In this document: positions 1 to 63,085 of the stretch, piece by piece
Numbering within the stretch: the first letter of the stretch is position 1
Layout: the number at the start of each line of letters is the position of its first letter
From: an uncultured Oscillospiraceae bacterium
GTDB lineage: Bacteria; Bacillota; Clostridia; Oscillospirales; Ruminococcaceae
NCBI GenBank assembly: GCA_900546885.1
Contig: UREN01000003.1
Span: 1-63,085, forward strand
Direction: 5' to 3'
Length of the DNA: 63,085 bases
The notes under the pieces: generated by a model
The model's database searches: none
What the model saw: the letters and a program-made list of their open reading frames with translations, nothing else
What the model was told of the DNA's origin: nothing
Program-made: the position numbers and the translations under genes

Positions 1-55
1 GACGGCATACGAGATCACTGTGTGACTGGAGTTCAGACGTGTGCTCTTCCGATCT
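1..55 (+). other. Illumina TruSeq P7 indexed adapter (contaminant)
   Basis: The contig starts with the 3' part of the P7 indexing primer (1-15, GACGGCATACGAGAT). A six-base index CACTGT follows (16-21), then the 34-base TruSeq read-2 adapter ending GCTCTTCCGATCT at 55. The index is the reverse complement of TruSeq index ACAGTG. Genuine sequence begins at 56. Any open frame starting before 56 is artificial. Confidence 0.98.
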
Positions 56-69
56 GAGAGGAATCAATT

Positions 70-459
70 ATGGCAGCAAAATGTCCGGTGTGTGGAGCAC
101 CGATGGAAAACAACAGCTGCGGATATTGCGGATACAAAGAAGAAACCATCCCCAATTCTGCAACTGTACCGCCTCAGCCGGGGCAGCCCTTTGTTCAATC
201 GCAGGTTATTATCAACAATCAAACCATCCCCAATCCGGGGGTAGTGCCGGGAGTCAGCAAGAAAAATAAGATGGTCGCACTGTTACTTTGCATCTTCTTG
301 GGCGTGCTTGGCGTACACAGGTTTTATGTGGGTAAGATCGGTACTGGCCTCCTCTACCTGTTTACGGTCGGTTTGTTTGGAATTGGCTGGATCATTGACA
401 TCATCTTGATTGCGGTTGGCTCCTTCAAAGATCAATTTGATTTGCCGCTGCGTCAGTAA
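70..459 (+). CDS. Zinc-ribbon TM2 domain membrane protein
   Basis: A 129-residue protein. An N-terminal zinc ribbon has two CxxC pairs (residues about 5-21, CPVC and CGYC), followed by a Pro/Gln/Asn-rich linker. The C-terminal TM2 domain has two hydrophobic helices, with the conserved GVHRFYVGK turn entering the first pair and a short charged tail. TM2 proteins are small inner-membrane proteins without an agreed biochemical role. The ATG follows GAGAGGAA at suitable spacing, directly after the adapter. It is 15 bases ahead of the SPFH gene, so the two are probably co-transcribed. Its place in a mobile element marks it as cargo. Confidence 0.85.
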   Translation: MAAKCPVCGAPMENNSCGYCGYKEETIPNSATVPPQPGQPFVQSQVIINNQTIPNPGVVPGVSKKNKMVALLLCIFLGVLGVHRFYVGKIGTGLLYLFTVGLFGIGWIIDIILIAVGSFKDQFDLPLRQ

Positions 460-474
460 GAAGGCGGTGGTTGT

Positions 475-1458
475 ATGGGACTGTTGGATGCAGTAAAGGA
501 CCAGTTTCTTGATGTAATCGAGTATGTAGATCAGAGTAACAAGCTGATTGTTTCCAAATACCAGCGTGAAAGTGGAAATAATGAATTGAAACAGGGTTCC
601 AAGGTAATCGTGCGGGAAAGTCAGAACGCTGTTTTTTTGAAGGGCGGAAAGCTTGCCGATATTCTGCCGCCCGGAACCTATTCACTGACAACGGATAACT
701 TTCCGGTGCTGTCCAGCCTCAAGGCATTCCCTTATTTATTCGTTTCTCCGGTAATTGCCGATGTGTACTTTGTGAGCACCAGACAATTCATCGACAATAA
801 ATGGGCGACCAAGAATCCGATTATGAAGCGTGATAAGGACTTTAATATGGTTCGTATCCGTTCCTTTGGAAAATTTGCTTTTCGCATCACCGATGTTCCA
901 GCTTTTATGAGGGAGATCTTTGGGACAAAGGGAATTGTGATGACCTATGATATTGTCGAATACCTTTCTTCCATGGTCACAGAAGCTTTCTCAACCGTAG
1001 TAGCGGAAAGCGAGATGTCCGTGCTTGATCTGGCCACAGAATATCGAAAACTATCTGGTGAGCTTCAACAGAGACTAAATGCACAAGCTGCTGCAATGGG
1101 TGTGCAGTTCAGTGATATTCTCATTGAAAATATCTCCCTGCCCGACGAGGTTGAAAAACTGATTGACGAGCAATCCGGGATTGGCATGGCAAAACAGGAT
1201 ATGACAACCTTTATGCAGTATCAGACCGCCAGAGCTATGCGGGATGCCTCCAAGCAGAGAGGCGGATTAGCTGGACTGGGTGCTGGTATGGCTTTGGGCA
1301 ATACAATGGCACAAGGAATTCAGGCAACTGTTAATCCTGCCGCTTCCAAGAGCATGGTCGAACAACTGCGGGAATTGAAGGAACTACTGGACGAGGGCAT
1401 ACTGACACAGGACGAGTTTGATGCACAAAAGAAAGCAATTTTAGAAAAGCGGTCATAA
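475..1458 (+). CDS. SPFH-domain protein with C-terminal SHOCT domain
   Basis: A 327-residue protein of the SPFH/band-7-like family (YdjI-like, sometimes called virion core protein-like). The N-terminal two thirds carry the SPFH-like beta fold, including the loop DILPPGTYSL and the following FPYLFVSPVIADVYFV stretch. A helical region and a Gly/Ala-rich segment follow. Residues about 294-327 form a SHOCT motif (LRELKELLDEGILTQDEFD). SPFH proteins assemble on membranes as scaffolds, and SHOCT domains are small oligomerization modules. No transmembrane helix is obvious, so membrane attachment may come from its TM2 neighbour. It sits between two membrane-associated cargo genes with tight spacing. 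The function in this element is unknown. Confidence 0.82.
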   Translation: MGLLDAVKDQFLDVIEYVDQSNKLIVSKYQRESGNNELKQGSKVIVRESQNAVFLKGGKLADILPPGTYSLTTDNFPVLSSLKAFPYLFVSPVIADVYFVSTRQFIDNKWATKNPIMKRDKDFNMVRIRSFGKFAFRITDVPAFMREIFGTKGIVMTYDIVEYLSSMVTEAFSTVVAESEMSVLDLATEYRKLSGELQQRLNAQAAAMGVQFSDILIENISLPDEVEKLIDEQSGIGMAKQDMTTFMQYQTARAMRDASKQRGGLAGLGAGMALGNTMAQGIQATVNPAASKSMVEQLRELKELLDEGILTQDEFDAQKKAILEKRS

Positions 1459-1481
1459 CCGTTGAGAAAGAGGAGAGAGAA

Positions 1482-2243
1482 ATGGCGAAACAACCTAAAA
1501 TTCGAGTGTGTAAAAATTGCAACAACCCACTTCCAGAGAAAGCGACTGTATGTCCGTCATGCGGGGCCAAAAACAAAAAGCCCATCTATAAGAAATGGTG
1601 GTTCTGGCTGATTATTGCCCTGATTGTGATTGGCGCAGCCTCAAGCGGCGGTACTGAGTCTGATCCTTCTGATAATCAGCCTTCTTCTTCGGTTTCTTCT
1701 GGAATCGACAATGATGCAACTTCTGGTGATGTTTCTTCTGGCGAGACGGAGGATGCTTCCTCGAACGAACCTTCTGAAACTGACTCCATCCCCAAAGAGT
1801 ACAAATCCGCTCTGAAAAAAGCGGAATCTTATAGTGACATAATGCATATGTCAAAGGCCGCAATCTACGACCAACTCGTGTCTGAATATGGTGAACAGTT
1901 CTCAGAGGAAGCCGCACAGTATGCCATCGACAATCTGGTTGCTGACTGGAATGCAAATGCTTTGGCCAAGGCCGAGGATTACGCAAAGACCATGCAAATG
2001 TCGAAAGCTGGAATCTATGACCAGTTGATTTCTGAATATGGTGAGAAATTTACGCCAGAAGAAGCTCAATACGCCGTGGATAATGTAGAAGCCGATTGGA
2101 AAGCAAATGCACTTGCAAAGGCGGAAAGCTATCAGGAAATGATGAGTATGTCTCCCAGTGCAATCTATGATCAGCTGGTTTCTGAGTATGGAGAAAAATT
2201 CACTGCGGAAGAAGCGCAGTATGCTATTGATAACCTGAGTTGA
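1482..2243 (+). CDS. Zinc-ribbon, membrane-anchored Ltp-repeat protein (superinfection-exclusion-like)
   Basis: A 253-residue protein. Residues 10-27 form a zinc ribbon (CKNC and CPSC), residues about 39-54 are one transmembrane helix, and 55-105 are a Ser/Asp/Glu-rich linker. Residues 110-253 hold three tandem copies of a roughly 50-residue domain with the signature IYDQLVSEYGEKFT and EEAQYAIDN. This is the Ltp/host-cell-surface-exposed lipoprotein domain. The family founder, from Streptococcus phage TP-J34, blocks injection of phage DNA. Here the lipobox is replaced by a zinc ribbon plus a helix, so anchoring differs. A strong GAGGAGAG site precedes the ATG. A role in phage or plasmid exclusion is inferred from the family and the mobile setting. 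Confidence 0.8.
   Translation: MAKQPKIRVCKNCNNPLPEKATVCPSCGAKNKKPIYKKWWFWLIIALIVIGAASSGGTESDPSDNQPSSSVSSGIDNDATSGDVSSGETEDASSNEPSETDSIPKEYKSALKKAESYSDIMHMSKAAIYDQLVSEYGEQFSEEAAQYAIDNLVADWNANALAKAEDYAKTMQMSKAGIYDQLISEYGEKFTPEEAQYAVDNVEADWKANALAKAESYQEMMSMSPSAIYDQLVSEYGEKFTAEEAQYAIDNLS
1809..2240 (+). repeat. Three direct repeats of about 150 bp encoding Ltp domains
   Basis: Units lie at 1809-1958, 1959-2108 and 2109-2240 (the last is shorter). The phrase TCTGAATATG or TCTGAGTATG recurs at 1881, 2031 and 2181, exactly 150 bp apart. The repeats are in frame and diverged at the DNA level, so they are an older domain duplication rather than a recent expansion. Confidence 0.9.
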
Positions 2244-2250
2244 CAAATAT

Positions 2251-2296
2251 CCCTTGGTAACAAGGGCGCACTTCTATACAGGGTAAACCCTGTATG
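2251..2296 (-). other. Candidate oriT, MOBQ/IncQ-like
   Basis: On the minus strand an inverted repeat (ATACAGGGT and ACCCTGTAT, arms 2276-2284 and 2287-2295) is followed by AGAAGTGCGCCCTTG (2261-2275). The inverted-repeat-then-GTGCGCCCT order is that of IncQ (RSF1010/R1162) transfer origins, where MobA nicks just after the CCCT. The site lies about 600 bp upstream of a MobA/MobL relaxase gene, which is the expected partner. A second small hairpin (CCCTTG and CAAGGG, 2251-2266) overlaps the presumed nick. The exact nick is inferred. Confidence 0.7.
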
Positions 2297-2315
2297 CGTG
2301 CGCTCTGCGAGGCAA

Positions 2316-2347
2316 ACAGCCCGGACGATGGAAGTCCGGGCTGTTTT
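2316..2347 (+). terminator. Rho-independent terminator after cargo operon
   Basis: An 11-bp stem ACAGCCCGGAC/GTCCGGGCTGT with a 7-base loop is followed by TTTT. It separates the three-gene cargo unit from the mobilization genes. Confidence 0.75.
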
Positions 2348-2410
2348 GCGTCACTTCGTTCCGTACAAGGGGCTGTACCCCTTGCGCCGCTTATGCGGCT
2401 ATCCCTGCCC

Positions 2411-2460
2411 GCTTTGGATGGGAATCAATCTGTTTGCACAGACAGTTTCCCATCCAAAGC
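2411..2460. repeat. Perfect 14-bp inverted repeat in mobilization leader
   Basis: Arms GCTTTGGATGGGAA (2411-2424) and TTCCCATCCAAAGC (2447-2460) pair perfectly. An inner CTGT/ACAG stem lies in the loop. No T-run follows, so it is not a standard terminator. A smaller hairpin CAAGGGG/CCCCTTG lies just upstream at 2367-2385. The interval 2348-2541 has no gene and is dominated by such structures. Confidence 0.8.
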
Positions 2461-2483
2461 CTAAAACTCAACACGCAAATTTT

Positions 2484-2516
2484 ACCGCTTGTCCGAAAGA
2501 CAGGCGGTATTTTTTA
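2484..2516 (+). terminator. Terminator-like hairpin just upstream of DUF3847 gene
   Basis: Stem ACCGCTTGTC/GACAGGCGGT with a CGAAA loop is followed by ATTTTTTAT. It ends only about 25 bases before the DUF3847 start codon, so it may act as an attenuator of the mobilization genes rather than a simple end of transcript. Confidence 0.65.
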
Positions 2517-2541
2517 TCTGCAAATAAAGGAGGAATCTACG

Positions 2542-2850
2542 ATGCCAACAACCGAAAAACTGAAACAGGAGATCGCAGACGCAGAAAAGAGGCTGGCGCA
2601 GGAGCGCAGTAGGCTCCAGCGGCTGCAAAACCGGAAATCCTATTATGAGAAGGGAGACCGGAAGAAACGGGCGCACCGCCTCATTACCAGAGGGGCTGCC
2701 GTGGAGAGCATTGCACCGCTGGCGAAAGTTCTGGGCGAAACGGAGTTCTATGCTTTTACGGAAAAGGTTTTTGCTTTACCGGAAGTCAGGGCTTTGTTGA
2801 TGGAGGCAGTCAATGCACACAATCAGGCAAGCCAGAAAGGAAAGGGATAA
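2542..2850 (+). CDS. DUF3847 family protein
   Basis: A 102-residue protein beginning with a basic coiled coil (residues about 5-45, with Lys/Arg-rich RLAQERSRLQRLQNRK), followed by a short helical domain. DUF3847 proteins are found almost only beside MobA/MobL relaxases in Firmicutes mobilizable elements and are probably relaxosome accessories; that function is inferred. The ATG at 2542 is chosen because AAAGGAGG stands 8 bases upstream. Open frame exists further upstream, but it covers the hairpin-rich leader and has no ribosome site. The stop codon is 2 bases from the relaxase start. Confidence 0.8.
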   Translation: MPTTEKLKQEIADAEKRLAQERSRLQRLQNRKSYYEKGDRKKRAHRLITRGAAVESIAPLAKVLGETEFYAFTEKVFALPEVRALLMEAVNAHNQASQKGKG

Positions 2851-2852
2851 GT

Positions 2853-4325
2853 ATCGCACTATTTCACTTCCATGTTACACAGATCAAACGCAGCGCAGGG
2901 CAATCCGCTGTTGCGTCCGCTGCTTACCGATCCGGTGAAAAGCTGCACAGCGAGTATTACGGAGAGGACAGTGACTACACCCAGAAAGGCGGTGTCCTCT
3001 GTTCTGAAATCCTGCTGCCGCCCCACGCTCCTCCTTCCTTCGCAGACAGGCAAACTCTGTGGAACGAGGTGGAAAAGGCAGAACGGGGCAAGAAAGCCCA
3101 GCTTGCATACAGTTTTGACATTGCCTTGCAGAACGAGTTTTCCATGCAGGAGAACATCGGCCTTGCAAGGCAATTTTTATTGGAGCAGTTTGTGAGCCGG
3201 GGCATGGTGGTGGATTTCTCCGTTCACGCCCCCGACAAGGAGGACGGCGGCATTGCCAACCCGCATTTTCATGTCATGTGTCCCATCCGTCCCCTGCTGC
3301 CCGATGGAAAATGGGGCAACAAGCAGCGGCGGGAATATCTCTTGGATGAAAACGGGGAGCGCATACGGGATGAAGCAGGAAACTATGTGTTCAACGCTGT
3401 CCCCACTACGGACTGGGGCAAACCGGAAACGCTGGAACATTGGCGGGAACAGTGGGCGGCAATGTGCAATGCTCGATTTGCCGGGAAAGGTCTGGAATGC
3501 CGCATCGACCACCGCAGCTACGAGCGTCAGGGTGTGGAGCAGCTTCCTACTGTTCATGAGGGGCCGGCGATCCGCCAGATGGAGGCAAGAGGTATCCGTA
3601 CTGATAAGGGCGATTTCAACCGCTGGGTGAAGGCGACCAATGCTTTGATCGGCAAGCTGAAAAAGAAAATTACGGCGCTACTTGACTGGCTGAAAGAAGC
3701 GCATGGGGAATTGAGCAAACCGCAAGTCCCCAATCTGGCGCAGCTGCTCAGCGAGTATTACACCAACCGCAGCACAGGCGCATGGAGCCGGAAAGCGAAA
3801 ATCGGAAATCTCAAAGAGTTCAATGAGATTTGTAATTATCTCATGCAGAACCATTTGACAACGCCGAAACAGTTGCAGGAGCGTGTATCTGCGCTGAGTG
3901 ACCGCATTGACATTTTGAAAAGCACCCTGCGTGGCAAATCTGACCGCATGAAGGAGTTGGAGGAACTCCTTCGCATGGTGCAGTTTTACACCGACGGAAA
4001 GCCTGTTGCTGACAAGCTGGCAGCCATCAAGTGGAAAGGTAGGCGTGAGCAATTCATGTCTGAAAATGAAAATGCACTCCGCCTGTATCACATGGCAGAG
4101 CGCAAATTAAAACCGCATTTTAAGGACGGAAAATTGCCGGTCATTGCATGGCGCAAAGAGCATGACCGTCTGGAACAGGAATATAAGACGGGGCAGGCAG
4201 AACTTTCACCCATCTATGCGGAGGTGAAAAAGCTTTGGCAGATCAAATACAAGGTAGAACAAGTTGTTCGTGCGCAGGAAAATCACGAGCAGAGCCGCAG
4301 GAAACAGCAGCAGCTCGACCATTAA
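2853..4325 (+). CDS. mobA: MobA/MobL (MOBQ) relaxase with an ATC start codon
   Basis: 490 residues if read from ATC at 2853. The protein cleaves one strand at oriT and pilots it during conjugative transfer. The N-terminal relaxase phrase FHFHVTQIKRS starts at residue 4. The presumed catalytic Tyr is residue 25 (in AAYRSG), as in RSF1010 MobA, and the metal-binding motif III NPHFHV is at about residues 136-141. The C-terminal half is helical and coiled. The family normally starts with MA(L/I)FHFHV. Here the matching codon is ATC, with AAGGAAAGGG about 7 bases upstream. The first ATG, GTG or TTG in frame is GTG at 3069, which would remove the catalytic Tyr. Either ATC initiates, possibly coupled to DUF3847, or the gene has lost its start. 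Confidence 0.8.
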   Translation: MALFHFHVTQIKRSAGQSAVASAAYRSGEKLHSEYYGEDSDYTQKGGVLCSEILLPPHAPPSFADRQTLWNEVEKAERGKKAQLAYSFDIALQNEFSMQENIGLARQFLLEQFVSRGMVVDFSVHAPDKEDGGIANPHFHVMCPIRPLLPDGKWGNKQRREYLLDENGERIRDEAGNYVFNAVPTTDWGKPETLEHWREQWAAMCNARFAGKGLECRIDHRSYERQGVEQLPTVHEGPAIRQMEARGIRTDKGDFNRWVKATNALIGKLKKKITALLDWLKEAHGELSKPQVPNLAQLLSEYYTNRSTGAWSRKAKIGNLKEFNEICNYLMQNHLTTPKQLQERVSALSDRIDILKSTLRGKSDRMKELEELLRMVQFYTDGKPVADKLAAIKWKGRREQFMSENENALRLYHMAERKLKPHFKDGKLPVIAWRKEHDRLEQEYKTGQAELSPIYAEVKKLWQIKYKVEQVVRAQENHEQSRRKQQQLDH

Positions 4326-4339
4326 GGAGGATTTCAAAG

Positions 4340-6691
<2,352 letters not shown>

Positions 6692-6698
6692 CCTGCAA

Positions 6699-6714
6699 AA
6701 AGTAATATTACTTT
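6699..6714. repeat. Perfect 16-bp palindrome at the element/chromosome boundary
   Basis: AAAGTAATATTACTTT reads the same on both strands. It is AT-only except for one G/C pair per arm, and lies 24 bases after the recombinase stop. It stands exactly where composition changes to the GC-rich chromosome. It is a candidate recombinase site or element end. Confidence 0.6.
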
Positions 6715-6774
6715 CTTATGACCCCCGGCCATTGGGCATGGGGCTTTTTGCAAGATTGCACAAAGGCGTCAGGC

Positions 6775-7059
6775 TCAGGCCTGGCCCTCCTCCTTCATTT
6801 TGGCAAAGCACTCGCTGCAATACACAGGGCGGTCTTCGCGGGGCTTGAAGGGGACGCGGGCTTCTTTGCCGCACGCAGCGCACGTAGCCGTGAACATCTC
6901 ACGGGTGCCGCGGGTGGCATTCTTGCGGGCATCGCGGCAGGCTTTGCAGCGCTGGGGCTCATTTTCGAAGCCACGGCTGGCATAAAACTCCTGCTCACCG
7001 GCGGTGAACACGAACTCCTGGCCGCATTCTTTGCATACTAAGGTCTTGTCTTCGTACAT
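6775..7059 (-). CDS. Zinc-ribbon CxxC protein, unknown role
   Basis: 94 residues from the ATG at 7059. Four CxxC pairs are visible: CKEC near residue 9, CKAC near 38, CAAC near 57 and CSEC near 81. They make two treble-clef or ribbon-type zinc sites. It matches the short clostridial family annotated as zinc-ribbon domain protein, possibly involved in nucleic-acid binding; the role is unproven. It ends about 60 bp from the mobile-element boundary, so insertion occurred beside its 3' end without breaking it. Upstream on the same strand is a tRNA-like remnant, then a sigma factor gene. Confidence 0.8.
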   Translation of the reverse strand: MYEDKTLVCKECGQEFVFTAGEQEFYASRGFENEPQRCKACRDARKNATRGTREMFTATCAACGKEARVPFKPREDRPVYCSECFAKMKEEGQA

Positions 7060-7085
7060 TTTGGATATCTCCAATCTTAGAATTT

Positions 7086-7155
7086 TGCCCGCGGAAGGAT
7101 TCAAACCGACACCTTTGATCTGGGGACCAACGCTCTGATTTAAGCTACTGGGGGC
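7086..7155 (-). pseudogene. tRNA-like remnant in the 5' region of the zinc-ribbon gene
   Basis: On the minus strand the segment reads like a tRNA. It has TAGCTTAAATCAGAGC in the D-arm position and the T-loop phrase GGTTTGAATCC. The ends GCCCC and GGGGC-like CGCGGGC can partly pair. There is no good 7-base anticodon loop, the T stem has two mismatches, the D-loop lacks GG, and no CCA follows. A functional tRNA is therefore unlikely. It could be a decayed tRNA or a tRNA-mimic leader. Confidence 0.4.
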
Positions 7156-7190
7156 ACATATATTCCCTGCGCCGTATGGCGCCATGGAAC

Positions 7191-7742
7191 CTATTTTAAT
7201 TTGGCGCGCACCCGCTGCAAGGCGTTATCTACCGCCTTGGGGGTAAGGTGCAGGCGCCGCGCAATCTGCCCATAGGACGCGCCAGCCATAAAAAGGGCCA
7301 GCACGCTTTTTTCCCGTGGGGACAGGCGCGTATGAATGGTGCGCACGGCCGCGCGGTAGGCTTCGCTTTCCTCTGCGCACGCCTGCGGGCTTTTAGCCTG
7401 GGTGGACGGGGCCGCCTCAATGGGCATCGCCCGGTTCAGCACCTCGTGCTTGCGGCGGGAAGCGGCGCGCGCCGCCGAGTTTACCGCGTTGCGCACGCAG
7501 GCTGCCGCATAGGTGGAAAAGGCCGTGCCCGCCCCGCCCTTGTAAGTGCGCACGGCGCAGAACAGGCCCACAAGGCCTTCCTGCACGGCATCTTCAAACT
7601 CCAGCCCCGGGCACACGGCGCGGGCCGCAGCGGCATTCACCACCGGCATCATTCTGGCAATGATGCCCGCCAGGGCCGCCTCATCGCCCTGCCTTGCCTG
7701 CGCAAGCTGAGCCATTTGAGCACTGCGGGAAGCGTTTGCCAT
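7191..7742 (-). CDS. Sigma-70 family factor, sigma-H-like
   Basis: 183 residues from the ATG at 7742, chosen because GGAGG lies 6 bases upstream. Region 2 is visible (residues about 45-100, LEFEDAVQEGLVGLF and FSTYAAACVRNAVN). Region 4 is at the C-terminus (LSPREKSVLALFMAGASYGQ and KAVDNALQRVRAKLK). Region 3 is missing, which is usual for small alternative sigma factors. The RKHEVLN linker and the KAVDNALQR ending resemble SigH/Spo0H of Firmicutes. It is probably an alternative sigma factor; its regulon is not evident here. An anti-sigma gene is not adjacent. A small GCGCC/GGCGC hairpin follows the stop. Confidence 0.75.
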   Translation of the reverse strand: MANASRSAQMAQLAQARQGDEAALAGIIARMMPVVNAAAARAVCPGLEFEDAVQEGLVGLFCAVRTYKGGAGTAFSTYAAACVRNAVNSAARAASRRKHEVLNRAMPIEAAPSTQAKSPQACAEESEAYRAAVRTIHTRLSPREKSVLALFMAGASYGQIARRLHLTPKAVDNALQRVRAKLK

Positions 7743-7905
7743 TGCCTGCCTCCGAAACCACCGGCAGATACCTGCCCTGCGCATGCGTGGCTGTCTGCCG
7801 CGCATTTGATATTATTGTACAAATCGCTTCTTTAAAAGTCAAGTCGAAACGCCGGTGTGGAAAAAGTTTGTGCCGGTTGCCCATTTCCAAGGGATTTTTT
7901 CGTGG

Positions 7906-9339
7906 TTATTGCCCTGTTTTCTCGCCCATCGGGCCTTTGCTTTCTGCCGCGCAGGCCATTGCAATCCCCTCCTGCACGGTCACATTGCGCACCCAGTGCC
8001 CGCCCTTGATGCGAATGAGCGACAAAAGCACCTTCACCGGGCTGTCTATTTTCAGGCAGGCATATACGGCGGGCACGGGCCAGTGCAGAACAAGGCCCGT
8101 GAAAAAGCCAAGCGGGATGCTGGTGAGCCAAAGCGTGCCGCAATCCAGCAAGAAGCCCATGCGTGTGTCGCCGCCGCCGCGCAGCACGCCCACAACACAC
8201 GTCAGCTCTACCCCCATTGTCAGCTGCAAAAGGGCCAGCACGCCAATCATGCCATAGGCCGCCTCATGTACGGCCGGCGAGACGTGATACATAGCAAGAA
8301 ACAGCGGGCGCACGCACAAAATGAACAGGCAGTTCAACGCGCCCAGGCCAAAGCTGAGCGCTACCAGCGTGTTGGCCACGCGCTGCACGCGGGCGTAACT
8401 TCCCTCGCCCACCGTGCGCCCCGTAAGCACCGCAGCCGCGTTTCCCACCCCGTTGAGGGTGACGAAAGACAGCTGGTGCAGCACCATGGTAATGCTGCTT
8501 GCCGCCACGAATGTGCGGCTGATTTGCCCCATGATGATGCTGGTTACCGTGCTGCCAAACCCCCACAAAAGCTCGTTGCCCACCACGGGCAGGCTGTGGC
8601 GGAAATATTCGCCCAGCAGCTCTTTATCCCAGGTGAAGCAATCTTTGACGCGAAAACCCACCAGCTTTTCTTTTGTATACATATAAATAAGCGCCAGAAT
8701 CAGCTCGGAACAGCGCGCGCACACCGTGCCTACGGCCGCGCCGCGCACGCCCAGGGCGGGCGCGCCCAGCTTGCCAAAAATGAAAATGTAATTGAAAATT
8801 ACATTCACAAAAAAGCTGCACCCGTATACGCCTACGGTCATTTTCACCTGCTCTGTGCCGCGCAGGCTGGAAAGGTAACACGATGCCAGCGCATAGGGCA
8901 AATAGCTGAACGCCACCACCGAAAGGTAGCTAGCCCCGGCCTCAATCACCTGTACATCCGGGGTAAAAATGCGCAAAATCTGATGCGGAAAGGCCAGCGA
9001 CAGCAGTGTGAGCACACTGACGGCGCAAAACACCGCCTGCACGGCAAGGCGCACCACTTTTCGGATATGGGCCATATCCTTTTTGCCCCAGTACTGGGCA
9101 ATCAGCACGCCGCCGCCCGAGGCCAGGCCGTAAGAACAGCTCATCACCAGCGTCTGCATCTGATTGCCAAGGTTTGCGCCGGAGATTGCCACGTCCCCAA
9201 GGCTGCCCAGCATCACACTGTCCATCAGCGTCACCCCGAAGCTGATGGCATACTGAAAAGCCATGGGCCCCGCAATGGCCAGCAGGTTCCGGTAGAAAGA
9301 CTTTTCTGTAATGAATTTCTCTTTCAGCGCCGTTTTCAA
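7906..9339 (-). CDS. MATE family efflux transporter
   Basis: 477 residues with about 12 hydrophobic segments in two homologous halves. The start shows the typical MATE N-terminus (FYRNLLAIAGPMAFQYAIS, then LMDSVMLGSLGD). The middle carries SGGGVLIAQYWGKKD. MATE pumps exchange cations for drugs or metabolites across the cytoplasmic membrane. It is co-directional with tex and yfhO upstream (62 bp after tex), so it may share their transcript. The substrate cannot be predicted. It is a different subfamily from the second MATE gene at 20.8 kb. Confidence 0.92.
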   Translation of the reverse strand: MKTALKEKFITEKSFYRNLLAIAGPMAFQYAISFGVTLMDSVMLGSLGDVAISGANLGNQMQTLVMSCSYGLASGGGVLIAQYWGKKDMAHIRKVVRLAVQAVFCAVSVLTLLSLAFPHQILRIFTPDVQVIEAGASYLSVVAFSYLPYALASCYLSSLRGTEQVKMTVGVYGCSFFVNVIFNYIFIFGKLGAPALGVRGAAVGTVCARCSELILALIYMYTKEKLVGFRVKDCFTWDKELLGEYFRHSLPVVGNELLWGFGSTVTSIIMGQISRTFVAASSITMVLHQLSFVTLNGVGNAAAVLTGRTVGEGSYARVQRVANTLVALSFGLGALNCLFILCVRPLFLAMYHVSPAVHEAAYGMIGVLALLQLTMGVELTCVVGVLRGGGDTRMGFLLDCGTLWLTSIPLGFFTGLVLHWPVPAVYACLKIDSPVKVLLSLIRIKGGHWVRNVTVQEGIAMACAAESKGPMGEKTGQ

Positions 9340-9400
9340 GGGTTACCTCTCTTTCTGTTCCGCCCCCGGGCCGGGCGTCACAGGCGGCGGCACAGGGGCT

Positions 9401-11629
9401 TTATGCGTTTTTCTGTTGGCTGCCCGCGGGGGGCTTCATGGTGAGGGCAATGCGTTTTTTGACCACATCCACGCTCAGCACCCACACGGTTACGATGTCG
9501 CCCACTTTCAGCATCTCGCTGGGGTGGCGGATATAACGGTTTGAAATCTGGCTGATGTGCACCAGGCCGTCCTGGTGCACGCCAAGGTCTACAAACGCAC
9601 CGAAATCTATGACATTGCGCACCGTGCCCGTCAGCTGCATGCCGGCCCGAAGGTCCTCCAGCTTCATCACGTCGGTGCGCAGCAGCGGCGGCGGAAGCTC
9701 GTCGCGCATGTCCCGGCCGGGCTTTTGCAGCTCTGCCAGAATGTCCTGCAGCGTGGGCACGCCAACGCCCGCGCGCTTTGCCAATGCCTCCAGGCCAATG
9801 GCCTTTGCCCGCTGGGGCAACGCCTCCATGGCCTGTGTGCCAATGTCCTCTTCTGTAAAGCCGCAGGCCTGCAGCACGGCCAGGGCCGCGCCATAGCTTT
9901 CAGGGTGCACGGCGCTGGCGTCCAATTTGTGCGCCGCGCCGGGCACGCGCAAAAAGCCCGCGCACTGCTCGTACGCCTTAGGGCCCAGCTTGGCCACCTT
10001 TAAAAGCTGTTTGCGCGCGCGGAAAGCGCCGTTTTCTTCGCGCCATGCCACAATATTTTTCGCCACCGCGGCGCTTACGCCGGCCACGCGCTGCAAAAGC
10101 GGGGCCGAAGCGGTGTTTAAATCCACCCCCACGCTGTTTACACAGTGCTCTACCACACCGTCCAGCGCCTCGGCCAGGCGGGCCGGCGGCATGTCGTGCT
10201 GATATTGCCCCACGCCCACGGCCTTTGGGTCTATTTTCACCAGTTCTGCCAAAGGGTCCTGCAGGCGGCGTGCAATGGAAATGGCGCTGCGCAGGTTCAC
10301 GTCGTACTGCGGGAACTCCTGCGCGGCCAGCTTGGAGGCCGAGTATACGCTGGCGCCCGCCTCGCTTACCACCATATAGCTCACCGGGCGCGGTATTTCG
10401 CGCAGCACTTCGGCAGTGAACAGTTCTGTCTCACGGCCGGCTGTGCCGTTGCCGATGGCAATTATCTCCACCCCATACTGTTCAATCAGCGCCTTCAGCT
10501 TTCGCTTTGCCTCGTCCACGCGCTTGAACTCCGGCAAGGGGTACAGCACGGCGGTATCCAGCACTTTGCCGGTGGCGTCCACCACGGCCGTTTTACAGCC
10601 CATGCGGTAGCCGGGGTCCAGCCCAAGGGCCACCTTGCCCTTGATGGGCGGCGCCAGCAAAAGCTGTTCCAGGTTTTTCGAAAACACTTTGATGGCCCCT
10701 TCGCACGCCTGTGCGGTAAGCATGGCGCGCACTTCGCGCTCCAGGCTGGGGTGCACAAGGCGGGCGTATGCGTCCTGCACGGCTGCGCACACCTCGCACG
10801 CGGCCGCGCTGCTGTTTTTCACAAAGCGCTTTTCCAAAAGCGCCTGGGCCGCCGCGGCATCCACTTCGATGGAAACCTTCAAAAAGTCCTCGCGCTCGCC
10901 GCGGTCCACCGCCAGAACGCGGTGCCCCGCGGCCTTTTTCACAGGCTCTTTGAAATCGTAATATTTGTCATACACGCTTTCGGCGCCGTCCTTTGCCGCC
11001 TTCGAGACAAGCATGCCCCCGGCCAGGTACAGCTTTCGCAGCGCGGCGCGCGCATCCGCGTCATCGCTGACGGCCTCGGCAATGATATCGCGCGCGCCCG
11101 CCAGCGCCGCCTGCGCGTCGGGCACCTCCTCGCCGGTATAACCTGCCGCAAGCTGCGCGGGGTCATCTGCCGGGGCCTGTTGCAGCAGGCGCTGGGCCAG
11201 CGGCTCCAGCCCGCGGGCCTTCGCCACGCTGGCGCGCGTTTTTCGCTTGGGGCGGTAAGGGCGGTAAAGGTCCTCCACTTCGGCCAGTGTCTGGGCCGCA
11301 GCCAGCTTTCCGGCCAGTTCGGGGGTCCATTTCCCCTGCTCTTCAATGGCGGCGCGCACCGTTTCTTTCTGGGCCGAAAGCTTGCGCAGATAGGCCAGCT
11401 CGTCCGCCAGCTCGCGCAGCTTCTGGTCGTCCATGCTGCCGGTGGCCTCTTTGCGGTAACGCGCAATGAAGGGAATGGTGTTCCCCTCGTCAATCAGGCC
11501 AATGGCCGCCTGCACCCGCGCCGTGGCAAGGCCCAGTTTGGCCGCAATGGCGCCCGCAAGGGCGGCCGTGTCCCCGGCCGGTGCGGCGCCCGCGCCGGGC
11601 CCGCTTATGGTTTCAGAATGTTCTGCCAT
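9401..11629 (-). CDS. tex: Tex-family RNA-binding transcription accessory protein
   Basis: 742 residues, the usual Tex length. Domains in order: N-terminal helical Tex domain, YqgF/RNase-H-like domain (LGLDPGYRMGCKTAVVD), helix-hairpin-helix pair (VGVDLNTASAPLLQRVAGV, then VAWREENG), and a C-terminal S1 domain (GTVRNVIDFGAFVDLGVHQD). Tex binds RNA and influences transcription and stress tolerance. The start at 11629 (MAEHSETISG) is preferred because GGAGA precedes it. The frame is open well upstream, but only antisense to the yfhO coding sequence. It overlaps the end of yfhO by 25 bases, indicating translational coupling. Confidence 0.93.
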   Translation of the reverse strand: MAEHSETISGPGAGAAPAGDTAALAGAIAAKLGLATARVQAAIGLIDEGNTIPFIARYRKEATGSMDDQKLRELADELAYLRKLSAQKETVRAAIEEQGKWTPELAGKLAAAQTLAEVEDLYRPYRPKRKTRASVAKARGLEPLAQRLLQQAPADDPAQLAAGYTGEEVPDAQAALAGARDIIAEAVSDDADARAALRKLYLAGGMLVSKAAKDGAESVYDKYYDFKEPVKKAAGHRVLAVDRGEREDFLKVSIEVDAAAAQALLEKRFVKNSSAAACEVCAAVQDAYARLVHPSLEREVRAMLTAQACEGAIKVFSKNLEQLLLAPPIKGKVALGLDPGYRMGCKTAVVDATGKVLDTAVLYPLPEFKRVDEAKRKLKALIEQYGVEIIAIGNGTAGRETELFTAEVLREIPRPVSYMVVSEAGASVYSASKLAAQEFPQYDVNLRSAISIARRLQDPLAELVKIDPKAVGVGQYQHDMPPARLAEALDGVVEHCVNSVGVDLNTASAPLLQRVAGVSAAVAKNIVAWREENGAFRARKQLLKVAKLGPKAYEQCAGFLRVPGAAHKLDASAVHPESYGAALAVLQACGFTEEDIGTQAMEALPQRAKAIGLEALAKRAGVGVPTLQDILAELQKPGRDMRDELPPPLLRTDVMKLEDLRAGMQLTGTVRNVIDFGAFVDLGVHQDGLVHISQISNRYIRHPSEMLKVGDIVTVWVLSVDVVKKRIALTMKPPAGSQQKNA

Positions 11630-13968
11630 TGCTGTTTCTCCTTTTTCCGTTTGTGCCAGAAGAACACCGCCGTGCCCGCGTATACGGCCCACACGCCGCA
11701 CGCAGAGAGGCTGATGGCCTTGCCCAGCGCAAAGCCGGGCGTCTGGTAGTGGAACTGCACGGTGCTTTGCCCCGCCGGGCACACCACCGCGCACAGGCCG
11801 CCGCTGACGTTCTCCACCTGCACGGGCTGGCCGTTCACCGTGGCCGTCCAGCCCTCGTCCCACGGCACGCTGAAAAACACCAGCGTGCTGTTTTCCAGCT
11901 GGATATTGGCCGAAAAGCCCGAGGCATCCGCCTGGAAATCTGTCACGCCCATGGCGCGGCGGGCGGCGGCATCCTGCACATATTGCTCGTAAGAGTTTCC
12001 TGTGCGCTCTGCGTCGGTCAAATGGCGCAGCATCCCGCCGTATTTTTCCACCTGCTCGTCCGTCAGGGCCACAGCGCGCACCAGCACGTTGCTGCGCTTT
12101 GTCTCTTCCACCTCTTCCAGTTCCTCCATGGTGACGTAGGCGTCGTAGGCAAAGCCCATGGGCAGGGCGTTTTCGTTGCGGTAAAAGGCAAACGTATCGT
12201 CTGCAAACGCCCAGGTGTAGCCCCACTGGCCGCATTCCTCTTCAAAGGCGGCCGTTTGGTCCAGCGGCATCATAATATAGCGCACTCCCAGCAGCCCGCG
12301 CAGGGCATACAGGTTTTGCTCCGGCTTCGAAGAGACGTCGCGCTTTACCCCCACCAACGGGTAAAATTCCATAATAGAGGGCGTGACCGTACTGTTAAAA
12401 AACTGCAGGCACGGCTTTTCCATCATCAGGCTGAGGTTGTCCTGGCACTCGTAGGAATCCACCCGGTAGAAATCGTCCTCCGGCCATGCAATGCTGGGCG
12501 CAGCCTCGAACATCTGCCTGCGGTAATCGGCGTCGTTCTCCCACTGGGGGAACTTGCCCATGCCGATATGGCACACGGAATAAAACACGCTGAACGGCAA
12601 AATGGCGGCCAGCAGCGCGGCATAGAATTTTGTGGTGAAACGGAAATATTTGACAATGCCGAAAAACAGCAGCACGCCAAGCACCGCCGTAAGCCAGATA
12701 AGCCAGAACTGCGCGGGCTGCTGCACCACGCCAAGGCTCCACACGCCGTCCTCTTCCTTGGGCACCAAGATGAACACCAAATACACTGCCGTAATCACCG
12801 CCACCGGCCGGATGCCGCGCATCAGGTCGATGTCCGCATCCTCCAGCGCATGCATGGTGGCCGCGCACATGATGAGGATGGGCATATAATACCAGCGGGC
12901 ATAATAGCTGGAGTTCAGCGCATAAAAGCTAGAATTCAGCACCGGCACCAGCGCCATTACAAGGCATGTCCACAAAATGGCCGTGTTGGCGCTGCGCTTG
13001 CGCGCGCCCATGTAGGCAAACACGCCCGCCGCACCCACCACGGGCAGGTAGGCCGTCATGCTGGTGTGCTTGATGATGCAGTCGGTAAAGATATTGGGCA
13101 GGTAGGTTGGGTCTGGCGGCAGGAACAGCGAAGTGAGAATGGCGAAATATTGCTGCGGTTTGCTGTAAATCAAAAAACCGAAGCCGCTGGACGGGTCCAC
13201 CGTGCGCGGGTTGCCCAAAAGAAAGCTCACCGCCGGCACCAGCAGCACACACCCCATGGCGCAGCCCAGCACTGTCTCGAAGGCAAGGCGGAAAAACAGC
13301 CCCGTGCGCAGGCGGTATTCACCCCGCACCGCCTTCCATACAAAATAGATGATGAGGAACACCGCCTGCCCGGCAAAAAAGAAATAGTTGTTCACAAGGT
13401 TTACCGCCAAAAGCACCGGCAAAAGAGCCTTGCGGTTTTCCAGCACGGCCTCGTCCAGCGCCCACAGCAGCAGTGGGAACAGGGCGATGCAGTCCAGAAA
13501 ATGGTTAAAAAATGTGTTGTACACCGTAAAGCCGGAAAACGCATACAGCACGCTGGCAATCACCGCCGCCTGCCGCGTTTTGGCATAGCGGTACAGATAG
13601 GTGTATGCCGCAAGGCCGCACACGCCAAACTTCAGCACCAGCAGCGGCACCATGGCATAGGGCACGGCGCTTTGCGGTAGCAGGGTGCTCAGCCAGAAAA
13701 AGGGCGAGCCCAGCAGGTAGAACGAATACCCGTTGATGGCGGAAGTGCCAAGGTCTGTGTTCCAGCTCCACTGGCCGCCGGCCGTTTTCACAAAGCCGTT
13801 CATATAGGTATAGAAGGGGATTTGCTGGCTGTTGAAATCGCCGCAGTATTGGAACAGGCCCTTGTCAATAATAAGGAACGGCGTATACAAAACAGCAGCG
13901 GTGACAATGCACACGAGGAATGTGAACAGATACCCTTCCCCGAATTTTTTTCTGGACAGGCTACTCAT
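11605..13968 (-). CDS. YfhO family membrane protein
   Basis: 787 residues. Around 12 transmembrane segments fill the first 500 residues, followed by a large extracytoplasmic domain and a last helix near the C-terminus (GVWAVYAGTAVFF). The motif pattern (YCGDFNSQQIPFY near the start, FSGFTVYNTFFNHFLDCIALFPLLLWALD split over two helices) is that of YfhO/DUF6541-like GT-C glycosyltransferases. In Bacillus and Listeria, YfhO relatives glycosylate lipoteichoic or wall teichoic acids. The acceptor here is unknown. It is the first gene of a yfhO-tex unit and diverges from yfbR. Confidence 0.88.
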   Translation of the reverse strand: MSSLSRKKFGEGYLFTFLVCIVTAAVLYTPFLIIDKGLFQYCGDFNSQQIPFYTYMNGFVKTAGGQWSWNTDLGTSAINGYSFYLLGSPFFWLSTLLPQSAVPYAMVPLLVLKFGVCGLAAYTYLYRYAKTRQAAVIASVLYAFSGFTVYNTFFNHFLDCIALFPLLLWALDEAVLENRKALLPVLLAVNLVNNYFFFAGQAVFLIIYFVWKAVRGEYRLRTGLFFRLAFETVLGCAMGCVLLVPAVSFLLGNPRTVDPSSGFGFLIYSKPQQYFAILTSLFLPPDPTYLPNIFTDCIIKHTSMTAYLPVVGAAGVFAYMGARKRSANTAILWTCLVMALVPVLNSSFYALNSSYYARWYYMPILIMCAATMHALEDADIDLMRGIRPVAVITAVYLVFILVPKEEDGVWSLGVVQQPAQFWLIWLTAVLGVLLFFGIVKYFRFTTKFYAALLAAILPFSVFYSVCHIGMGKFPQWENDADYRRQMFEAAPSIAWPEDDFYRVDSYECQDNLSLMMEKPCLQFFNSTVTPSIMEFYPLVGVKRDVSSKPEQNLYALRGLLGVRYIMMPLDQTAAFEEECGQWGYTWAFADDTFAFYRNENALPMGFAYDAYVTMEELEEVEETKRSNVLVRAVALTDEQVEKYGGMLRHLTDAERTGNSYEQYVQDAAARRAMGVTDFQADASGFSANIQLENSTLVFFSVPWDEGWTATVNGQPVQVENVSGGLCAVVCPAGQSTVQFHYQTPGFALGKAISLSACGVWAVYAGTAVFFWHKRKKEKQQWQNILKP

Positions 13969-14063
13969 TGCTTGCTTCTCCTGTTATACTGAATAGTAGT
14001 GCGCGGCCACCCGCGCAGGGGCCCGCACAGGCCCGTGATTTTAACCAGGACGGAGGCATTCCC

Positions 14064-14654
14064 ATGCAGTTTTACCCATTCAGCGCCATGCTGGCGCGCA
14101 TGAAATATATCTCCCGCTGGGGGCTGATGCGCTCTTCCCGCACGGAATCGCTGTGCGAGCACACGGCAGACACCGCCCTGCTGGCACACACGCTGGCGCT
14201 GATCTCGGTTTCCATCTACGGCACACAGGTGCGCTGCGAGACGGTGTGTGTGGCGGCGCTGTACCACGACGCCAGCGAGATTCTCACCGGCGACATGCCC
14301 ACGCCGGTAAAATATAAAACAGAGCCCCTGCGCCGCGCCTACAAGGCGCTGGAGCGGGACGCAGCAGCCCAGCTTGCCACGCTTGCCCCGCACCCGGCCC
14401 GCCGTGCCCTGGCCGGTTACCTGACAGGCGATGTGCTGACGGAAAAAGAGCGCCAGCTTTTGAAAGCGGCAGACAGGCTTTCGGCCCTCATCAAATGCAT
14501 TGAAGAAGAGAACACCGGCAACCACGAATTTACCGGCGCCAAGGCCCAGCAGACGGCCGCGCTGCACGCCATGCAGTGCCCGGAGGCAGAATATTTTCTG
14601 GAGCATATGCTGCCCTGCTATGCCTGGACACTGGACGAGCTGAGCCGCGAATAA
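14064..14654 (+). CDS. yfbR: 5'-deoxynucleotidase YfbR-like (HD domain)
   Basis: 196 residues with the HD phosphohydrolase motifs EHTADTALLAH, LYHDASEILTGDMPTPVKY and ADRLSALIKCIEE. In the family these residues hold a divalent metal and hydrolyse deoxynucleoside 5'-monophosphates. The length matches E. coli YfbR (199). ATG 14064 is chosen because GGAGG lies 8 bases upstream and MQFYPFSAMLARMKYI is the family's typical start. It is monocistronic with a terminator downstream and diverges from yfhO. Confidence 0.9.
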   Translation: MQFYPFSAMLARMKYISRWGLMRSSRTESLCEHTADTALLAHTLALISVSIYGTQVRCETVCVAALYHDASEILTGDMPTPVKYKTEPLRRAYKALERDAAAQLATLAPHPARRALAGYLTGDVLTEKERQLLKAADRLSALIKCIEEENTGNHEFTGAKAQQTAALHAMQCPEAEYFLEHMLPCYAWTLDELSRE

Positions 14655-14717
14655 GCGCAGCGCCCCTTTTCCGGGCCGCGCGCAAGGCGGCCTGGGAAAG
14701 AAAAACGGAAAAGCCCG

Positions 14718-14753
14718 GGACGGAATTGCCAAACGGCCATTCCGTCCTTTGCT
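14718..14753. terminator. Bidirectional terminator between yfbR and dusB
   Basis: GGACGGAAT/ATTCCGTCC (9 bp) with an inner GCC/GGC stem and an AAAC loop, followed by TTTGCTTTT on the plus strand and CTTTTCCGTTTTT on the minus strand. It serves the convergent yfbR and dusB transcripts. Confidence 0.8.
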
Positions 14754-14773
14754 TTTCCCTGGCCATGTATGGG

Positions 14774-15808
14774 TTACGCCATGCTTTCTTTGGCCCGTTC
14801 CGCATCCGGCCCCGCCTCTTCGCGCTGGTATTCCCACACGCGGGCAATCACGGCGTCCAAATCTTCAAAGTGCTCCATGCCGCAGCACATGCGGCGCAGC
14901 GCCGCGGCGCCCCGCAGGCCGTGCAGGTACCACGCGGCGTGGCTGCGCGCCTCGCGCATGCCAATATATTCGCCCTTGTCTTCACACAGCTCATACACAT
15001 GGCGGCGCATCACGGCAAGACGCTGGGCAAGCGGCGGGGCCGGCGGCACCGCCTGGCCCGCAAGCGCCGCGGCAATTTGCCCAAACAGCCAGGGGTTTCC
15101 CATGGCGCCGCGCCCCACGGCCACGCCGGCACAGCCGGTGGCCGCCAGCAGGGCCAGGGCCCCCTGCGCGCTGGTCACATCGCCGTTGGCCCACACGGGG
15201 ATGCCCACCGCGGCTTTTACCCGCGCAATCTCGCCGGCATGGATGCCGGGCTCGTACATCTCCTGCCGCGTGCGGCCGTGCACCGTCAGCATTGAAACGC
15301 CCGCCTCTTCACAGCGCTTTGCCACCTCGGGCCCGGTGAGGGTGGCCGCGTCCCAGCCAATGCGCAGTTTCACCGTCACAGGCACTTCGCCCGCCACGGC
15401 CTGCACAACGGCGTGCGCCACCTGCCCGGCCAAAGCCGGGTTTTTCAGCAGTGCCGAGCCTGCGCCCGGCCCGGTGATTTTCGGGGCCGGGCAGCCCATG
15501 TTGATGTCGATAAAATCAAAGTGTGCGGCCTCGGGCCTGCGCGCGCGCAGCGCCAGCAAAAGCCTTGCCCCCTCGGCCATTACGGCCGGCTCGTGCCCAA
15601 ACAGCTGCACCCCGTACGGCACGCCGCCCCCGCCGCCCAAAACCAGCTTTGGGCTTTTCTGGTCGCCCATGGTCAGGGCCTTGGCGCTGATCATCTCGCT
15701 CACGGTGCACACCGCGCCGTGTTCGGCGGAAATGCGCCGCATGGTCTTATCTGTGGCGCCGGCCATGGGCGCAAGTGCGGCGCCGCGCCGCAAAGGCATC
15801 ATCTGCAA
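14774..15808 (-). CDS. dusB: tRNA-dihydrouridine synthase (DusB type)
   Basis: 344 residues from a TTG start (MQMMPLRRGAALAPMAGATD) with AAAGGAG 9 bases upstream. The frame is open 16 codons further, but that region contains the ribosome site. The flavin-binding TIM barrel shows APMAGATDKT at the start, the catalytic Cys in NMGCPAPKITG, LRIGWD, VHGRTR, ANGDV and VGRGAMGNPWLF. The enzyme reduces uridines in the tRNA D-loop using FMN and NADPH. It converges on yfbR and diverges from polA. Confidence 0.92.
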   Translation of the reverse strand: MQMMPLRRGAALAPMAGATDKTMRRISAEHGAVCTVSEMISAKALTMGDQKSPKLVLGGGGGVPYGVQLFGHEPAVMAEGARLLLALRARRPEAAHFDFIDINMGCPAPKITGPGAGSALLKNPALAGQVAHAVVQAVAGEVPVTVKLRIGWDAATLTGPEVAKRCEEAGVSMLTVHGRTRQEMYEPGIHAGEIARVKAAVGIPVWANGDVTSAQGALALLAATGCAGVAVGRGAMGNPWLFGQIAAALAGQAVPPAPPLAQRLAVMRRHVYELCEDKGEYIGMREARSHAAWYLHGLRGAAALRRMCCGMEHFEDLDAVIARVWEYQREEAGPDAERAKESMA

Positions 15809-15957
15809 GTGTTCGTGCTCCTTTAAAAAGCTGGCTGTACAAATTTTCTTAACCACATCAGTATATCACAAACAGGGCGTTTATGGTATACTGTGCATGG
15901 AGAAACTTATCTGTGCCGGTGTGCCGGGCAACGGAGCGGACAGGGAGGGCCAACGTT

Positions 15958-18477
15958 TTGAAATTACTTGTACTGGACGGCAACAGCATTGTGAACCGCG
16001 CCTTTTATGGCATCAAGGTGCTCACCACAAAAGACGGCCGTTATACCAACGCCCTTGTGGGCTTTATGAATATCCTTTTGAAGCTGGAAAATGATGTGCA
16101 GCCGGATGAAGTTGCCATTGCCTTTGACCTGAAGGCGCCCACCTTCCGCCACAAAATGTACGACGGCTACAAGGCGCAGCGCAAGGGCATGCCGCAGGAA
16201 CTGGCAGACCAGATGCCCGTGCTTAAGCAGCTTTTGGCAGACCTTGGCTACCGCATGGTGACGTGCGAGGGCTATGAGGCGGACGATATTCTGGGCACGC
16301 TTTCGGCGGCGTGCGAAGCGCGCGGTGACGACTGCCTCATCGCCACCGGGGACCGCGACAGCCTGCAGCTGGTGGGGCCGCACACCACAGTGCTGCTGGC
16401 CGGCACCTCGCTGGGCAAAAGTGTCACCGTAGAGATGGACGAAGCCGCTGTGCAGGAAAAATACGGCGTGACGCCGCGCCAGCTGATTGACGTGAAAAGC
16501 CTGATGGGCGACGCCTCGGACAACATTCCCGGCGTGGCAGGCGTGGGGGAAAAAACTGCCCTGGCGCTGATTGGGCAGTTTAAAACCCTGGAGGGCGTAT
16601 ACGAACATCTGGACGACGCCAGCATCCGCCAAAGCGTGCGTGAAAAGCTGATCCGCGGCAAAGAGCAGGCACAGCTAAGCCGCAGGCTGGCCGAGATATG
16701 CCGCACCGCCCCTGTGCCCACGCAGCGCGGGGCTTATGAAAAAGACGCGCCCGATGCGGCCGCCGCCACAGACCTTTTGAACAGCCTGGAAATGTTTGCC
16801 ACACTGGAAAAGCTGACGCTGGACGCCCCTGCCGTGCCCCAGCAGCCTCTGCCCATTGCAGAGGCCGCCCCCCTGCCCGCGGCGCTGGGCGCCGCACGCG
16901 TGGACATATGCATGGCGGGCGATGTTGTTCTTATTGTTGACAGCGACAGTGTTTATACTTCCAGTATAGATTCTGCAGAATTTCTGGAGCTTTTATGCAG
17001 CGAGGCCTGCGAAAAGCGCTGTTTTGATGCAAAGCCGCTGCTGCGCGCCGCGCTGGAAGCCGGGCGCGAGGGCAAAGCCGTTATATTTGACGCAAAGTTG
17101 GCCGCCTATCTGCTGAACCCGGCCGCCAGCGGCTACGACGTGCAGCACCTGGCGGCCCAGTATGGCGTGCGCCCGGCTTTCAGCTGCGAATATGCCGAGG
17201 CGGGCGTGCTGGGCGGCTTGTTCGACAAGCTGGCACAGGCCTGCCGCGAGGAAGGGCTGGAAAGCCTTCTGCACGACATCGAGCTGCCGCTGGCCGCAGT
17301 GCTGGCCGATATGGAATACCGCGGCATCCTGGTGGATAAGGCCGGCATTGAGGCGTTTGGCAAAGAGCTGAGCGCCGCGCTGGATACAGAACTGGCCGCC
17401 ATCTACCAGGCCGTTGGCTATGAGTTCAATGTAAACAGCCCCAAGCAGCTGGGCAAGGCCCTGTTTGAAGACCTTGGCCTGCCCACGCGCAAAAAGACGA
17501 AAAGCGGCTATTCCACCAATGCCGAAACGCTGGAAAGCCTGCGGGAATACAGCCCTGTCATTGACCACATTCTTTTGTACCGAACCTACCAAAAGCTGAA
17601 TTCCACCTATGTGGAGGGGCTTTTAAAGGTAATTGGCCCGGACGGACGCATCCATTCCACCTTCAACCAGACAGAGACGCGCACAGGGCGCATCTCTTCC
17701 AACGAGCCCAATTTGCAGAACATTCCGGTGCGCACCGAGCTGGGCAGCCGGTTCCGCAAATACTTCATAGCCCCCCGGGGCAGCGTGCTGCTGGACGCCG
17801 ATTACAGCCAGATTGAGCTGCGCGTGCTGGCCCACCTCTCTGGTGACGAGGCGCTGCAGCAGGCCTTCCTGCATGGGGCGGACATTCACCGCACCACCGC
17901 GGCCAAAATGTACGGCGTGCCAAACGAGATGGTAACAGGGCAGATGCGCTCTTCCGCAAAGGCCATCAATTTCGGCATCATGTACGGCAAGGGCGCTTTC
18001 AGCCTTGGCAAAGATCTTGGCATCTCTGTTAAGGAGGCCCAAGAATTCATCGACGCCTATCTGGGCGCCTACCCGAAGGTAAAGACCTTTATGGAAAAAA
18101 CCATTTCCGACGGGCGCGCAAACGGCTATGTCTCCACCCTGTACGGCCGCCGCCGGCCGTTGCCGGAACTGAACGCCGCCAATTTCAACATTCGCTCGCA
18201 GGGCGAACGGATGGCCATGAACACCCCCATTCAGGGCACGGCGGCAGACGTCATCAAGCTTGCCATGGTGCGCGTATACCGCCGCCTTGCGGCAGAGGGC
18301 ATGCGCGCAAAGCTCATCCTGCAGGTGCACGATGAACTGATTGTGGAATGCCCCGAGGAAGAGAAAGAAAAGGCTGCCGCCATCTTGGGCGAGGAAATGC
18401 GCGGCGCAGCCAGCTTTTCTGTTCCGCTTTCGGCGGATGTGAACTGCGGGCAAACGTGGTATGAGGCAAAAGGCTGA
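15958..18477 (+). CDS. polA: DNA polymerase I
   Basis: 839 residues from TTG 15958 (MKLLVLDGNSIVNRAFYG), with GGGAGGG 8 bases upstream. The upstream open frame is non-homologous. Residues about 1-290 are the 5'-3' exonuclease (ATGDRDSLQL, MGDASDNIPGVAGVGEKTA). Residues about 310-460 are a reduced 3'-5' exonuclease fold whose DxE metal site is replaced (DSDS), so proofreading is probably absent. Residues about 480-839 are the polymerase (LLDADYSQIELRVL, KAINFGIMYGKG, QVHDELIVECP). It acts in Okazaki fragment maturation and repair. The rimI-like gene follows after one base. Confidence 0.96.
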   Translation: MKLLVLDGNSIVNRAFYGIKVLTTKDGRYTNALVGFMNILLKLENDVQPDEVAIAFDLKAPTFRHKMYDGYKAQRKGMPQELADQMPVLKQLLADLGYRMVTCEGYEADDILGTLSAACEARGDDCLIATGDRDSLQLVGPHTTVLLAGTSLGKSVTVEMDEAAVQEKYGVTPRQLIDVKSLMGDASDNIPGVAGVGEKTALALIGQFKTLEGVYEHLDDASIRQSVREKLIRGKEQAQLSRRLAEICRTAPVPTQRGAYEKDAPDAAAATDLLNSLEMFATLEKLTLDAPAVPQQPLPIAEAAPLPAALGAARVDICMAGDVVLIVDSDSVYTSSIDSAEFLELLCSEACEKRCFDAKPLLRAALEAGREGKAVIFDAKLAAYLLNPAASGYDVQHLAAQYGVRPAFSCEYAEAGVLGGLFDKLAQACREEGLESLLHDIELPLAAVLADMEYRGILVDKAGIEAFGKELSAALDTELAAIYQAVGYEFNVNSPKQLGKALFEDLGLPTRKKTKSGYSTNAETLESLREYSPVIDHILLYRTYQKLNSTYVEGLLKVIGPDGRIHSTFNQTETRTGRISSNEPNLQNIPVRTELGSRFRKYFIAPRGSVLLDADYSQIELRVLAHLSGDEALQQAFLHGADIHRTTAAKMYGVPNEMVTGQMRSSAKAINFGIMYGKGAFSLGKDLGISVKEAQEFIDAYLGAYPKVKTFMEKTISDGRANGYVSTLYGRRRPLPELNAANFNIRSQGERMAMNTPIQGTAADVIKLAMVRVYRRLAAEGMRAKLILQVHDELIVECPEEEKEKAAAILGEEMRGAASFSVPLSADVNCGQTWYEAKG

Positions 18478-18478
18478 G

Positions 18479-18958
18479 ATGGGGCAGGCATTTTCTGTGC
18501 GCCCCATGGGCGCGGGCGACATTTCCGCCGCCGCAGCCATTGAGGCCACTGTGCCCGACGGGTGGAGCGGGCAGGCCATTGCGGAATATGCCGCCATGCC
18601 TGCTGCGCGCTGCTTTGTGGCCGTAAGCGGGCAGCAGGTGTGCGGCTTTGCGGCCTTTACCTGTGCCGCGGGCGAGGCAAATTTGGACGCGTTGAGCGTG
18701 GCGGCGCCCGTCCGCCGCCATGGCGCGGCCCGTGCCCTGCTGGGCGGCGCCTTTCAGGCGCTGCGCGCCCAGGGGACGGAATGTGTGTTTCTGGAAGTGC
18801 GCACCCAAAACGCGCCTGCACGCGCTTTGTACCATTCGCTCGGGTTTATACAAACAGGAATTCGAAAAGGGTTTTATACAAATCCGAAAGACGACGCCAT
18901 TTTGATGAAGCGGCCGCTTGAAAGCGCGGCATATTTGCAAAAAGGGGGAACCGTCTGA
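18479..18958 (+). CDS. rimI: GNAT N-acetyltransferase, RimI-like
   Basis: 159 residues from ATG 18479, one base after the polA stop; ATG 18461 inside the end of polA is an alternative. Acetyl-CoA motif A is visible as LSVAAPVRRHGAARALLGGA, and motif B includes EVRTQNAPARALYHSLGF. RimI acetylates the N-terminus of ribosomal protein S18. In Firmicutes rimI usually sits with the tsa genes, and tsaD lies 0.7 kb downstream here, which supports the name. Substrate assignment from sequence alone is moderate. Confidence 0.8.
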   Translation: MGQAFSVRPMGAGDISAAAAIEATVPDGWSGQAIAEYAAMPAARCFVAVSGQQVCGFAAFTCAAGEANLDALSVAAPVRRHGAARALLGGAFQALRAQGTECVFLEVRTQNAPARALYHSLGFIQTGIRKGFYTNPKDDAILMKRPLESAAYLQKGGTV

Positions 18959-19422
18959 TGGAACTGGCACTGAAATGGACCGGCATCATCTTCACCATTC
19001 TGGGCGGCATCTTCACGGCTTTGGGCGTGTGCCTGGCCGTTTTTACCGGCGTGCTGCCGCTGGCCATGTTTGCCGGGTTTGGCCTGGTTTTTCTTCTTCT
19101 GGGCATTGGCATGCTGTGGGCGCGCACGCGCGCACGCGCACGGCGCGCAAAGCTTTTGGAAGAGGGCCAGCGCATCGACGCCGGCATCATTGCGGTGGAT
19201 TGGGACACGCGCTTTCGCGTAAACGGGCGCTGCCCGCTGGTCATTCGCTGCCAGGCCGTAAACCCTGCAGATGGCTGCGTATATGTGTTTCAAAGCGAAG
19301 CGTTCTGGTTCGACCCCTCCCCCTTCCTGGAAGGGCTATCCACTCTGCCGGTGTATGTAGATGGCGATAACTACCGCCGCTATGCCGTAGATACACAGGG
19401 CATTGTGCCAAAGCAGGGCTGA
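18958..19422 (+). CDS. Two-helix membrane protein, DUF3592-like
   Basis: 154 residues whose start overlaps the previous stop (TGATG). Two transmembrane helices occupy residues about 6-30 and 36-56. They are followed by an Arg-rich stretch (RTRARARRAK) and a soluble beta-rich domain of about 90 residues containing VNGRCPLVIRCQ and YVDGDNYRRYAVD. The arrangement resembles DUF3592 proteins, which are uncharacterized. Tight spacing places it in the polA-rimI transcript. Function unknown. Confidence 0.75.
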   Translation: MELALKWTGIIFTILGGIFTALGVCLAVFTGVLPLAMFAGFGLVFLLLGIGMLWARTRARARRAKLLEEGQRIDAGIIAVDWDTRFRVNGRCPLVIRCQAVNPADGCVYVFQSEAFWFDPSPFLEGLSTLPVYVDGDNYRRYAVDTQGIVPKQG

Positions 19423-19443
19423 AGGACGGAAAGGGGCGCGCCC

Positions 19444-19623
19444 ATGCCGGAATGGTACCGCGGCACAGGGCTGCGGCCCTATTTGGCACAGCTTTGCCCC
19501 GAGGACGCACGCCGGTTCGAAGCCGGTGTGCTGGCCGGCCTGCGGCAGCTGTATGCGCCAGGGAAAGCCGGCCAGATTCTGTTTTCCTTCCCGCGGCTGT
19601 TTTTTACGGCTGTAAAACCCTGA
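19444..19623 (+). pseudogene. C-terminal remnant of a Tam-like SAM methyltransferase
   Basis: A 59-codon frame (starting MPEWYRGTGLRPYL and ending FPRLFFTAVKP). It matches only the tail expected of trans-aconitate 2-methyltransferase proteins: the W-x-x-G-T-x-L-R-P-x-L block, and the F-x-R-L-F-x-x-A end. The SAM-binding Rossmann domain, which should precede it by about 200 codons, is absent. Upstream is the intact DUF3592-like gene. It is most likely a decayed gene. A short independent protein is possible, since the frame is clean and GGAAAGGGG precedes the ATG. Confidence 0.65.
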
Positions 19624-19671
19624 AACGCCGTGCGGCGGCTGGCCTTTCCACAATGGACCGGAGGATAACCT

Positions 19672-20697
19672 ATGAAAATATTGGGAATTGAAACAAGCTG
19701 TGACGACACCTGCGCCGCCGTGGTGCAGGACGGCCGGACGATTCTTTCAAACTGCACAGCCACCAGCGCCGCCGAGCAGGACCTGTACGGCGGCGTGGTG
19801 CCTGAAATTGCCTCGCGCCGCCACATCGAACATATTTCGCAGGTGGCGCAGCAGGCCCTAAGACAGGCCGGCCTTGCCGCACAGCAGATAGACGCAGTGG
19901 CCGTCACGTTTGCGCCCGGGCTTATCGGCGCGGTGCTGGTGGGGGTAAACTTTGCCAAAAGCCTTGCCTTTTCCGCGCAAAAGCCGCTGGTGCCGGTGCA
20001 TCATCTGCGCGGGCACATTGCAGCGCTGTACCTCACATACCCGCAGCTGAAGCCTCCGTTTTTATGCCTTGTGGCATCCGGCGGGCACAGCCATATTGTG
20101 CAGGTGGAAAGCTACACACGCTTTCGCGTGCTGGGGCGCACGGTAGATGACGCCGCGGGCGAGGCCTTCGACAAGGTGGCCCGCACCCTGGGCCTGGGCT
20201 ACCCGGGCGGCCCGGCAGTGGCCAAGGCGGCGCTGGGCGGCAGCGAAACGGCCTACCCCCTGCCCACGCCCCATGTGGAGGGCGCGTACAACGTCAGTTT
20301 TTCGGGCCTGAAAACAGCGGTGCTGAACGCGGTGAACCGCGCCCGTCAGGCAGGGGAAGAGGTGGATGTGCCCGGCATGGCCGCCAGCTTTCAGTGGCGC
20401 ATCACCGAGATACTGGCCGAAAAACTGTTGGCCGCTGCGCGTGACACAGGCGCTGCGCGCATCTGCATTGCAGGCGGTGTGGGGGCAAACGAAGCCCTGC
20501 GCCGCAAGGTGCAGCAGGGCGCCCAGGCGCTGGGGGCCCAGGTGTTTCTGCCGCAGCTTTCCCTGTGCGGCGACAACGCCGCCATGGTGGCCGCGCAGGG
20601 TTATTATGAATTTTTGGCCGGGCACACCGCACACAGCAATTTAAACGGCCTGCCCACGCTGGGCATTGATGACGAAAGCTTGGACGGCCCGCGCTGA
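19672..20697 (+). CDS. tsaD: tRNA N6-threonylcarbamoyladenosine transferase TsaD
   Basis: 341 residues, standard length. ASKHA-fold motifs: GIETSCDDTCAA at the N-terminus, metal ligands in HHLRGHIAALYL, SGGHSHIV, DDAAGEAFDKVAR, SFSGLKTAV and the ending CGDNAAMVAAQG. With TsaB and TsaE it transfers threonylcarbamoyl to A37 of ANN-reading tRNAs. TsaB and TsaE are not in this window. It is preceded by the Tam remnant and followed 63 bp later by a MATE gene on the same strand. Confidence 0.96.
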   Translation: MKILGIETSCDDTCAAVVQDGRTILSNCTATSAAEQDLYGGVVPEIASRRHIEHISQVAQQALRQAGLAAQQIDAVAVTFAPGLIGAVLVGVNFAKSLAFSAQKPLVPVHHLRGHIAALYLTYPQLKPPFLCLVASGGHSHIVQVESYTRFRVLGRTVDDAAGEAFDKVARTLGLGYPGGPAVAKAALGGSETAYPLPTPHVEGAYNVSFSGLKTAVLNAVNRARQAGEEVDVPGMAASFQWRITEILAEKLLAAARDTGAARICIAGGVGANEALRRKVQQGAQALGAQVFLPQLSLCGDNAAMVAAQGYYEFLAGHTAHSNLNGLPTLGIDDESLDGPR

Positions 20698-20760
20698 ACA
20701 CAGCGGCAGTTTCAGGCGCGCTTGCCCCGGGCCGCACCGGAAGAGAAAGGAGCAACCGCC

Positions 20761-22128
20761 ATGCAGACGCACATAGAGCGCCCGGAGGCAAAGTTTTTTC
20801 ATTATGTGCTGCCAGCCATGGCCTCTCAGCTTCTGACAGGCTTTTTCATTATTGTAGACGGTTTTTATATCGGCCAAAGCATTGGCGACGTGGGCCTTGC
20901 CTCCATCAACCTTTTGTGGCCCGTTGCAGCACTCATCACGGCCATTGGCCTGGGGGTGGGCACAGGCGGCAGCGTGGTGATGGCAAACGCCCTTGGCGCG
21001 CATGACGAGGCGCGCGCCCTGCAAGTGCGCGGCACCACACTGGTATGCCTTGCGCTGGCAAGCGCTGTGCTTACCGTGGGGCTTACGGCCGGCTACCCCT
21101 ATGCGCTGCGCGCGCTGGGCGCATCGGGCGAGTTGTGGCAGCCCAGCGTAGATTACCTGCGCCTTGTGTGCCTGTTCTGCACAGCGCAGGTGTTCAACAG
21201 CGGGCTGAACCCCCTTTTGCGCGGGGCCGGGCAGAACCTGGCCGCCATGCTGGTGATGATTGAGGGGCTTTTGCTGAACATCTTTTTAGATTGGCTGCTC
21301 ATCATGCACTTCCCGCTGGGCATGGCGGGTGCCGCCGCAGCCACGCTGATTGCCCAGGCAGCCAGCGCGGTGACGGCGCTTTGCTGCATGGCGGGCGGCA
21401 AAAGGCTGCCGCTGCGCCCCAGGCAGCTTGCGCTGAACCGTGCCGACGTAAAAAAGCTGTTGAAGGTGGGCGTTTCGCCCTTTGGGCTCTCGATGTCGCT
21501 GAACTTCCTCATCATGCTGAACAACTGGCAGTGCATCCGCTACGGCGGCGCCAGTGCGGTGGCCACCTATGCCATCCTCAGCTATGTGCTGGGCAGCGTG
21601 CAGCCGCTTTTAAGCGGCATTGGCGAGGGCATGCAGCCGCTGGTGAGCTATTGCTGCGGCGCGCACGACAGCGCGGCGCGCAAAAAGCTTTTGAAAAAGG
21701 GGCTTGGGCTGATGCTGGCCACCAGCGCGGTGCTGTGCCTTGCCATTGTGCTGCTGCGCGGGCAGCTGCCCTATGTGTTCGGCGCTTCGCCCCAAACGGC
21801 ACGGGGCAGCGTGCCCAGCCTTCTGTGCGCGGCCGTAGCACTGCCTTTCTGGGGCGTGGTGCGCCTGTTTTCGTCTTATTTTTACGCCAGCGGGCGCCAG
21901 AGGGAAAGCCTGCTGCTTATTTTTGGCGACCCGCTTTGCCTCAGCCCCCTGTTTTTATACCTGCTGCCCGTGCGCTTTGGCGTAAACGGCATTTGGGCGG
22001 CCTTCCCCGCGGCGCAAATTGTCCTGTTCGCTGTTCTGTGCGCCCTGCTGGCGTGGGAACGGCTGGTCAAAGAGGGCTACACCCCTTCTGTCAGGGTGCG
22101 GGCTCTTCTGCGAAAATTTCGCCAATAG
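20761..22128 (+). CDS. MATE family transporter, second copy
   Basis: 455 residues from ATG 20761 (AAAGGAG 8 bases upstream). About 12 hydrophobic helices in two repeats. Landmarks are FHYVLPAMASQLLTGFFIIVD, IGQSIGDVGLASINL and GVGTGGSVVMANALG, typical of the MepA-like MATE branch. The substrate is unknown. Its last 38 bases overlap, on the opposite strand, the end of the sirtuin gene. Confidence 0.92.
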   Translation: MQTHIERPEAKFFHYVLPAMASQLLTGFFIIVDGFYIGQSIGDVGLASINLLWPVAALITAIGLGVGTGGSVVMANALGAHDEARALQVRGTTLVCLALASAVLTVGLTAGYPYALRALGASGELWQPSVDYLRLVCLFCTAQVFNSGLNPLLRGAGQNLAAMLVMIEGLLLNIFLDWLLIMHFPLGMAGAAAATLIAQAASAVTALCCMAGGKRLPLRPRQLALNRADVKKLLKVGVSPFGLSMSLNFLIMLNNWQCIRYGGASAVATYAILSYVLGSVQPLLSGIGEGMQPLVSYCCGAHDSAARKKLLKKGLGLMLATSAVLCLAIVLLRGQLPYVFGASPQTARGSVPSLLCAAVALPFWGVVRLFSSYFYASGRQRESLLLIFGDPLCLSPLFLYLLPVRFGVNGIWAAFPAAQIVLFAVLCALLAWERLVKEGYTPSVRVRALLRKFRQ

Positions 22129-22807
22129 CCCCCGTCAGAACCAGCGTGGCGTTTCGGTCTGCCGGGGTGGGCGTTTTGTTGATTACCACCAGCTCGCGCC
22201 CGTCATAATAGCGCAAAAGGCCTGCGGCCGGGTATACGTTCAGCGAGGTGCCGCCTATTATCAGCAGGTCGGCCCCGGCAATGGCGCGCACGCTTGCCTG
22301 CAGCACGGCCTCGTCCAGCATTTCTTCATACAGCACAACCTCCGGCTTGATCACGCCGCCGCAAGCGCATTTCGGTATGCCCTGCGTGCCCAGCACGGCC
22401 GCCAGGCCATACGGTTTTCCGCATTTCATACAGCGGTTCCGGTGCACGCTGCCATGCAGTTCCAGCACATTGCGTGAGCCAGCTGCCGTGTGCAGGCCGT
22501 CAATGTTCTGTGTCACCACGGCGTGTATATGGCCCTGCCGCTCCAGGCGGGCCAGGGCCAGATGCGCCGCGTTCGGCTTTGCATGCGGGTACAGCATTTT
22601 TTCGCGGTAGAATTGAAAAAATTCCGCCGTGTGCTGTACAAAAAAGGTGTGCGACAAAATTTCTTCCGGCGGCCAGGGCCACTGCTGATGATACAGGCCG
22701 TCCTGCGAGCGGAAATCCGGGATGCCGCTCTCACACGAGACGCCCGCCCCGCCGAAAAACACGGCGCTGTGCGCTTGTTCCAACAATTCTTTCAGCCGTT
22801 GTTCCAT
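22091..22807 (-). CDS. SIR2-family NAD-dependent protein deacylase
   Basis: 238 residues from ATG 22807. NAD-binding GAGVSCESGIPDFRS, the catalytic TQNIDGLH and ELHGS, and four zinc Cys (CMKC and CAC plus the preceding Cys) are present, followed by GGTSLNVYPA. It removes acetyl or other acyl groups from lysines using NAD. The upstream frame stays open but lacks homology. It is convergent with and overlaps the MATE gene by 38 bases. It diverges from the NAD(P)HX repair enzyme, giving two nicotinamide-nucleotide genes side by side. Confidence 0.92.
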   Translation of the reverse strand: MEQRLKELLEQAHSAVFFGGAGVSCESGIPDFRSQDGLYHQQWPWPPEEILSHTFFVQHTAEFFQFYREKMLYPHAKPNAAHLALARLERQGHIHAVVTQNIDGLHTAAGSRNVLELHGSVHRNRCMKCGKPYGLAAVLGTQGIPKCACGGVIKPEVVLYEEMLDEAVLQASVRAIAGADLLIIGGTSLNVYPAAGLLRYYDGRELVVINKTPTPADRNATLVLTGAIGEIFAEEPAP

Positions 22808-23045
22808 TCTTCTTTCCGCCTTTCCTGTCAGGGGGCAGCGCGGCCGCCGGCCTCTGCTGCGCCAGGGAACACACGCGCCGGACGCCCGAAGGCCCGGCAA
22901 CGCATGCTCTTGTGCACCTATACGCGGTGCACGCCGTGCCGCCGCACCATGCAGCGGCCGGAAAGCCGCAAGTTTTTGCGCCCCAACATTTTTCATAAAT
23001 CTCTTGAAAACAGTATATCATAACACGAAAGGAGCGTGCCAGGCC

Positions 23046-23897
23046 ATGGCCGCCATACAGGATATTACGCGCGAGCTGGTGTTTTCCCTTCTGCCGCCCC
23101 GCGCACCGGAAAGCCACAAGGGAAATTACGGTAAGGTGCTGGCTGTGTGCGGCTGCGCAGAATACCGAGGGGCAGCCGTGCTGGCCTGCCTGGGCGCGCT
23201 GCGCGCGGGTGCTGGCCTGGTGACGCTGGCCGCGCCGGAATGCGTGTGTGCCGCCGCAGCCCCGCGCATGCTGGAAGCTACCTACCTGTGCGCCCAAAGC
23301 CGCGAAGAGCTTTTGGCCGCGGCCGGGCAATATACCGTGTGCCTGGCCGGATGCGGGCGCACGGCGGATGAGGCCACTGCTGAGGAGATGCGTGCGCTGC
23401 TGGCCGCAGCGAAAGGCACCTTTGTGCTGGACGCGGGCGGGCTTTCGGCCATTGGCACAGCCGTGGAAGCGCTGGCGCCCTGCGCAGGGCGGCTTGTGGT
23501 GACGCCGCACCCCGGCGAGATGGCGCGCCTTGCGGGCATTTCTGTGGCACAGGTGCTGCAAATGCCGGCGGACGTAGCCCTTGGGTTTGCCCGAAAAACC
23601 GGCGCTGTCACCGTGCTGAAAGGCCACCGCACCCTGGTGGCCACGCCGGACGGCAGGCTGTACCGCAACACCACCGGCAACGCCGGGCTTGCCCGGGGCG
23701 GCAGTGGCGACATTCTGGCCGGTATGGTGGCCGGGCTGGCCGCGCAGGGGCTTTCGCCCGAGGCCGCAGCCGTGTGCGGCGTGTGGCTGCACGGCGCTGC
23801 GGCGGACGTATGCGCAGCCCGGCACAGCATGCAGGGCATGCTGCCAGAGGATATCCTGCAGGGGCTGTGTGCTGTTTTCCTTGAAAACGGGCGATGA
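23046..23897 (+). CDS. nnrD: ADP-dependent NAD(P)H-hydrate dehydratase
   Basis: 283 residues from ATG 23046 (AAAGGAG about 11 bases upstream). This is the carbohydrate-kinase-like C-terminal domain of YjeF: HKGNYGKVLAVCG at the N-terminus, VVTPHPGEMARLAG, and the phosphate loop ARGGSGDILAGMVAGL. It dehydrates damaged NAD(P)HX back to NAD(P)H. The N-terminal epimerase domain found fused in many bacteria is absent here and must be elsewhere. It overlaps the promoter of the next gene. Confidence 0.92.
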   Translation: MAAIQDITRELVFSLLPPRAPESHKGNYGKVLAVCGCAEYRGAAVLACLGALRAGAGLVTLAAPECVCAAAAPRMLEATYLCAQSREELLAAAGQYTVCLAGCGRTADEATAEEMRALLAAAKGTFVLDAGGLSAIGTAVEALAPCAGRLVVTPHPGEMARLAGISVAQVLQMPADVALGFARKTGAVTVLKGHRTLVATPDGRLYRNTTGNAGLARGGSGDILAGMVAGLAAQGLSPEAAAVCGVWLHGAAADVCAARHSMQGMLPEDILQGLCAVFLENGR

Positions 23898-23909
23898 ATA
23901 TGGTATGGT
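23881..23909 (+). promoter_or_regulatory. Promoter for the Bax-inhibitor-1 gene
   Basis: TTGAAA (23881-23886), a 17-base spacer, and TATGGT (23904-23909). It lies over the end of nnrD, about 75 bases before the next start codon. Confidence 0.55.
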
Positions 23910-23984
23910 AAAGGTAACATATGGGCTCTCCATATGTGCATGGCGGCCTGCGTGGCCGCGCTTTGAAATGAGGGATCAAAAGAT

Positions 23985-24719
23985 ATGTATGAGAACAACG
24001 GTCTGGACCCCATGTTCCAGGAAGAAAACACTGCCATGTGGGGCGCAACGGGTGAAACGCTCAGCCAATACACAGCCAAGACATTCGGCTGGATGGGCCT
24101 GGGCCTGCTGTGCACGTTCGCCATTGCGTTCGCCAGTTATGCCACCGGTTTTGTATGGTATTCCATCATGCAGGTGCCTTACCTGCCGTTTATTCTGGCC
24201 ATTGCAGAAATTGCGGTGGTGATGGTGCTTTCTGCGCGCCTTGCGCGCCTCAGCGCCGGTGCGGCCACGGGCCTGTTTTTTGCTTATTCGGCGTTGAACG
24301 GCCTCACCTTCGCCTCTTTGTTCATCCTGTATGACGTCACCACGCTGGTGTATGTGTTCGGCATGACGGCCGTGTACTTCGGCGCGCTGGCGGCCTATGG
24401 CTGGTTTACCAAGCGCGATTTGTCAAACCTGCGCAGTATTCTGTTTGCAGGGCTGATGTTCCTGCTGCTGTACTGGGTGGTTGCCATCTTCCTGCCCATG
24501 GGCATGTTTGAAAAGTTCATCTGCTTTGTTGGCCTGGCGGTGTTCCTGGGCTATACGGCGTACGACACGCAGAAGATTCGGCACTTCTACGATGCTTACC
24601 GCCTCGATGCAGAGATGGCCCACAAAGGCGCTATTTTCTGCGCCCTGCAGCTGTATCTGGATTTTGTCAATATCTTCCTGTATCTGCTGCGCCTTCTGGG
24701 CCGCCGTTCCAGCAATTGA
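23985..24719 (+). CDS. Bax inhibitor-1/YccA family membrane protein
   Basis: 244 residues with seven transmembrane helices from residue about 30 to the end. Characteristic segments are FGWMGLGLLCTFAIAF, AYSALNGLTFASLF and the C-terminal YTAYDTQKIR followed by ALQLYLDFVNIFLYLLRLL. Bacterial homologues are pH-sensitive calcium leak channels (BsYetJ) or FtsH partners (YccA). The two Asp residues of the YetJ pH sensor correspond to the YDTQ and LDFVN region. It has its own promoter and a strong terminator downstream, so it is monocistronic. Confidence 0.9.
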   Translation: MYENNGLDPMFQEENTAMWGATGETLSQYTAKTFGWMGLGLLCTFAIAFASYATGFVWYSIMQVPYLPFILAIAEIAVVMVLSARLARLSAGAATGLFFAYSALNGLTFASLFILYDVTTLVYVFGMTAVYFGALAAYGWFTKRDLSNLRSILFAGLMFLLLYWVVAIFLPMGMFEKFICFVGLAVFLGYTAYDTQKIRHFYDAYRLDAEMAHKGAIFCALQLYLDFVNIFLYLLRLLGRRSSN

Positions 24720-24735
24720 GTGGCCTGATAAAAGC

Positions 24736-24771
24736 AAAAGCCTGTCCCAAAGTGGGCAGGCTTTCCTTTTT
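24736..24771 (+). terminator. Rho-independent terminator after the Bax-inhibitor-1 gene
   Basis: AAAGCCTGTCCCA and TGGGCAGGCTTT form a stem with one bulged T, followed by CCTTTTTG. Confidence 0.85.
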
Positions 24772-24848
24772 GATTCCGTCCGGGCCGGGCGGTTACTTTT
24801 TCTTTCCATTTCAATGCAAGCTGAATACTCGGAAAGGTGGCGGCCTCT

Positions 24849-25418
24849 GTGAAGGGTTTCCTGCGGCAGGATTTATCCTTTTCCCTGTGTGGGCTGAAAT
24901 GTGCGCTTTGCCCCATGCAGCTCTCTGGTCATTGCCCCGGATGTGGCGGTGGCCCGGGCAACCAGCCATGTGCCATAGCGCGGTGCAGCATACAGCATGG
25001 CAACCCCGCATACTGTGTGCAGTGTGCAGATTTCCCCTGTGAGAAATATAAGGATGCCGGCAAATATGATTCCTTTCTTTCTCATCAAGGCCGTATGCAA
25101 GCGTTGGCTCAGCTAAAGCATGCAGGGCCTGAAGAATACGGAAAAGAAATACAGGCGCGGGCCTCTATCCTGCATGCCATGCTGGACAGATACAATGACG
25201 GACGGCATAAAACTCTCTTCTGCCTGGCAGCCGACCTGCTGGCGCTAGATTCCCTTTGCTCTGCACTCCACTGTGCAGAGCATGAGCCAAGGCTGCAAAA
25301 AACCGACAAACGGGAAAAAGCGTCCTTTATGACCAACCTTCTGCTGGAGGCGGCCGCCCGCCAGGGCGTGGAGCTGAAATTACACAAAAGGCAAAGTAGC
25401 AAGGCTCTGCCAAAATAA
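24849..25418 (+). CDS. DUF3795 cysteine-rich protein
   Basis: 189 residues from GTG 24849, preferred over GTG 24837 because GGAAAGGTGG (24831-24840) stands 8 bases ahead of the former. The N-terminal half is Cys-rich (CGLKCALCP, HCPGCGG, then CVQCADFPCEKY), which looks like a metal or iron-sulfur binding module, and the C-terminal half is helical. DUF3795 is common in anaerobic Clostridia and has no assigned function. It lies between two terminators, so it is expressed alone. Codon usage is somewhat less GC-rich than its neighbours. Confidence 0.8.
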   Translation: MKGFLRQDLSFSLCGLKCALCPMQLSGHCPGCGGGPGNQPCAIARCSIQHGNPAYCVQCADFPCEKYKDAGKYDSFLSHQGRMQALAQLKHAGPEEYGKEIQARASILHAMLDRYNDGRHKTLFCLAADLLALDSLCSALHCAEHEPRLQKTDKREKASFMTNLLLEAAARQGVELKLHKRQSSKALPK

Positions 25419-25421
25419 CAC

Positions 25422-25463
25422 AAAGCGTCCCCCGCGCCGCTTCCTGGCGCGGGGGCGCTTGTT
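25422..25463. terminator. Bidirectional terminator, DUF3795 gene versus ABC importer
   Basis: A long GC stem, AAGCGTCCCCCGCGCC pairing with GGCGCGGGGGCGCTT (one bulge), followed by GTTT. It sits between convergent transcripts. Confidence 0.8.
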
Positions 25464-25490
25464 TAAAAGCCAGCATCCATTCCCCGCATT

Positions 25491-26294
25491 TTACTGTTTG
25501 GTAAACAGCATGCGGTCGTTATCCAAATCTTTGCCTGCCTGTGCGCGGAACTGCGCCAGCAGGCTGTCCACCGTGGCGGCGGCGCGCTGCGCGCCGGAAA
25601 GCTGCAGCACAATGCGCCCTGCGTCCATCATCACCGTGCGGTTGCCCAAAGAGAGCGCAGAGGAGATATTATGCGTCACCATCATGCAGGTGATGCCCTT
25701 TTCCGCCACAATCTGCTTTGTCAGCGCCAGCACCTTTTCCGCTGTGGCAGGGTCCAGCGCGGCGGTGTGTTCGTCCAGCAAAAGCAGCTTTGGCGTCACC
25801 AGCGTTGCCATCAGCAGTGTCAGTGCCTGACGCTGGCCGCCGCTCAGCAGGCCAACCGGCTGGCTAAGCCTGTCTTCCAGGCCCAGGCCCAGCGCCGCAA
25901 GCTGCTGGCGGAACGCCGCGCGGTCTTTCGCACGGATGGTGGAGAACACGCCGCCCCGCTTTGCCGCGCGCAGGTAGGCCAGCGCCATATTCTCTTCAAT
26001 GGTCATGTGCGGGGCCGTGCCTTTCAGGGGGTCTTGAAACAGGCGGCCTATCTGCCGCGCGCGTTTGTGGTCCGGCACAAAGGTGACATCGCGCCCGTCC
26101 AGCATCACACGGCCTTCGTCCGGGTAAAATTCACCGGCCACAGCGGCCATCAGGGTGGATTTTCCCGCCCCGTTCGAGCCAATCAAGGTGACAAAATCGC
26201 CTTTCTCCAAGTGAAGGCTCACATCGTCCAGCGCCTTTTTCTCATTTACAGTGCCGGGGTTGAACGTTTTGCTGACATGCACAAGGTCAAGCAT
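25491..26294 (-). CDS. ABC importer ATP-binding protein (TrpZ-like)
   Basis: 267 residues. Walker A GSNGAGKST, Q-loop FQDPLKGT, signature LLSGGQRQ and Walker B LLLLDEHTAALD are intact. It is the ATPase of the branched-chain/TrpXYZ-like importer family that has one permease and a lipoprotein receptor. Its start overlaps the permease end by 8 bases. Expressed from the T-box-controlled promoter at 28.6 kb as the last gene of the operon. Confidence 0.9.
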   Translation of the reverse strand: MLDLVHVSKTFNPGTVNEKKALDDVSLHLEKGDFVTLIGSNGAGKSTLMAAVAGEFYPDEGRVMLDGRDVTFVPDHKRARQIGRLFQDPLKGTAPHMTIEENMALAYLRAAKRGGVFSTIRAKDRAAFRQQLAALGLGLEDRLSQPVGLLSGGQRQALTLLMATLVTPKLLLLDEHTAALDPATAEKVLALTKQIVAEKGITCMMVTHNISSALSLGNRTVMMDAGRIVLQLSGAQRAAATVDSLLAQFRAQAGKDLDNDRMLFTKQ

Positions 26295-27213
26295 GGCCGC
26301 CGCCCCCCTTTCCCGCTTTCTGCGCCCTGCCGCGCCTGCGCCGCAAGGCCACGCTGCGCTTCAAGGTAGGGGCCGAGATGGCCAGCGCCACAATGACGGC
26401 CGAAATCAGCTTCAAACATTCAGACGGCACGTTGGCGCGCAGCGCCAGGGCAATGATAAAGCGGTAGATGACGCTGCCCGCCACGGCCGCAAGCACTTTG
26501 GCCCACAGGCCGCCGCGGCCCAGCAGCGTTTCCCCGATGATAAGCGAGGCAAGGCCAATCACCACCATGCCTGTGCCCAGGTTGATATCTGCCGAGCGCT
26601 GGTACTGCGCCAGCACAGCGCCGGAAAGCGCCGTCATGCTGTTGGCCGCACACAGGCCCACGGTAATGGTGAACACCGTGTTGATGGAACTGGCGCGCAC
26701 CATGGCCGGGTTGTCGCCAGTGGCACGGATGGAGAGCCCCAGGCGTGTGCGCAGAAAGGCAATAAGCAGCGCGCACACCACAAGGCTGATGGCCGCGGCC
26801 AGCACCAGCCGGTAAGGGAATGCCTCACCCACGGCATCGCGCAGCAGGGTGAACACCGTCTCTGTTTTCAGCATGGGCACATTGGAGGAAAAGCCCATGA
26901 CGGCCAGGTTCACGGTATATAACCCCGTATTGGTGATGATGCCCGCCAAAATGGAGGGCACGCCCATGCGCGTTTGCAAAAAGGCTGTGACAAAGCCAGC
27001 GCAGGCCCCCGCCAAAACGGCCAGCACCAGCCCCAGCACCGGGCGGCCTGCCACGGCCGCCGTGGCAGACACGGCGCAGCCCAGGGTGAAGGCGCCGTCC
27101 GTTGTCATGTCGGCAATGTTCAGCACGCGAAAGCTTAGAAACAGGGCCATGGCCACAAGGCCGTAAATAAAGCCAAGCTCCAGCGCGCTTTGTACAATGG
27201 CTGCGTTCAACAT
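26287..27213 (-). CDS. ABC importer permease (TrpY-like)
   Basis: 308 residues, about 9-10 hydrophobic helices, of the branched-chain amino-acid permease (LivH-like) family. Typical segments are SFRVLNIADMTTDGAF near residue 28 and SAVSLQYQRSADINLGTG-like text with GMVVIGLASLIIGE. The middle gene of the operon, 14 bases downstream of the receptor gene. It forms the membrane channel for the amino acid delivered by the lipoprotein. Confidence 0.9.
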   Translation of the reverse strand: MLNAAIVQSALELGFIYGLVAMALFLSFRVLNIADMTTDGAFTLGCAVSATAAVAGRPVLGLVLAVLAGACAGFVTAFLQTRMGVPSILAGIITNTGLYTVNLAVMGFSSNVPMLKTETVFTLLRDAVGEAFPYRLVLAAAISLVVCALLIAFLRTRLGLSIRATGDNPAMVRASSINTVFTITVGLCAANSMTALSGAVLAQYQRSADINLGTGMVVIGLASLIIGETLLGRGGLWAKVLAAVAGSVIYRFIIALALRANVPSECLKLISAVIVALAISAPTLKRSVALRRRRGRAQKAGKGGGGHA

Positions 27214-27227
27214 ATGGCATGCTCCTT

Positions 27228-28199
27228 TTACTCTGCCTGTGTGGCAACTTCCACCACCGTGCCGGCCATGCCGTCAAACACAGCGGCATCCAGGCCCAGC
27301 GCGGCGGCCGTCTCGGTGTTCACCGTGATGATGCCGCCCTCCATCACATGATATTCCGGCACTTCACCGCCCTGCAGAATATCCACTGCCATACCGGCCG
27401 TATAGGTGCCCAGCTCGGTGTAGTTGACCCCGCAGGTGGCAAACGCGCCCGCCTTCACAAAGGAATCGGCCCCGGCGTAAAAGGGGATGCCCGCGGCGGC
27501 AAGCTGCTCGGAAACGGCGGCAGCAGCGGCCATTACCACGTTGTCCGTGGGGGTGAACACGGCGTCCACCTGCCCAATAAGCGAGGCCACGGCCGAGAGG
27601 ATTTCATCGTTGGTGTTGCCCGTTTTTTCCACATAGGCAATGCCCTTTTCCTCCAGGTAGGCTTTCGCCTGGGCAATGGGCGTGGCGGAATTGGGCTCTG
27701 AGTTGGAATACAGCAGGCCAACCGTCTGCACGTCCGGGTCTGCGGCCAGCATCATATCCAAAATAAATTCCGTGTTCAGGGCATCCGAAGTGCCCGTCAC
27801 GTTGGAAAAGCCCTCCACCCCGGCTTCGGCCGGGTCTGAAATGGCGGCATATATCACAGGGATGCCCGTCCCATCCGCCGCGTTCACCATGCATTGAGCA
27901 GCCAGCGTGGCAATGGGAATGATGGCGTCATACCCCTCCGAAACCACCTGTGTGCCAATTTGGTTCAGCGTGGTGGTGTCGTTTTGGCCGTTGAACTCTT
28001 CATATGCAATGGTAATGCCCTTTTCCTCAGCCAACGCATCCAGCCCGGCCTTCACCGCCTCGCGAATTTCGTCCAGGGAAGAATGGTCCATCTGCTGCAC
28101 AATGGCCACGGTGTAATCGGCACTGGCGGCCGGGCCCCCGCAGGCGGCAAGGCCCAGGCAAAGCGCGGCGGCAAGCAAAACACAGAACAGTTTTTTCAT
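27228..28199 (-). CDS. Substrate-binding lipoprotein, TrpX-like (predicted tyrosine/aromatic uptake)
   Basis: 323 residues. Signal peptide with lipobox LAAC (Cys20), then a type I periplasmic-binding fold of the ABC_sub_bind family: VAIVQQMDHSSLDEIREAV, PVIYAAISDPAEAGV, FTPTDNVVMAAAA and GAFATCGVNYTELG. Homologues called TrpX are predicted tryptophan or tyrosine receptors. The T-box leader upstream appears to read tyrosine, which favours tyrosine here. First gene of the receptor-permease-ATPase operon. Confidence 0.88.
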   Translation of the reverse strand: MKKLFCVLLAAALCLGLAACGGPAASADYTVAIVQQMDHSSLDEIREAVKAGLDALAEEKGITIAYEEFNGQNDTTTLNQIGTQVVSEGYDAIIPIATLAAQCMVNAADGTGIPVIYAAISDPAEAGVEGFSNVTGTSDALNTEFILDMMLAADPDVQTVGLLYSNSEPNSATPIAQAKAYLEEKGIAYVEKTGNTNDEILSAVASLIGQVDAVFTPTDNVVMAAAAAVSEQLAAAGIPFYAGADSFVKAGAFATCGVNYTELGTYTAGMAVDILQGGEVPEYHVMEGGIITVNTETAAALGLDAAVFDGMAGTVVEVATQAE

Positions 28200-28318
28200 G
28201 GTGATACCCTCTTTTCAAAATTTTGTGTGACAGTGTATGGTTCCAGACGCCTGCCGGCCCCGCCATCGCTTTGTGAAATATTCATATGCGTTCATGTTGC
28301 TTTTCCCCTTTGCACAGG

Positions 28319-28609
28319 CAAATAAAAAAACGCCTGCCCCTGCTGTTATGCAAGGGCAGGCGTTTTGAAAACATTCCTGCGGTGCCACCTTGATTGCCGC
28401 CCCCTCACGGGAGACAGCCGCTCTGCGGGATGCAAACACATCCCCGCGCTGTAACGTGCGCCCACGTCGCAAGATACTCGGCCCATGGCCTTTCCCCGCG
28501 CCCTCCGCGGCCCATTTGCCCGCCCCGCATTGCGGCCCGCTTCCACCTTGCCGGGCTCTCTTTGCGCGCGCTGACGGTTTTACTTCCGCGTCTACGGTTT
28601 TTTCTGTTT
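28319..28609 (-). promoter_or_regulatory. T-box riboswitch leader, candidate UAU (Tyr) specifier
   Basis: Read on the minus strand, the leader has GGAAGTAAAACC (AGTA element), AAAGAGAG and AAGGTGGAAGC (distal stem I elements). GAGTATC is in the specifier-loop position, with UAU at 28474-28476. The T-box sequence AAGGTGGCACCGCAGG (28376-28391) is followed by a terminator. The order and the alignment to GAGUAC of the Bacillus tyrS leader give tyrosine. Uncharged tRNA would pair with the T-box bulge and prevent termination, switching on the importer. Confidence 0.9.
28323..28366 (-). terminator. T-box terminator
   Basis: On the minus strand, AAAACGCCTGCCCTTGC pairs with GCAGGGGCAGGCGTTTT around an ATAACA-type loop and is followed by a T-run. 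It is the off state of the T-box. Confidence 0.9.
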
Positions 28610-28615
28610 GCGTTT

Positions 28616-28644
28616 ATGTTAGCACGCGCCCCGGGCGGTGTCAA
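28616..28644 (-). promoter_or_regulatory. Promoter of the T-box/ABC importer operon
   Basis: On the minus strand, TTGACA (28639-28644), a 17-base GC-rich spacer and TAACAT (28616-28621). Transcription should start near 28609, directly upstream of stem I of the T-box. Confidence 0.85.
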
Positions 28645-28750
28645 GCCCTTTTTGTAATTTACCGCTTTATTTTAAAAAAGCATCCAATAGAACAGGCCCG
28701 CAGCGCGAAAGAAAGTTTTTTAGAACTGTAACCACTTGCACACAAAATTA

Positions 28751-28759
28751 TGATATAAT
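28751..28759 (+). promoter_or_regulatory. Extended -10 promoter for the prsA-like gene
   Basis: TGATATAAT is a TGn-extended -10 with no clear -35. About 190 bases of GC-rich, gene-free leader follow before the start codon at 28959. That leader (28760-28958) has short GC inverted repeats but nothing I can name. Confidence 0.5.
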
Positions 28760-28958
28760 GTTTGCGTTTTATGAAGCCGGGCGCCCGCGCAGGATAAATT
28801 TTGTAAAACAAGGGCCGCGCCCGCGGCAAATGTGCGCCGCCAAACGCGGCCTGTATAGAGCGGGGTGCAGCAGGCAAGGCACTTTGTGCGCGCTTTGCCC
28901 GGCTGTGCCGGCCGCCCACATTACGGCTGAGAAAGCCGCAACCAGGAGGAACCTAGCT

Positions 28959-30014
28959 ATGAAATTCCGCTTCAAACTTCTTTGTGTCACGCTGTGCCTG
29001 GCCCTGAGCGCCGCTGCTTTCACCGGGTGTTCCGGCCAGGGCGCTTCCTCTGCATCCGGCTCTGCCGCTTCGGCATCCGCCACCGGGGAGGAAACACACG
29101 AGCCCGGCCTTTTCATTGACGGGCAAAAGGTAGAGGCAGACCCTGTGCTTACCTTCAACGGGGAAGAAGTGTCTTTTGATTTATACCGCTATATTTTTCT
29201 TACCTTCTGCGACCGCGTTGCCGGGGATGACAGCAGCTATTGGGAGGACATGAGCAACTCGGAAACCGCGCAGGCGGCCGAAACCGTCAAGCTGTATACG
29301 CTGAACAACGCGCTTTCTTTCCCCATGTTCCGCCAGTGGGCCGAAGAGCTTGGCGTAAGCTTGACAGAAGAGGAGACGGCCGAGATTGAGCAGGTGGCCG
29401 CCGATTGGGAGGGGTATTTTGGCTCGGAGGAAGAGTATGAAAACTTCCTTGCCATCAACCATCTTACAAAAGAGCTTGCCATTCAGATGGAGCTGGACAC
29501 GCAGTTGAGCAACAAGGTGCTGGAGGCCGCCTACGGCGATGCCATCAAAGCGGATGTGCTGGAAAACTTTGTGCATGTGCAGCATGTGCTGATTCAGTTT
29601 GAGGACGCAGAGGCGGACGACCACTCGGCCGAGCTTGCCAAGGCGCAGGAGGTGCTGGAAAAGGCACAGGCGGGCGAAGATTTCAACGCCCTGATGGAGG
29701 AATATAACGAAGACCCCGGCGAGCCGGAGGAGGGGTACTACTTCCCCACCGGTGTGATGGTGCAGGAGTTCGAGGACGCCTCGTTTGCCCTGCAGGACGG
29801 CGAGATCAGCGATATTGTGGAAACAAGCTATGGCTACCACATCATCAAGCGCCTGCCTCTGGACGAAAGCTATATCGACACCCACCTGCTGGACCTTGCA
29901 GCCGATTCTTCCGTGAACGAGCAGATGCAGCAGGATATGGACGAGCGCATCCGCGCAGGGGAAATTTGGTATTGCGATGTGTATGACCAAATTTCGCCCG
30001 CCACGCTGTTCTAA
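28959..30014 (+). CDS. PrsA-like peptidyl-prolyl isomerase lipoprotein
   Basis: 351 residues from ATG 28959 (AGGAGGA upstream). Signal peptide with lipobox FTGC (Cys24), a Ser/Ala-rich linker, a helical SurA/PrsA-like chaperone region, then a parvulin domain at about residues 205-300 (VQHVLIQFED, EGYYFPTGVMVQEFEDASF, SYGYHIIKRL). It should fold secreted proteins outside the membrane. The protein is strikingly acidic. It is monocistronic, with a strong terminator shared with the convergent rhamnose operon. Confidence 0.9.
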   Translation: MKFRFKLLCVTLCLALSAAAFTGCSGQGASSASGSAASASATGEETHEPGLFIDGQKVEADPVLTFNGEEVSFDLYRYIFLTFCDRVAGDDSSYWEDMSNSETAQAAETVKLYTLNNALSFPMFRQWAEELGVSLTEEETAEIEQVAADWEGYFGSEEEYENFLAINHLTKELAIQMELDTQLSNKVLEAAYGDAIKADVLENFVHVQHVLIQFEDAEADDHSAELAKAQEVLEKAQAGEDFNALMEEYNEDPGEPEEGYYFPTGVMVQEFEDASFALQDGEISDIVETSYGYHIIKRLPLDESYIDTHLLDLAADSSVNEQMQQDMDERIRAGEIWYCDVYDQISPATLF

Positions 30015-30041
30015 GCCGTCCGCTTTTTTGAAACAACAAAT

Positions 30042-30075
30042 ATGCGCCGCCCCGGCTTTAGCCGGGGCGGCGCAT
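30042..30075. terminator. Bidirectional terminator, prsA-like gene versus rmlB
   Basis: Perfect 15-bp arms ATGCGCCGCCCCGGC and GCCGGGGCGGCGCAT with a TTTA loop, between convergent genes. Confidence 0.9.
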
Positions 30076-30080
30076 CTGTT

Positions 30081-31139
30081 TTATTTGTTGCGGTACATCT
30101 CTTCGTAATATTTCTGGTAATTGCCGCTGGTGACGTTGGCCATCCATTCCTCATGGGCAAGGTACCAGTCAATGGTTTTCACAATGCCCTCTTCAAACGG
30201 CGTCTCGGGGTACCAGCCCAATTCGTCTTTGATTTTCTGCGGGTCAATGCCATACCGCCGGTCGTGGCCAAGCCTATCTGCCACATAGCGGATGAGCGTT
30301 TCGTTGATGGCGTCGTCCGCAAGGCGCTGGTGCAGCTGGGCAATGATGGTTTTTACAATAAAAATGTTCGGCCGCTCGTTATGGCCGCCCACATTGTACA
30401 CCTCGCCCACACGGCCCTTTTCCGCCACCATATCAATGGCCTTGCAGTGGTCCTCTACATACAGCCAATCGCGCACGTTCATGCCGTCGCCGTACACCGG
30501 CAGGTTTTTGTGGTTCTTTACATTGTGAATCATCAGCGGAATCAGCTTTTCCGGGAACTGATAGGGGCCATAGTTGTTCGAGCAGCGCGTGATGTTCACC
30601 GGCATGCCGTAAGTGTCGTGGAACGCCATGACAAACATATCTGCGCTGGCTTTGGAAGAAGAGTACGGGCTGTGCGGGCACAGGGGCGTCGTTTCGGTGA
30701 AATAGCCCTCGGCGCCAAGGCTGCCGTACACTTCGTCGGTGGAAACCTGCACATATTTTTTCCCAGGCGCCCACTGGCCGTCCTTTTGCCATGCATTCTT
30801 GGCGCACTGCAGAAGGTTCACCGTGCCCAGCACGTTCGTCTCTACAAAAATTTCGGGGTTCGAGATGCTGCGGTCCACATGGCTTTCGGCGGCAAAGTTG
30901 ATGACGCAATCGAAATCATACTGCAAAAACAGCTTTTCCACCAGGGCCCTGTCGCAGATATCGCCCTGCACAAACACATGGCGGCTGTCGCCCTCTACCC
31001 CCTTCAGGTTTTCCAAATTGCCCGCATAGGTGAGCTTATCCAGGTTCACCAGCAGGATTTCGTCATATTTTTTCAGCATGTAATACACGAAGTTCGAGCC
31101 AATGAACCCCGCGCAGCCTGTGATGAGATATTTTTTCAA
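30081..31139 (-). CDS. rmlB: dTDP-glucose 4,6-dehydratase
   Basis: 352 residues. Extended SDR enzyme with the NAD motif TGCAGFIGSNF at the N-terminus, STDEVYGSLG containing the catalytic Thr/Asp region, and YSSSKASAD with the YxxxK pair. It converts dTDP-glucose to dTDP-4-keto-6-deoxyglucose with bound NAD. Last gene of the glycosyltransferase-rmlA-rmlD-rmlB operon, 54 bp after rmlD. Confidence 0.96.
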   Translation of the reverse strand: MKKYLITGCAGFIGSNFVYYMLKKYDEILLVNLDKLTYAGNLENLKGVEGDSRHVFVQGDICDRALVEKLFLQYDFDCVINFAAESHVDRSISNPEIFVETNVLGTVNLLQCAKNAWQKDGQWAPGKKYVQVSTDEVYGSLGAEGYFTETTPLCPHSPYSSSKASADMFVMAFHDTYGMPVNITRCSNNYGPYQFPEKLIPLMIHNVKNHKNLPVYGDGMNVRDWLYVEDHCKAIDMVAEKGRVGEVYNVGGHNERPNIFIVKTIIAQLHQRLADDAINETLIRYVADRLGHDRRYGIDPQKIKDELGWYPETPFEEGIVKTIDWYLAHEEWMANVTSGNYQKYYEEMYRNK

Positions 31140-31193
31140 TGCAGTTTCCCCTTTTTTGCGGCGGGCTGGCCGCCGTTTTTTTGGCAGATGGGG

Positions 31194-32105
31194 TCATTCC
31201 CCATTCCAGTTTTCAAAAAATGCGGCCAGCGCCTGCTTCCACGGGCGCATCTCGTCGCCCACGGTGCAGCGCAGCATGCGGTTGTCCAGCGCGCTCCACG
31301 CGGGCCTGTCCGCTGCCGCAGGGTGCGCGGCCTTATACTCGGCGCTGGTGCACGGCGCCACCGTGGCCTGCAGCCCGGCCAGGCGCACAATTTCTTTTGT
31401 GAACTCATACCACGAGCACACGCCCTCACCTGTGCAGTGGTATACGCCGTATTCCTCGGTTACGGCAAGCTTTAAAATGTGATGTGCCAGATCTGCCGCA
31501 TTGGTGGGGTTTCCAAGCTGGTCGTCCACCACGGTAAGGCTGCCGGTTCTTCTGGCGGCGTTCACCATGGTCTTGACAAAATTTTTGCCCACATAGCCGT
31601 ACAGCCATGCCGTGCGCACTACAAACCAGCGCGTGCAGAACTGCCGCACATATTCCTCGCCCAGCAGCTTTGTTTTTCCGTACATAGATTTCGGCGCAGG
31701 CGTCTCGCACTCGGAAAGCGGCGCGCTGCCCGCCCCGCAAAACACATAGTCGGTGGAGATGTGCACCAGCTTTGCCCCCACCTCTTCCGCCGCCATGGCA
31801 AGGTTGCGCGCACCCAGGGCGTTCACACGGAAAGCATCGTCCGGGTTTGCGTCGCAGCCGTCCACATTGGTGTATGCCGCACAGGAAAAAATCACGTCCG
31901 GCGCATGGCGGCGCACAAAGGCGGCCACCGCATGCCGGTCGGTAATGTCAAGGCTTTCCATGCCGGGCACGCCCACATCCGTCTCTACCACGCTGGCGTG
32001 CCGCAGCTTCTCTGGCAGGGGGCCCAGCTCGGTGCACCCGCGCGCAAAACAGCGGCGCAGCTCGGTGCCAAGCTGGCCGTTGGCGCCGGTGATTAGAACC
32101 TTCAT
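31194..32105 (-). CDS. rmlD: dTDP-4-dehydrorhamnose reductase
   Basis: 303 residues. SDR motifs TGANGQLGTEL at the start, STDYVFCGAG and the YGKTKLLGE catalytic segment. It performs the last step of dTDP-L-rhamnose synthesis using NADPH. Starts 16 bases after rmlA stops. The intermediate epimerase gene rmlC, normally in the same operon, is not present in this window. Confidence 0.95.
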   Translation of the reverse strand: MKVLITGANGQLGTELRRCFARGCTELGPLPEKLRHASVVETDVGVPGMESLDITDRHAVAAFVRRHAPDVIFSCAAYTNVDGCDANPDDAFRVNALGARNLAMAAEEVGAKLVHISTDYVFCGAGSAPLSECETPAPKSMYGKTKLLGEEYVRQFCTRWFVVRTAWLYGYVGKNFVKTMVNAARRTGSLTVVDDQLGNPTNAADLAHHILKLAVTEEYGVYHCTGEGVCSWYEFTKEIVRLAGLQATVAPCTSAEYKAAHPAAADRPAWSALDNRMLRCTVGDEMRPWKQALAAFFENWNGE

Positions 32106-32121
32106 GCCTTACCCCCCTCTC

Positions 32122-33009
32122 TCAATAGCGAATTTTGTTTTCCGCCACCTGCTTCAAGTGCTGGCCATAAGGGCTTTTGCCATAGCGCTGGGCGCTTTCC
32201 AGCAGTTTTTCCTTTGTGATCCAGCCGTTTTTATAGGCAATTTCCTCCGGGGCCGAAATTTTGATGCCCTGGCGTTTTTCCACCATGCGCACAAAATCTG
32301 CCGCATCCACAAGGCTGTCCATGGTGCCGGTATCCAGCCATGCAAAGCCGCGGCCCAAAAGCTGCACGTCCAGCTTGCCGTCCTGTAAGTAAAGGTCGTT
32401 CAGGCTGGTAATTTCCAGCTCGCCGCGCGCCGAAGGCCGCACCTGCTTTGCCAGGCTGGAAACGCGGCCCGGGTAAAAGTACAGGCCCGTGATGGCGTAG
32501 TTCGATTTCGGGTGCGCGGGCTTTTCTTCCACGCTTACCACTCTGCCGGCCTCGTCAAATTCCACAATGCCAAAGCGCTCGGGGTCGTTTACATAATAGC
32601 CGAACACCGTGGCGCGCCCGTTTTCCTGCGCGTTCTTCACGGCGTTTTTCAAAATGCGGGAAAAGCCGTTGCCATAAAAGATATTATCGCCCAAAATCAT
32701 GGCGCAGGCATCGCCGCCAATGAACTCTTCCCCCAGAAGAAATGCCTGGGCCAGGCCGTCCGGCGAGGGCTGTACCTTGTAGGAAAAATGCACGCCATAC
32801 TGGCTGCCGTCGCCCATGAGGTGCTCGAAGCGCGGGGTGTCCTCCGGGGTGGAAATGATGAGGATGTCCTGAATGCCCGCCAGCATCAGCGTGGAAAGCG
32901 GGTAATAGATCATGGGTTTGTCATACACAGGCAGCAGCTGCTTAGAGGTGACCATGGTGAGCGGGTACAGCCTCGTTCCGGCGCCGCCGGCAAGGATGAT
33001 TCCTTTCAT
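32122..33009 (-). CDS. rmlA: Glucose-1-phosphate thymidylyltransferase
   Basis: 295 residues, the short-form RmlA length. Nucleotidyltransferase signature [11 protein letters not shown] at residues 8-18, then [28 protein letters not shown] and [10 protein letters not shown]. It couples glucose-1-phosphate and dTTP to make dTDP-glucose, the first step of the pathway. Second gene of the operon, 93 bp after the glycosyltransferase; that gap contains no separate promoter I can recognise. Confidence 0.96.
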
Positions 33010-33102
33010 TGCTGTTCTCCTTTTTCTTTCAAAATCTCAAAACGGGCTAAGTACCGCCCACACACTTACACAAAAAATAGCGCCCCTGCGCCAGGGCTGC
33101 CC

Positions 33103-33885
33103 TCAGCGCAAACGGAAGCCCCATTTGCGCCAATAGCGCATCATAGAGGATATCTGCTGAAAAAACGGCTTCAGGCTTTTGTTCGGGCTGCGGTGCCAGG
33201 CGTGGTACACATGCGTGCAGGGCGTGAAATACACCTTGCCGTAGCTTTGCGCTTTGCGGGTGATGTCGGCGTCTTCCACATACATGAAATAGCCCTCGTC
33301 AAAGCCCTGCATTTGGCGGAACACATCGGTGCGCACCACAAAAAAGCAGCCCGTGCAAAAATCGATTTCTCTTGGCACGGTGAGGTCTTCGTCCAACATC
33401 AAATAGTGCTCTTCCGTTTTTTTCAGGCAGGCCAGCGGCACCTGCCGCGCCAGCAGGGAAAGAAAACCCGGCGCCCGCTTTGCCGTATACTGCGGCGTGC
33501 CGTCCGGAAACAGAAGCTGAGGCGTGGCCATAACCACATCCGGGTGCTCGTCCAAAAAGGCGCACAGTTTGCCGATGGCGTCCTCATCCAGCGTGATGTC
33601 CGGGTTTACCACAGCGTGATATTTGCTGTTCAGAACGGGCAGCACCGCGTTGTGCCCGGCGCCGAAACCCATATTGCGCGCAAGGCGCATCACCTGCACG
33701 CGCGGGCCCCACTGTGGCTGGGCCTGCTGCAGCTTTTCCCCCGTGCCGTCCGGCGAGGCATTATCCACCAGATACAGCGAAAGGTCCACCCCCGTTGTGT
33801 GCCGCAGAAGGCTTTCGGCCGCCTGCTCCGCCTCGCGGTAACCGCCGTATGTCACAATGCAGGCGCTTACCTTTGTTTTTTCCAT
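33103..33885 (-). CDS. Family 2 glycosyltransferase, probable rhamnosyltransferase
   Basis: 260 residues. GT-A fold: VSACIVTYGGYREAEQ at the N-terminus, VDNASPDGT, the metal-binding VNPDITLDED near residue 95, FCTGCFFVVRTDVF and the acidic GYFMYVEDADI. The layout is that of WbbL-like rhamnosyltransferases, and its position at the head of an rmlADB operon supports rhamnose as donor sugar (inference). The C-terminus is basic and amphipathic, suggesting membrane association. First gene after a strong promoter at 33.9 kb. Confidence 0.85.
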   Translation of the reverse strand: MEKTKVSACIVTYGGYREAEQAAESLLRHTTGVDLSLYLVDNASPDGTGEKLQQAQPQWGPRVQVMRLARNMGFGAGHNAVLPVLNSKYHAVVNPDITLDEDAIGKLCAFLDEHPDVVMATPQLLFPDGTPQYTAKRAPGFLSLLARQVPLACLKKTEEHYLMLDEDLTVPREIDFCTGCFFVVRTDVFRQMQGFDEGYFMYVEDADITRKAQSYGKVYFTPCTHVYHAWHRSPNKSLKPFFQQISSMMRYWRKWGFRLR

Positions 33886-33935
33886 GCTGCGCCTTCCCCT
33901 TTCGCCGCGCGGGCCTCGCCCTGTGGTTATGGTTT

Positions 33936-33964
33936 ATTATATCCTACCCGGCGGCTTTTTTCAA
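33936..33964 (-). promoter_or_regulatory. Promoter of the rhamnose operon
   Basis: On the minus strand, TTGAAA (33959-33964), 17-base spacer, TATAAT (33936-33941), about 50 bases upstream of the glycosyltransferase start. Confidence 0.85.
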
Positions 33965-34075
33965 TGTGTGCGCATATTTTCCGCAGGCAGGCGCAAGCTA
34001 GGTAACAGCAGAGGTTCGCATGCACACGGGGGCAGCCGCGCCCCCTTGTGGCGGAAAAGGGCGGGTGGAAGATAC

Positions 34076-34465
34076 ATGAGGCAAAAAGCTGCACAATTTT
34101 CTGTGGGTGCCGCAGGCTACAGCGCGCTGGAGATTGCCGTGCGCGGCCACACCCACTGGACAATGGCCGTGCTGGGCGGCCTTTGCCTGTGCGCACTGTG
34201 TGTGATTGCGCGCAGCTTTTCGCACAGAAGCATCGTGTTCCAGGCGGCGCTGGGCGCTGCCTTCATCACTGCGGCGGAATTTGCCACCGGCGTGGTGGTA
34301 AATTTGTGGCTTGGGTGGAATGTTTGGGATTATACCAAAGAGGCCGGGGACATTCTGGGGCAGATTTGCCCGCTGTTCACCTTCTATTGGTTCTGCTTGT
34401 GCTGCGGCGTGTTTGGGGCACTGCGGCTTGCGCGGCGCGTGCTGGCCGGGAAGGTGAACACCTGA
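34076..34465 (+). CDS. CmpB/YmcC-like small membrane protein (putative ABC permease family)
   Basis: 129 residues with four hydrophobic segments. The sequence GYSALEIAVRGHTHWTMAVL, then FATGVVVNLWLGWNVWDY and LYWFCL-like LFTFYWFCLCC, matches the PF06541-type family labelled putative ABC transporter permease; no ATPase is adjacent and the function is unproven. ATG 34076 is preferred because the frame upstream lacks homology. The upstream interval 33965-34075 holds no other feature. Confidence 0.75.
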   Translation: MRQKAAQFSVGAAGYSALEIAVRGHTHWTMAVLGGLCLCALCVIARSFSHRSIVFQAALGAAFITAAEFATGVVVNLWLGWNVWDYTKEAGDILGQICPLFTFYWFCLCCGVFGALRLARRVLAGKVNT

Positions 34466-34488
34466 CGGCTTTTCCCACATTGCAAAAG

Positions 34489-34520
34489 CGGCGGGCGCCC
34501 TTGGGCGGCCCGCCGTCTTT
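34489..34520 (+). terminator. Rho-independent terminator after the CmpB-like gene
   Basis: GGCGGGC and GCCCGCC arms with an inner GCCC/GGGC pairing, followed by GTCTTTGT. Confidence 0.7.
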
Positions 34521-34543
34521 GTACTGAACGGGCCGCCCCGCTG

Positions 34544-34572
34544 TTGCCTGCCCTCGCGCGGCATGGTATGAT
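34544..34572 (+). promoter_or_regulatory. Promoter for the 34.6 kb glycosyltransferase
   Basis: TTGCCT (34544-34549), 17-base spacer, TATGAT (34567-34572), about 55 bases upstream of the start codon. Confidence 0.65.
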
Positions 34573-34628
34573 AAGAATGAGTTCAAATTTGCCAGTGAAC
34601 CGATTCTGCAAAAGGAGCTTTCAGCAAA

Positions 34629-35732
34629 ATGGTTGTTTTCACATCTATCTGCGCCAATTATCTGCATAAAGCCCGTGTGCTCGCCCGCTCTGTAAAAAAA
34701 TATATCCCAGATGCCGTCTTCATCGTATGTATGACAGAGCGCGGGCTCACCGATTCCATGCGGGACGATGCTTTTGATTCTGTGGTGCTCTCGAAGGATA
34801 TGTGGGAAGGTGATTTTGACGCCTACATATTCAAGCACGCCATTGTAGAGGCCTCCACGGCTGTAAAGGGGCAGTTTTTCCGCTGGCTGTACCGCGCATA
34901 TCCAGCGGAACAGCAGTTTGTATATCTGGACCCGGACTGCCGCGTATATTCCGATTTTTCCGAGCTGCGGGAACTTCTTGTGACAAAGCCCATCGTTGTA
35001 TGCCCGCATCTGGTAGACCGCGGAAACGTTCAGATGGAGATATCCAGCATGGCGCACGGTGTATATAATCTCGGCTTTCTGGCGGTGAACCGTTCCAAAG
35101 AAGCCCGCGCCATGATAGAGTGGTGGGCACAGCGCCTGTCCCAATACTGTTATGACGATATCCCCCACGGCATTTTCACAGACCAGAAGTGGATAGACCT
35201 CGCGCCCTGTTTCTTTGATGTGTACATTCTGAAGCATCACGGCTACGACTTTGCCACCTGGCGCATGATGGATGCCGGCCTCGCAAAAGAGGGCGGCGTA
35301 TGGACAGTGAAGGGGCAGCCCTTGCGCTTTGTGCACTTTTCCGGTTACGGCGCCACCATCGAGCATTGCATGCAGGAATGGGCGCCAGACGATTTATTTC
35401 TGAAAGAACTGTACGACGCATACCGGGAAGAACACGAAGCCGCCAATGCCGACCATGTCTCCCAAACGCCGTGGTCTTACGGCTGCTACGCTTCCGGCGA
35501 GGCCGTCCGCACAGATATCCGGCAGGCGTGGCGTGAGCACAAGGATGAGATGGCTGCATTCGGCAACCCGTTTCAGTACAGCAACTTATTTTTCAACCTG
35601 CGTCTCCGTGTATATCCCGTCACCATCCGGGAGCGCTCATCCATTCTGTGGAATGGATGCCGCCGCGCGCTGCGGGCGGGCGGCGTTGGCGGCCTGATGC
35701 GGAAAGCCCGTCAAAAGCTGCTGCGGAAATAA
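34629..35732 (+). CDS. Glycosyltransferase with DPD motif, GT8-like
   Basis: 367 residues. N-terminal FTSICANYLHKARVLARSV, the metal-binding YLDPDCRVYSD at about residue 98, VYNLGFLAVNRSKEARAMIEWW and a later HFSGYG are the features of GT-A enzymes of the GT8-like or DUF707-like group that move sugars to cell-surface acceptors. No transmembrane helix. The tail is Arg/Lys-rich. It has its own promoter and terminator, and base composition is lower in GC than its neighbours, suggesting it may have been acquired. Acceptor and donor unknown. Confidence 0.8.
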   Translation: MVVFTSICANYLHKARVLARSVKKYIPDAVFIVCMTERGLTDSMRDDAFDSVVLSKDMWEGDFDAYIFKHAIVEASTAVKGQFFRWLYRAYPAEQQFVYLDPDCRVYSDFSELRELLVTKPIVVCPHLVDRGNVQMEISSMAHGVYNLGFLAVNRSKEARAMIEWWAQRLSQYCYDDIPHGIFTDQKWIDLAPCFFDVYILKHHGYDFATWRMMDAGLAKEGGVWTVKGQPLRFVHFSGYGATIEHCMQEWAPDDLFLKELYDAYREEHEAANADHVSQTPWSYGCYASGEAVRTDIRQAWREHKDEMAAFGNPFQYSNLFFNLRLRVYPVTIRERSSILWNGCRRALRAGGVGGLMRKARQKLLRK

Positions 35733-35744
35733 CCACTGCTTCGT

Positions 35745-35786
35745 AAAAAAGCACCGGCGCGCTTTAGAGCGCGCCGGTGCTTTTTT
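35745..35786. terminator. Bidirectional terminator, glycosyltransferase versus pgsA
   Basis: GCACCGGCGCGC and GCGCGCCGGTGC arms, loop TTTAGA, flanked by A6 and T6, so it works on both strands. Confidence 0.92.
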
Positions 35787-35852
35787 ACAAACGGCATTTT
35801 CTCCACAGAGAAAACCTCTACTCAGGAAACCTCTCAGCCGGACAGTTGTTAT

Positions 35853-36431
35853 CTATTTTGCCGTGTTGATAAACTGGCGGTTATCCCACAGATATTTGGC
35901 GCCGGAAATCAGCGTAACGGCGGCCACCAGCCAGCACAGCACCTGGCTGATAAGGCCAACGGCCATCACATCTGTAGGGCCTGCCAATGAGGCGGCAAAG
36001 TAATAATACAGGATTGTCACCATTTGCAGCACAGTTTTCACCTTGCCCCACCAATTGGCCGCAATCACCTTATTGCCGGCCGCCGCCACCATGCGCACCC
36101 CGGCCACGGCAAACTCACGCGCCAGAATAATAGCCACCACCCAGATGCTGCACACGCCGTCGCGCATCATATACAGAAAGGCAACGGTGGTAAGCAGTTT
36201 ATCGGCCAGCGGGTCGGCAAATTTGCCGAAATCGGTGACAAGGTTCCATTTGCGGGCCAGGTAACCGTCCAGATAATCGGTGAAGCTGGCCACAGCGAAC
36301 ACGATGCCCGCGGCCAAATACCATGCATTGGTAGTATAACTGGCCGTGCCGTACTGGGTAACGCCCGCCAGCACCATAAACACCGGCACAAGCAAAATGC
36401 GCAGCATCGTCAGTTTGTTGGGAAGGTTCAT
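35853..36431 (-). CDS. pgsA: CDP-diacylglycerol-glycerol-3-phosphate 3-phosphatidyltransferase
   Basis: 192 residues, multispanning. The CDP-alcohol phosphatidyltransferase signature D-x2-DG-x2-AR-x8-G-x3-D-x3-D is complete, from DYLDGYLARKW to FADPLAD. NLPNKLTMLRILLVPVFMV is the classic PgsA start. It makes phosphatidylglycerophosphate for phosphatidylglycerol. Last gene of recA-recX-rimO-pgsA, 14 bases after rimO. Linked rimO-pgsA-recA genes are common in Firmicutes, though here recA is first. Confidence 0.95.
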   Translation of the reverse strand: MNLPNKLTMLRILLVPVFMVLAGVTQYGTASYTTNAWYLAAGIVFAVASFTDYLDGYLARKWNLVTDFGKFADPLADKLLTTVAFLYMMRDGVCSIWVVAIILAREFAVAGVRMVAAAGNKVIAANWWGKVKTVLQMVTILYYYFAASLAGPTDVMAVGLISQVLCWLVAAVTLISGAKYLWDNRQFINTAK

Positions 36432-36445
36432 TGCTTGATTCTCCT

Positions 36446-37765
36446 TTATTCCGCCAAAGTTGCATACAAATCGTATACATCACTATCTATGATACGAACC
36501 GTATAAAATTCACCCGGTGTCAGCGCGGCATTGCCGTCCACACACACCACCGCGTCAATATCCGGCGCATCGGCGCGCGTGCGGCACAGCCACAGGCCGT
36601 TTTCCTCGTCCCATCCGTCGCACAGCACCTGTGCCTGTGTGCCCACCAATGCGGCCTGCCGCGCGGCCATATGATCCGTCTGGATGCGCATCACGGCCTC
36701 TGCGCGCTGTTCGCGCACCGCAAGGGGCATTTGCGTCATCTGCGCAGCCTTTGTGCCCTCTTCTTCCGAATAGGCAAAGCAGCCCAGCCGGGCAAAGTTT
36801 TGCTGGCGCACAAAGGCGCACAGCTTTTCAAACTGCGCGGGCGTCTCACCGGGGAACCCGGCGATGAGTGTGGTGCGCAGGGTGATATCCGGCATGGCGG
36901 TGCGCAGCTTTTCCAGCGCGGCGCGCACAGTGCCCTCGTCCCCCTTGCGGTTCATGGCTCGCAGCACATCGGAATCAATGTGCTGGATGGGCACGTCCAG
37001 ATAGTGCAGCACCTTTTCATTGCGCACCATGGCGGCCACAAATTCATCTGTGATGCGCTCGGGGTAGGCGTAAAGAAGGCGAATCCACACAATACCCTCC
37101 ACCTTGTTCAGCTCGTCCAGCAGGCGGGCAATTTCCACCTTGCCCCTGTCTGCGCCAAAGGCGGTGATATCCTGTGCCACCACAATCAGCTCTTTTACGC
37201 CTTCCCCGGCAAGCCAGCGCGCCTCGGCCACACAGCTTTCCACCGTGCGGCTGCGCAGCGGCCCGCGGATGAGCGGGATTGCGCAATAAGTACAGCAGTT
37301 CGAACAGCCCTCTGCTATTTTCAGATAGGCATAGTGGCGCGGCGTAGAGATCACGCGCTTGCCGGAAAGCGGCAGCGCAGCCTTGGGGCCGTAGCTTTCA
37401 ATGCCCGTTTCGCCCCGTTCCAGCCTTTCCAGAATGGATGCAATGGCCGCGTTTGAGCCAATGCCCACCACCGCGTCCACCTCGGGCATCTCTTTGCGTA
37501 TCTCCTGCTGGTAACGCTCGGCAAGGCAGCCCGTCACCACCACTTTCAGCGCAGGGTTCTGCGCCTTGTGGCTGCATGCCTCCAAAATGGTGTCAATGGC
37601 CTCCTGCTTGGCGCTTTCAATAAAGCCGCAGGTGTTGATAAGCACGCATTGTGCCTCTTCCACGCTGGTCACGGTGGTGTGCCCCGCCTGCAGCAGGGCA
37701 TGGGCCATGCAGTCGGCGTCCACCTGGTTTTTCGGGCACCCCAAAGAGATCAGTGCAATTTTCAT
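36446..37765 (-). CDS. rimO: Ribosomal protein S12 methylthiotransferase RimO
   Basis: 439 residues. N-terminal UPF0004 domain with SLGCPKNQVDAD and NTCGFIESAK, radical-SAM cluster motif CSNCCTYC (CxxxCxxC), and a C-terminal TRAM domain. It methylthiolates an Asp of S12 using two iron-sulfur clusters. RimO rather than MiaB is indicated by GFIESAK and by SLGCPKN. It starts 21 bases after recX stops, in the recA operon. Confidence 0.95.
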   Translation of the reverse strand: MKIALISLGCPKNQVDADCMAHALLQAGHTTVTSVEEAQCVLINTCGFIESAKQEAIDTILEACSHKAQNPALKVVVTGCLAERYQQEIRKEMPEVDAVVGIGSNAAIASILERLERGETGIESYGPKAALPLSGKRVISTPRHYAYLKIAEGCSNCCTYCAIPLIRGPLRSRTVESCVAEARWLAGEGVKELIVVAQDITAFGADRGKVEIARLLDELNKVEGIVWIRLLYAYPERITDEFVAAMVRNEKVLHYLDVPIQHIDSDVLRAMNRKGDEGTVRAALEKLRTAMPDITLRTTLIAGFPGETPAQFEKLCAFVRQQNFARLGCFAYSEEEGTKAAQMTQMPLAVREQRAEAVMRIQTDHMAARQAALVGTQAQVLCDGWDEENGLWLCRTRADAPDIDAVVCVDGNAALTPGEFYTVRIIDSDVYDLYATLAE

Positions 37766-37786
37766 GCGCGTTGCGCCCCTTTCCTG

Positions 37787-38413
37787 TTAAAGCTCACAGC
37801 CCTCTGCCTCCAGCTGTGCCAGCACTTCACTCACTGCGGCCTTTGCCTCGCCGTAGGAAAACCCGCGCCGCGCCAGCGCCGCCAGCACCTTTTCCCGCTG
37901 GCCGGCGGCCAGCTTTGCGCGGTAGTGCTTTTCCACCACGGCACGGCAGGCGGCCTCGCTTTGCGGCGCAATTTCTTCCATTGCCGCGGAAATATCCTCG
38001 GCGCACAGGCCCAGCAGGTTCAGCCGCCGCTCAATCTCTCTTGCAGAACGGTTCTGCCCCGCCAGGTGGCGCGCGCGGGCCTTTGCAAAGGCGGCGTCAT
38101 CCAGCAGGCCAAGGCGCTGCATCTCGGCCACGGCGGCCGCGCTGGACGGGCCGTCAAACTTGAGGCACAGCTTTTCATACAATTCCTGCGAGCCATAGCC
38201 GCGCAGCGAAAGATAGCCCAGTGCCTTATCTTTGGCGCGGCGCGTCTCGCTGGCGGCCTGCAAACCGGCAAGGGCTGCGGCATCCAGCTCGCAGCCCTCG
38301 CACAGGCCATATTTGCAGTAGGTCTCTGCATCTACAGAGAACAGAAATTCGCCCGTGTCATCAAACAGGGCCATGCGGCCCTTTTTTGTCTCGGTAACTT
38401 TAGAAAGCCTCAT
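37787..38413 (-). CDS. recX: RecA regulator RecX
   Basis: 208 residues, made of three-helix RecX repeats: ALGYLSLRGYGSQELYEKL, then LLDDAAFAKARARHLAG and a third copy near the C-terminus. An N-terminal beta extension (RMALFDDTGEFLFSVD) is typical of Firmicutes RecX. It modulates RecA filaments by direct binding. The ATG abuts the recA stop codon with no gap, so the two proteins are translated in a coupled way. Confidence 0.9.
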   Translation of the reverse strand: MRLSKVTETKKGRMALFDDTGEFLFSVDAETYCKYGLCEGCELDAAALAGLQAASETRRAKDKALGYLSLRGYGSQELYEKLCLKFDGPSSAAAVAEMQRLGLLDDAAFAKARARHLAGQNRSAREIERRLNLLGLCAEDISAAMEEIAPQSEAACRAVVEKHYRAKLAAGQREKVLAALARRGFSYGEAKAAVSEVLAQLEAEGCEL

Positions 38414-39628
38414 TTATTCGTCTTCCATCATAATGTCGATGCTGGGCTTTCTGGTGCGCGCTTTCGGCGCCTCTTCCGCCTGTGCGGCAGGGGCCGGCGC
38501 AGCTGCGGGCGCAGCGGGCGCGGCCGGTTTTTCGGCCGTCTTGGCAGGCGCGTCATCCAGGCTGCCGCCGCGGCGCTTGCCCGCGCGGCCGGCAAACAGC
38601 TCGCTGGCGCGGGCGCGCACCTGCGCCTCGATGTCCGCGGCAAATTCCGGGTGCTCTTCCAGATAATTCTTGGTGTTATCGCGCCCCTGGCCCAGGCGGG
38701 TTTCGCCGTAAGAGAACCACGCGCCGCTCTTCTGAATAATGTTCAGTTTCACGGCAAGGTCCAGCAGCTCGCCGGATTTGGAAATACCCGTGCCGAACAT
38801 GATGTCGAACTCGGCCTCTTTGAAGGGCGGGGCCACCTTGTTTTTCACCACTTTGGCGCGCGTGCGGTTGCCAATGAAGTTGCCGGAGGAATCTTTCAGG
38901 CCCTCAATGCGGCGCACATCAATGCGCACGGAAGAATAATACTTCAGCGCGCGGCCGCCCGCAGTAACCTCGGGGTTGCCGTACACGATGCCCACTTTTT
39001 CGCGCAGCTGGTTGATGAAGATGGCCACTGTGCCGGTTTTGCCAATGACGCCTGTCAGCTTGCGCAGCGCCTGGCTCATCAGGCGGGCCTGCAGGCCCAC
39101 ATGGGAATCGCCCATTTCGCCCTCTATTTCGGCGCGCGGCACCATGGCCGCCACCGAGTCAATGACAATGGCGTCGATGGCGCCCGAGCGCACCAGCGCC
39201 TCGCAAATTTCCAGCGCCTGTTCGCCGGTGTCTGGCTGAGAGACAAGCAAAGAGTCAATATCCACCCCAAGGGCCTTGGCGTACACAGGGTCCAGCGCGT
39301 GCTCTACATCAATGAAGGCCACCTCGCCGCCGCCCTTCTGCGCCTCGGCAATGCAGTGAAGGGCCAGCGTCGTCTTGCCCGAAGATTCCGGCCCATAAAT
39401 TTCCACCACACGGCCGCGGGGCAAACCGCCGATGCCAAGGGCCAAATCGAGCGAGAGCGAGCCGGTGGAGATTGCGTCCACCTGCATGGTGACGTTCTGC
39501 CCCAGCTTCATAACGGCGCCCTTGCCAAATTGCTTTTCAATTTGGCTCAGCGCGGTCTCCAGCGCACTTTTTTTATCGCCCGCCGCCTTGCGCTCCGGCG
39601 AGGGCACGGTTTGCTTTTTATCTGCCAT
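38414..39628 (-). CDS. recA: Recombinase RecA
   Basis: 404 residues from ATG 39628 with AGGAGGA 4 bases upstream. Walker A GPESSGKT at 79-86, Walker [10 protein letters not shown], loop L2 and the C-terminal domain are intact. It forms ATP-dependent filaments on single-stranded DNA for recombination and SOS cleavage. The C-terminus is longer than usual, with an Ala/Pro-rich tract of about 40 residues before an acidic tail MMEDE. First gene of its operon. I do not see a convincing LexA box at the promoter. Confidence 0.97.
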
Positions 39629-39755
39629 GGCTTCCTCCTGCAATGTGCGCGGCCCGGCCGCGCGTGGTGTCTGTTTTTGTATGTGCATCATACCGCACGT
39701 CATATCCCATAAAGCGTACTTGACGGCCGCCGTGCGGCAAACCCTTCCACGGGTT

Positions 39756-39784
39756 AGTATACCCGAAACAATGTGCAAATGCAA
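39756..39784 (-). promoter_or_regulatory. recA promoter
   Basis: On the minus strand, TTGCAT (39779-39784), 17-base spacer, TATACT (39756-39761). Start expected near 39749, giving a 5' leader of about 120 bases. Confidence 0.8.
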
Positions 39785-39811
39785 CGAGCATTCGCCCTTT
39801 TGGCGCATTCC

Positions 39812-40672
39812 TCACGGTTTTTCGGCATACACACAGCGCGGCAGGCCCGCGGCGTCCCGGCGCACCGAAATGCCCGTATACCCGGCCGCCCTGCAAAGCG
39901 CCGCCACCTGCTGCGCCTGCCCGGCGCCTATCTCGAACACCAGCGCCCCGCCGCTTTTCAGCGCCGGGAAATAAGCCGGTGCAATATGCCTGTAAAAGCA
40001 AAGGCCCTGCTGCGGCGCCACAAGCGCCTCGCGCGGCTCGAAGCGAAGCTCTGGCGCAAGGGCCTCATATTCCTGCGCCGTCACATAGGGCGGGTTCGAC
40101 ACAATGACATCCACGCTGTGCGGCGCAAGGGTATTTTCATAGCCGAACACATCGGCCTGCACGGCCGCAACCCGCGGCGCCAGCGCAGCGCAGTTGCGCT
40201 GCAGGAAAGAAAACGCCTCGCCGCTTTTTTCCACGGCCGTCACCCGGGCGGCGGGCACGCCGCGCGCCAGGGCAATGGCAAGCACGCCCGTGCCTGCACA
40301 CAAATCCAGCCCGGCTGGCTCATCTTCGCGCCCGGGCCGGGCAGCCGCGCGCTTCAGCGCAGCCACCGCTGTTTGTGCCACGCATTCTGTGTCTGCCCGC
40401 GGAATGAGCACGCCCGGGCCCACTTCTACCGTAAAATCAAGAAAATCCCACTCGCCCAGCAAATACTGCAAGGGCTCGTGCCGGGCGCGGCGGGCGCAAA
40501 GCTGCGCCAGCCGCTGCTGCGCGGCCTCTGGCACGGGGGAATCCGGCGCAAGCCGGGGGTCCGCTTTGCAGCACAGGCGGCAAAGCTCGCGCGCGTCAAA
40601 CGCAGCGTCCTCCACGCCCGCCTGCTCCAGCAGGGCTGCGGCCTTTCCCCACAAGGCGCCCAGCCTTACCAT
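39812..40672 (-). CDS. prmC: Release factor glutamine methyltransferase PrmC
   Basis: 286 residues from ATG 40672, which overlaps the end of the DUF1385 gene by 7 bases. N-terminal helical domain, then the SAM fold with LDLCAGTGVLAIALA and the catalytic VSNPPYV. It methylates the GGQ glutamine of RF1 and RF2. In most Firmicutes prfA (RF1) is the neighbour; it is not in this window. Start further upstream would lie within DUF1385 coding sequence. Confidence 0.93.
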   Translation of the reverse strand: MVRLGALWGKAAALLEQAGVEDAAFDARELCRLCCKADPRLAPDSPVPEAAQQRLAQLCARRARHEPLQYLLGEWDFLDFTVEVGPGVLIPRADTECVAQTAVAALKRAAARPGREDEPAGLDLCAGTGVLAIALARGVPAARVTAVEKSGEAFSFLQRNCAALAPRVAAVQADVFGYENTLAPHSVDVIVSNPPYVTAQEYEALAPELRFEPREALVAPQQGLCFYRHIAPAYFPALKSGGALVFEIGAGQAQQVAALCRAAGYTGISVRRDAAGLPRCVYAEKP

Positions 40673-41604
40673 ACGCTCTCGTCCGGCCGCTCCGGCAGCA
40701 CGGGCGTCACTGCGGCAATGGCGCATTCGATCATGCTGTCATCCGGCTCCTGCGTGGTGATGCGCTGCAGCCACAGGCCCGGCGCGCTGACGGCGCGGCA
40801 CACGGCATTGTCGTATTTTCCGCACAGTTTGATAATCTCGTAGCTCACCGCCACCACCACCGGCAGCAAAAGCAGCTTGAACACAATGCGCAGCGAAAGG
40901 CTGCCCCACGGGATGACACTGTTTAACAGAATGCTGACCACAATGACAATCAGCAGGAAGCTGGTGCCGCAGCGCGGGTGAAACCGGCAGCATTTGCGCA
41001 CATTTTCCACTTCCAGCGGAAGGCCCGCCTCATAGCAGGCAATGGTTTTGTGCTCGGCACCGTGGTAGCAGAACATGCGGTGAATTTCTTTCACACGGCT
41101 GACGGCGGCCATATAGCCCACCAGAATGGCAATTTTCAAAACGCCCTCCAGCAGGGTTTTGGCGCCGCCCAGCGGCACCAGCCTGGCCAGGCCGCCCACC
41201 AGCAGCGTGGGCAGCATCAGAAACAGCACAATAGCCAGCGCCACGCCGGCAAAGCTGGCAACGCCCATCAAAATGGCCTCGCCCTTTTCCCCCAGGTGCT
41301 GTTCCACCCAGCGGTCAAATTTTGATTCGCTCTCTTCTTTTTCTTCCTCTGTCATGGAAATATCGGCGCTGCGCATCAGGCAGCGGTAACCCACCACAAG
41401 GTTTTCGGCCATGTTGTAAATACCGCGCACAAAGGGCCATTTCTGCCATGGCTTCATCACAACGGGGGTCACTTCCGTCTCAATGCCGCCGTCCGGGCGG
41501 CGCACGGCGATGCACATGGCCTTGGGCCCGCGCATCATCACGCCTTCCATCAGGGCCTGCCCGCCCACGGTGGTTTTGAATTTTTCTTTAATTTCGTTTG
41601 CCAA
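40666..41604 (-). CDS. DUF1385 family membrane protein
   Basis: 312 residues. The N-terminal signature VGGQALMEGVMMRGP and KPWQKWPFVRGIYNMAEN define DUF1385; a long linker and about four transmembrane helices follow, with the conserved FCYHGAEHKTIACYEAG segment between helices. Function unknown, but the gene is linked to prmC in many Clostridia. His and Glu in HGAEHK suggest a metal site (inference). It begins 34 bases after the histidine kinase gene ends. Confidence 0.93.
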   Translation of the reverse strand: MANEIKEKFKTTVGGQALMEGVMMRGPKAMCIAVRRPDGGIETEVTPVVMKPWQKWPFVRGIYNMAENLVVGYRCLMRSADISMTEEEKEESESKFDRWVEQHLGEKGEAILMGVASFAGVALAIVLFLMLPTLLVGGLARLVPLGGAKTLLEGVLKIAILVGYMAAVSRVKEIHRMFCYHGAEHKTIACYEAGLPLEVENVRKCCRFHPRCGTSFLLIVIVVSILLNSVIPWGSLSLRIVFKLLLLPVVVAVSYEIIKLCGKYDNAVCRAVSAPGLWLQRITTQEPDDSMIECAIAAVTPVLPERPDESVW

Positions 41605-41638
41605 AAAAGGTTCCTTTCCGCCCGGCCGGCCGGGCTGT

Positions 41639-43054
41639 TCATTCGGCGGAATGCGCCTTGGGTGCCTCCAGCGGCAGGCGCACCGTCACAGTGGTGCCCC
41701 GGCCCACTTCGCTTTGCAGGTTCAGGCTGCCGCCATGGGCCGTGACAATTTCATCCACCACGGCAAGGCCAATGCCGCTGCCGCGCACGGCGCCTTTGCC
41801 CTTGTAAAATTTTGTTTTGACGTTTTCCAAATCTTCCGGGGCAATGCCGCGCCCCTCATCGGTGAAATTCAGAAAGGCGTTGTGCCCATCCTGTAAAAGC
41901 TCTACCGTAATGGTGCCGCCGGGCGGGGAATATTTGACCGCATTGTCCAGCACATTGATGAACACCTGCTTGAGGCGCGCGGCGTCTGCGTGCACGGGCA
42001 CGGGGGCCTCCGGCTCTTCCCAGCGCAGGGTAAGGCCCTCCTGCATGGCGCGCGGCGTCATGGTAAGCACCGCATCGCTCACTTCCGCGGCAAGGTCCAG
42101 CTTTTCACATTCCAGCGTAAGGCCATTCTGCATGCGGGAAAAATCCAAAAGCTCCTCTACCATATCGTACAGCCTGTCCGTCTCGCTGGCAATCACCTGC
42201 ACGCCGCGCTGGTAGTTCGGGTCTGCCGGGTCGCGGATGGTGCCCATCGTCTCCACCCAGCCCTTGATCGACGTGAGGGGGGTGCGAAGCTCGTGCGACA
42301 CAGAGGAGATGAACTCATTCTTGATGCGCTCAGTCTTGTCCAGTTCGCCCGCCATATGGTTGATGGTATCGGCCAGCTTGCCTATCTCGTCGTCATATTT
42401 GTTCGAGATGCGCATGTCCAGGTTGCCCTGCGCCATTTTGGCCGCCATCTGCCCAATTTCGTCAATGGGGCGCACAATGCTTCGCACAAAGAACATGCCG
42501 CTCCACACGCTGAACACCAGAATGGCAGCCGCCACCGAGAGGCTGAGCACCGCCAGCTTCAGGATGCTTCTGTCCACAAGGGTGAGGCTGGTGACAAGGC
42601 GCATGGCCACAATATCGCCCGAGGTAAAGGGCAGCAGCATCGTCACCGCCATCACCTTTTCACCCATTGCCGTGTGGTACACAGCACGCCCCGTGCCCTC
42701 TTCACTGGTGTACGCCTCGGCCACATCGCTCCAGCCCTGCTGGTCCGCCGTGGAAAAGCCCGTGGACGACACCGCCATGTGGCCCTGTGCATCCATCAGC
42801 ATCAGTTCAAAGCGGTCTTTTTCTTCAAATTGCTCCACCATGCGGCGCACGGCGGCGCTGCGGCTCTCTTCCGTCTGGGTGCCCATCACAGAGAGCTGGG
42901 TGGAAAGCGTATTGGCCCGCGTATACAGCGCGCGGGCCGTGCCGTCGTAGTAATTGGTGATGGTAAAATACAAAAACACGGCCTCTGCCAGGCACAGCGC
43001 AATAAGGGTGAGCAAAAGGCTGCCGCGCACCCAGCGCCGGGTGATGCTGTTCAT
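41639..43054 (-). CDS. Sensor histidine kinase
   Basis: 471 residues. Helix 12-32, an extracytoplasmic sensor of about 130 residues, helix about 166-188, HAMP (190-243), HisKA with SVSHELRTPL (His254), then HATPase_c with NVLDNAVKYSPPGG and DEGRGIAPEDL. A WalK/PhoR-like kinase without PAS domain. It should phosphorylate the response regulator encoded 69 bp upstream in the same operon. The signal is unknown; the lipoprotein gene in front of the pair may contribute to sensing. Confidence 0.93.
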   Translation of the reverse strand: MNSITRRWVRGSLLLTLIALCLAEAVFLYFTITNYYDGTARALYTRANTLSTQLSVMGTQTEESRSAAVRRMVEQFEEKDRFELMLMDAQGHMAVSSTGFSTADQQGWSDVAEAYTSEEGTGRAVYHTAMGEKVMAVTMLLPFTSGDIVAMRLVTSLTLVDRSILKLAVLSLSVAAAILVFSVWSGMFFVRSIVRPIDEIGQMAAKMAQGNLDMRISNKYDDEIGKLADTINHMAGELDKTERIKNEFISSVSHELRTPLTSIKGWVETMGTIRDPADPNYQRGVQVIASETDRLYDMVEELLDFSRMQNGLTLECEKLDLAAEVSDAVLTMTPRAMQEGLTLRWEEPEAPVPVHADAARLKQVFINVLDNAVKYSPPGGTITVELLQDGHNAFLNFTDEGRGIAPEDLENVKTKFYKGKGAVRGSGIGLAVVDEIVTAHGGSLNLQSEVGRGTTVTVRLPLEAPKAHSAE

Positions 43055-43123
43055 GCGGCCTGCCCCCCTTTCTGTGCCGCCCGTGCCTGCACGCGCCCGG
43101 CCGCACCGGCCGCACGCGGGCTG

Positions 43124-43825
43124 TCAGCTGTTCCAGCGGTAACCGTAGCCCCACACCGTCATGATATGCCGCGGCGCGCTGGGCTCGTCCTCTATTTTCA
43201 TGCGCAGGCGGCGGATGTTCACATCCACAATCTTGACATCGCCATAATAATTTTCGCCCCATACGCCTTCCAGAATCTTTTCGCGCACCAGCGCCACGCC
43301 GGGGTTTGCGAAAAACAACTCCATAATTTGAAATTCCACCTGCGTAAGGTCGATGGGCTCGCCGTTTTTATACAGGATGCGGCTTTTCTGGTCCAGCACA
43401 AAGCTGCCGGACACCATGCGCCCCTCAGCCTCCTGGCCGCCGTCCTGCCCGGCCGCACGCGCCACGCGGCGGCACAATGCATCCACGCGCGCCAGCAGCT
43501 CGCTAACCGAAAAGGGCTTTGTCATATAATCGTCCGCCCCAATGGAGAGCCCGCGAATTTTATCATCCTCCTGCGATTTTGCGCTGAGCATGATGATGCC
43601 GATGCTGTCGCTGTCGCGCCGGATATTTTCACACAGAGAAAATCCGTTCATGCCCGGCAGCATAATATCCAGCACCGCCACATCAAACGGGGCGCTGCCG
43701 CCAATCGCGGCCAGGCCCGCCTCCGCGCTGCCTGCCTCTGTCACGTCATAGCCCGCCATGCGAAGGTTCAGGGCAATCACTTCCCGAATTGCCGCCTCGT
43801 CCTCTACTACCAGTACTCTGCGCAT
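43124..43825 (-). CDS. OmpR/PhoB-family response regulator
   Basis: 233 residues from ATG 43825 (MRRVLVVEDE); ATG four codons upstream is possible but its ribosome site would abut the codon. Receiver domain with acidic pocket, phospho-acceptor Asp53 in VAVLDIMLPG and conserved Lys in YMTKPFS. C-terminal winged helix ends TVWGYGYRW. Partner of the downstream kinase. It follows the lipoprotein gene by 24 bases, so lipoprotein, regulator and kinase form one unit. Confidence 0.93.
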   Translation of the reverse strand: MRRVLVVEDEAAIREVIALNLRMAGYDVTEAGSAEAGLAAIGGSAPFDVAVLDIMLPGMNGFSLCENIRRDSDSIGIIMLSAKSQEDDKIRGLSIGADDYMTKPFSVSELLARVDALCRRVARAAGQDGGQEAEGRMVSGSFVLDQKSRILYKNGEPIDLTQVEFQIMELFFANPGVALVREKILEGVWGENYYGDVKIVDVNIRRLRMKIEDEPSAPRHIMTVWGYGYRWNS

Positions 43826-43849
43826 GCCGTCCACCATCCTTTCCGTATC

Positions 43850-45115
43850 TCAAAGCGCCAGCGCCCCGGCGCGCAGGGTAAGCGCCTCGCCGGGCGTGCA
43901 ATTGGTGTGAAAATAAGCCATCACTTTTTGCCCGCCCTCCAGGCTGAGTAATTTTTCATAGCCTCCCAGCGTAGCGTCCTCCGGCACCACGCGCACGGTG
44001 CACAGGGCCTCGCCCGCCTCATTGCGCAGCACAAAGCTGTTTGCAAAAGGGCCGTCCTGCAGGGCCACCGCATCGCGCCAGCCGGAGGGCAGGCGCAAAT
44101 AGTACCCCGTGGCCACATCCGCCACGCCATATTCGCGCGCGGGCTCTGCCGCCAGGTAATCGTCCCACTCTATAAAATAGTAGCGCCGCGTGGTGGTTGC
44201 AGTGTCTGCGCGGGCCTCCACATGCGCCAGCAGCACGGTGCCGCTGGCTGTGATGCGCGGGCCCAGCGCGTCCGGCAGGCCCATGGTGCGCTCTGTCACC
44301 ACTTCCCCGCCGGAAACGGGCCAGCTTAGAAGCTGGCCGCCCGTCATGCGAAGCACCTGCTGCGCCGTGCCGCCCGATGCAAGCTGGCCGCTTACCACAA
44401 TGCCCTGCGCGCGGCCGCTGCGCGTCTCCAAAAGGGCGGTGCAGTGCAAAAAGCTGCTGTTCAGCTGCACCGTCTGCACGCTTTGCAGGCTGCCTGCCAT
44501 ATCGCGCACGGCCTCCAGCGTCAGCAGGCCCGCCTGTGCCGTAGACTGCGCCAGGTACACCTCGCTGGCCCCGTCAGAGTTCAGGTCTGCAATCAAGAAT
44601 GCCTCGCAGGCCTGCTGGTATTCCATCACCAGCTGGCCGCCGCCATAAGAGTAAATGGTAAGATACTTGTCTGTAAGGTTCGAATTTGCATAGCCTACCA
44701 CCAGCTGGGCCGCATCCTCACGCAGGCTCACCGTCTGCACCTGGCTGACCTCGGTGGAAAGCCCCTCGGATTCGCACACCACTTCCCATGAATCCCCGGC
44801 CTGCTCCAGCACGGCCATGCAAACATTCTGCCCGCTTCTTTCGGCCGTAAAAAAGGCAATGGCCTCGTCTGTGCCGTCGCCGTCCAGGTCTCGCAGGACA
44901 ATGGGGGAAAGCTCTTCCCCGCCGCGCGGATATTTCATTTGCGGCGTTTCGCCCAGGTGGCTCACCAGCGCCTTCTGCACGGCGCTTTGCAACTGTGTGG
45001 GCTGGGGGGCGCGCAGCAGTTCTTCTGCATTTCCGCCCAACGAAACGGTAAAATCGCACCCGGCCAGCACGGCCGAAAGCGCAAGGCACACCGCGCTTAA
45101 AACCAGCTTTTTCAT
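43850..45115 (-). CDS. Lipoprotein with FG-GAP-like DG repeats
   Basis: 421 residues from ATG 45115. Signal peptide with lipobox LAGC (Cys20). Two calcium-type loops, VLRDLDGDGTDEAI at about residue 73 and LIADLNSDGASEVY at about 175, are FG-GAP/VCBS-like, suggesting a beta-propeller outside the cell. The C-terminal part is beta-rich and has no recognisable domain. Co-transcribed with the two-component pair downstream; it could be the sensor accessory or the main output. Function unknown. Confidence 0.75.
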   Translation of the reverse strand: MKKLVLSAVCLALSAVLAGCDFTVSLGGNAEELLRAPQPTQLQSAVQKALVSHLGETPQMKYPRGGEELSPIVLRDLDGDGTDEAIAFFTAERSGQNVCMAVLEQAGDSWEVVCESEGLSTEVSQVQTVSLREDAAQLVVGYANSNLTDKYLTIYSYGGGQLVMEYQQACEAFLIADLNSDGASEVYLAQSTAQAGLLTLEAVRDMAGSLQSVQTVQLNSSFLHCTALLETRSGRAQGIVVSGQLASGGTAQQVLRMTGGQLLSWPVSGGEVVTERTMGLPDALGPRITASGTVLLAHVEARADTATTTRRYYFIEWDDYLAAEPAREYGVADVATGYYLRLPSGWRDAVALQDGPFANSFVLRNEAGEALCTVRVVPEDATLGGYEKLLSLEGGQKVMAYFHTNCTPGEALTLRAGALAL

Positions 45116-45196
45116 GCGCGCCCCCTTCCGGCGCAGCGCGGCAAGGCGCAGCGCGGCCAAGTTTATACACAGGGCATTATACCACTTCGCGCCGCG

Positions 45197-45979
45197 TTAC
45201 ACAAGGTAAAGCCCCACGCCCATACACAGTGTGCCCACGGCCAGCCCGGCCGCGCAGGCGCTGTTTTTCCCGAAGGAAAACCCGGCCGCCAGCAGCTGTG
45301 CAAACGACACCTGCAGCATCACCCCCGCCACCAGCGCCAGCAGGCCGTTCAAAAACAGGGGCGAAAAAAGGCCGCGCAGCAAGCAAAATGCCGCCAGGGC
45401 GCCCACCGGCTCTGCCAGGCCCGAACCCAGTGCAAGCGCAAGGCTTTTGGCACGGCTGCGCGTAGCGTAATATACCGGCACGGCAACCGCAATGCCCTCC
45501 GGGATATTGTGCAGGGCAATGGCCAGCGCAAGCGATGGGCCCAGGGCGCTGCTTGCCGCATTGGTGAACAGCGTAAGAATGCCCTCGGGCAGGTTGTGCA
45601 GCACAATGGCGGCCATGGTGGCAAGCGCGCCGCGCAGGGCGGCCGCACGCGTTTTGCTGGGCACTGAAAGGCGCCGGGCAAGCGCTTCTTCGCCCGGCAG
45701 GCTTTTTTCCAGCAGCCACGCAACCAGCATGCCAGCCGCACACAGGCTGGCACAGCGCAGCGCGGCCCCCACCGGCACAGCGCCTGCATTGGCATAGGCC
45801 TCCACCGCGCTGGGCAGCATTTCAGAAAGCGACACCGTCATCATCACCCCGGCCGCAAACCCCTGTGAAAAGGCCATCACGCGCGGGCCGGGCGCGCGCA
45901 CCATCCACACCACCAGCCCGCCAAGCCCCGTTGAGAGGCCCGCCAGTGTGGTGAGCAAAAGCGCCGTGTGCATATCCAT
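45197..45979 (-). CDS. zupT: ZIP family metal transporter (ZupT-like)
   Basis: 260 residues with eight predicted helices. The ZIP metal-site motifs are both present: HNLPEGILTLF in helix 4 and HNIPEGIAVAVPVYY in helix 5. GFAAGVMMTVSLSEMLPSA is also typical of ZupT. It imports zinc and probably other divalent ions. Two ATG codons (45979 and 45973) compete; the first is used here. Upstream the TetR gene ends 44 bases away on the same strand. Confidence 0.92.
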   Translation of the reverse strand: MDMHTALLLTTLAGLSTGLGGLVVWMVRAPGPRVMAFSQGFAAGVMMTVSLSEMLPSAVEAYANAGAVPVGAALRCASLCAAGMLVAWLLEKSLPGEEALARRLSVPSKTRAAALRGALATMAAIVLHNLPEGILTLFTNAASSALGPSLALAIALHNIPEGIAVAVPVYYATRSRAKSLALALGSGLAEPVGALAAFCLLRGLFSPLFLNGLLALVAGVMLQVSFAQLLAAGFSFGKNSACAAGLAVGTLCMGVGLYLV

Positions 45980-46023
45980 CCCTTCCTTTCCTCACAAAGA
46001 AGGATATGCAGGGCCCGGCGCCG

Positions 46024-46629
46024 CTATTGCAGGGCCAGCACGCCCTTGGTGATGATGCCCTCCACCACCGTGGCCATTTCGTCCGGCGCAAGGGGCATGC
46101 CCTGCTGCAGCCACTGCCGCAAAAGCCCAATACAGCCGGCCACAAAAAAAGAGAACACATAGTCGTAGCCAAGCCGGCTTTCTTTTCCCACCAGGGCTGC
46201 CCATTCGTCCAGCACGCGCTCGCGCACAAGCTGGTTCACTTTATCCACAAAGGCAGTCTCCTGCAGGCCGCACAGCAAAACACGGCAAATATCCGCATTC
46301 TGCGCCACAAAGTGAAAAATGCCGCGCATGGGCGTGGCCGCATCCGTCACCCGGTAGCCTGCCTGTGCGCCGCTGCGCAGCAGCATTTCGCCGGGGCGGA
46401 ACGACTCCAGCATGTCTTCAAACTGCGCCATCAGTTCATTTACAATTTCATCCAGCAGGGCGCGCACATCCGGATAATGCAGGTAAAACGTCCCCCTGTT
46501 GATGTTGCATGCCTCGCAAAGCTCTTTGACCGTGATTTCCTGCAGGGGCTTTTTTTCCAGCAGGCCTGTGAGGGCGTTGCGAAGCTGCGCTTTTGTTTTT
46601 AAAACACGGCGGTCTTGTGCGCGCGGCAT
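46024..46629 (-). CDS. TetR-family transcriptional regulator
   Basis: 201 residues from ATG 46629 (AAAGGAAG 7 bases upstream). The N-terminal helix-turn-helix is clear: ALTGLLEKKPLQEITVKELC and NINRGTFYLHYPD. The C-terminal part is of the TetR_C_8 (dihydroxyacetone-kinase-regulator-like) kind. It diverges from the ABC exporter genes, the usual arrangement for a repressor of the neighbouring pump, and the intergenic space carries a palindrome. Confidence 0.88.
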   Translation of the reverse strand: MPRAQDRRVLKTKAQLRNALTGLLEKKPLQEITVKELCEACNINRGTFYLHYPDVRALLDEIVNELMAQFEDMLESFRPGEMLLRSGAQAGYRVTDAATPMRGIFHFVAQNADICRVLLCGLQETAFVDKVNQLVRERVLDEWAALVGKESRLGYDYVFSFFVAGCIGLLRQWLQQGMPLAPDEMATVVEGIITKGVLALQ

Positions 46630-46686
46630 GGCAATTCTTCCTTTCACGATTTATTTACAATTCTAATGAACACAAACGATATTCTT

Positions 46687-46702
46687 TGCCGATTTATCGG
46701 CA
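46687..46702. promoter_or_regulatory. 16-bp palindrome, candidate TetR operator
   Basis: TGCCGAT-TT-ATCGGCA: 7-bp perfect arms around two bases, between the TetR gene and the exporter promoter, 20 bases upstream of the -35 box. Assignment to this TetR protein is inference. Confidence 0.6.
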
Positions 46703-46722
46703 CGAGCGGGCCTATTTGGCGA

Positions 46723-46751
46723 TTGCTTCCCTTCCATGATTTCATTATAAT
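46723..46751 (+). promoter_or_regulatory. Promoter of the ABC exporter operon
   Basis: TTGCTT (46723-46728), 17-base spacer, TATAAT (46746-46751). The surrounding 150 bases are AT-rich compared with the region. Confidence 0.75.
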
Positions 46752-46823
46752 AAATTTAACATTTTAATCAACACTGCGTTTATTACTGAGCAGCTTGTCT
46801 GTTTTTCTGGAAGGAGCTTTCCC

Positions 46824-47585
46824 ATGCCATTTCACCGCCGCGCCCAGCCCGCCGAAGCCGTCAGCGCCCCTGCTGCCCCGCCCACACATTTTGTGGAACT
46901 GCGGGACGTGTGTAAATATTATCAGATGGGCACCGTGCGCATCTCTGCCGCAGACCATATCAATTTCTATATTGAAAAGGGCGAATTTTGCGTAATTGTA
47001 GGGCCATCCGGCGCGGGCAAAACCACAGTGCTGAATATGCTGGGCGGCATGGACACCTGCGATGAAGGCGAAATTTGGCTGGACGGCCAGCTTGTAAGCC
47101 GCTATTCGCCCAAAGAGCTCACGGCTTACCGCAGGTATGACGTGGGCTTTGTGTTCCAGTTTTATAACCTTGTGCAGAACTTGACGGCGCTGGAAAATGT
47201 GGAACTGGCCAGCGAAATTTGCAAAGAGCCTTTGGACGCGGCCGAGACTTTGGAAGACGTGGGCCTTGCCGGGCGCATGAAAAATTTCCCGGCGCAGCTT
47301 TCCGGCGGCGAGCAGCAGCGCGTCTCCATTGCGCGCGCGCTGGCCAAAAACCCGAAGATTCTGCTGTGTGACGAGCCAACCGGCGCGCTGGATTACAAAA
47401 CCGGCAAACAGGTGCTGAAGCTTTTGCAGGACACCTGCCGCAACACCGGGCGCACCGTCATTGTCATTACGCACAACTCGGCACTCACCGCTATGGCAGA
47501 CCGCGTCATCCACATCAAAAGCGGCACCGTGACGGCCGTGGAGACGAACCCCGCGCCCACGCCCGTGGAAAGGATCGAATGGTAA
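46824..47585 (+). CDS. ABC exporter ATP-binding protein (MacB/LolD class)
   Basis: 253 residues from ATG 46824 (GGAAGGAG upstream). Walker A GPSGAGKT at 60-67, Q-loop FVFQFYNL, signature [15 protein letters not shown] and Walker [13 protein letters not shown]. The DEPTGALD and [10 protein letters not shown] segments mark the mechanotransmission (type VII) class that works with FtsX-like permeases, such as the one encoded directly downstream. The first 20 residues are a Pro/Ala-rich extension. Confidence 0.93.
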
Positions 47586-50500
47586 ATGCGCAGGACGTAC
47601 CGAAAAAACATTTTGCGCACCGTGCGTGCCAGCCTCTCGCGCTTTTTGGCCATCTTTGCCATTGTGGCGCTGGGCGTGGGCTTTTTATCCGGCCTGCTGG
47701 CCAGCCCTGTCGATATGCGCCTTTCAGCGGATGATTATTGCCGCGCGCTGAATCTTTATGATATTAAAATTCAGGCTACCCAGGGCCTGACAGAGGGCGA
47801 CCTTAACGCTGTGCGCAGCACGGAAGGTGTTGGCGCAGTGATGCCTGCCTATGATATGGACCTGATGCTGAAGAGCCAGACGGGTAAAACTTTGACCACC
47901 CGGCTGATGAGCATTCCCGGCGATGGCGTTGAAGAAGAAGATAAGCTGAACGACCTTGTGCTGGTAGATGGAAGGATGCCCTCTGCCCCCGATGAAATTG
48001 TTGTGGGCCTGACCAAAGATTTTTCTGGTGACCGCCCGCAGGTGGGCGATATATTAACTGTAAGCGCAGATAACGAAGAAAGCATCTCGGACGCCCTGCC
48101 CGATTCTTTCACCGTGGTGGGCACCGTGCGCTCTGCCGCCTATTTTTCGGTAGAAACCGAATATACCAATGTGGGCACGGGCACCATTGCCCTGTTTGCC
48201 TATGCCAATGACAGCGCCTTTGAGATGGATTATTACACCACTTTCTACATTGCGGTAGACGGCGCGCGCGAGCTGAACTCTTTTTCTTCCGCCTATGAAG
48301 AAAAGGTGGGGCAGGTGTATGCCCGGCTGGATGCCATAAAGGACGAGCGGGCCAAATTGCGGTATGACGAGATTGTGGGTGAGGCACAGGCCCAGTTGGA
48401 CGACGCCCGGGCAGAATACGAGAAGGGCAAGGCGGAAGCCGAAGCCGAACTGGCGGATGCCGCGCAAGAGCTGGAGACAGGCCGGGCCGAGCTGGCGGAT
48501 GCAGAAGCCCAGCTTGCCAGCGCAAAAAAGGAAATTGATGACGGCCAGGCCCAGCTGGACGCGGGGCGCGCCCAACTGAATGCACAGCTGCCGGGCTACC
48601 GCCAGCAGATTGCAGACGGCTATGCCCAAATTGAAAGCGCCCAGGCCCAGATAGACGAAAACCAGGCCCTGCTGGACGAAGCCAAAGCCCCGCTGGCAGC
48701 ATTAAAGCAGGGCAAAGACCAATTTTGGAATGTGGCCGTGCCGCAGCTGAGCGCCGCTTTCCCCAGTTTGGGCACTGCCTTGGCAAACATTGAGGGCGCC
48801 GCAGAGCAGACGGATAGCGCCACCATCCAGGCCATTGACCTGATCACCCAATTTGTGGAGGCCATTCCGCCTTCCGGCTCCGGCCAGGGTGGCACAGACC
48901 CCGGCCAGGGTGGCACAGACCCCGGTCAGGGCGGCACAGACCCCGGCCAGGGCGGCATTGACCCCGGCCAGGGCGGCATTGACCCCGGCCAGGGCGGCAT
49001 TGACCCCGGCCAGGGAGGTACAGACCCCGGCCAGGGCGGCACAGACCCCGGCCAGGGAGGCATTGACCAGGGCCTGTTGGATGAGTATCTGCAGCAGTTT
49101 CAGAAAATAAAATCTGGCCTTGAGGCCTTAGCGGCCCAAGAGCCTCCCACCACATTGGACGAGGCCCTTGCCCAGCTGGACACACAGCAGGCCGCACTGG
49201 ACGCGGGCCAGGCAAAGCTGACGCAGGAACTGGCCAACCTGCAGGCCAGCGAGCAGCAGCTGAACCAAACCGTTGCCTCGGCCCAGGCATCGTTCGATGC
49301 CGCAGAGGCCAAGCTGGCGGATGCGCGCCAGCAGTATACCGATGGGATGGTTGAGCTGGAAAACGGCCGGCGGGAACTGGCCGACGGCGAACAGGCATAC
49401 GAAGAGGGCAAAGCCGAGGCACAGGCAGAGCTGGACGATGCCTGGGAGCAGATTCTGGATGCAGAAAGCGATGTGCGGGAAATTGAACAGGGCAAGTGGA
49501 TTCTGGGAGACCGCGATGATAATGTAAGTTTTTCCAGCTATGACAGCAACGCCCAGCGCATCGCCAACATCGCCACCGTATTTCCGGTGTTTTTCTTCCT
49601 GGTGGCCGCCTTGGTGGCGCTTACCACCATGACCCGCATGGTAGAGGAAGAGCGCCTGCAAATTGGCACCATGAAAGCGCTGGGCTATTCCCGGGGAAAA
49701 ATTGCCGCAAAATACCTGCTATATGCGCTTGCCGCCAGCCTGGCTGGCAGCGCGGTGGGAATGGTTATTGGAATGCAGCTGTTCCCGAGCATCATTTTAA
49801 ATGCCTACAATATCATGTATGACCTGCCGGTTCTGAAAACGCCTTTCAACACGCTTTTCGGCGCCATTGCCACGGGCACTGCGGTTGCCTGTACCCTGCT
49901 GGCCACCCTGAATGCCTGCTGGGCCGAACTGCGTGAACAGCCCGCCAGCCTGATGCTGCCAAAGGCGCCGAAAGCGGGCAAGCGCATTTTGCTGGAGCAT
50001 ATCCGCCCCGTCTGGCGGCGCATGCGTTTTACCCATAAGGTAACGGCCCGCAACCTGTTCCTGTATAAAAAGCGCTTTTTCATGACAGTGGTGGGCATTG
50101 CGGGCTGCACCGCCCTGTTGGTGACGGGCTTCGGTGTGCGGGATTCTATCTCGAACATTGTGGAAAAACAATTTGACGATTTGGCGCACTATCAGCTGAT
50201 GGTGTCGATTCAGGATGAAAGCGCCACCCAGGGCAAAGAGCTGCAAGCGCTGCTGAACGACACCTCCCGCATCACGGGTTACCTGCCCGTGGCCCAGCAA
50301 GATGTGACGGTGGTGCCCGAAGGCGATGCAGCGGCAGACAACCTGTACATCACCGTACCCACAGATACGGCGGCGATGAACGATTACTTTACATTCCGCC
50401 ACCGGAATGGCGGCGGCTCGATAGAGCTGGGCGAGGGCTCGGTGATTATTACCGAGAAGCTGGCCGAGCGGCAGGGCCTTAAGGCGGGCGACATCATCAC

Positions 50501-51179
50501 GGTAGAGGATGCCGACGGGAACACCGCAAGTTTTACCATCACCGACGTTTGCGAAAACTATATTTCCCATTACCTTTATATGAGTGCCGGTGTCTATGAG
50601 GCGGCATTTGGCAAAGCGCCAGAAACAAACCTGCTTTTGTGCCAGCTGGCCGACGGCATGGATGAAGACCCGCAGGCGGAAGAGGCCCTTGCCACGGAAC
50701 TGCTTCAATGCCGGGACGTTGCAGGCGCGCAGTTCACGCACGAACTTACCGCCAGCTTCAGCCAAAGCCTGGGCAGCATCAATTACATTGTTGTGGTGCT
50801 GATTATAGCGGCCGGTGCGCTGGCCTTTGTGGTGTTGTACAACCTTACCAACATCAATATTTCGGAACGCGCGAAAGAGCTGGCCACCATCAAGGTGCTG
50901 GGTTTCTATGATTCCGAGGTGGGCGCCTATATCTACCGTGAAACTTCGCTGCTCACCCTGATTGGCACAGCCTGCGGCCTTGCATTTGGCGTGGCGCTGC
51001 ACACATTCGTCATTCGCACGGCCGAGGTGGATATGGTTATGTTCGGCCGCTCCATTTACCCGCTAAGCTTCGTCTGGTCGGCCTTGCTCACCATCCTGTT
51101 CAGCCTGCTGGTTAACGCCGTGATGTATCGAAAGCTCAAGGCCATCAGCATGGTAGAAAGCATGAAGGCCCCGGAATAA
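47586..51179 (+). CDS. FtsX-type ABC permease with giant coiled-coil extracellular domain
   Basis: 1197 residues, ATG directly after the ATPase stop. Helix about 18-38 is followed by a MacB-like extracellular domain. A long coiled coil comes next (about 258-385, with repeated E-L-A-D-A heptads), then a G-Q-G-G-T/I-D-P repeat linker (433-495). A second coiled coil (about 515-640) precedes an FtsX core with helices from about 655, and there is a second extracellular domain and FtsX core at the end (NYIVVVLIIAAGALAFVVLY). Relatives in Firmicutes are lipid or peptide exporters and are called YhgE-like or LolC/E-like. The two coiled coils would make a hairpin arm reaching toward the wall. Cargo unknown. 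Confidence 0.9.
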   Translation: MRRTYRKNILRTVRASLSRFLAIFAIVALGVGFLSGLLASPVDMRLSADDYCRALNLYDIKIQATQGLTEGDLNAVRSTEGVGAVMPAYDMDLMLKSQTGKTLTTRLMSIPGDGVEEEDKLNDLVLVDGRMPSAPDEIVVGLTKDFSGDRPQVGDILTVSADNEESISDALPDSFTVVGTVRSAAYFSVETEYTNVGTGTIALFAYANDSAFEMDYYTTFYIAVDGARELNSFSSAYEEKVGQVYARLDAIKDERAKLRYDEIVGEAQAQLDDARAEYEKGKAEAEAELADAAQELETGRAELADAEAQLASAKKEIDDGQAQLDAGRAQLNAQLPGYRQQIADGYAQIESAQAQIDENQALLDEAKAPLAALKQGKDQFWNVAVPQLSAAFPSLGTALANIEGAAEQTDSATIQAIDLITQFVEAIPPSGSGQGGTDPGQGGTDPGQGGTDPGQGGIDPGQGGIDPGQGGIDPGQGGTDPGQGGTDPGQGGIDQGLLDEYLQQFQKIKSGLEALAAQEPPTTLDEALAQLDTQQAALDAGQAKLTQELANLQASEQQLNQTVASAQASFDAAEAKLADARQQYTDGMVELENGRRELADGEQAYEEGKAEAQAELDDAWEQILDAESDVREIEQGKWILGDRDDNVSFSSYDSNAQRIANIATVFPVFFFLVAALVALTTMTRMVEEERLQIGTMKALGYSRGKIAAKYLLYALAASLAGSAVGMVIGMQLFPSIILNAYNIMYDLPVLKTPFNTLFGAIATGTAVACTLLATLNACWAELREQPASLMLPKAPKAGKRILLEHIRPVWRRMRFTHKVTARNLFLYKKRFFMTVVGIAGCTALLVTGFGVRDSISNIVEKQFDDLAHYQLMVSIQDESATQGKELQALLNDTSRITGYLPVAQQDVTVVPEGDAAADNLYITVPTDTAAMNDYFTFRHRNGGGSIELGEGSVIITEKLAERQGLKAGDIITVEDADGNTASFTITDVCENYISHYLYMSAGVYEAAFGKAPETNLLLCQLADGMDEDPQAEEALATELLQCRDVAGAQFTHELTASFSQSLGSINYIVVVLIIAAGALAFVVLYNLTNINISERAKELATIKVLGFYDSEVGAYIYRETSLLTLIGTACGLAFGVALHTFVIRTAEVDMVMFGRSIYPLSFVWSALLTILFSLLVNAVMYRKLKAISMVESMKAPE
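48882..49070 (+). repeat. Nine in-frame 21-bp tandem repeats
   Basis: Nine units of the form GGCCAGGGCGGCACAGACCC plus C, without interruption. Variants are GGCATTGAC for GGCACAGAC, and single third-base changes. They encode G-Q-G-G-(T/I)-D-P. The Thr and Ile types occur in blocks (T,T,T,I,I,I,T,T,I), which suggests slippage or unequal exchange. They lie between the two coiled coils of the permease. Confidence 0.97.
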
Positions 51180-51213
51180 GCCTTGCACAGCCGGTGCCCT
51201 GCACCGCACTTTT

Positions 51214-51245
51214 GCCCCGGGCAGGCCTGCCCGGGGCTTTTTATG
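51214..51245 (+). terminator. Terminator of the ABC exporter operon
   Basis: GCCCCGGGCAGG and CCTGCCCGGGGC, 12-bp arms with almost no loop, followed by TTTTTAT. Confidence 0.85.
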
Positions 51246-51275
51246 CCCTGTTCCGCCCCGGGCGGCAACTTTTTC

Positions 51276-51304
51276 TTGACTTTCGGCAGGACAGAGGTTA
51301 TAAT
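51276..51304 (+). promoter_or_regulatory. Promoter of marR-degV
   Basis: TTGACT (51276-51281), 17-base spacer, consensus TATAAT (51299-51304). Initiation is expected near 51311, inside the first palindrome. Confidence 0.9.
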
Positions 51305-51310
51305 CAAAAA

Positions 51311-51340
51311 AGTTTGAAATTCAAACTTTGAAGTTCAAAG
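51311..51340. promoter_or_regulatory. Two tandem FabT-like palindromes
   Basis: AGTTTGAAATTCAAACT (51311-51327) and CTTTGAAGTTCAAAG (51326-51340), both perfect, centres 14 bp apart, immediately after the -10. The TTTGA-n-TCAAA form is close to the FabT operator of lactic acid bacteria. A MarR protein bound here would block its own promoter. Confidence 0.85.
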
Positions 51341-51359
51341 CATTAAAAAGGAAAGCTCT

Positions 51360-51806
51360 ATGCCACAAATGACGCCAAAAGAGCAAAAACTGAACGATTT
51401 TCTGGTGGGCGTGTTCAACGACATTCTTCGGCTGGAGGAGGCCAATTTACGGCAAAGCTGCGGCAATCTTTCGGTAACAGAGCTGCATGTGCTGGACGCC
51501 GTGGCCCGCTGCGGCCCGCTGTGCGGCATGGCGGATATTGCCGCCGCGCTGAAGGTAACGGCCGGCACAGCCACCGTTGCCGTAAAAACGCTGGAGCAAA
51601 AGGGCTATTTGGTGCGCACGCGCCACAAAACAGATAAGCGCCGCGTCACCGTCTCCCTCACCGGGGCCGCACAGGCCGTGCTGGCCCATCACGAGGCCTT
51701 TCACGCCGGCCTGGTGCGCGCCGTGGCGCAGGGGCTGCCCGTGGATGAGCTGGACGCCCTGGGCAGCGCGCTGGCGCGCCTGCACCACTATTTCAACACT
51801 TTGTGA
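51360..51806 (+). CDS. MarR-family regulator, FabT-like
   Basis: 148 residues from ATG 51360 (AAAGGAAAG upstream). The MarR winged helix shows LSVTELHVLDAV, ADIAAALKVTAGTATVAVKTLEQKGYL and the wing RHKTDKRRVTVSLT. Length and operator sequence match FabT, the MarR repressor of fatty-acid synthesis that uses acyl-ACP as corepressor. The fab genes themselves are not in this window; instead a DegV gene follows 26 bases later, with no terminator between. Confidence 0.85.
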   Translation: MPQMTPKEQKLNDFLVGVFNDILRLEEANLRQSCGNLSVTELHVLDAVARCGPLCGMADIAAALKVTAGTATVAVKTLEQKGYLVRTRHKTDKRRVTVSLTGAAQAVLAHHEAFHAGLVRAVAQGLPVDELDALGSALARLHHYFNTL

Positions 51807-51832
51807 CACAGGCCATTGCAAGGAGGAAACCT

Positions 51833-52678
51833 ATGATTCGCATCATCACCGACTCCACCGCAGATTTCCCGCAAAACGAGGCACAGGCGCTGGGCCTGCG
51901 CGTCATTCCTTTACAGGTCAATATCGACGGCGAAATGTACCGCGACGGGCTGGACCTGGAACCCGAGAGCTTTTACGAGATGCTGGCCGAGGCAAAAAAC
52001 CTGCCCACCACCAGCCAGCCCTCGCCGGAACAGTTTCTGACAGAGTTCGAACAGGCAAAACAGGCGGGCGACGAGGTGGTGTGCATCACACTCTCGGGCG
52101 AGCTTTCCGGCACGCTGCAAAGCGCCATGATTGCCCGCGAAGAAGTGGGGTATGCCCCCATTCACATTGTGGATTCCCGCAACGTCACCCTGGCCGAACA
52201 GCTGCTGGTGCGCCGCGCGTGCAACCTTGCGTCGGCCGGCCTCACGGCGGCCGACATCACGCAGGACCTTGAGGCCGCGCGCGAGCGCATTCGCCTTCTT
52301 GCCATTGTAGACACCCTGAAATATCTGCATAAGGGCGGCCGCCTCTCTGGCGCTGCAGCCCTTGCGGGCGGCCTGTTGGGCGTAAAGCCGGTTGTGGGCA
52401 TCACCGACGGCAAGCTGGGCATGATGGGCAAGGCGCGCGGCATGGCCGGGGCCTATGTGGCGCTGTTCAAGCTGATTGAAGAGCAGGGCGGCATCGACGA
52501 GGCCGAGCCCTACCTTGTGGGGTATACCGGCAGCCGCGCGCAGGCCACGCCCTTTGTGCGCTTTGTGTCGCAGAACCTGGGGCTGGAAAGGCCGCCCGTC
52601 CTGCCCATTGGCACAGTGATTGGCACCCATGCAGGCCCCGGCGCGGCCGGCATTGCCTTTTTTGCCAAAGAGGGCTAA
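51833..52678 (+). CDS. DegV-family fatty-acid-binding protein (FakB-like)
   Basis: 281 residues from ATG 51833 (AAGGAGG 7 bases upstream). DegV fold: IITDSTADFPQNEA with the first loop, TSQPSPEQFL, ITLSGELSGTLQSA, VDSRNVTLAEQLLVRRA, then GGRLSGAAALAGGLLGVKPV and the ending IGTVIGTHAGPGA. FakB proteins hold a fatty acid for phosphorylation by FakA, so exogenous fatty acids enter phospholipid synthesis. Co-transcription with a FabT-like regulator supports that role. FakA is not seen, apart from a distant hint in the truncated gene at the end of the window. Confidence 0.88.
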   Translation: MIRIITDSTADFPQNEAQALGLRVIPLQVNIDGEMYRDGLDLEPESFYEMLAEAKNLPTTSQPSPEQFLTEFEQAKQAGDEVVCITLSGELSGTLQSAMIAREEVGYAPIHIVDSRNVTLAEQLLVRRACNLASAGLTAADITQDLEAARERIRLLAIVDTLKYLHKGGRLSGAAALAGGLLGVKPVVGITDGKLGMMGKARGMAGAYVALFKLIEEQGGIDEAEPYLVGYTGSRAQATPFVRFVSQNLGLERPPVLPIGTVIGTHAGPGAAGIAFFAKEG

Positions 52679-52849
52679 TAACTGCGGGCGCTGCGCGCAA
52701 AAGCTGCATACAGCCAAAAAGCATGACAGATAAAAAATATTAAACCCAGAGCCCTGGCACTGTGGCGGAAAGCATGGGCACCCTTTCTTTTCTGTTAGAT
52801 TGTGTTACAAATAAACTTGATAGGCTGAAATGAAAGGCTGGGGAAGCGC

Positions 52850-53227
52850 GTGGAAAATCAGGATGTAAAAAACGGCATCACAGATAAAAGGCTGAAAGAA
52901 AACTTTGGCAATTTGGCCATTTCCCTGCTGGTGCAGAAAAACCTTATTTCCGCTTCAAAAGACTTGCGGCATTTGATGGTGGAATTTGGGTATTTGTTTC
53001 TCGACAACCGGAGTGGGCCCCAAGCCATGTTCAAGCTCACCACCCCAAAAAGGTTTCTGCACCCGCAGCGAACCTTCTATTTTGGCACGCAAAACGGGCA
53101 CCTGCTTTTACTGAACGAGCAATTTACCGAGGCGGCTTTTCGAAAAATTCAACATGACATGTTCATCATGCATGGAATAGATGCCAAGGCCGTAAACCCG
53201 CAGGAATATCTTATGGAACTTTCTTAA
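52850..53227 (+). CDS. Small protein of unknown function
   Basis: 125 residues from GTG 52850 with GGGGAAG close upstream. I recognise no family. It is lower in GC and richer in Phe, Lys and Asn than its neighbours. A middle stretch alternates hydrophobic and charged residues (KRFLHPQRTFYFG, GHLLLLNEQF), suggesting a beta-rich soluble domain; no signal peptide or helix is present. It stands alone between the degV gene and the convergent rplL terminator. The upstream gap 52679-52849 holds no feature I can name. Confidence 0.6.
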   Translation: MENQDVKNGITDKRLKENFGNLAISLLVQKNLISASKDLRHLMVEFGYLFLDNRSGPQAMFKLTTPKRFLHPQRTFYFGTQNGHLLLLNEQFTEAAFRKIQHDMFIMHGIDAKAVNPQEYLMELS

Positions 53228-53300
53228 AGGCCTCTCCGCCGGTGCTTTCAAAACAAAATATCTTTTGCACGGCAAGCGGTGCGGCATTGCCTGCCAGCAT

Positions 53301-53334
53301 CAAAAAACGCCCCATCCAAACGGATGGGGCGTTG
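53301..53334 (-). terminator. Terminator of the rplJ-rplL operon
   Basis: On the minus strand, ACGCCCCATCC pairs with GGATGGGGCGT around a GTTT loop, followed by TTTTTTG. Confidence 0.9.
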
Positions 53335-53354
53335 TAACATTCTGGAAGAAAAGC

Positions 53355-53726
53355 TTATTTCAGCTCTACCTTCGCGCCGGCGTCTTCCAGCTTCTTCTTC
53401 ATCTCTTCGGCGTCGTTCTTCGCAACAGCCTCTTTCAGGGTCTTCGGGGCGTTGTCCACCAGTTCCTTCGCTTCCTTCAGGCCCAGGCCGGTAACTTCCT
53501 TCACCGTCTTGATAACGGCCATCTTGTTGGCGCCCACTTCGGCCAGCACAACGTCGAACTCCGTCTTCTCTTCTGCAGCAGGGGCAGCGCCAGCAGCGGC
53601 AGCAGGGGCAGCGGCAACGGCAGAAACGCCGAACTCTTCGCAATAGGTGTCGATGAGCTCTTTCAGCTCAAGGATGGACAGACCCTTGATCTCGTCAAGG
53701 ATGGCAGTGATCTTCTCAGAAGCCAT
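53355..53726 (-). CDS. rplL: 50S ribosomal protein L7/L12
   Basis: 123 residues. N-terminal dimerization domain ([15 protein letters not shown]), Ala-rich flexible hinge (about 38-52) and the factor-binding C-terminal domain ([36 protein letters not shown]). It forms the stalk that recruits translation GTPases. Second gene after the L10 leader, 57 bp downstream of rplJ, with its own AGGAGGT-like site. Confidence 0.98.
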
Positions 53727-53783
53727 GATAATACCTCCAATTTTATGTGTTGTTCTGTTTCATACAATTTACAGCGCGCAGGC

Positions 53784-54293
53784 TCAGGCAGCAGGCTCTT
53801 CCTGCTTATCCACATAGGCCTGCATGGCAACGGCAAGGCCGCTGAGCGTGCTGGTAAGCGCGCCGGCAAACATGGACAGCATGCCCTTGTAATCCGGCAG
53901 TTTGGCAATGGCGGTAAGCTCGGCCTCATCCAGCACCTTACCCTCCATATAGCCGCTCTTCAAAGAGAACTTGCCCTTAGAGCCCTCTGCAAACTTGTTC
54001 AGAATGCGGGCGGCAGCCGTGGGGTCCTCTTTGGAAACGGCCAGCGCAGTGGAGCCCTTCAGCACATCGGCCAGCCCGGCCAGGCCCGTCTCCTTCACGG
54101 CAAGGCGCAGCATCGTGTTTTTCACCACGAAATACTCCACGCCCGCCTCGCGCAGCTCTTTGCGCAGCTTGGTGTCGTCGGCCACGTTGATGCCCTTGTA
54201 ATCTACAATTACGCCGGCCACGGAGCTCTCCATCTTTTCGCGCAGAGAAGCAACGAACGCTTCTTTTTCCTTCAGGATTTTTTCACTCGGCAA
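53784..54293 (-). CDS. rplJ: 50S ribosomal protein L10
   Basis: 169 residues from a TTG start (MPSEKILKEKEAFVASLREK), GAGGTG 7 bases upstream. The globular domain (VIVDYKGINVADDTKLRKEL, VVKNTMLRLA) binds 23S rRNA and the C-terminal helix binds L7/L12 dimers. TTG as start probably lowers initiation and fits autoregulation through the L10 leader. The L10-L12 complex binds that leader. Confidence 0.97.
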   Translation of the reverse strand: MPSEKILKEKEAFVASLREKMESSVAGVIVDYKGINVADDTKLRKELREAGVEYFVVKNTMLRLAVKETGLAGLADVLKGSTALAVSKEDPTAAARILNKFAEGSKGKFSLKSGYMEGKVLDEAELTAIAKLPDYKGMLSMFAGALTSTLSGLAVAMQAYVDKQEEPAA

Positions 54294-54299
54294 AGTATT

Positions 54300-54463
54300 T
54301 CACCTCGTTTCCAATTAGAAATTTCCATCTCAAAGACAGAAAGGGTGCAAAAAAGCCTCTTTCTCCCGCGAGAAAGAGGCCAAAAATCAAAGCATTTTTG
54401 CACGTTTCTCGGCAGGCGGGAAGCCCCATTACGCCTTTCGGCACCTGCTGTCTTTAAAACAGC
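54300..54463 (-). ncRNA. Ribosomal protein L10 leader
   Basis: On the minus strand the transcript runs TTTAAAGACAGCAGGTGCCG, then a GAAAGGC loop and CCCGCCTGCCGAG, the conserved kink-turn stem of L10 leaders. An alternative terminator hairpin and the ribosome site follow. L10-(L12)4 binding is expected to favour termination. The long gap 54294-54726 is explained by this leader, the rplJ promoter and the rplA terminator. Confidence 0.88.
54349..54381 (-). terminator. Attenuator terminator in the L10 leader
   Basis: On the minus strand, GGCCTCTTTCTC pairs with GAGAAAGAGGC around GCGG, followed by TTTTTTGC. Confidence 0.88.
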
Positions 54464-54469
54464 TTAATT

Positions 54470-54498
54470 AGTATAGCATGCATCTGGCCGCATGTCAA
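54470..54498 (-). promoter_or_regulatory. Promoter of rplJ-rplL
   Basis: On the minus strand, TTGACA (54493-54498), 17-base spacer, TATACT (54470-54475). Confidence 0.9.
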
Positions 54499-54592
54499 TA
54501 CCTTTTCACGGCCTGCATGTCCTGCCCCTCTCAAAAGCGGCATAGGCAGGCCGCCTCCTTTGCGGGCAGCGCCGCCCCGGGGCTGACGCATG

Positions 54593-54622
54593 AAAAAAGG
54601 CCGGAGCATTCTCCGGCCTTTC
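54593..54622 (-). terminator. Terminator after rplA
   Basis: On the minus strand, AAAGGCCGGAG and CTCCGGCCTTT with an AATG loop, followed by TTTCA. It separates the nusG-rplK-rplA transcript from rplJ-rplL. Confidence 0.88.
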
Positions 54623-54726
54623 AGGGTTCCATAAACTTCCGCGCGGAAAGCACTCAGCGTTCCGCCCGGGTGGGCAGCACCGGCTGCGCCGAAAGGCCCC
54701 CTGCCTTTTTGAAAAGCGGGCAGCTT

Positions 54727-55422
54727 TTAGCCGCCGAACTTGGCGCTGTTCAGCTTGATACCCGGGCCCATGGTGGAAGCCACCGTGGCGCTGCGGATAT
54801 ACTGGCCCTTTGCGGCGGCGGGCTTCGCCTTCACAATGGCGTCCATTACCACTTTCAGGTTCTCTTCCAGCTTTTCGGGGCCGAAAGAAGCCTTGCCGAT
54901 GGGCACATGGATGATGTTGGCTTTATCCAGGCGGTATTCAATCTTACCGGCCTTGGCCTCTGTCACAGCGCGGCCTACATCGGGCGTCACCGTGCCGGCC
55001 TTGGGGTTCGGCATCAGGCCGCGCGGGCCCAGAATCTTACCCAAACGGCCCACCAGGCCCATCATGTCGGGCGTGGTGACAAGCACGTCAAAATCAATAA
55101 AGCCTTCGTTCTGAATTTTCGCCACGAGGTCGGCATCGCCCACCATCATTGCGCCGGCCTCTTCGGCCGCTTTGGCTGCGTCGCCCTTGGCGATGGCAAC
55201 CACGCGCACGTTTTTGCCGGTGCCATTGGGCAGCACCACGGCGCCGCGCACCTGCTGGTCGGCATGGCGGCTGTCTACGCCAAGGCGCACATGCAGCTCT
55301 ACCGTCTCGTCGAATTTGGCTTTCGCCGTCTGGCAGCACAGGGCCAGAGCCTCATTGCTGTCGTACAGTTTGGTGCGGTCGACAAGCTTTTTGCTGTCAA
55401 CGTAATGTTTCCCTTGCTTCAT
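54727..55422 (-). CDS. rplA: 50S ribosomal protein L1
   Basis: 231 residues from ATG 55422 (AGGAGGAAACT upstream). Typical segments: [43 protein letters not shown] split in two parts, [10 protein letters not shown] and the C-terminal [16 protein letters not shown]. It binds the L1 stalk of 23S rRNA and can repress its own operon. 53 bp after rplK. Confidence 0.98.
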
Positions 55423-55475
55423 AGTTTCCTCCTGTGGTATATCGGAATATTCCTCCCACTGATGGCAGGCCGTTG

Positions 55476-55901
55476 TTAATCGGTAACCGTAACGCCCATG
55501 CTGCGGCATGTGCCGGCAATCATGCTGACGGCGGCATCCAGGCTTGCAGCGTTCAGGTCGGGCATTTTGGTGTTGGCGATATCCTCCAGCTGTTTGCGCG
55601 TGATGGACGCAACTTTCGTCTTGTTCGGCACGCCAGAGCCGCTCTCAATGCCGATGGCCTTCTTAATCAGAACAGCCGCCGGGGGCGTTTTGGTGATAAA
55701 GCTGAAGGAACGGTCTGCATAAACTGTGATGACCACAGGAATCAGGTAACCGATATCCTTTTGCGTGCGCTCGTTGAATTCCTTCGTGAACGACATAATG
55801 TTCACACCGTGCTGGCCAAGCGCCGGGCCAACAGGGGGAGCCGGGGTAGCTTTACCGGCCGGGATCTGGAGCTTGATATACCCCACTACCTTCTGAGCCA
55901 T
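55476..55901 (-). CDS. rplK: 50S ribosomal protein L11
   Basis: 141 residues from ATG 55901 (GGAGGTG upstream). [19 protein letters not shown] at the N-terminus carries the Pro hinge, followed by the rRNA-binding C-terminal domain ([20 protein letters not shown]). It sits in the GTPase-associated centre and is the thiopeptide target. 128 bp after nusG. Confidence 0.98.
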
Positions 55902-56029
55902 TTTGTGCACCTCCAAAAATTGTGGTAAGTTGCGGGCCTGTGCCGTGTGCGCGGGCCCTCCCACGAGCGGGCTGGCGCCCACTCTATAAGAGCCGTGCGC
56001 CGAAGCGCGCGGTGCTTACCGAAAATAAA

Positions 56030-56560
56030 TCAATCCAGCGGTTTGATCTGTGTGAATTCCAGTTCCGCAGGCGTTTCGCGCCCGAACATGGACACCTTCA
56101 CATTGACCTTCTTCTGCTTTTCGTCGATAGACTCGACAATGCCGATGAAACCTTCCAGCGGGCCGCCCGTAATCTGAACGTTGTCGCCCACCTTGTAGGC
56201 CAGCGGGGCGCTGCGCACCGGCGTTTCCACGCCAAGCTTTTCCACCTCTTCTTCCGAGAGGGGAATGGGCTTGGACGAGGGCCCCACAAAACCCGTGACG
56301 CCGCGCGCATTGCGCACAACATACCAGGTCTCGTCCGTCATAATCATCTTCACCAGCACATAGCCGGGGAAGAGCTTCGATTCCTTTTCCTTGCCGTCCG
56401 CGTCCACCACAGTCTCTGTAGGCACGCGCACTTCCTGAATCAGGTCCTGCAGGCGACGGTTCTCCACAATGGTCTCCAAGTCCTGCCGGACCTTGTTTTC
56501 ATACCCGGAATACGTATGCGCCACATACCAGTGCGGCTGAGTATCTCGGTCTTGCGCCAT
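56030..56560 (-). CDS. nusG: Transcription termination/antitermination factor NusG
   Basis: 176 residues. NGN domain (HWYVAHTYSGYENKVRQDLE, FPGYVLVKMIMTDETWYVVR) and a C-terminal KOW domain (VGDNVQITGGPLEGFIGIVE). It binds RNA polymerase and couples it to ribosomes or Rho. 42 bp after secE in the conserved secE-nusG-rplK-rplA order. Confidence 0.97.
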   Translation of the reverse strand: MAQDRDTQPHWYVAHTYSGYENKVRQDLETIVENRRLQDLIQEVRVPTETVVDADGKEKESKLFPGYVLVKMIMTDETWYVVRNARGVTGFVGPSSKPIPLSEEEVEKLGVETPVRSAPLAYKVGDNVQITGGPLEGFIGIVESIDEKQKKVNVKVSMFGRETPAELEFTQIKPLD

Positions 56561-56602
56561 AGTGTTTCCCCCGCTTTCTTTCGCTTTGCAAACTGTGGGC
56601 CG

Positions 56603-56854
56603 TTAAACCTTCGCCAAAAGGTCCAGCACGGTGCTCAGCCCAAAGCCGAACACGGCGTCGAGAATGAAGATTACCACGGCGCTGAGCAAAACAACCACCA
56701 GCACCACAACGGTGTTGTTGATGACCTGCTTTTTGTTCGGCCAGACAACCTTCTTCATCTCGCTTCTCGTATCGCGGAAAAACTTCGCAATATTTTTGAA
56801 AAAGCGCTTGATACCGGCGAAAAAGCCCTTCTTTTTCTCAGTTTTTTCTGCCAT
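56603..56854 (-). CDS. secE: Preprotein translocase subunit SecE
   Basis: 83 residues. A basic, amphipathic N-terminal half (FFKNIAKFFRDTRSEMKKVV, then WPNKKQVINNT) and one transmembrane helix near the C-terminus. Essential clamp of the SecYEG channel. Single-helix form as in other Gram-positives. 16 bases after rpmG. Confidence 0.93.
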   Translation of the reverse strand: MAEKTEKKKGFFAGIKRFFKNIAKFFRDTRSEMKKVVWPNKKQVINNTVVVLVVVLLSAVVIFILDAVFGFGLSTVLDLLAKV

Positions 56855-56870
56855 GTCGGTTCCGCCTTTC

Positions 56871-57020
56871 TTACTTTGTCTCGCGGTGGAGCGTATGCTT
56901 GCGGCAGAAGCGGCAATACTTCTTCATCTCGAGCCTGTCGGGGCTGTTCTTTTTGTTCTTCTTGGTGTTGTAGTTGCGCTGTTTGCACTCCGTGCAGGCG
57001 AGCGTGATCTTCACTCTCAT
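56871..57020 (-). CDS. rpmG: 50S ribosomal protein L33
   Basis: 49 residues, ATG 57020 with GGAGGTG 7 bases upstream. [18 protein letters not shown] and [20 protein letters not shown] carry the two CxxC zinc pairs of the C+ form of L33. First gene of the rpmG-secE-nusG-rplK-rplA transcript. Confidence 0.96.
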
Positions 57021-57136
57021 TATTTCGGCACCTCCATTAATAGCCTCCCTCTTCTGCCGGCGGCGCTTTGCGGAACGGCCCCGGGTGGTGCCTAAAAATG
57101 CGCACAAAAAAATAGACCTGCAAAAGAGGTAGCTTC

Positions 57137-57165
57137 ATCATAGCACACGCCGCGCACCGCGTCAA
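57137..57165 (-). promoter_or_regulatory. Promoter of rpmG-secE-nusG-rplK-rplA
   Basis: On the minus strand, TTGACG (57160-57165), 17-base spacer, TATGAT (57137-57142). The divergent 315-bp space 57021-57335 holds this and the ddl promoter and nothing else evident. Confidence 0.85.
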
Positions 57166-57226
57166 GCGTTTTCTGGGCAGCCGCGCGCTTTTGGGGCACT
57201 TTTCCCCGCTTTGGGCCGCACAATGT

Positions 57227-57254
57227 TTGCAAAGCGCGCCTATTATGGTATTAT
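57227..57254 (+). promoter_or_regulatory. Promoter of ddl-murI-DUF1934
   Basis: TTGCAA (57227-57232), 16-base spacer, TATTAT (57249-57254). Confidence 0.7.
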
Positions 57255-57335
57255 AAAGGCAAGCAGAGTGCGGGCCTGCTTGCAGCACAGCCGCAAAGGC
57301 GCGGCCCGCAAAAACGATGCGAAGGTGTGACGATA

Positions 57336-58418
57336 TTGGCAAAAACAACCATTGCCGTCCTGTTTGGCGGCGTTTCCAGCGAGCATGAGGTTTCGCGCAT
57401 GAGCGCCACCAGCGTGCTGAACAACCTGGACAAAGAAAAATTCAACGTGCTGGCCGTGGGCATCAAAAAAGATGGCAGCTGGCATTTATATCCCGGCCCC
57501 ACAGAGGGGCTGTGCACCGGCGAGTGGGAGGCCTGCAAGGAAAATATCCCCGTGGCCTTTTGCCCGGGCAGCGGCATGAAGGGCCTTGTGGCATTTGAAA
57601 ACGGCCGCGTGCGCGAGCTGCCGGTGGACGTGGTTTTCCCCGTGCTGCACGGAAAAAACGGCGAGGACGGCACCGTGCAGGGTCTGCTGGAAATGGCGGG
57701 CCTGCCCTATGTGGGCTGCGGCGTGCTGGGCAGCGCGCTTTGCATGGATAAGGTGTGCGCCAACCTGGTGATGGACGCGGCGGGCATTGCGCGCTGCGAA
57801 TGGGACTATATGGAGGCATGGCAGCTTGCCGATTTTGACGCCATTGAACGGCGCGTGGCCGAAAAGCTGCACTACCCCATTTTTGTGAAGCCTGCGAACG
57901 CGGGGTCCAGCGTGGGCATTTCCAAGGCGGCAGATAAGGCCGCGCTGCGCGCCGCGGTAGAGCTTGCGCTGCGCCACGACAGCCGCGTGGTGTTCGAGCG
58001 CTTTGTGGACGGCCACGAAATTGAGTGTGCGGTAAGCGGGAACGAAGAGGTGCGCGCCACCCTGCCGGGCGAAATTTTGGCAAGCGCAGAATTTTACACC
58101 TATGACGACAAATATGTCTCGGGCACATCGCGCGTGGTCATTCCCGCACAGCTGCCCGAAGAGACGCTGAACGCCGTGCGCGCTACGGCCGAAAAGGCCT
58201 ACCGCGCGCTGTGCTGCCGCGGGCTTTCGCGCGTAGATTTCTTTGTAGAGCGCGGCACGGGCCGTGTGCTTTTGAACGAAGTGAACACCATGCCGGGCTT
58301 TACCGATATCAGCATGTACCCCAAGCTGAAAATAGCGGCCGGGCAAAGCTATGGCCAGCTTCTGGAAGAGCTGGTTGGCCTTGCCCTTCAGCGCGCCGGG
58401 AGGCCCGCCCATGTGTAA
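57336..58418 (+). CDS. ddl: D-alanine-D-alanine ligase
   Basis: 360 residues from TTG 57336 (MAKTTIAVLFGGVSSEHEVS); GAAGGTG stands about 8 bases ahead. GTG 57327 in the same frame is an alternative. ATP-grasp motifs: VFPVLHGKNGEDGT, KPANAGSSVGISK, LNEVNTMPGFTDISMYPKL. EFYTYDDKYVSG keeps the Tyr used by D-Ala-adding enzymes rather than the His of VanA-type D-lactate ligases. It makes the peptidoglycan dipeptide. It overlaps murI by 8 bases. Confidence 0.95.
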   Translation: MAKTTIAVLFGGVSSEHEVSRMSATSVLNNLDKEKFNVLAVGIKKDGSWHLYPGPTEGLCTGEWEACKENIPVAFCPGSGMKGLVAFENGRVRELPVDVVFPVLHGKNGEDGTVQGLLEMAGLPYVGCGVLGSALCMDKVCANLVMDAAGIARCEWDYMEAWQLADFDAIERRVAEKLHYPIFVKPANAGSSVGISKAADKAALRAAVELALRHDSRVVFERFVDGHEIECAVSGNEEVRATLPGEILASAEFYTYDDKYVSGTSRVVIPAQLPEETLNAVRATAEKAYRALCCRGLSRVDFFVERGTGRVLLNEVNTMPGFTDISMYPKLKIAAGQSYGQLLEELVGLALQRAGRPAHV

Positions 58419-59268
58419 CGCTGCGGCCCAAAACGCCATTGGCGTGTTCGATTCCGGCCTAGGCGGCCTGACGGCCGTGCGGGAGCTGCGCCGCATTCTG
58501 CCTGGCGAGGACATCGTCTACTTCGGCGACACCGGGCGTGTGCCCTATGGCACGCGCGGGCGGGATATCATTGTGGAATATGCAAAGCAGGACATCGCCT
58601 TTCTGCTTTCCAAGGGCGTCAAGGCAGTGATTGCCGCCTGCGGCACGGTTTCCAGCACGCTGCCTGCCGAAGTGGCCGCCAGCCTGCCTGTGCCCTATAT
58701 GGGTGTGGTGGAAAGCGCGGCGCGGGCCGCCGTGCTGGCCACCAAAACGGGGCGCATCGGCGTCATTGGCACGCCTGCCACTGTGGCCTCCGGCAGTTAC
58801 CCTGCGGCCATCCGCCGCCTCATGCCGGGCGCCGCCATTACGGCCACGGCCTGCCCGCTGTTCGTGCCGCTTGTGGAAAACGGCTATTTCGGGGTGCAGA
58901 ACCCCGTTACCCGCCTGGTGGCGCAGGATTATTTGAAGGACGTGAAAAGCGCCGGGGTGGATACGCTCATCCTCGGCTGCACACATTACCCGCTAATCGC
59001 CCCCGTCCTGGCCGACCTGATGGGCCCGGGCGTAACGCTGGTGGATGTGGGGCGTGCGGCGGCCCAAAGCGCACGCCATATGCTGGAGCGCACGGGGCTT
59101 TTGCGCGCGCCGCGGCAGGGCAAGGTGGAATATTATGTCAGCGACAGCACCGAGCAGTTCGACAGGCTGGCGCACATTTTCCTGGGGGAATACGCCGGGG
59201 GCAGCGTGCAGCGCATTGATATCGACGCATACGGGTTATCTGAAAGGAGGAAGGTGAGCTTGCCATGA
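58411..59268 (+). CDS. murI: Glutamate racemase
   Basis: 285 residues from ATG 58411, overlapping the end of ddl (GGGAGG 7 bases upstream). IGVFDSGLGGLTAVREL, VYFGDTGRVPYGTR and the second catalytic Cys in LGCTHYPLI are standard. The first catalytic Cys stands in IAACGTVSS, where the family usually has CNT, so the Asn that contacts substrate is Gly. It supplies D-glutamate for cell wall; coupling to ddl fits that role. Confidence 0.92.
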   Translation: MCNAAAQNAIGVFDSGLGGLTAVRELRRILPGEDIVYFGDTGRVPYGTRGRDIIVEYAKQDIAFLLSKGVKAVIAACGTVSSTLPAEVAASLPVPYMGVVESAARAAVLATKTGRIGVIGTPATVASGSYPAAIRRLMPGAAITATACPLFVPLVENGYFGVQNPVTRLVAQDYLKDVKSAGVDTLILGCTHYPLIAPVLADLMGPGVTLVDVGRAAAQSARHMLERTGLLRAPRQGKVEYYVSDSTEQFDRLAHIFLGEYAGGSVQRIDIDAYGLSERRKVSLP

Positions 59269-59690
59269 AAGAAGATTACCTCATCACCATTCAAGGCACC
59301 ATGGAGCAGAACGGCGGCAGCGACAGCGTGCAGCTGATGACGCGCGGCAGTTTTGTCAAGCGCGGCGGCAGCTTTTTCATCACTTACAAAGAGACGCAGG
59401 CCACCGGTTATGAAGGCTGCGTCACCACGGTAAAGGTGGAGGGCTCGGATAAAGTGAGCATGCTGCGCTTTGGCCCCGCGCCCAGCCAGCTGGTGATTGA
59501 GCGCGGCAAACGCCATGTGTGCCACTACGATACCGGCCAGGGCTCGCTGAGCCTTGGCGTGGCCGCAGACGAGATTCACAGCCGTCTTTCTGAAAAAGGC
59601 GGGCGCGTGCGGTTTTCTTACATGCTGGATGTGGATGATGCCAGCGTAAGCCGCAACATTGTGGACATCACGGTAAAACCCACCATGTAA
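59265..59690 (+). CDS. DUF1934 protein (YwiB-like)
   Basis: 141 residues, ATGA overlap with murI. A small calycin-like beta barrel: YLITIQGTMEQNGGSDSVQL, FFITYKETQATGYEG, and the ending DDASVSRNIVDITVK. YwiB of Bacillus has this fold but no known function. Third gene of the ddl-murI transcript, closed by a terminator. Confidence 0.88.
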   Translation: MKEDYLITIQGTMEQNGGSDSVQLMTRGSFVKRGGSFFITYKETQATGYEGCVTTVKVEGSDKVSMLRFGPAPSQLVIERGKRHVCHYDTGQGSLSLGVAADEIHSRLSEKGGRVRFSYMLDVDDASVSRNIVDITVKPTM

Positions 59691-59701
59691 CATGGTGCCC
59701 T

Positions 59702-59726
59702 GCGGGGCCGCATGGCCCCGCTTTTC
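59702..59726 (+). terminator. Terminator of ddl-murI-DUF1934
   Basis: GCGGGGCC and GGCCCCGC arms, GCAT loop, then TTTTCTG. Confidence 0.85.
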
Positions 59727-59755
59727 TGTATTCAAACAAACGGGAGGGACAAGCT

Positions 59756-60151
59756 GTGTATTTGAAACTGACATTTCACGGCGTGTCGTTTTACGCCACG
59801 CTGCTGGAAGATAAGGCCCCTATTTTGTGCGCCGAGCTGAAAAAGGCATGCCCGTTCGAGGCGCGCCTCACCTACGCCAAAATATGCGATAACGAAATTG
59901 TGTTCCAGGCGCCGGTGGCAAAATATGTGGTGGAAAACCCCGTGTATTCTGTAAAAGGCCACATCGCCTATTATGGCCCCAAGCACTCGGTGTGCATCTG
60001 GTTTGGCGACACCCCCAGCCTGGGCGCATGCGACCTGTTTGCACTTTTGGACGAAAAAGACATCCCCCGCTTTGCCGAAGAGGCGCAAAAGGTGTGGGAC
60101 ACCCGCGGCGAGATCATTCGTGTGGAGCTGTGTGAGGAGGTGGGCGCATGA
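59756..60151 (+). CDS. DUF3830 cyclophilin-like protein
   Basis: 131 residues from GTG 59756 (GGGAGGG upstream). LKLTFHGVSFYATLLEDKAP, ENPVYSVKGHIAYYGPKHSVCIWFGDTP and the alpha tail match DUF3830, a small beta-barrel of cyclophilin-like fold. Function unknown. Its stop overlaps the start of the next gene (ATGA), so the two form a pair. Confidence 0.8.
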   Translation: MYLKLTFHGVSFYATLLEDKAPILCAELKKACPFEARLTYAKICDNEIVFQAPVAKYVVENPVYSVKGHIAYYGPKHSVCIWFGDTPSLGACDLFALLDEKDIPRFAEEAQKVWDTRGEIIRVELCEEVGA

Positions 60152-60633
60152 ACCGCACAGAGTTTATTGAAAAACTGGACGCGCTGAGCGAAGAGATTCG
60201 CCTGCACGAGCCCGAGGACATCCGCCGCGTAAAACAGCGCAACCGCCCCGCCAAAAAGAATTTCGGCGCTTTGCTGTTCGCCTTTTTGGATATGGAGGCC
60301 GCCAACCCCGACCTGTACCGCCTGATTTGCATGGCACAGGCCGGCCAGGGCGAGCTTGCCACACTGAAAGCCGTTGCAGACGGCGTGCTTAGCTGGAACG
60401 AGGGCGGCTTTGAGGGAAGCTATGACATGTATGACAGCGCAAAGCTGATGGGCGAGGCGCGCACCCACCTGGCCGCGTGCGGCACCTATGAGGAATTTGC
60501 CGCCCTTTTGAAAGCCGTGCACCGCTATTTGATTGGCCTGAACTTTCAGCTTGACAACGCCATTCCCTGGGCCGAGCTAAGCCGCACCTATCATGAGGCA
60601 ACGCAGCCCGAAACCGGCAAGGCCCGATTGTAA
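60148..60633 (+). CDS. Helical protein of unknown function, coupled to DUF3830
   Basis: 161 residues, start overlapping the DUF3830 stop. All-helical by eye, with no membrane segment and no motif I recognise. Basic early region (RRVKQRNRPAKKN) and a later acidic one. The four-base overlap implies joint translation, so it may act with the DUF3830 protein, for example in a carboxylated-sugar or amino-acid pathway; that is only a guess. A terminator follows. Confidence 0.65.
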   Translation: MNRTEFIEKLDALSEEIRLHEPEDIRRVKQRNRPAKKNFGALLFAFLDMEAANPDLYRLICMAQAGQGELATLKAVADGVLSWNEGGFEGSYDMYDSAKLMGEARTHLAACGTYEEFAALLKAVHRYLIGLNFQLDNAIPWAELSRTYHEATQPETGKARL

Positions 60634-60647
60634 CTCAAAAATTTTTT

Positions 60648-60681
60648 GCCCCGCGGGCTTGCCGCGGGGCATTTTCTTCTT
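60648..60681 (+). terminator. Terminator after the DUF3830 pair
   Basis: GCCCCGCGG and CCGCGGGGC arms, GCTTG loop, then ATTTTCTTCTT. Its T-run touches the -35 of the next promoter. Confidence 0.85.
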
Positions 60682-60708
60682 GACAGAGATGCTTGTTTTT
60701 CTTATACT
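60680..60708 (+). promoter_or_regulatory. Promoter of the PadR operon
   Basis: TTGACA (60680-60685), 17-base spacer, TATACT (60703-60708), about 45 bases before the PadR start. Confidence 0.9.
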
Positions 60709-60720
60709 TAGTAATACTAA
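60708..60720. promoter_or_regulatory. Palindrome over the -10, candidate PadR operator
   Basis: TTAGT-AAT-ACTAA overlaps the last base of the -10 and the start site, an expected position for autorepression by a PadR-type dimer. Confidence 0.65.
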
Positions 60721-60752
60721 ACATTATAAAAAAGAAAGGATGAGCGGCAGGC

Positions 60753-61127
60753 ATGGAGAGCCGGTTTTCACGGCAGATGAAAAAGGGTGTGCTGGAAATG
60801 CTGGTGCTGGGGCTTGTGTGCGAGCAGCCGGGCCATGGCTACGAGCTGCTGAACCGCCTTGCCGTGCGCTCTGGCGGGTTCCTGCACACCAGGGAGGGCA
60901 CGCTGTACCCCATTTTGTACCGTTTGGAGGATGACGGGTTCATCTCTTCCAGCTGGCAGACAGGCGGCACAGCGCGCACAGCGCCAAAAAAAATATATAC
61001 GGCAACGGCAGCGGGCCGCAGCGCCCTGGCGGCCATGCAGGCGGAATGGAGCGCACTGTGTGAATGTGTGCAGGCCTGCAGGCCTGTGCTGAAACCGGAA
61101 GGAGGCGGCGGCAATGTTCCGGCGTGA
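60753..61127 (+). CDS. PadR-family transcriptional regulator
   Basis: 124 residues. Winged helix with KKGVLEMLVLGLVCEQPGHG, YELLNRLA, the invariant EGTLYPILYRLEDDGFI and KKIYTATAAGRSAL. Short subfamily-2 PadR without the long dimer domain. It heads an operon of three membrane proteins whose genes overlap one another by 4 to 14 bases, and should repress it. This PadR plus HAAS-domain layout is common in Clostridia for membrane-stress modules. Confidence 0.92.
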   Translation: MESRFSRQMKKGVLEMLVLGLVCEQPGHGYELLNRLAVRSGGFLHTREGTLYPILYRLEDDGFISSSWQTGGTARTAPKKIYTATAAGRSALAAMQAEWSALCECVQACRPVLKPEGGGGNVPA

Positions 61128-61728
61128 TATTTCAGAAAACCACGAGAAAAGCAGCACAGCACAGCTTTTGTCGTTTATCTTCATTGTGGCGCTCATTGCA
61201 GTGGTGGTGCGCCTGGGGGCACCCGGCCTGCAGCCGGAACAACCTCACGATGCGGCCAGCGTGGCCGCAATGCCCTATACCCTTGCGGGCCAGGGGGAAA
61301 CCTGGCGCCTGACCGTGCGCGTGGAAACAGCGGATGAAGAGACCGCCGCACCTTACAAGGCGGCTGCGCAGGAACTGGCGGACAGCCCGGACATCATTGG
61401 ATATGAAGAGGCTCTGGCGGCCGTGCCCGCCTACCGGGCCACGCTTACACTGGAATATCTGGGGGATGATGCCAGTTCTATTGAGAGCGTGGCGCTGGAT
61501 TTTGCCCCCCATACCGATTACCGGCTGGAAGTGCGCCGCAGCCGTGCAGATGCCTCTGATTTTGACGCATTGATTACAGGTGCGCAGCCCATTATGACGG
61601 TGTATTACCCCGAAAATGTGGAGCTGGCCGGGCGCATTCCTCCCATGGACGGGCACTATACCGCCCAGGTCAGGGCAGGCGGCGCAGGCACCGACACGCT
61701 TGATTTACAAAAGGAGGCGGCCGTATGA
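61114..61728 (+). CDS. Single-helix extracytoplasmic protein of the PadR operon
   Basis: 204 residues; the start lies 14 bases inside padR. One N-terminal membrane helix (about 17-35) works as an anchor or uncleaved signal; the remainder is an extracellular beta-rich domain without Cys. I recognise no family. The DYRLEVRRSRADASDFD region has alternating pattern. Coupled to both neighbours by overlaps, so it is a component of the same module. Confidence 0.65.
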   Translation: MFRRDISENHEKSSTAQLLSFIFIVALIAVVVRLGAPGLQPEQPHDAASVAAMPYTLAGQGETWRLTVRVETADEETAAPYKAAAQELADSPDIIGYEEALAAVPAYRATLTLEYLGDDASSIESVALDFAPHTDYRLEVRRSRADASDFDALITGAQPIMTVYYPENVELAGRIPPMDGHYTAQVRAGGAGTDTLDLQKEAAV

Positions 61729-62486
61729 GCAAAAAAGAAAACGTGCGCTTTCTGCCGCCTGTCAAGCGGTATGTGAACGCGGTGGAGCGCCGGCTTCACC
61801 TGCCCCTGCGCGAGAAGGCCCGTGTTATGAGCGATATTTCCACCAGCATCGCCGCCCGGCACGAGGCGGGCGAGAGCTATGAGGCCATCATGGCAGACAT
61901 GGGCACGCCCGAAGCCGTAGCCCAGCCTTTCAACCAGGCGTTTGCCGGGCAATACAAGGGCAGTGCGTGGCGCTTTTTGTGGCTGGCGCTGGCCCTGGCC
62001 GTCTTGGCGACCACGGCCGCTGTGCTGATTTTCACCGCCGGCATGGCCCGAGGCATGGAAATGGCGTTTCTGCCGCAGGCTTTCCCCTGGGCCGGCGCCT
62101 CTTCCGCAGGCATCATTGGCGGGGCAGACGGCCCCACCGCAGTGTTTGTCACATCGTATGCGGGCATCTTCTCCATGGGGCCGCTGGATGCATTGGTGAC
62201 GGCCGGGGCCCTGCTGTCTTTTTACTTTTTATGCCGGGCAGCGGGCATCCACGGCGCAAAGCATCTTCGCATTGCGCGCGCCCTGGCAGGCATCTGTGCG
62301 GCAGTGTTCTGCGTGCGCTTTTTCCTTGCCGTGGCCATGCTTTCTCTGGCAGAGGGCTCCCCTGCCAGCCTGGCCGGGATGTTTTTATCTCCCGGGTTCC
62401 TGCTCACGGCCACGGCCCTGGGCCTGGTGATTTGGCGCACGCCGCAAAAGCCGGAAAACGAAACGGAGGAAGAAAACCATGAGTGA
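61725..62486 (+). CDS. HAAS-like membrane protein with GIIGGADGPT motif
   Basis: 253 residues, ATGA overlap with the previous gene. Residues about 10-75 look like a HAAS/DUF1700 helical domain (YVNAVERRLHLPLREKARVM, YEAIMADMGTPEAVAQPFNQ), which normally pairs with PadR regulators. Five to six membrane helices follow. Between helices stands AGIIGGADGPTAVFVTSYAG, closely resembling the conserved GGADGPT segment of beta subunits of sodium-translocating decarboxylases (OadB/GcdB). The rest of OadB is missing. Possibly a sodium- or lipid-linked sensor; unproven. Confidence 0.7.
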   Translation: MSKKENVRFLPPVKRYVNAVERRLHLPLREKARVMSDISTSIAARHEAGESYEAIMADMGTPEAVAQPFNQAFAGQYKGSAWRFLWLALALAVLATTAAVLIFTAGMARGMEMAFLPQAFPWAGASSAGIIGGADGPTAVFVTSYAGIFSMGPLDALVTAGALLSFYFLCRAAGIHGAKHLRIARALAGICAAVFCVRFFLAVAMLSLAEGSPASLAGMFLSPGFLLTATALGLVIWRTPQKPENETEEENHE

Positions 62487-62904
62487 GAAAAAGCGCACGG
62501 CGCTTTTGCTGGGCTTTGTGTTTCTAAGCCTGGCCGTCATCTGGGCCATCATGCTGCCAAAAGGCCTTTCAAACCGCAAGGCCGAAGCCTTTGCACAGCC
62601 CTTTTTCAGCCACGCTGCGCCGCAGGGCGCCGAAGTGCTTCAGCAAACCGCCACGCGCCAGAAAGAGGATGGCGCCTATGTCACCATGGCCACGCAGATT
62701 TTGGAATTTTCTCAGACACCACAGCAGGCCCAGCTGGAGGAATTTTACAGCGATGTAGAATACCCGCCCGCAGAGGAAGGCCAGGGCGTAACCCTGGCCG
62801 CAAAAGAGCTGGACAGCGCCAGCATCTCGGCCCTGCAGCAGGCGGGGCTTTATGAAGAGGGCAAGCACTACTGGTTTGTCTATCTGGTCAGCCAAAACGG
62901 CTAA
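62479..62904 (+). CDS. Small anchored protein ending the PadR operon
   Basis: 141 residues; overlaps its neighbour by 8 bases. One helix at about 8-25, then a soluble domain with many Gln/Glu/Ala residues (ILEFSQTPQQAQLEEFYSD). No family recognised. It has the same topology as the 204-residue protein, so the operon encodes two outward-facing domains flanking a polytopic protein. Confidence 0.6.
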   Translation: MSEKKRTALLLGFVFLSLAVIWAIMLPKGLSNRKAEAFAQPFFSHAAPQGAEVLQQTATRQKEDGAYVTMATQILEFSQTPQQAQLEEFYSDVEYPPAEEGQGVTLAAKELDSASISALQQAGLYEEGKHYWFVYLVSQNG

Positions 62905-62971
62905 TTATAACAAATTTAAATAAATATCAGATTTAAAACTATTTGTATATTTTTGAAAAGGAGGCCGCCGT

Positions 62972-63085
62972 ATGTTGGAATTCCGGTATGACACCCAGCT
63001 GCTGATAGAGGGAACCGGGCTGGATGAAGACGCCATCCACGATTATTTCACGCAAAATTTTAAGGGGGACTGCCTGCTGGCCGTG
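62972..63085 (+). CDS. Truncated gene, resembles kinase to dihydroxyacetone kinase
   Basis: 38 codons before the contig ends. AAAAGGAGG lies 8 bases before the ATG. MLEFRYDTQLLIEG and YFTQNFKGDCLLAV resemble small proteins labelled kinase to dihydroxyacetone kinase, which match the C-terminal part of FakA (fatty acid kinase). The identification rests on a short fragment. The 67-bp gap before it is AT-rich and lacks a clear promoter. Confidence 0.45.
   Translation, partial: MLEFRYDTQLLIEGTGLDEDAIHDYFTQNFKGDCLLAV

Follow-up and report, generated by a model that had tools for sequence, protein, structure and literature searches.

The window analysed here is a stretch of 63,085 nucleotides from an uncultured Oscillospiraceae bacterium. 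Near its start are three forward-strand genes, followed by the backbone of a putative mobilizable element. The features are listed below with their positions in the window.

1 to 55, no strand: Illumina adapter remnant (P7 fragment, index CACTGT, Read-2 adapter), non-biological, exact match
70 to 459, + strand: gene 1, N-terminal zinc ribbon (CxxC...CxxC) and TM2 domain (about 256 to 405; Pfam PF05154, 8.6e-22)
475 to 1458, + strand: gene 2, SPFH/Band_7_1 domain (about 568 to 1182; PF13421, 5.2e-71) and C-terminal SHOCT domain (about 1360 to 1443; PF09851, 1.5e-8)
1482 to 2243, + strand: gene 3, zinc ribbon, single helix, acidic linker and three Ltp repeats (Lipoprotein_Ltp PF07553, 2e-77, three stretches)
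1509 to 1637, + strand: conserved anchor of gene 3, with zinc ribbon (aa 10-30), basic stretch and membrane helix (aa 39-52), common to DUF6591-bearing third genes
1791 to 2240, + strand: the three Ltp repeats (aa 104-153, 154-203 and 204-253; AlphaFold model, 4eqq match)
2244 to 2249, no strand: right edge of the cargo slot, where backbone identity with the related element L164 restarts at 2249, six bases past the gene 3 stop
2542 to 2850, + strand: DUF3847 protein of the element backbone (PF12958, 4.7e-33)
2850 to 4325, + strand: MobA/MobL relaxase (coordinates of the open frame; PF03389, 2.7e-87)
4337 to 4960, + strand: backbone protein with no Pfam family
4957 to 6675, + strand: large serine recombinase with DUF4368 (PF00239, PF07508, PF13408, PF14287)
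6733 to 6770, no strand: right end of the element, with element identity ending at 6733-6751 and chromosomal identity from about 6770 (comparison with relatives)

The initial annotation had described three tightly spaced genes with these domains, and this was borne out by the Pfam matches, by CxxC pairs and by the intergenic gaps, which are 15 bases between genes 1 and 2 and 23 bases between genes 2 and 3. All three frames are open throughout. The zinc ribbons score short of Pfam's own cut-offs (0.02-0.06 in gene 1, best 0.023; 6e-5 in gene 3), yet in both genes the CxxC pairs can be read directly from the translations. Bases 1-55 match Illumina adapter oligonucleotides; the contig therefore begins just 5' of gene 1.

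Both ends of the element were placed from relatives, the left one lying about 2.6 kb upstream of gene 1 (about position 4930 in L001). A relaxase and a large serine recombinase sit between the two ends, so that, judged by sequence, the element appears to be mobilizable, and the earlier placement of the trio on such an element holds. It resembles mobilizable elements of the Tn4451 kind, which have a TnpX-type serine recombinase; the likeness lies in the large serine recombinase with DUF4368 and the MobA/MobL relaxase, at the level of Pfam domains only.

One relative, its backbone about 95% identical, has three other zinc-ribbon proteins in place of precisely the stretch of the trio: the trio is cargo of the mobilizable element, and an exact replaceable unit. 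A search with the backbone gave matches in 26 of 247 genomes, and regions were taken from 19 of the 26. Cargo was readable in 11 related elements (the trio of the window and L001, L164, L167, L168, L169, L170, L172, L173, L176, L180 and L181). Restriction or Gabija-type genes occur in five of these (L168, with Mrr, L173, L176, L180 and L181), a raw count; the other slots hold zinc-ribbon sets (three), a two-component system (L169, read by eye), a weak restriction-like match (one) and nothing known (one), and these six were weighed against phage exclusion. The DUF3847-relaxase part is missing in L172, L173, L176 and L180, L181 carries another relaxase (by eye), the recombinase of L170 is on a separate contig, and L169 and L172 start at a contig start; the slot is therefore comparable among the 11, not always identical. 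Omitted from the count were L165 (degraded), L166/L185, L171 and L184 (contig edge), L182 (recombinases only), L186 (the L002 region), L174 and L175 (taken for other reasons), L177-L179 (recombinase just 39-40% identical) and L183, L187 and L188 (relaxase part only). Among the six relaxase-bearing regions outside the count, L179 holds type II restriction-modification genes, L178, L187 and L188 hold transporter genes (by eye), L183 has no recognised cargo genes, and the long protein tested from L177 has no PADLOC match.

The AlphaFold model of the gene 3 protein (pLDDT 83) opens with short strands, followed by a helix (residues 39-52), a disordered linker (55-99) and three Ltp repeats of three helices each. 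The initial annotation had proposed structure prediction of the repeats as a check; the Ltp part matches PDB 4eqq, the exclusion protein of Streptococcus thermophilus phage TP-J34, in sequence (E 2.7e-20) and in fold (TM 0.90-0.93 of target, 1.2-1.3 angstrom). Residues 1-38 have a pI of 9.9 and residues 104-253 a pI of 4.25, so the outer part is acidic. The zinc ribbon would lie in the cytoplasm and the Ltp repeats are predicted to lie outside the cell. We also considered gene 3 as a lipoprotein and rejected this because there is no cysteine past residue 27; the protein has no lipobox or lipid anchor, and carries a zinc ribbon and helix instead.

TP-J34 Ltp shares with gene 3 its repeat sequence (PF07553), fold, acidic character and, as predicted for gene 3, membrane-anchored display. 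It is described as a prophage-encoded lipoprotein with two repeat regions (PMC3952083), whereas gene 3 has three repeats on a zinc ribbon-helix anchor, adjoins TM2 and SPFH genes, and is located on a Mob element, not in a prophage lysogeny module. Counterparts of genes 1 and 2 play no part in classical Ltp exclusion. Ltp-related sequence was found in 91 of 50,697 phage records, and among the 30 matches listed, 11 bear an annotation of superinfection exclusion or immunity. Gp22 of the R. gnavus phage phiRg507T2_3, annotated as a superinfection exclusion protein and encoded between a regulator and the integrase, has the same zinc ribbon-helix-linker-Ltp architecture as gene 3; it differs in having two repeats and in lying in a prophage lysogeny region, and the annotation names no TM2 or SPFH gene within 5 kb to either side. 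The public protein P0025 carries an Ltp part 90% identical to that of gene 3 behind a lipoprotein signal, so a lipid anchor and a zinc ribbon-helix anchor can probably both serve to display Ltp repeats. In IMG/VR, the gene 3 query matched 33 loci, 14 of them extending to the repeats and the remainder matching the anchor or linker, and the SPFH query matched four, by the SHOCT end alone. SPFH relatives in 20 plasmid and three phage records are distant only (each below 60% identity). In PADLOC-DB 2.0, genes 1 and 2 had no match, gene 3 had weak matches alone (best 1.4e-3) and no system was matched; these weak or absent matches, the absence of genes 1 and 2 from classical Ltp exclusion and the reported presence of Ltp domains in CbpL, a surface protein of pneumococcus (PMC5137146), were counted against a role in phage exclusion.

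The initial annotation had asked for conserved co-occurrence of the three genes, and this was found for the gene order; the outer part of gene 3 is not consistently Ltp. A search for SPFH relatives gave 21 loci; ten (L012-L021) match the SHOCT end only and were left out. In all 11 close loci the TM2 gene lies directly upstream of the SPFH gene. The third gene is absent from L003 and not in view in L009, where the contig ends about 200 bases past the SPFH gene. Among the nine related third genes, two carry Ltp, six carry DUF6591 and one, in the Fournierella relative L002, is cut short to the zinc ribbon. The conserved unit is TM2 and SPFH-SHOCT, usually followed by a zinc-ribbon-anchored protein with Ltp or DUF6591 as its outer domain. 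A 150-base identity profile and BLAST showed that DNA of the closest DUF6591 relative is 79-92% shared up to the linker past the membrane helix and then diverges. On the SPFH tree the Ltp form requires at least two changes, and a copy from Atopobiaceae (Actinomycetota) groups with Oscillospiraceae copies. Occurrence is sporadic, with 5 of 732 genomes positive across the three families searched, four of the five being seeds. The initial annotation had named rare adjacency of the three genes as a refuting condition, and seen from the Ltp side adjacency proved rare: an SPFH gene lies within about 1.5 kb of Ltp in one of 22 Ltp genomes from a sample of the class, and that one is the seed. A fixed TM2-SPFH-Ltp system was therefore rejected, since the outer domain comes in at least two kinds, of which Ltp is only one, and Ltp genes are seldom near SPFH genes.

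The two kinds of outer domain are both acidic and appear unrelated. A search for a shared fold gave none: the outer parts have no sequence similarity (E 1.5), and the DUF6591 structure model, which ends in three helices of greater length than the helices of an Ltp repeat, had no match below 0.001 in the PDB. This lack of a PDB match, the presence of DUF6591 in six of nine third genes and the chromosomal-looking relatives were counted against phage exclusion. In the open-licence PMC literature, no paper matched DUF6591, none matched SPFH together with anti-phage defense, and TM2 with superinfection exclusion and zinc ribbon returned the SHOCT paper alone, which came without the exclusion term.

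Our best reading, held tentatively and at somewhat less than an even chance, is a mobile, scaffolded surface cassette of which this version excludes phage DNA. Genes 1-3 would form one cargo operon, with the TM2 and SPFH-SHOCT proteins forming or marking a membrane patch, presumably as a complex. The gene 3 protein would be held at the patch by its zinc ribbon and single helix, with the acidic repeats outside. On that side of the membrane the repeats may engage an incoming phage through its tape-measure protein or some other component. By analogy with the lipid-anchored Ltp of TP-J34, which is reported to act in this way, such binding might stop DNA entry and protect both host and element. The different outer part in relatives hints at a shield against phage DNA entry whose exposed part can be exchanged. 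Counted in favour of exclusion were the 4eqq match, the exclusion-annotated phage Ltp rows, gp22, P0025, the replaceable unit, the defence-type cargo in relatives and the sporadic spread. The exclusion or defence module first proposed is thus retained in its cargo position, in its likeness to a proven superinfection-exclusion protein and in the restriction or Gabija-type genes of some relatives, but not as a fixed set of three.

The main rival, possible though doubtful, is a module for envelope stress or membrane maintenance, in which the SPFH protein and zinc-ribbon membrane anchors would organise or repair patches, and Ltp and DUF6591 would be envelope-binding sensors with no anti-phage role. 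The model is pspA-ydjGHI of B. subtilis, where the SPFH protein YdjI is reported to depend on the membrane proteins YdjG/H for its localisation (PMC8581546) and where zinc ribbons, band-7 and membrane domains are described in the ydjGHI operon by Ravi et al. (PMC11237479). PF13421, the family of gene 2, also has matches in B. subtilis (at family level), and is reported as the domain most often fused to SHOCT (PMC3581485), in a paper which, in the part available, covers domains and not a TM2-SPFH-gene 3 operon. The replacement of Ltp by DUF6591 in most third genes agrees with this rival, as do relatives that look chromosomal in several Lachnospiraceae (L004, L006-L008, L010 and L011, by eye), with a MerR-like regulator frame upstream of the module in L007, L008 and L010 (by eye). 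However, the trio differs in its C-terminal SHOCT, TM2 partner, swapped outer domain and mobility; no PspA gene stood out by eye in the surrounding ORFs, and a Pfam search of genes 1-3 and of the third genes examined gave no TPM domain of the YdjH type. The module occurs sporadically and on a mobile element instead of being conserved within a lineage, and its outer domain here is that of phage exclusion proteins.

Less probable, and in our view unlikely, is entry or surface exclusion against conjugative or mobilizable elements, whereby the trio would bar rival copies from the host. Its position as cargo beside a MobA/MobL relaxase and the acidic outer domains of two unrelated kinds would fit, but the Ltp genes tested in print are reported to act against phages (PMC3952083), the trio matched no conjugation-exclusion family in Pfam, NCBIfam, PHROGs or PADLOC, and no relaxase like that of the window was found in the available DNA around 10 of the 11 close loci. 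That chance recombination with a prophage gene gave gene 3 its Ltp domain, leaving a functionless passenger, is very improbable: DNA identity between the window and L011 does stop in the gene 3 linker and L002 has lost most of gene 3, but all three frames are open, the gene 3 protein is 100% identical in L001 where adjoining backbone proteins are 91-98% identical, and two or more changes are required for the Ltp form on the SPFH tree.

Beyond the single cassette, and with still less assurance than for phage exclusion by this version, we propose a class of exclusion modules that are built on a membrane scaffold and have not been described before: a core of TM2 and SPFH-SHOCT proteins and a zinc ribbon-helix anchor with interchangeable, unrelated surface domains (Ltp, DUF6591 and perhaps more), which mobile elements may shuffle with other zinc-ribbon membrane sets through a cargo region that holds restriction and Gabija-type systems in relatives. 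If phage exclusion is correct, bacteria would have joined the domain with which a phage blocks entry to a flotillin-like scaffold in the membrane, and would spread it as cargo with a swappable outer part. SPFH-SHOCT, TM2 and DUF6591 proteins, whose functions have so far been vague at best, would gain a testable role, and zinc-ribbon membrane sets would be a place to seek new phage-exclusion systems. Should the role lie in envelope stress instead, the exchange of unrelated outer domains while the anchor stays the same would still provide a clear handle on what such modules sense.

The initial annotation described three closely spaced genes at the left edge of the window, and their coordinates, spacing and domain content (TM2, SPFH-SHOCT and zinc ribbon-helix with three Ltp repeats) were confirmed. 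All three run in the same direction, with intergenic gaps of 15 and 23 bases:

70-459, same direction as genes 2 and 3: gene 1, zinc ribbon-TM2 protein
475-1458, same direction as genes 1 and 3: gene 2, SPFH/Band_7_1 protein with SHOCT at the C-terminus
1482-2243, same direction as genes 1 and 2: gene 3, zinc ribbon-single helix-Ltp protein

The zinc-ribbon models scored 0.023 (gene 1) and 6e-5 (gene 3), under Pfam's own cut-offs; the cysteine pairs are clear in the sequence. In its AlphaFold model (mean pLDDT 83, 46 aligned sequences), gene 3 begins with short strands, continues with a helix (39-52) and a disordered linker (55-99), and ends in three repeats of three helices each. The residues that precede the helix are basic (pI 9.9) and those that follow it acidic (pI 4.05 for the linker, 4.25 for the repeats); from this charge pattern the positive-inside rule predicts that the Ltp repeats lie outside the cell. 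The modelled repeats also have a weak structural likeness to RecX (3e3v, E 0.01). A 447-residue public protein, P0122, joins TM2, SPFH and SHOCT in a single chain; it is a sole member and possibly an assembly error.

Bases 1-55 match the letters of the Illumina adapter oligo and are untrimmed adapter; the contig therefore starts just before gene 1, and the window lacks whatever part of the element lies further upstream. Downstream of the trio follow the backbone genes: DUF3847, a MobA/MobL relaxase, a protein without a family and a large serine recombinase, in that order. A locus of Candidatus Fournierella pullistercoris (L001) shares 6,173 bases with the window at 96.6% and continues beyond it on the left. 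The left end of the element, common to L001 and two other loci (L002 and L165), lies near L001 4930, directly after an open frame resembling trigger factor (by eye). Between this end and the trio, L001 carries an XRE-type regulator, a small HTH protein (both named by eye) and a small serine recombinase, named from its L011 homologue (PF00239). At the right end, where 160 of the 197 genomes searched match some part of the query, element or flank, element identity ceases at window 6733-6751 and chromosomal identity begins near 6770. The ends carry a short inverted repeat (by eye). The element also exists in reduced form, at L002 7085-9656, where the beginning of gene 3 continues directly into the terminal part of the recombinase gene. 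Elsewhere, window 54341-54475 holds an ordinary ribosomal protein L10 leader (RF00557).

Searching with backbone DNA, we found matches at 1e-50 in 26 of 247 genomes and compared regions from 19 of the 26. One of these, L164 (G778), matches the backbone at 95% (window 2249-6749) and L001 4986-7531 at 92.5%; the exchanged stretch starts about 65 bases upstream of gene 1 and stops six bases past the end of gene 3. In the trio's exact place, L164 5406-7729 encodes a different set of three zinc-ribbon proteins, which show hydrophobic stretches (by eye); a DUF5050 domain is present in the third. Because the backbone matches on both sides of different cargo, the trio operon was swapped as one unit. 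The earlier proposal that the trio is mobile cargo was borne out.

Cargo of the eleven readable elements, several of which have no relaxase part or start at a contig edge, making their cargo positions comparable without being the same in every case
Window/L001, L164, L167: zinc-ribbon sets (3 of 11)
L168: Mrr nuclease
L173: PDC-S01 and a restriction-type protein
L176: type II restriction-modification and GajA/GajB-like genes, 3401-10971, beside a related recombinase
L180, L181: type I restriction genes
L169: two-component system (by eye)
L170: weak HSDR_N match, below cut-off
L172: nothing known to PADLOC

Restriction or defence genes were recognised in five of the 11 elements, as a raw count. 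Six more relaxase-bearing regions with other backbones, among them L179 with restriction-modification genes, were excluded from this count. In L167 (backbone DNA 78-83%) the cargo comprises four zinc-ribbon proteins (5411-9350) with hydrophobic stretches (by eye), the ribbon being C-terminal in three of the four.

The SPFH gene was found at 67-99% identity in eleven genome loci, which do not include ten more that match its SHOCT end only. In all eleven, the gene immediately before SPFH is TM2, and nine have a third gene starting with the same zinc ribbon; L003 has no third gene and L009 ends at that point. The outer part of the third gene, after its membrane helix, is Ltp in two of the nine (L001, L004), DUF6591 (PF20234) in six (L005-L008, L010, L011) and cut off in L002. 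Between the window and L011, DNA identity is 79-92% in all 11 150-base blocks up to window 1705; BLAST identity stops at 1740, past which the outer parts are unrelated. In the SPFH tree (13 rows, only four starred branches) a starred group unites the window and L001 with L002, L003 and the DUF6591-bearing L011, and L004 (Ltp) falls outside; the tree calls for two switches of outer domain. In the same tree the Atopobiaceae (Actinomycetota) copy falls among those of Oscillospiraceae and Intestinimonas; this TM2-SPFH pair (L003 4726-6181) has a split SPFH frame. A MerR-like regulator frame (by eye) lies upstream of TM2 in L007, L008 and L010, with a divergent HTH-like frame between it and the trio in L008 and L010.

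Of 291 genomes sampled evenly from the class, 22 have Ltp and 159 have Band_7_1. A fixed combination of the three genes is not supported: an SPFH gene lies within about 1.5 kb of Ltp in one of the 22 Ltp genomes, the seed itself (some loci are cut by contig ends), and six of nine third genes carry DUF6591. A second case, the L004 genome, is outside the sample. Among 30 Band_7_1 loci (about 1.4 kb each side, some cut), TM2 is upstream in the seed only and downstream in four. Across three families, and with the seeds counted, trio-type SPFH genes at 1e-80 were found in 2 of 348, 2 of 297 and 1 of 87 genomes; the sole non-seed, G629, has TM2 and SPFH, the third gene not being in view. The module is therefore sporadic, as expected of mobile modules.

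The outer domains also occur on varied anchors. Protein starts in the 22 Ltp genomes (motif rules and eye; two loci yielded no frame) are zinc ribbon-helix (8), plain helix, lipoprotein signal or other, and a public protein, P0025, has a lipoprotein signal before an Ltp part 90% identical to the window's. DUF6591 follows lipoprotein-like signals in place of the zinc ribbon-helix anchor in L131, L135 and L140 (by eye), and in G004 (L128/L142) it sits on a zinc ribbon-helix protein adjoining another SPFH-like frame. These arrangements fit display at the surface by exchangeable anchors.

Among relatives of the repeats, the one with a solved structure is Ltp of phage TP-J34 (sequence E 2.7e-20; predicted model at 1.2 angstrom over 101 columns, 46% identity). 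According to PMC3952083, several lactococcal phages plate many orders less well in the presence of cloned ltp genes, and a pair of Ltp proteins with eight differing positions blocked different phages; a passage of PMC5137146 quotes the tape-measure as the target. Ltp relatives occur in 91 of 50,697 phage and 36 of 72,556 plasmid records, and 11 of 30 among the phage matches listed are named superinfection exclusion or immunity. The R. gnavus phage phiRg507T2_3 encodes gp22, whose annotation reads superinfection exclusion; this protein shares the zinc ribbon-helix-Ltp design with gene 3, and its gene lies between a regulator and the integrase. Given the known role of Ltp relatives, the gp22 design and the replaceable slot, phage exclusion is our best single guess for the trio, tentatively held, and this part of the initial interpretation is plausible.

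Several points keep this reading from being settled. DUF6591 is the outer domain of most related third genes; we found no PDB match below 0.001 with its model and no mention of it in a search of open-licence PMC papers. No PADLOC model covers the trio. Ltp domains also occur in other surface proteins such as CbpL (excerpted in PMC5137146). The YdjGHI envelope-stress operon, in the portions of PMC8581546 and PMC11237479 consulted, joins an SPFH protein to zinc-ribbon or membrane partners, and resembles the trio in this.

Of more interest, and outside the initial interpretation, is that the membrane core is conserved and its outer domain swappable. The slot that carries it also receives other zinc-ribbon sets in these elements and restriction systems in relatives.
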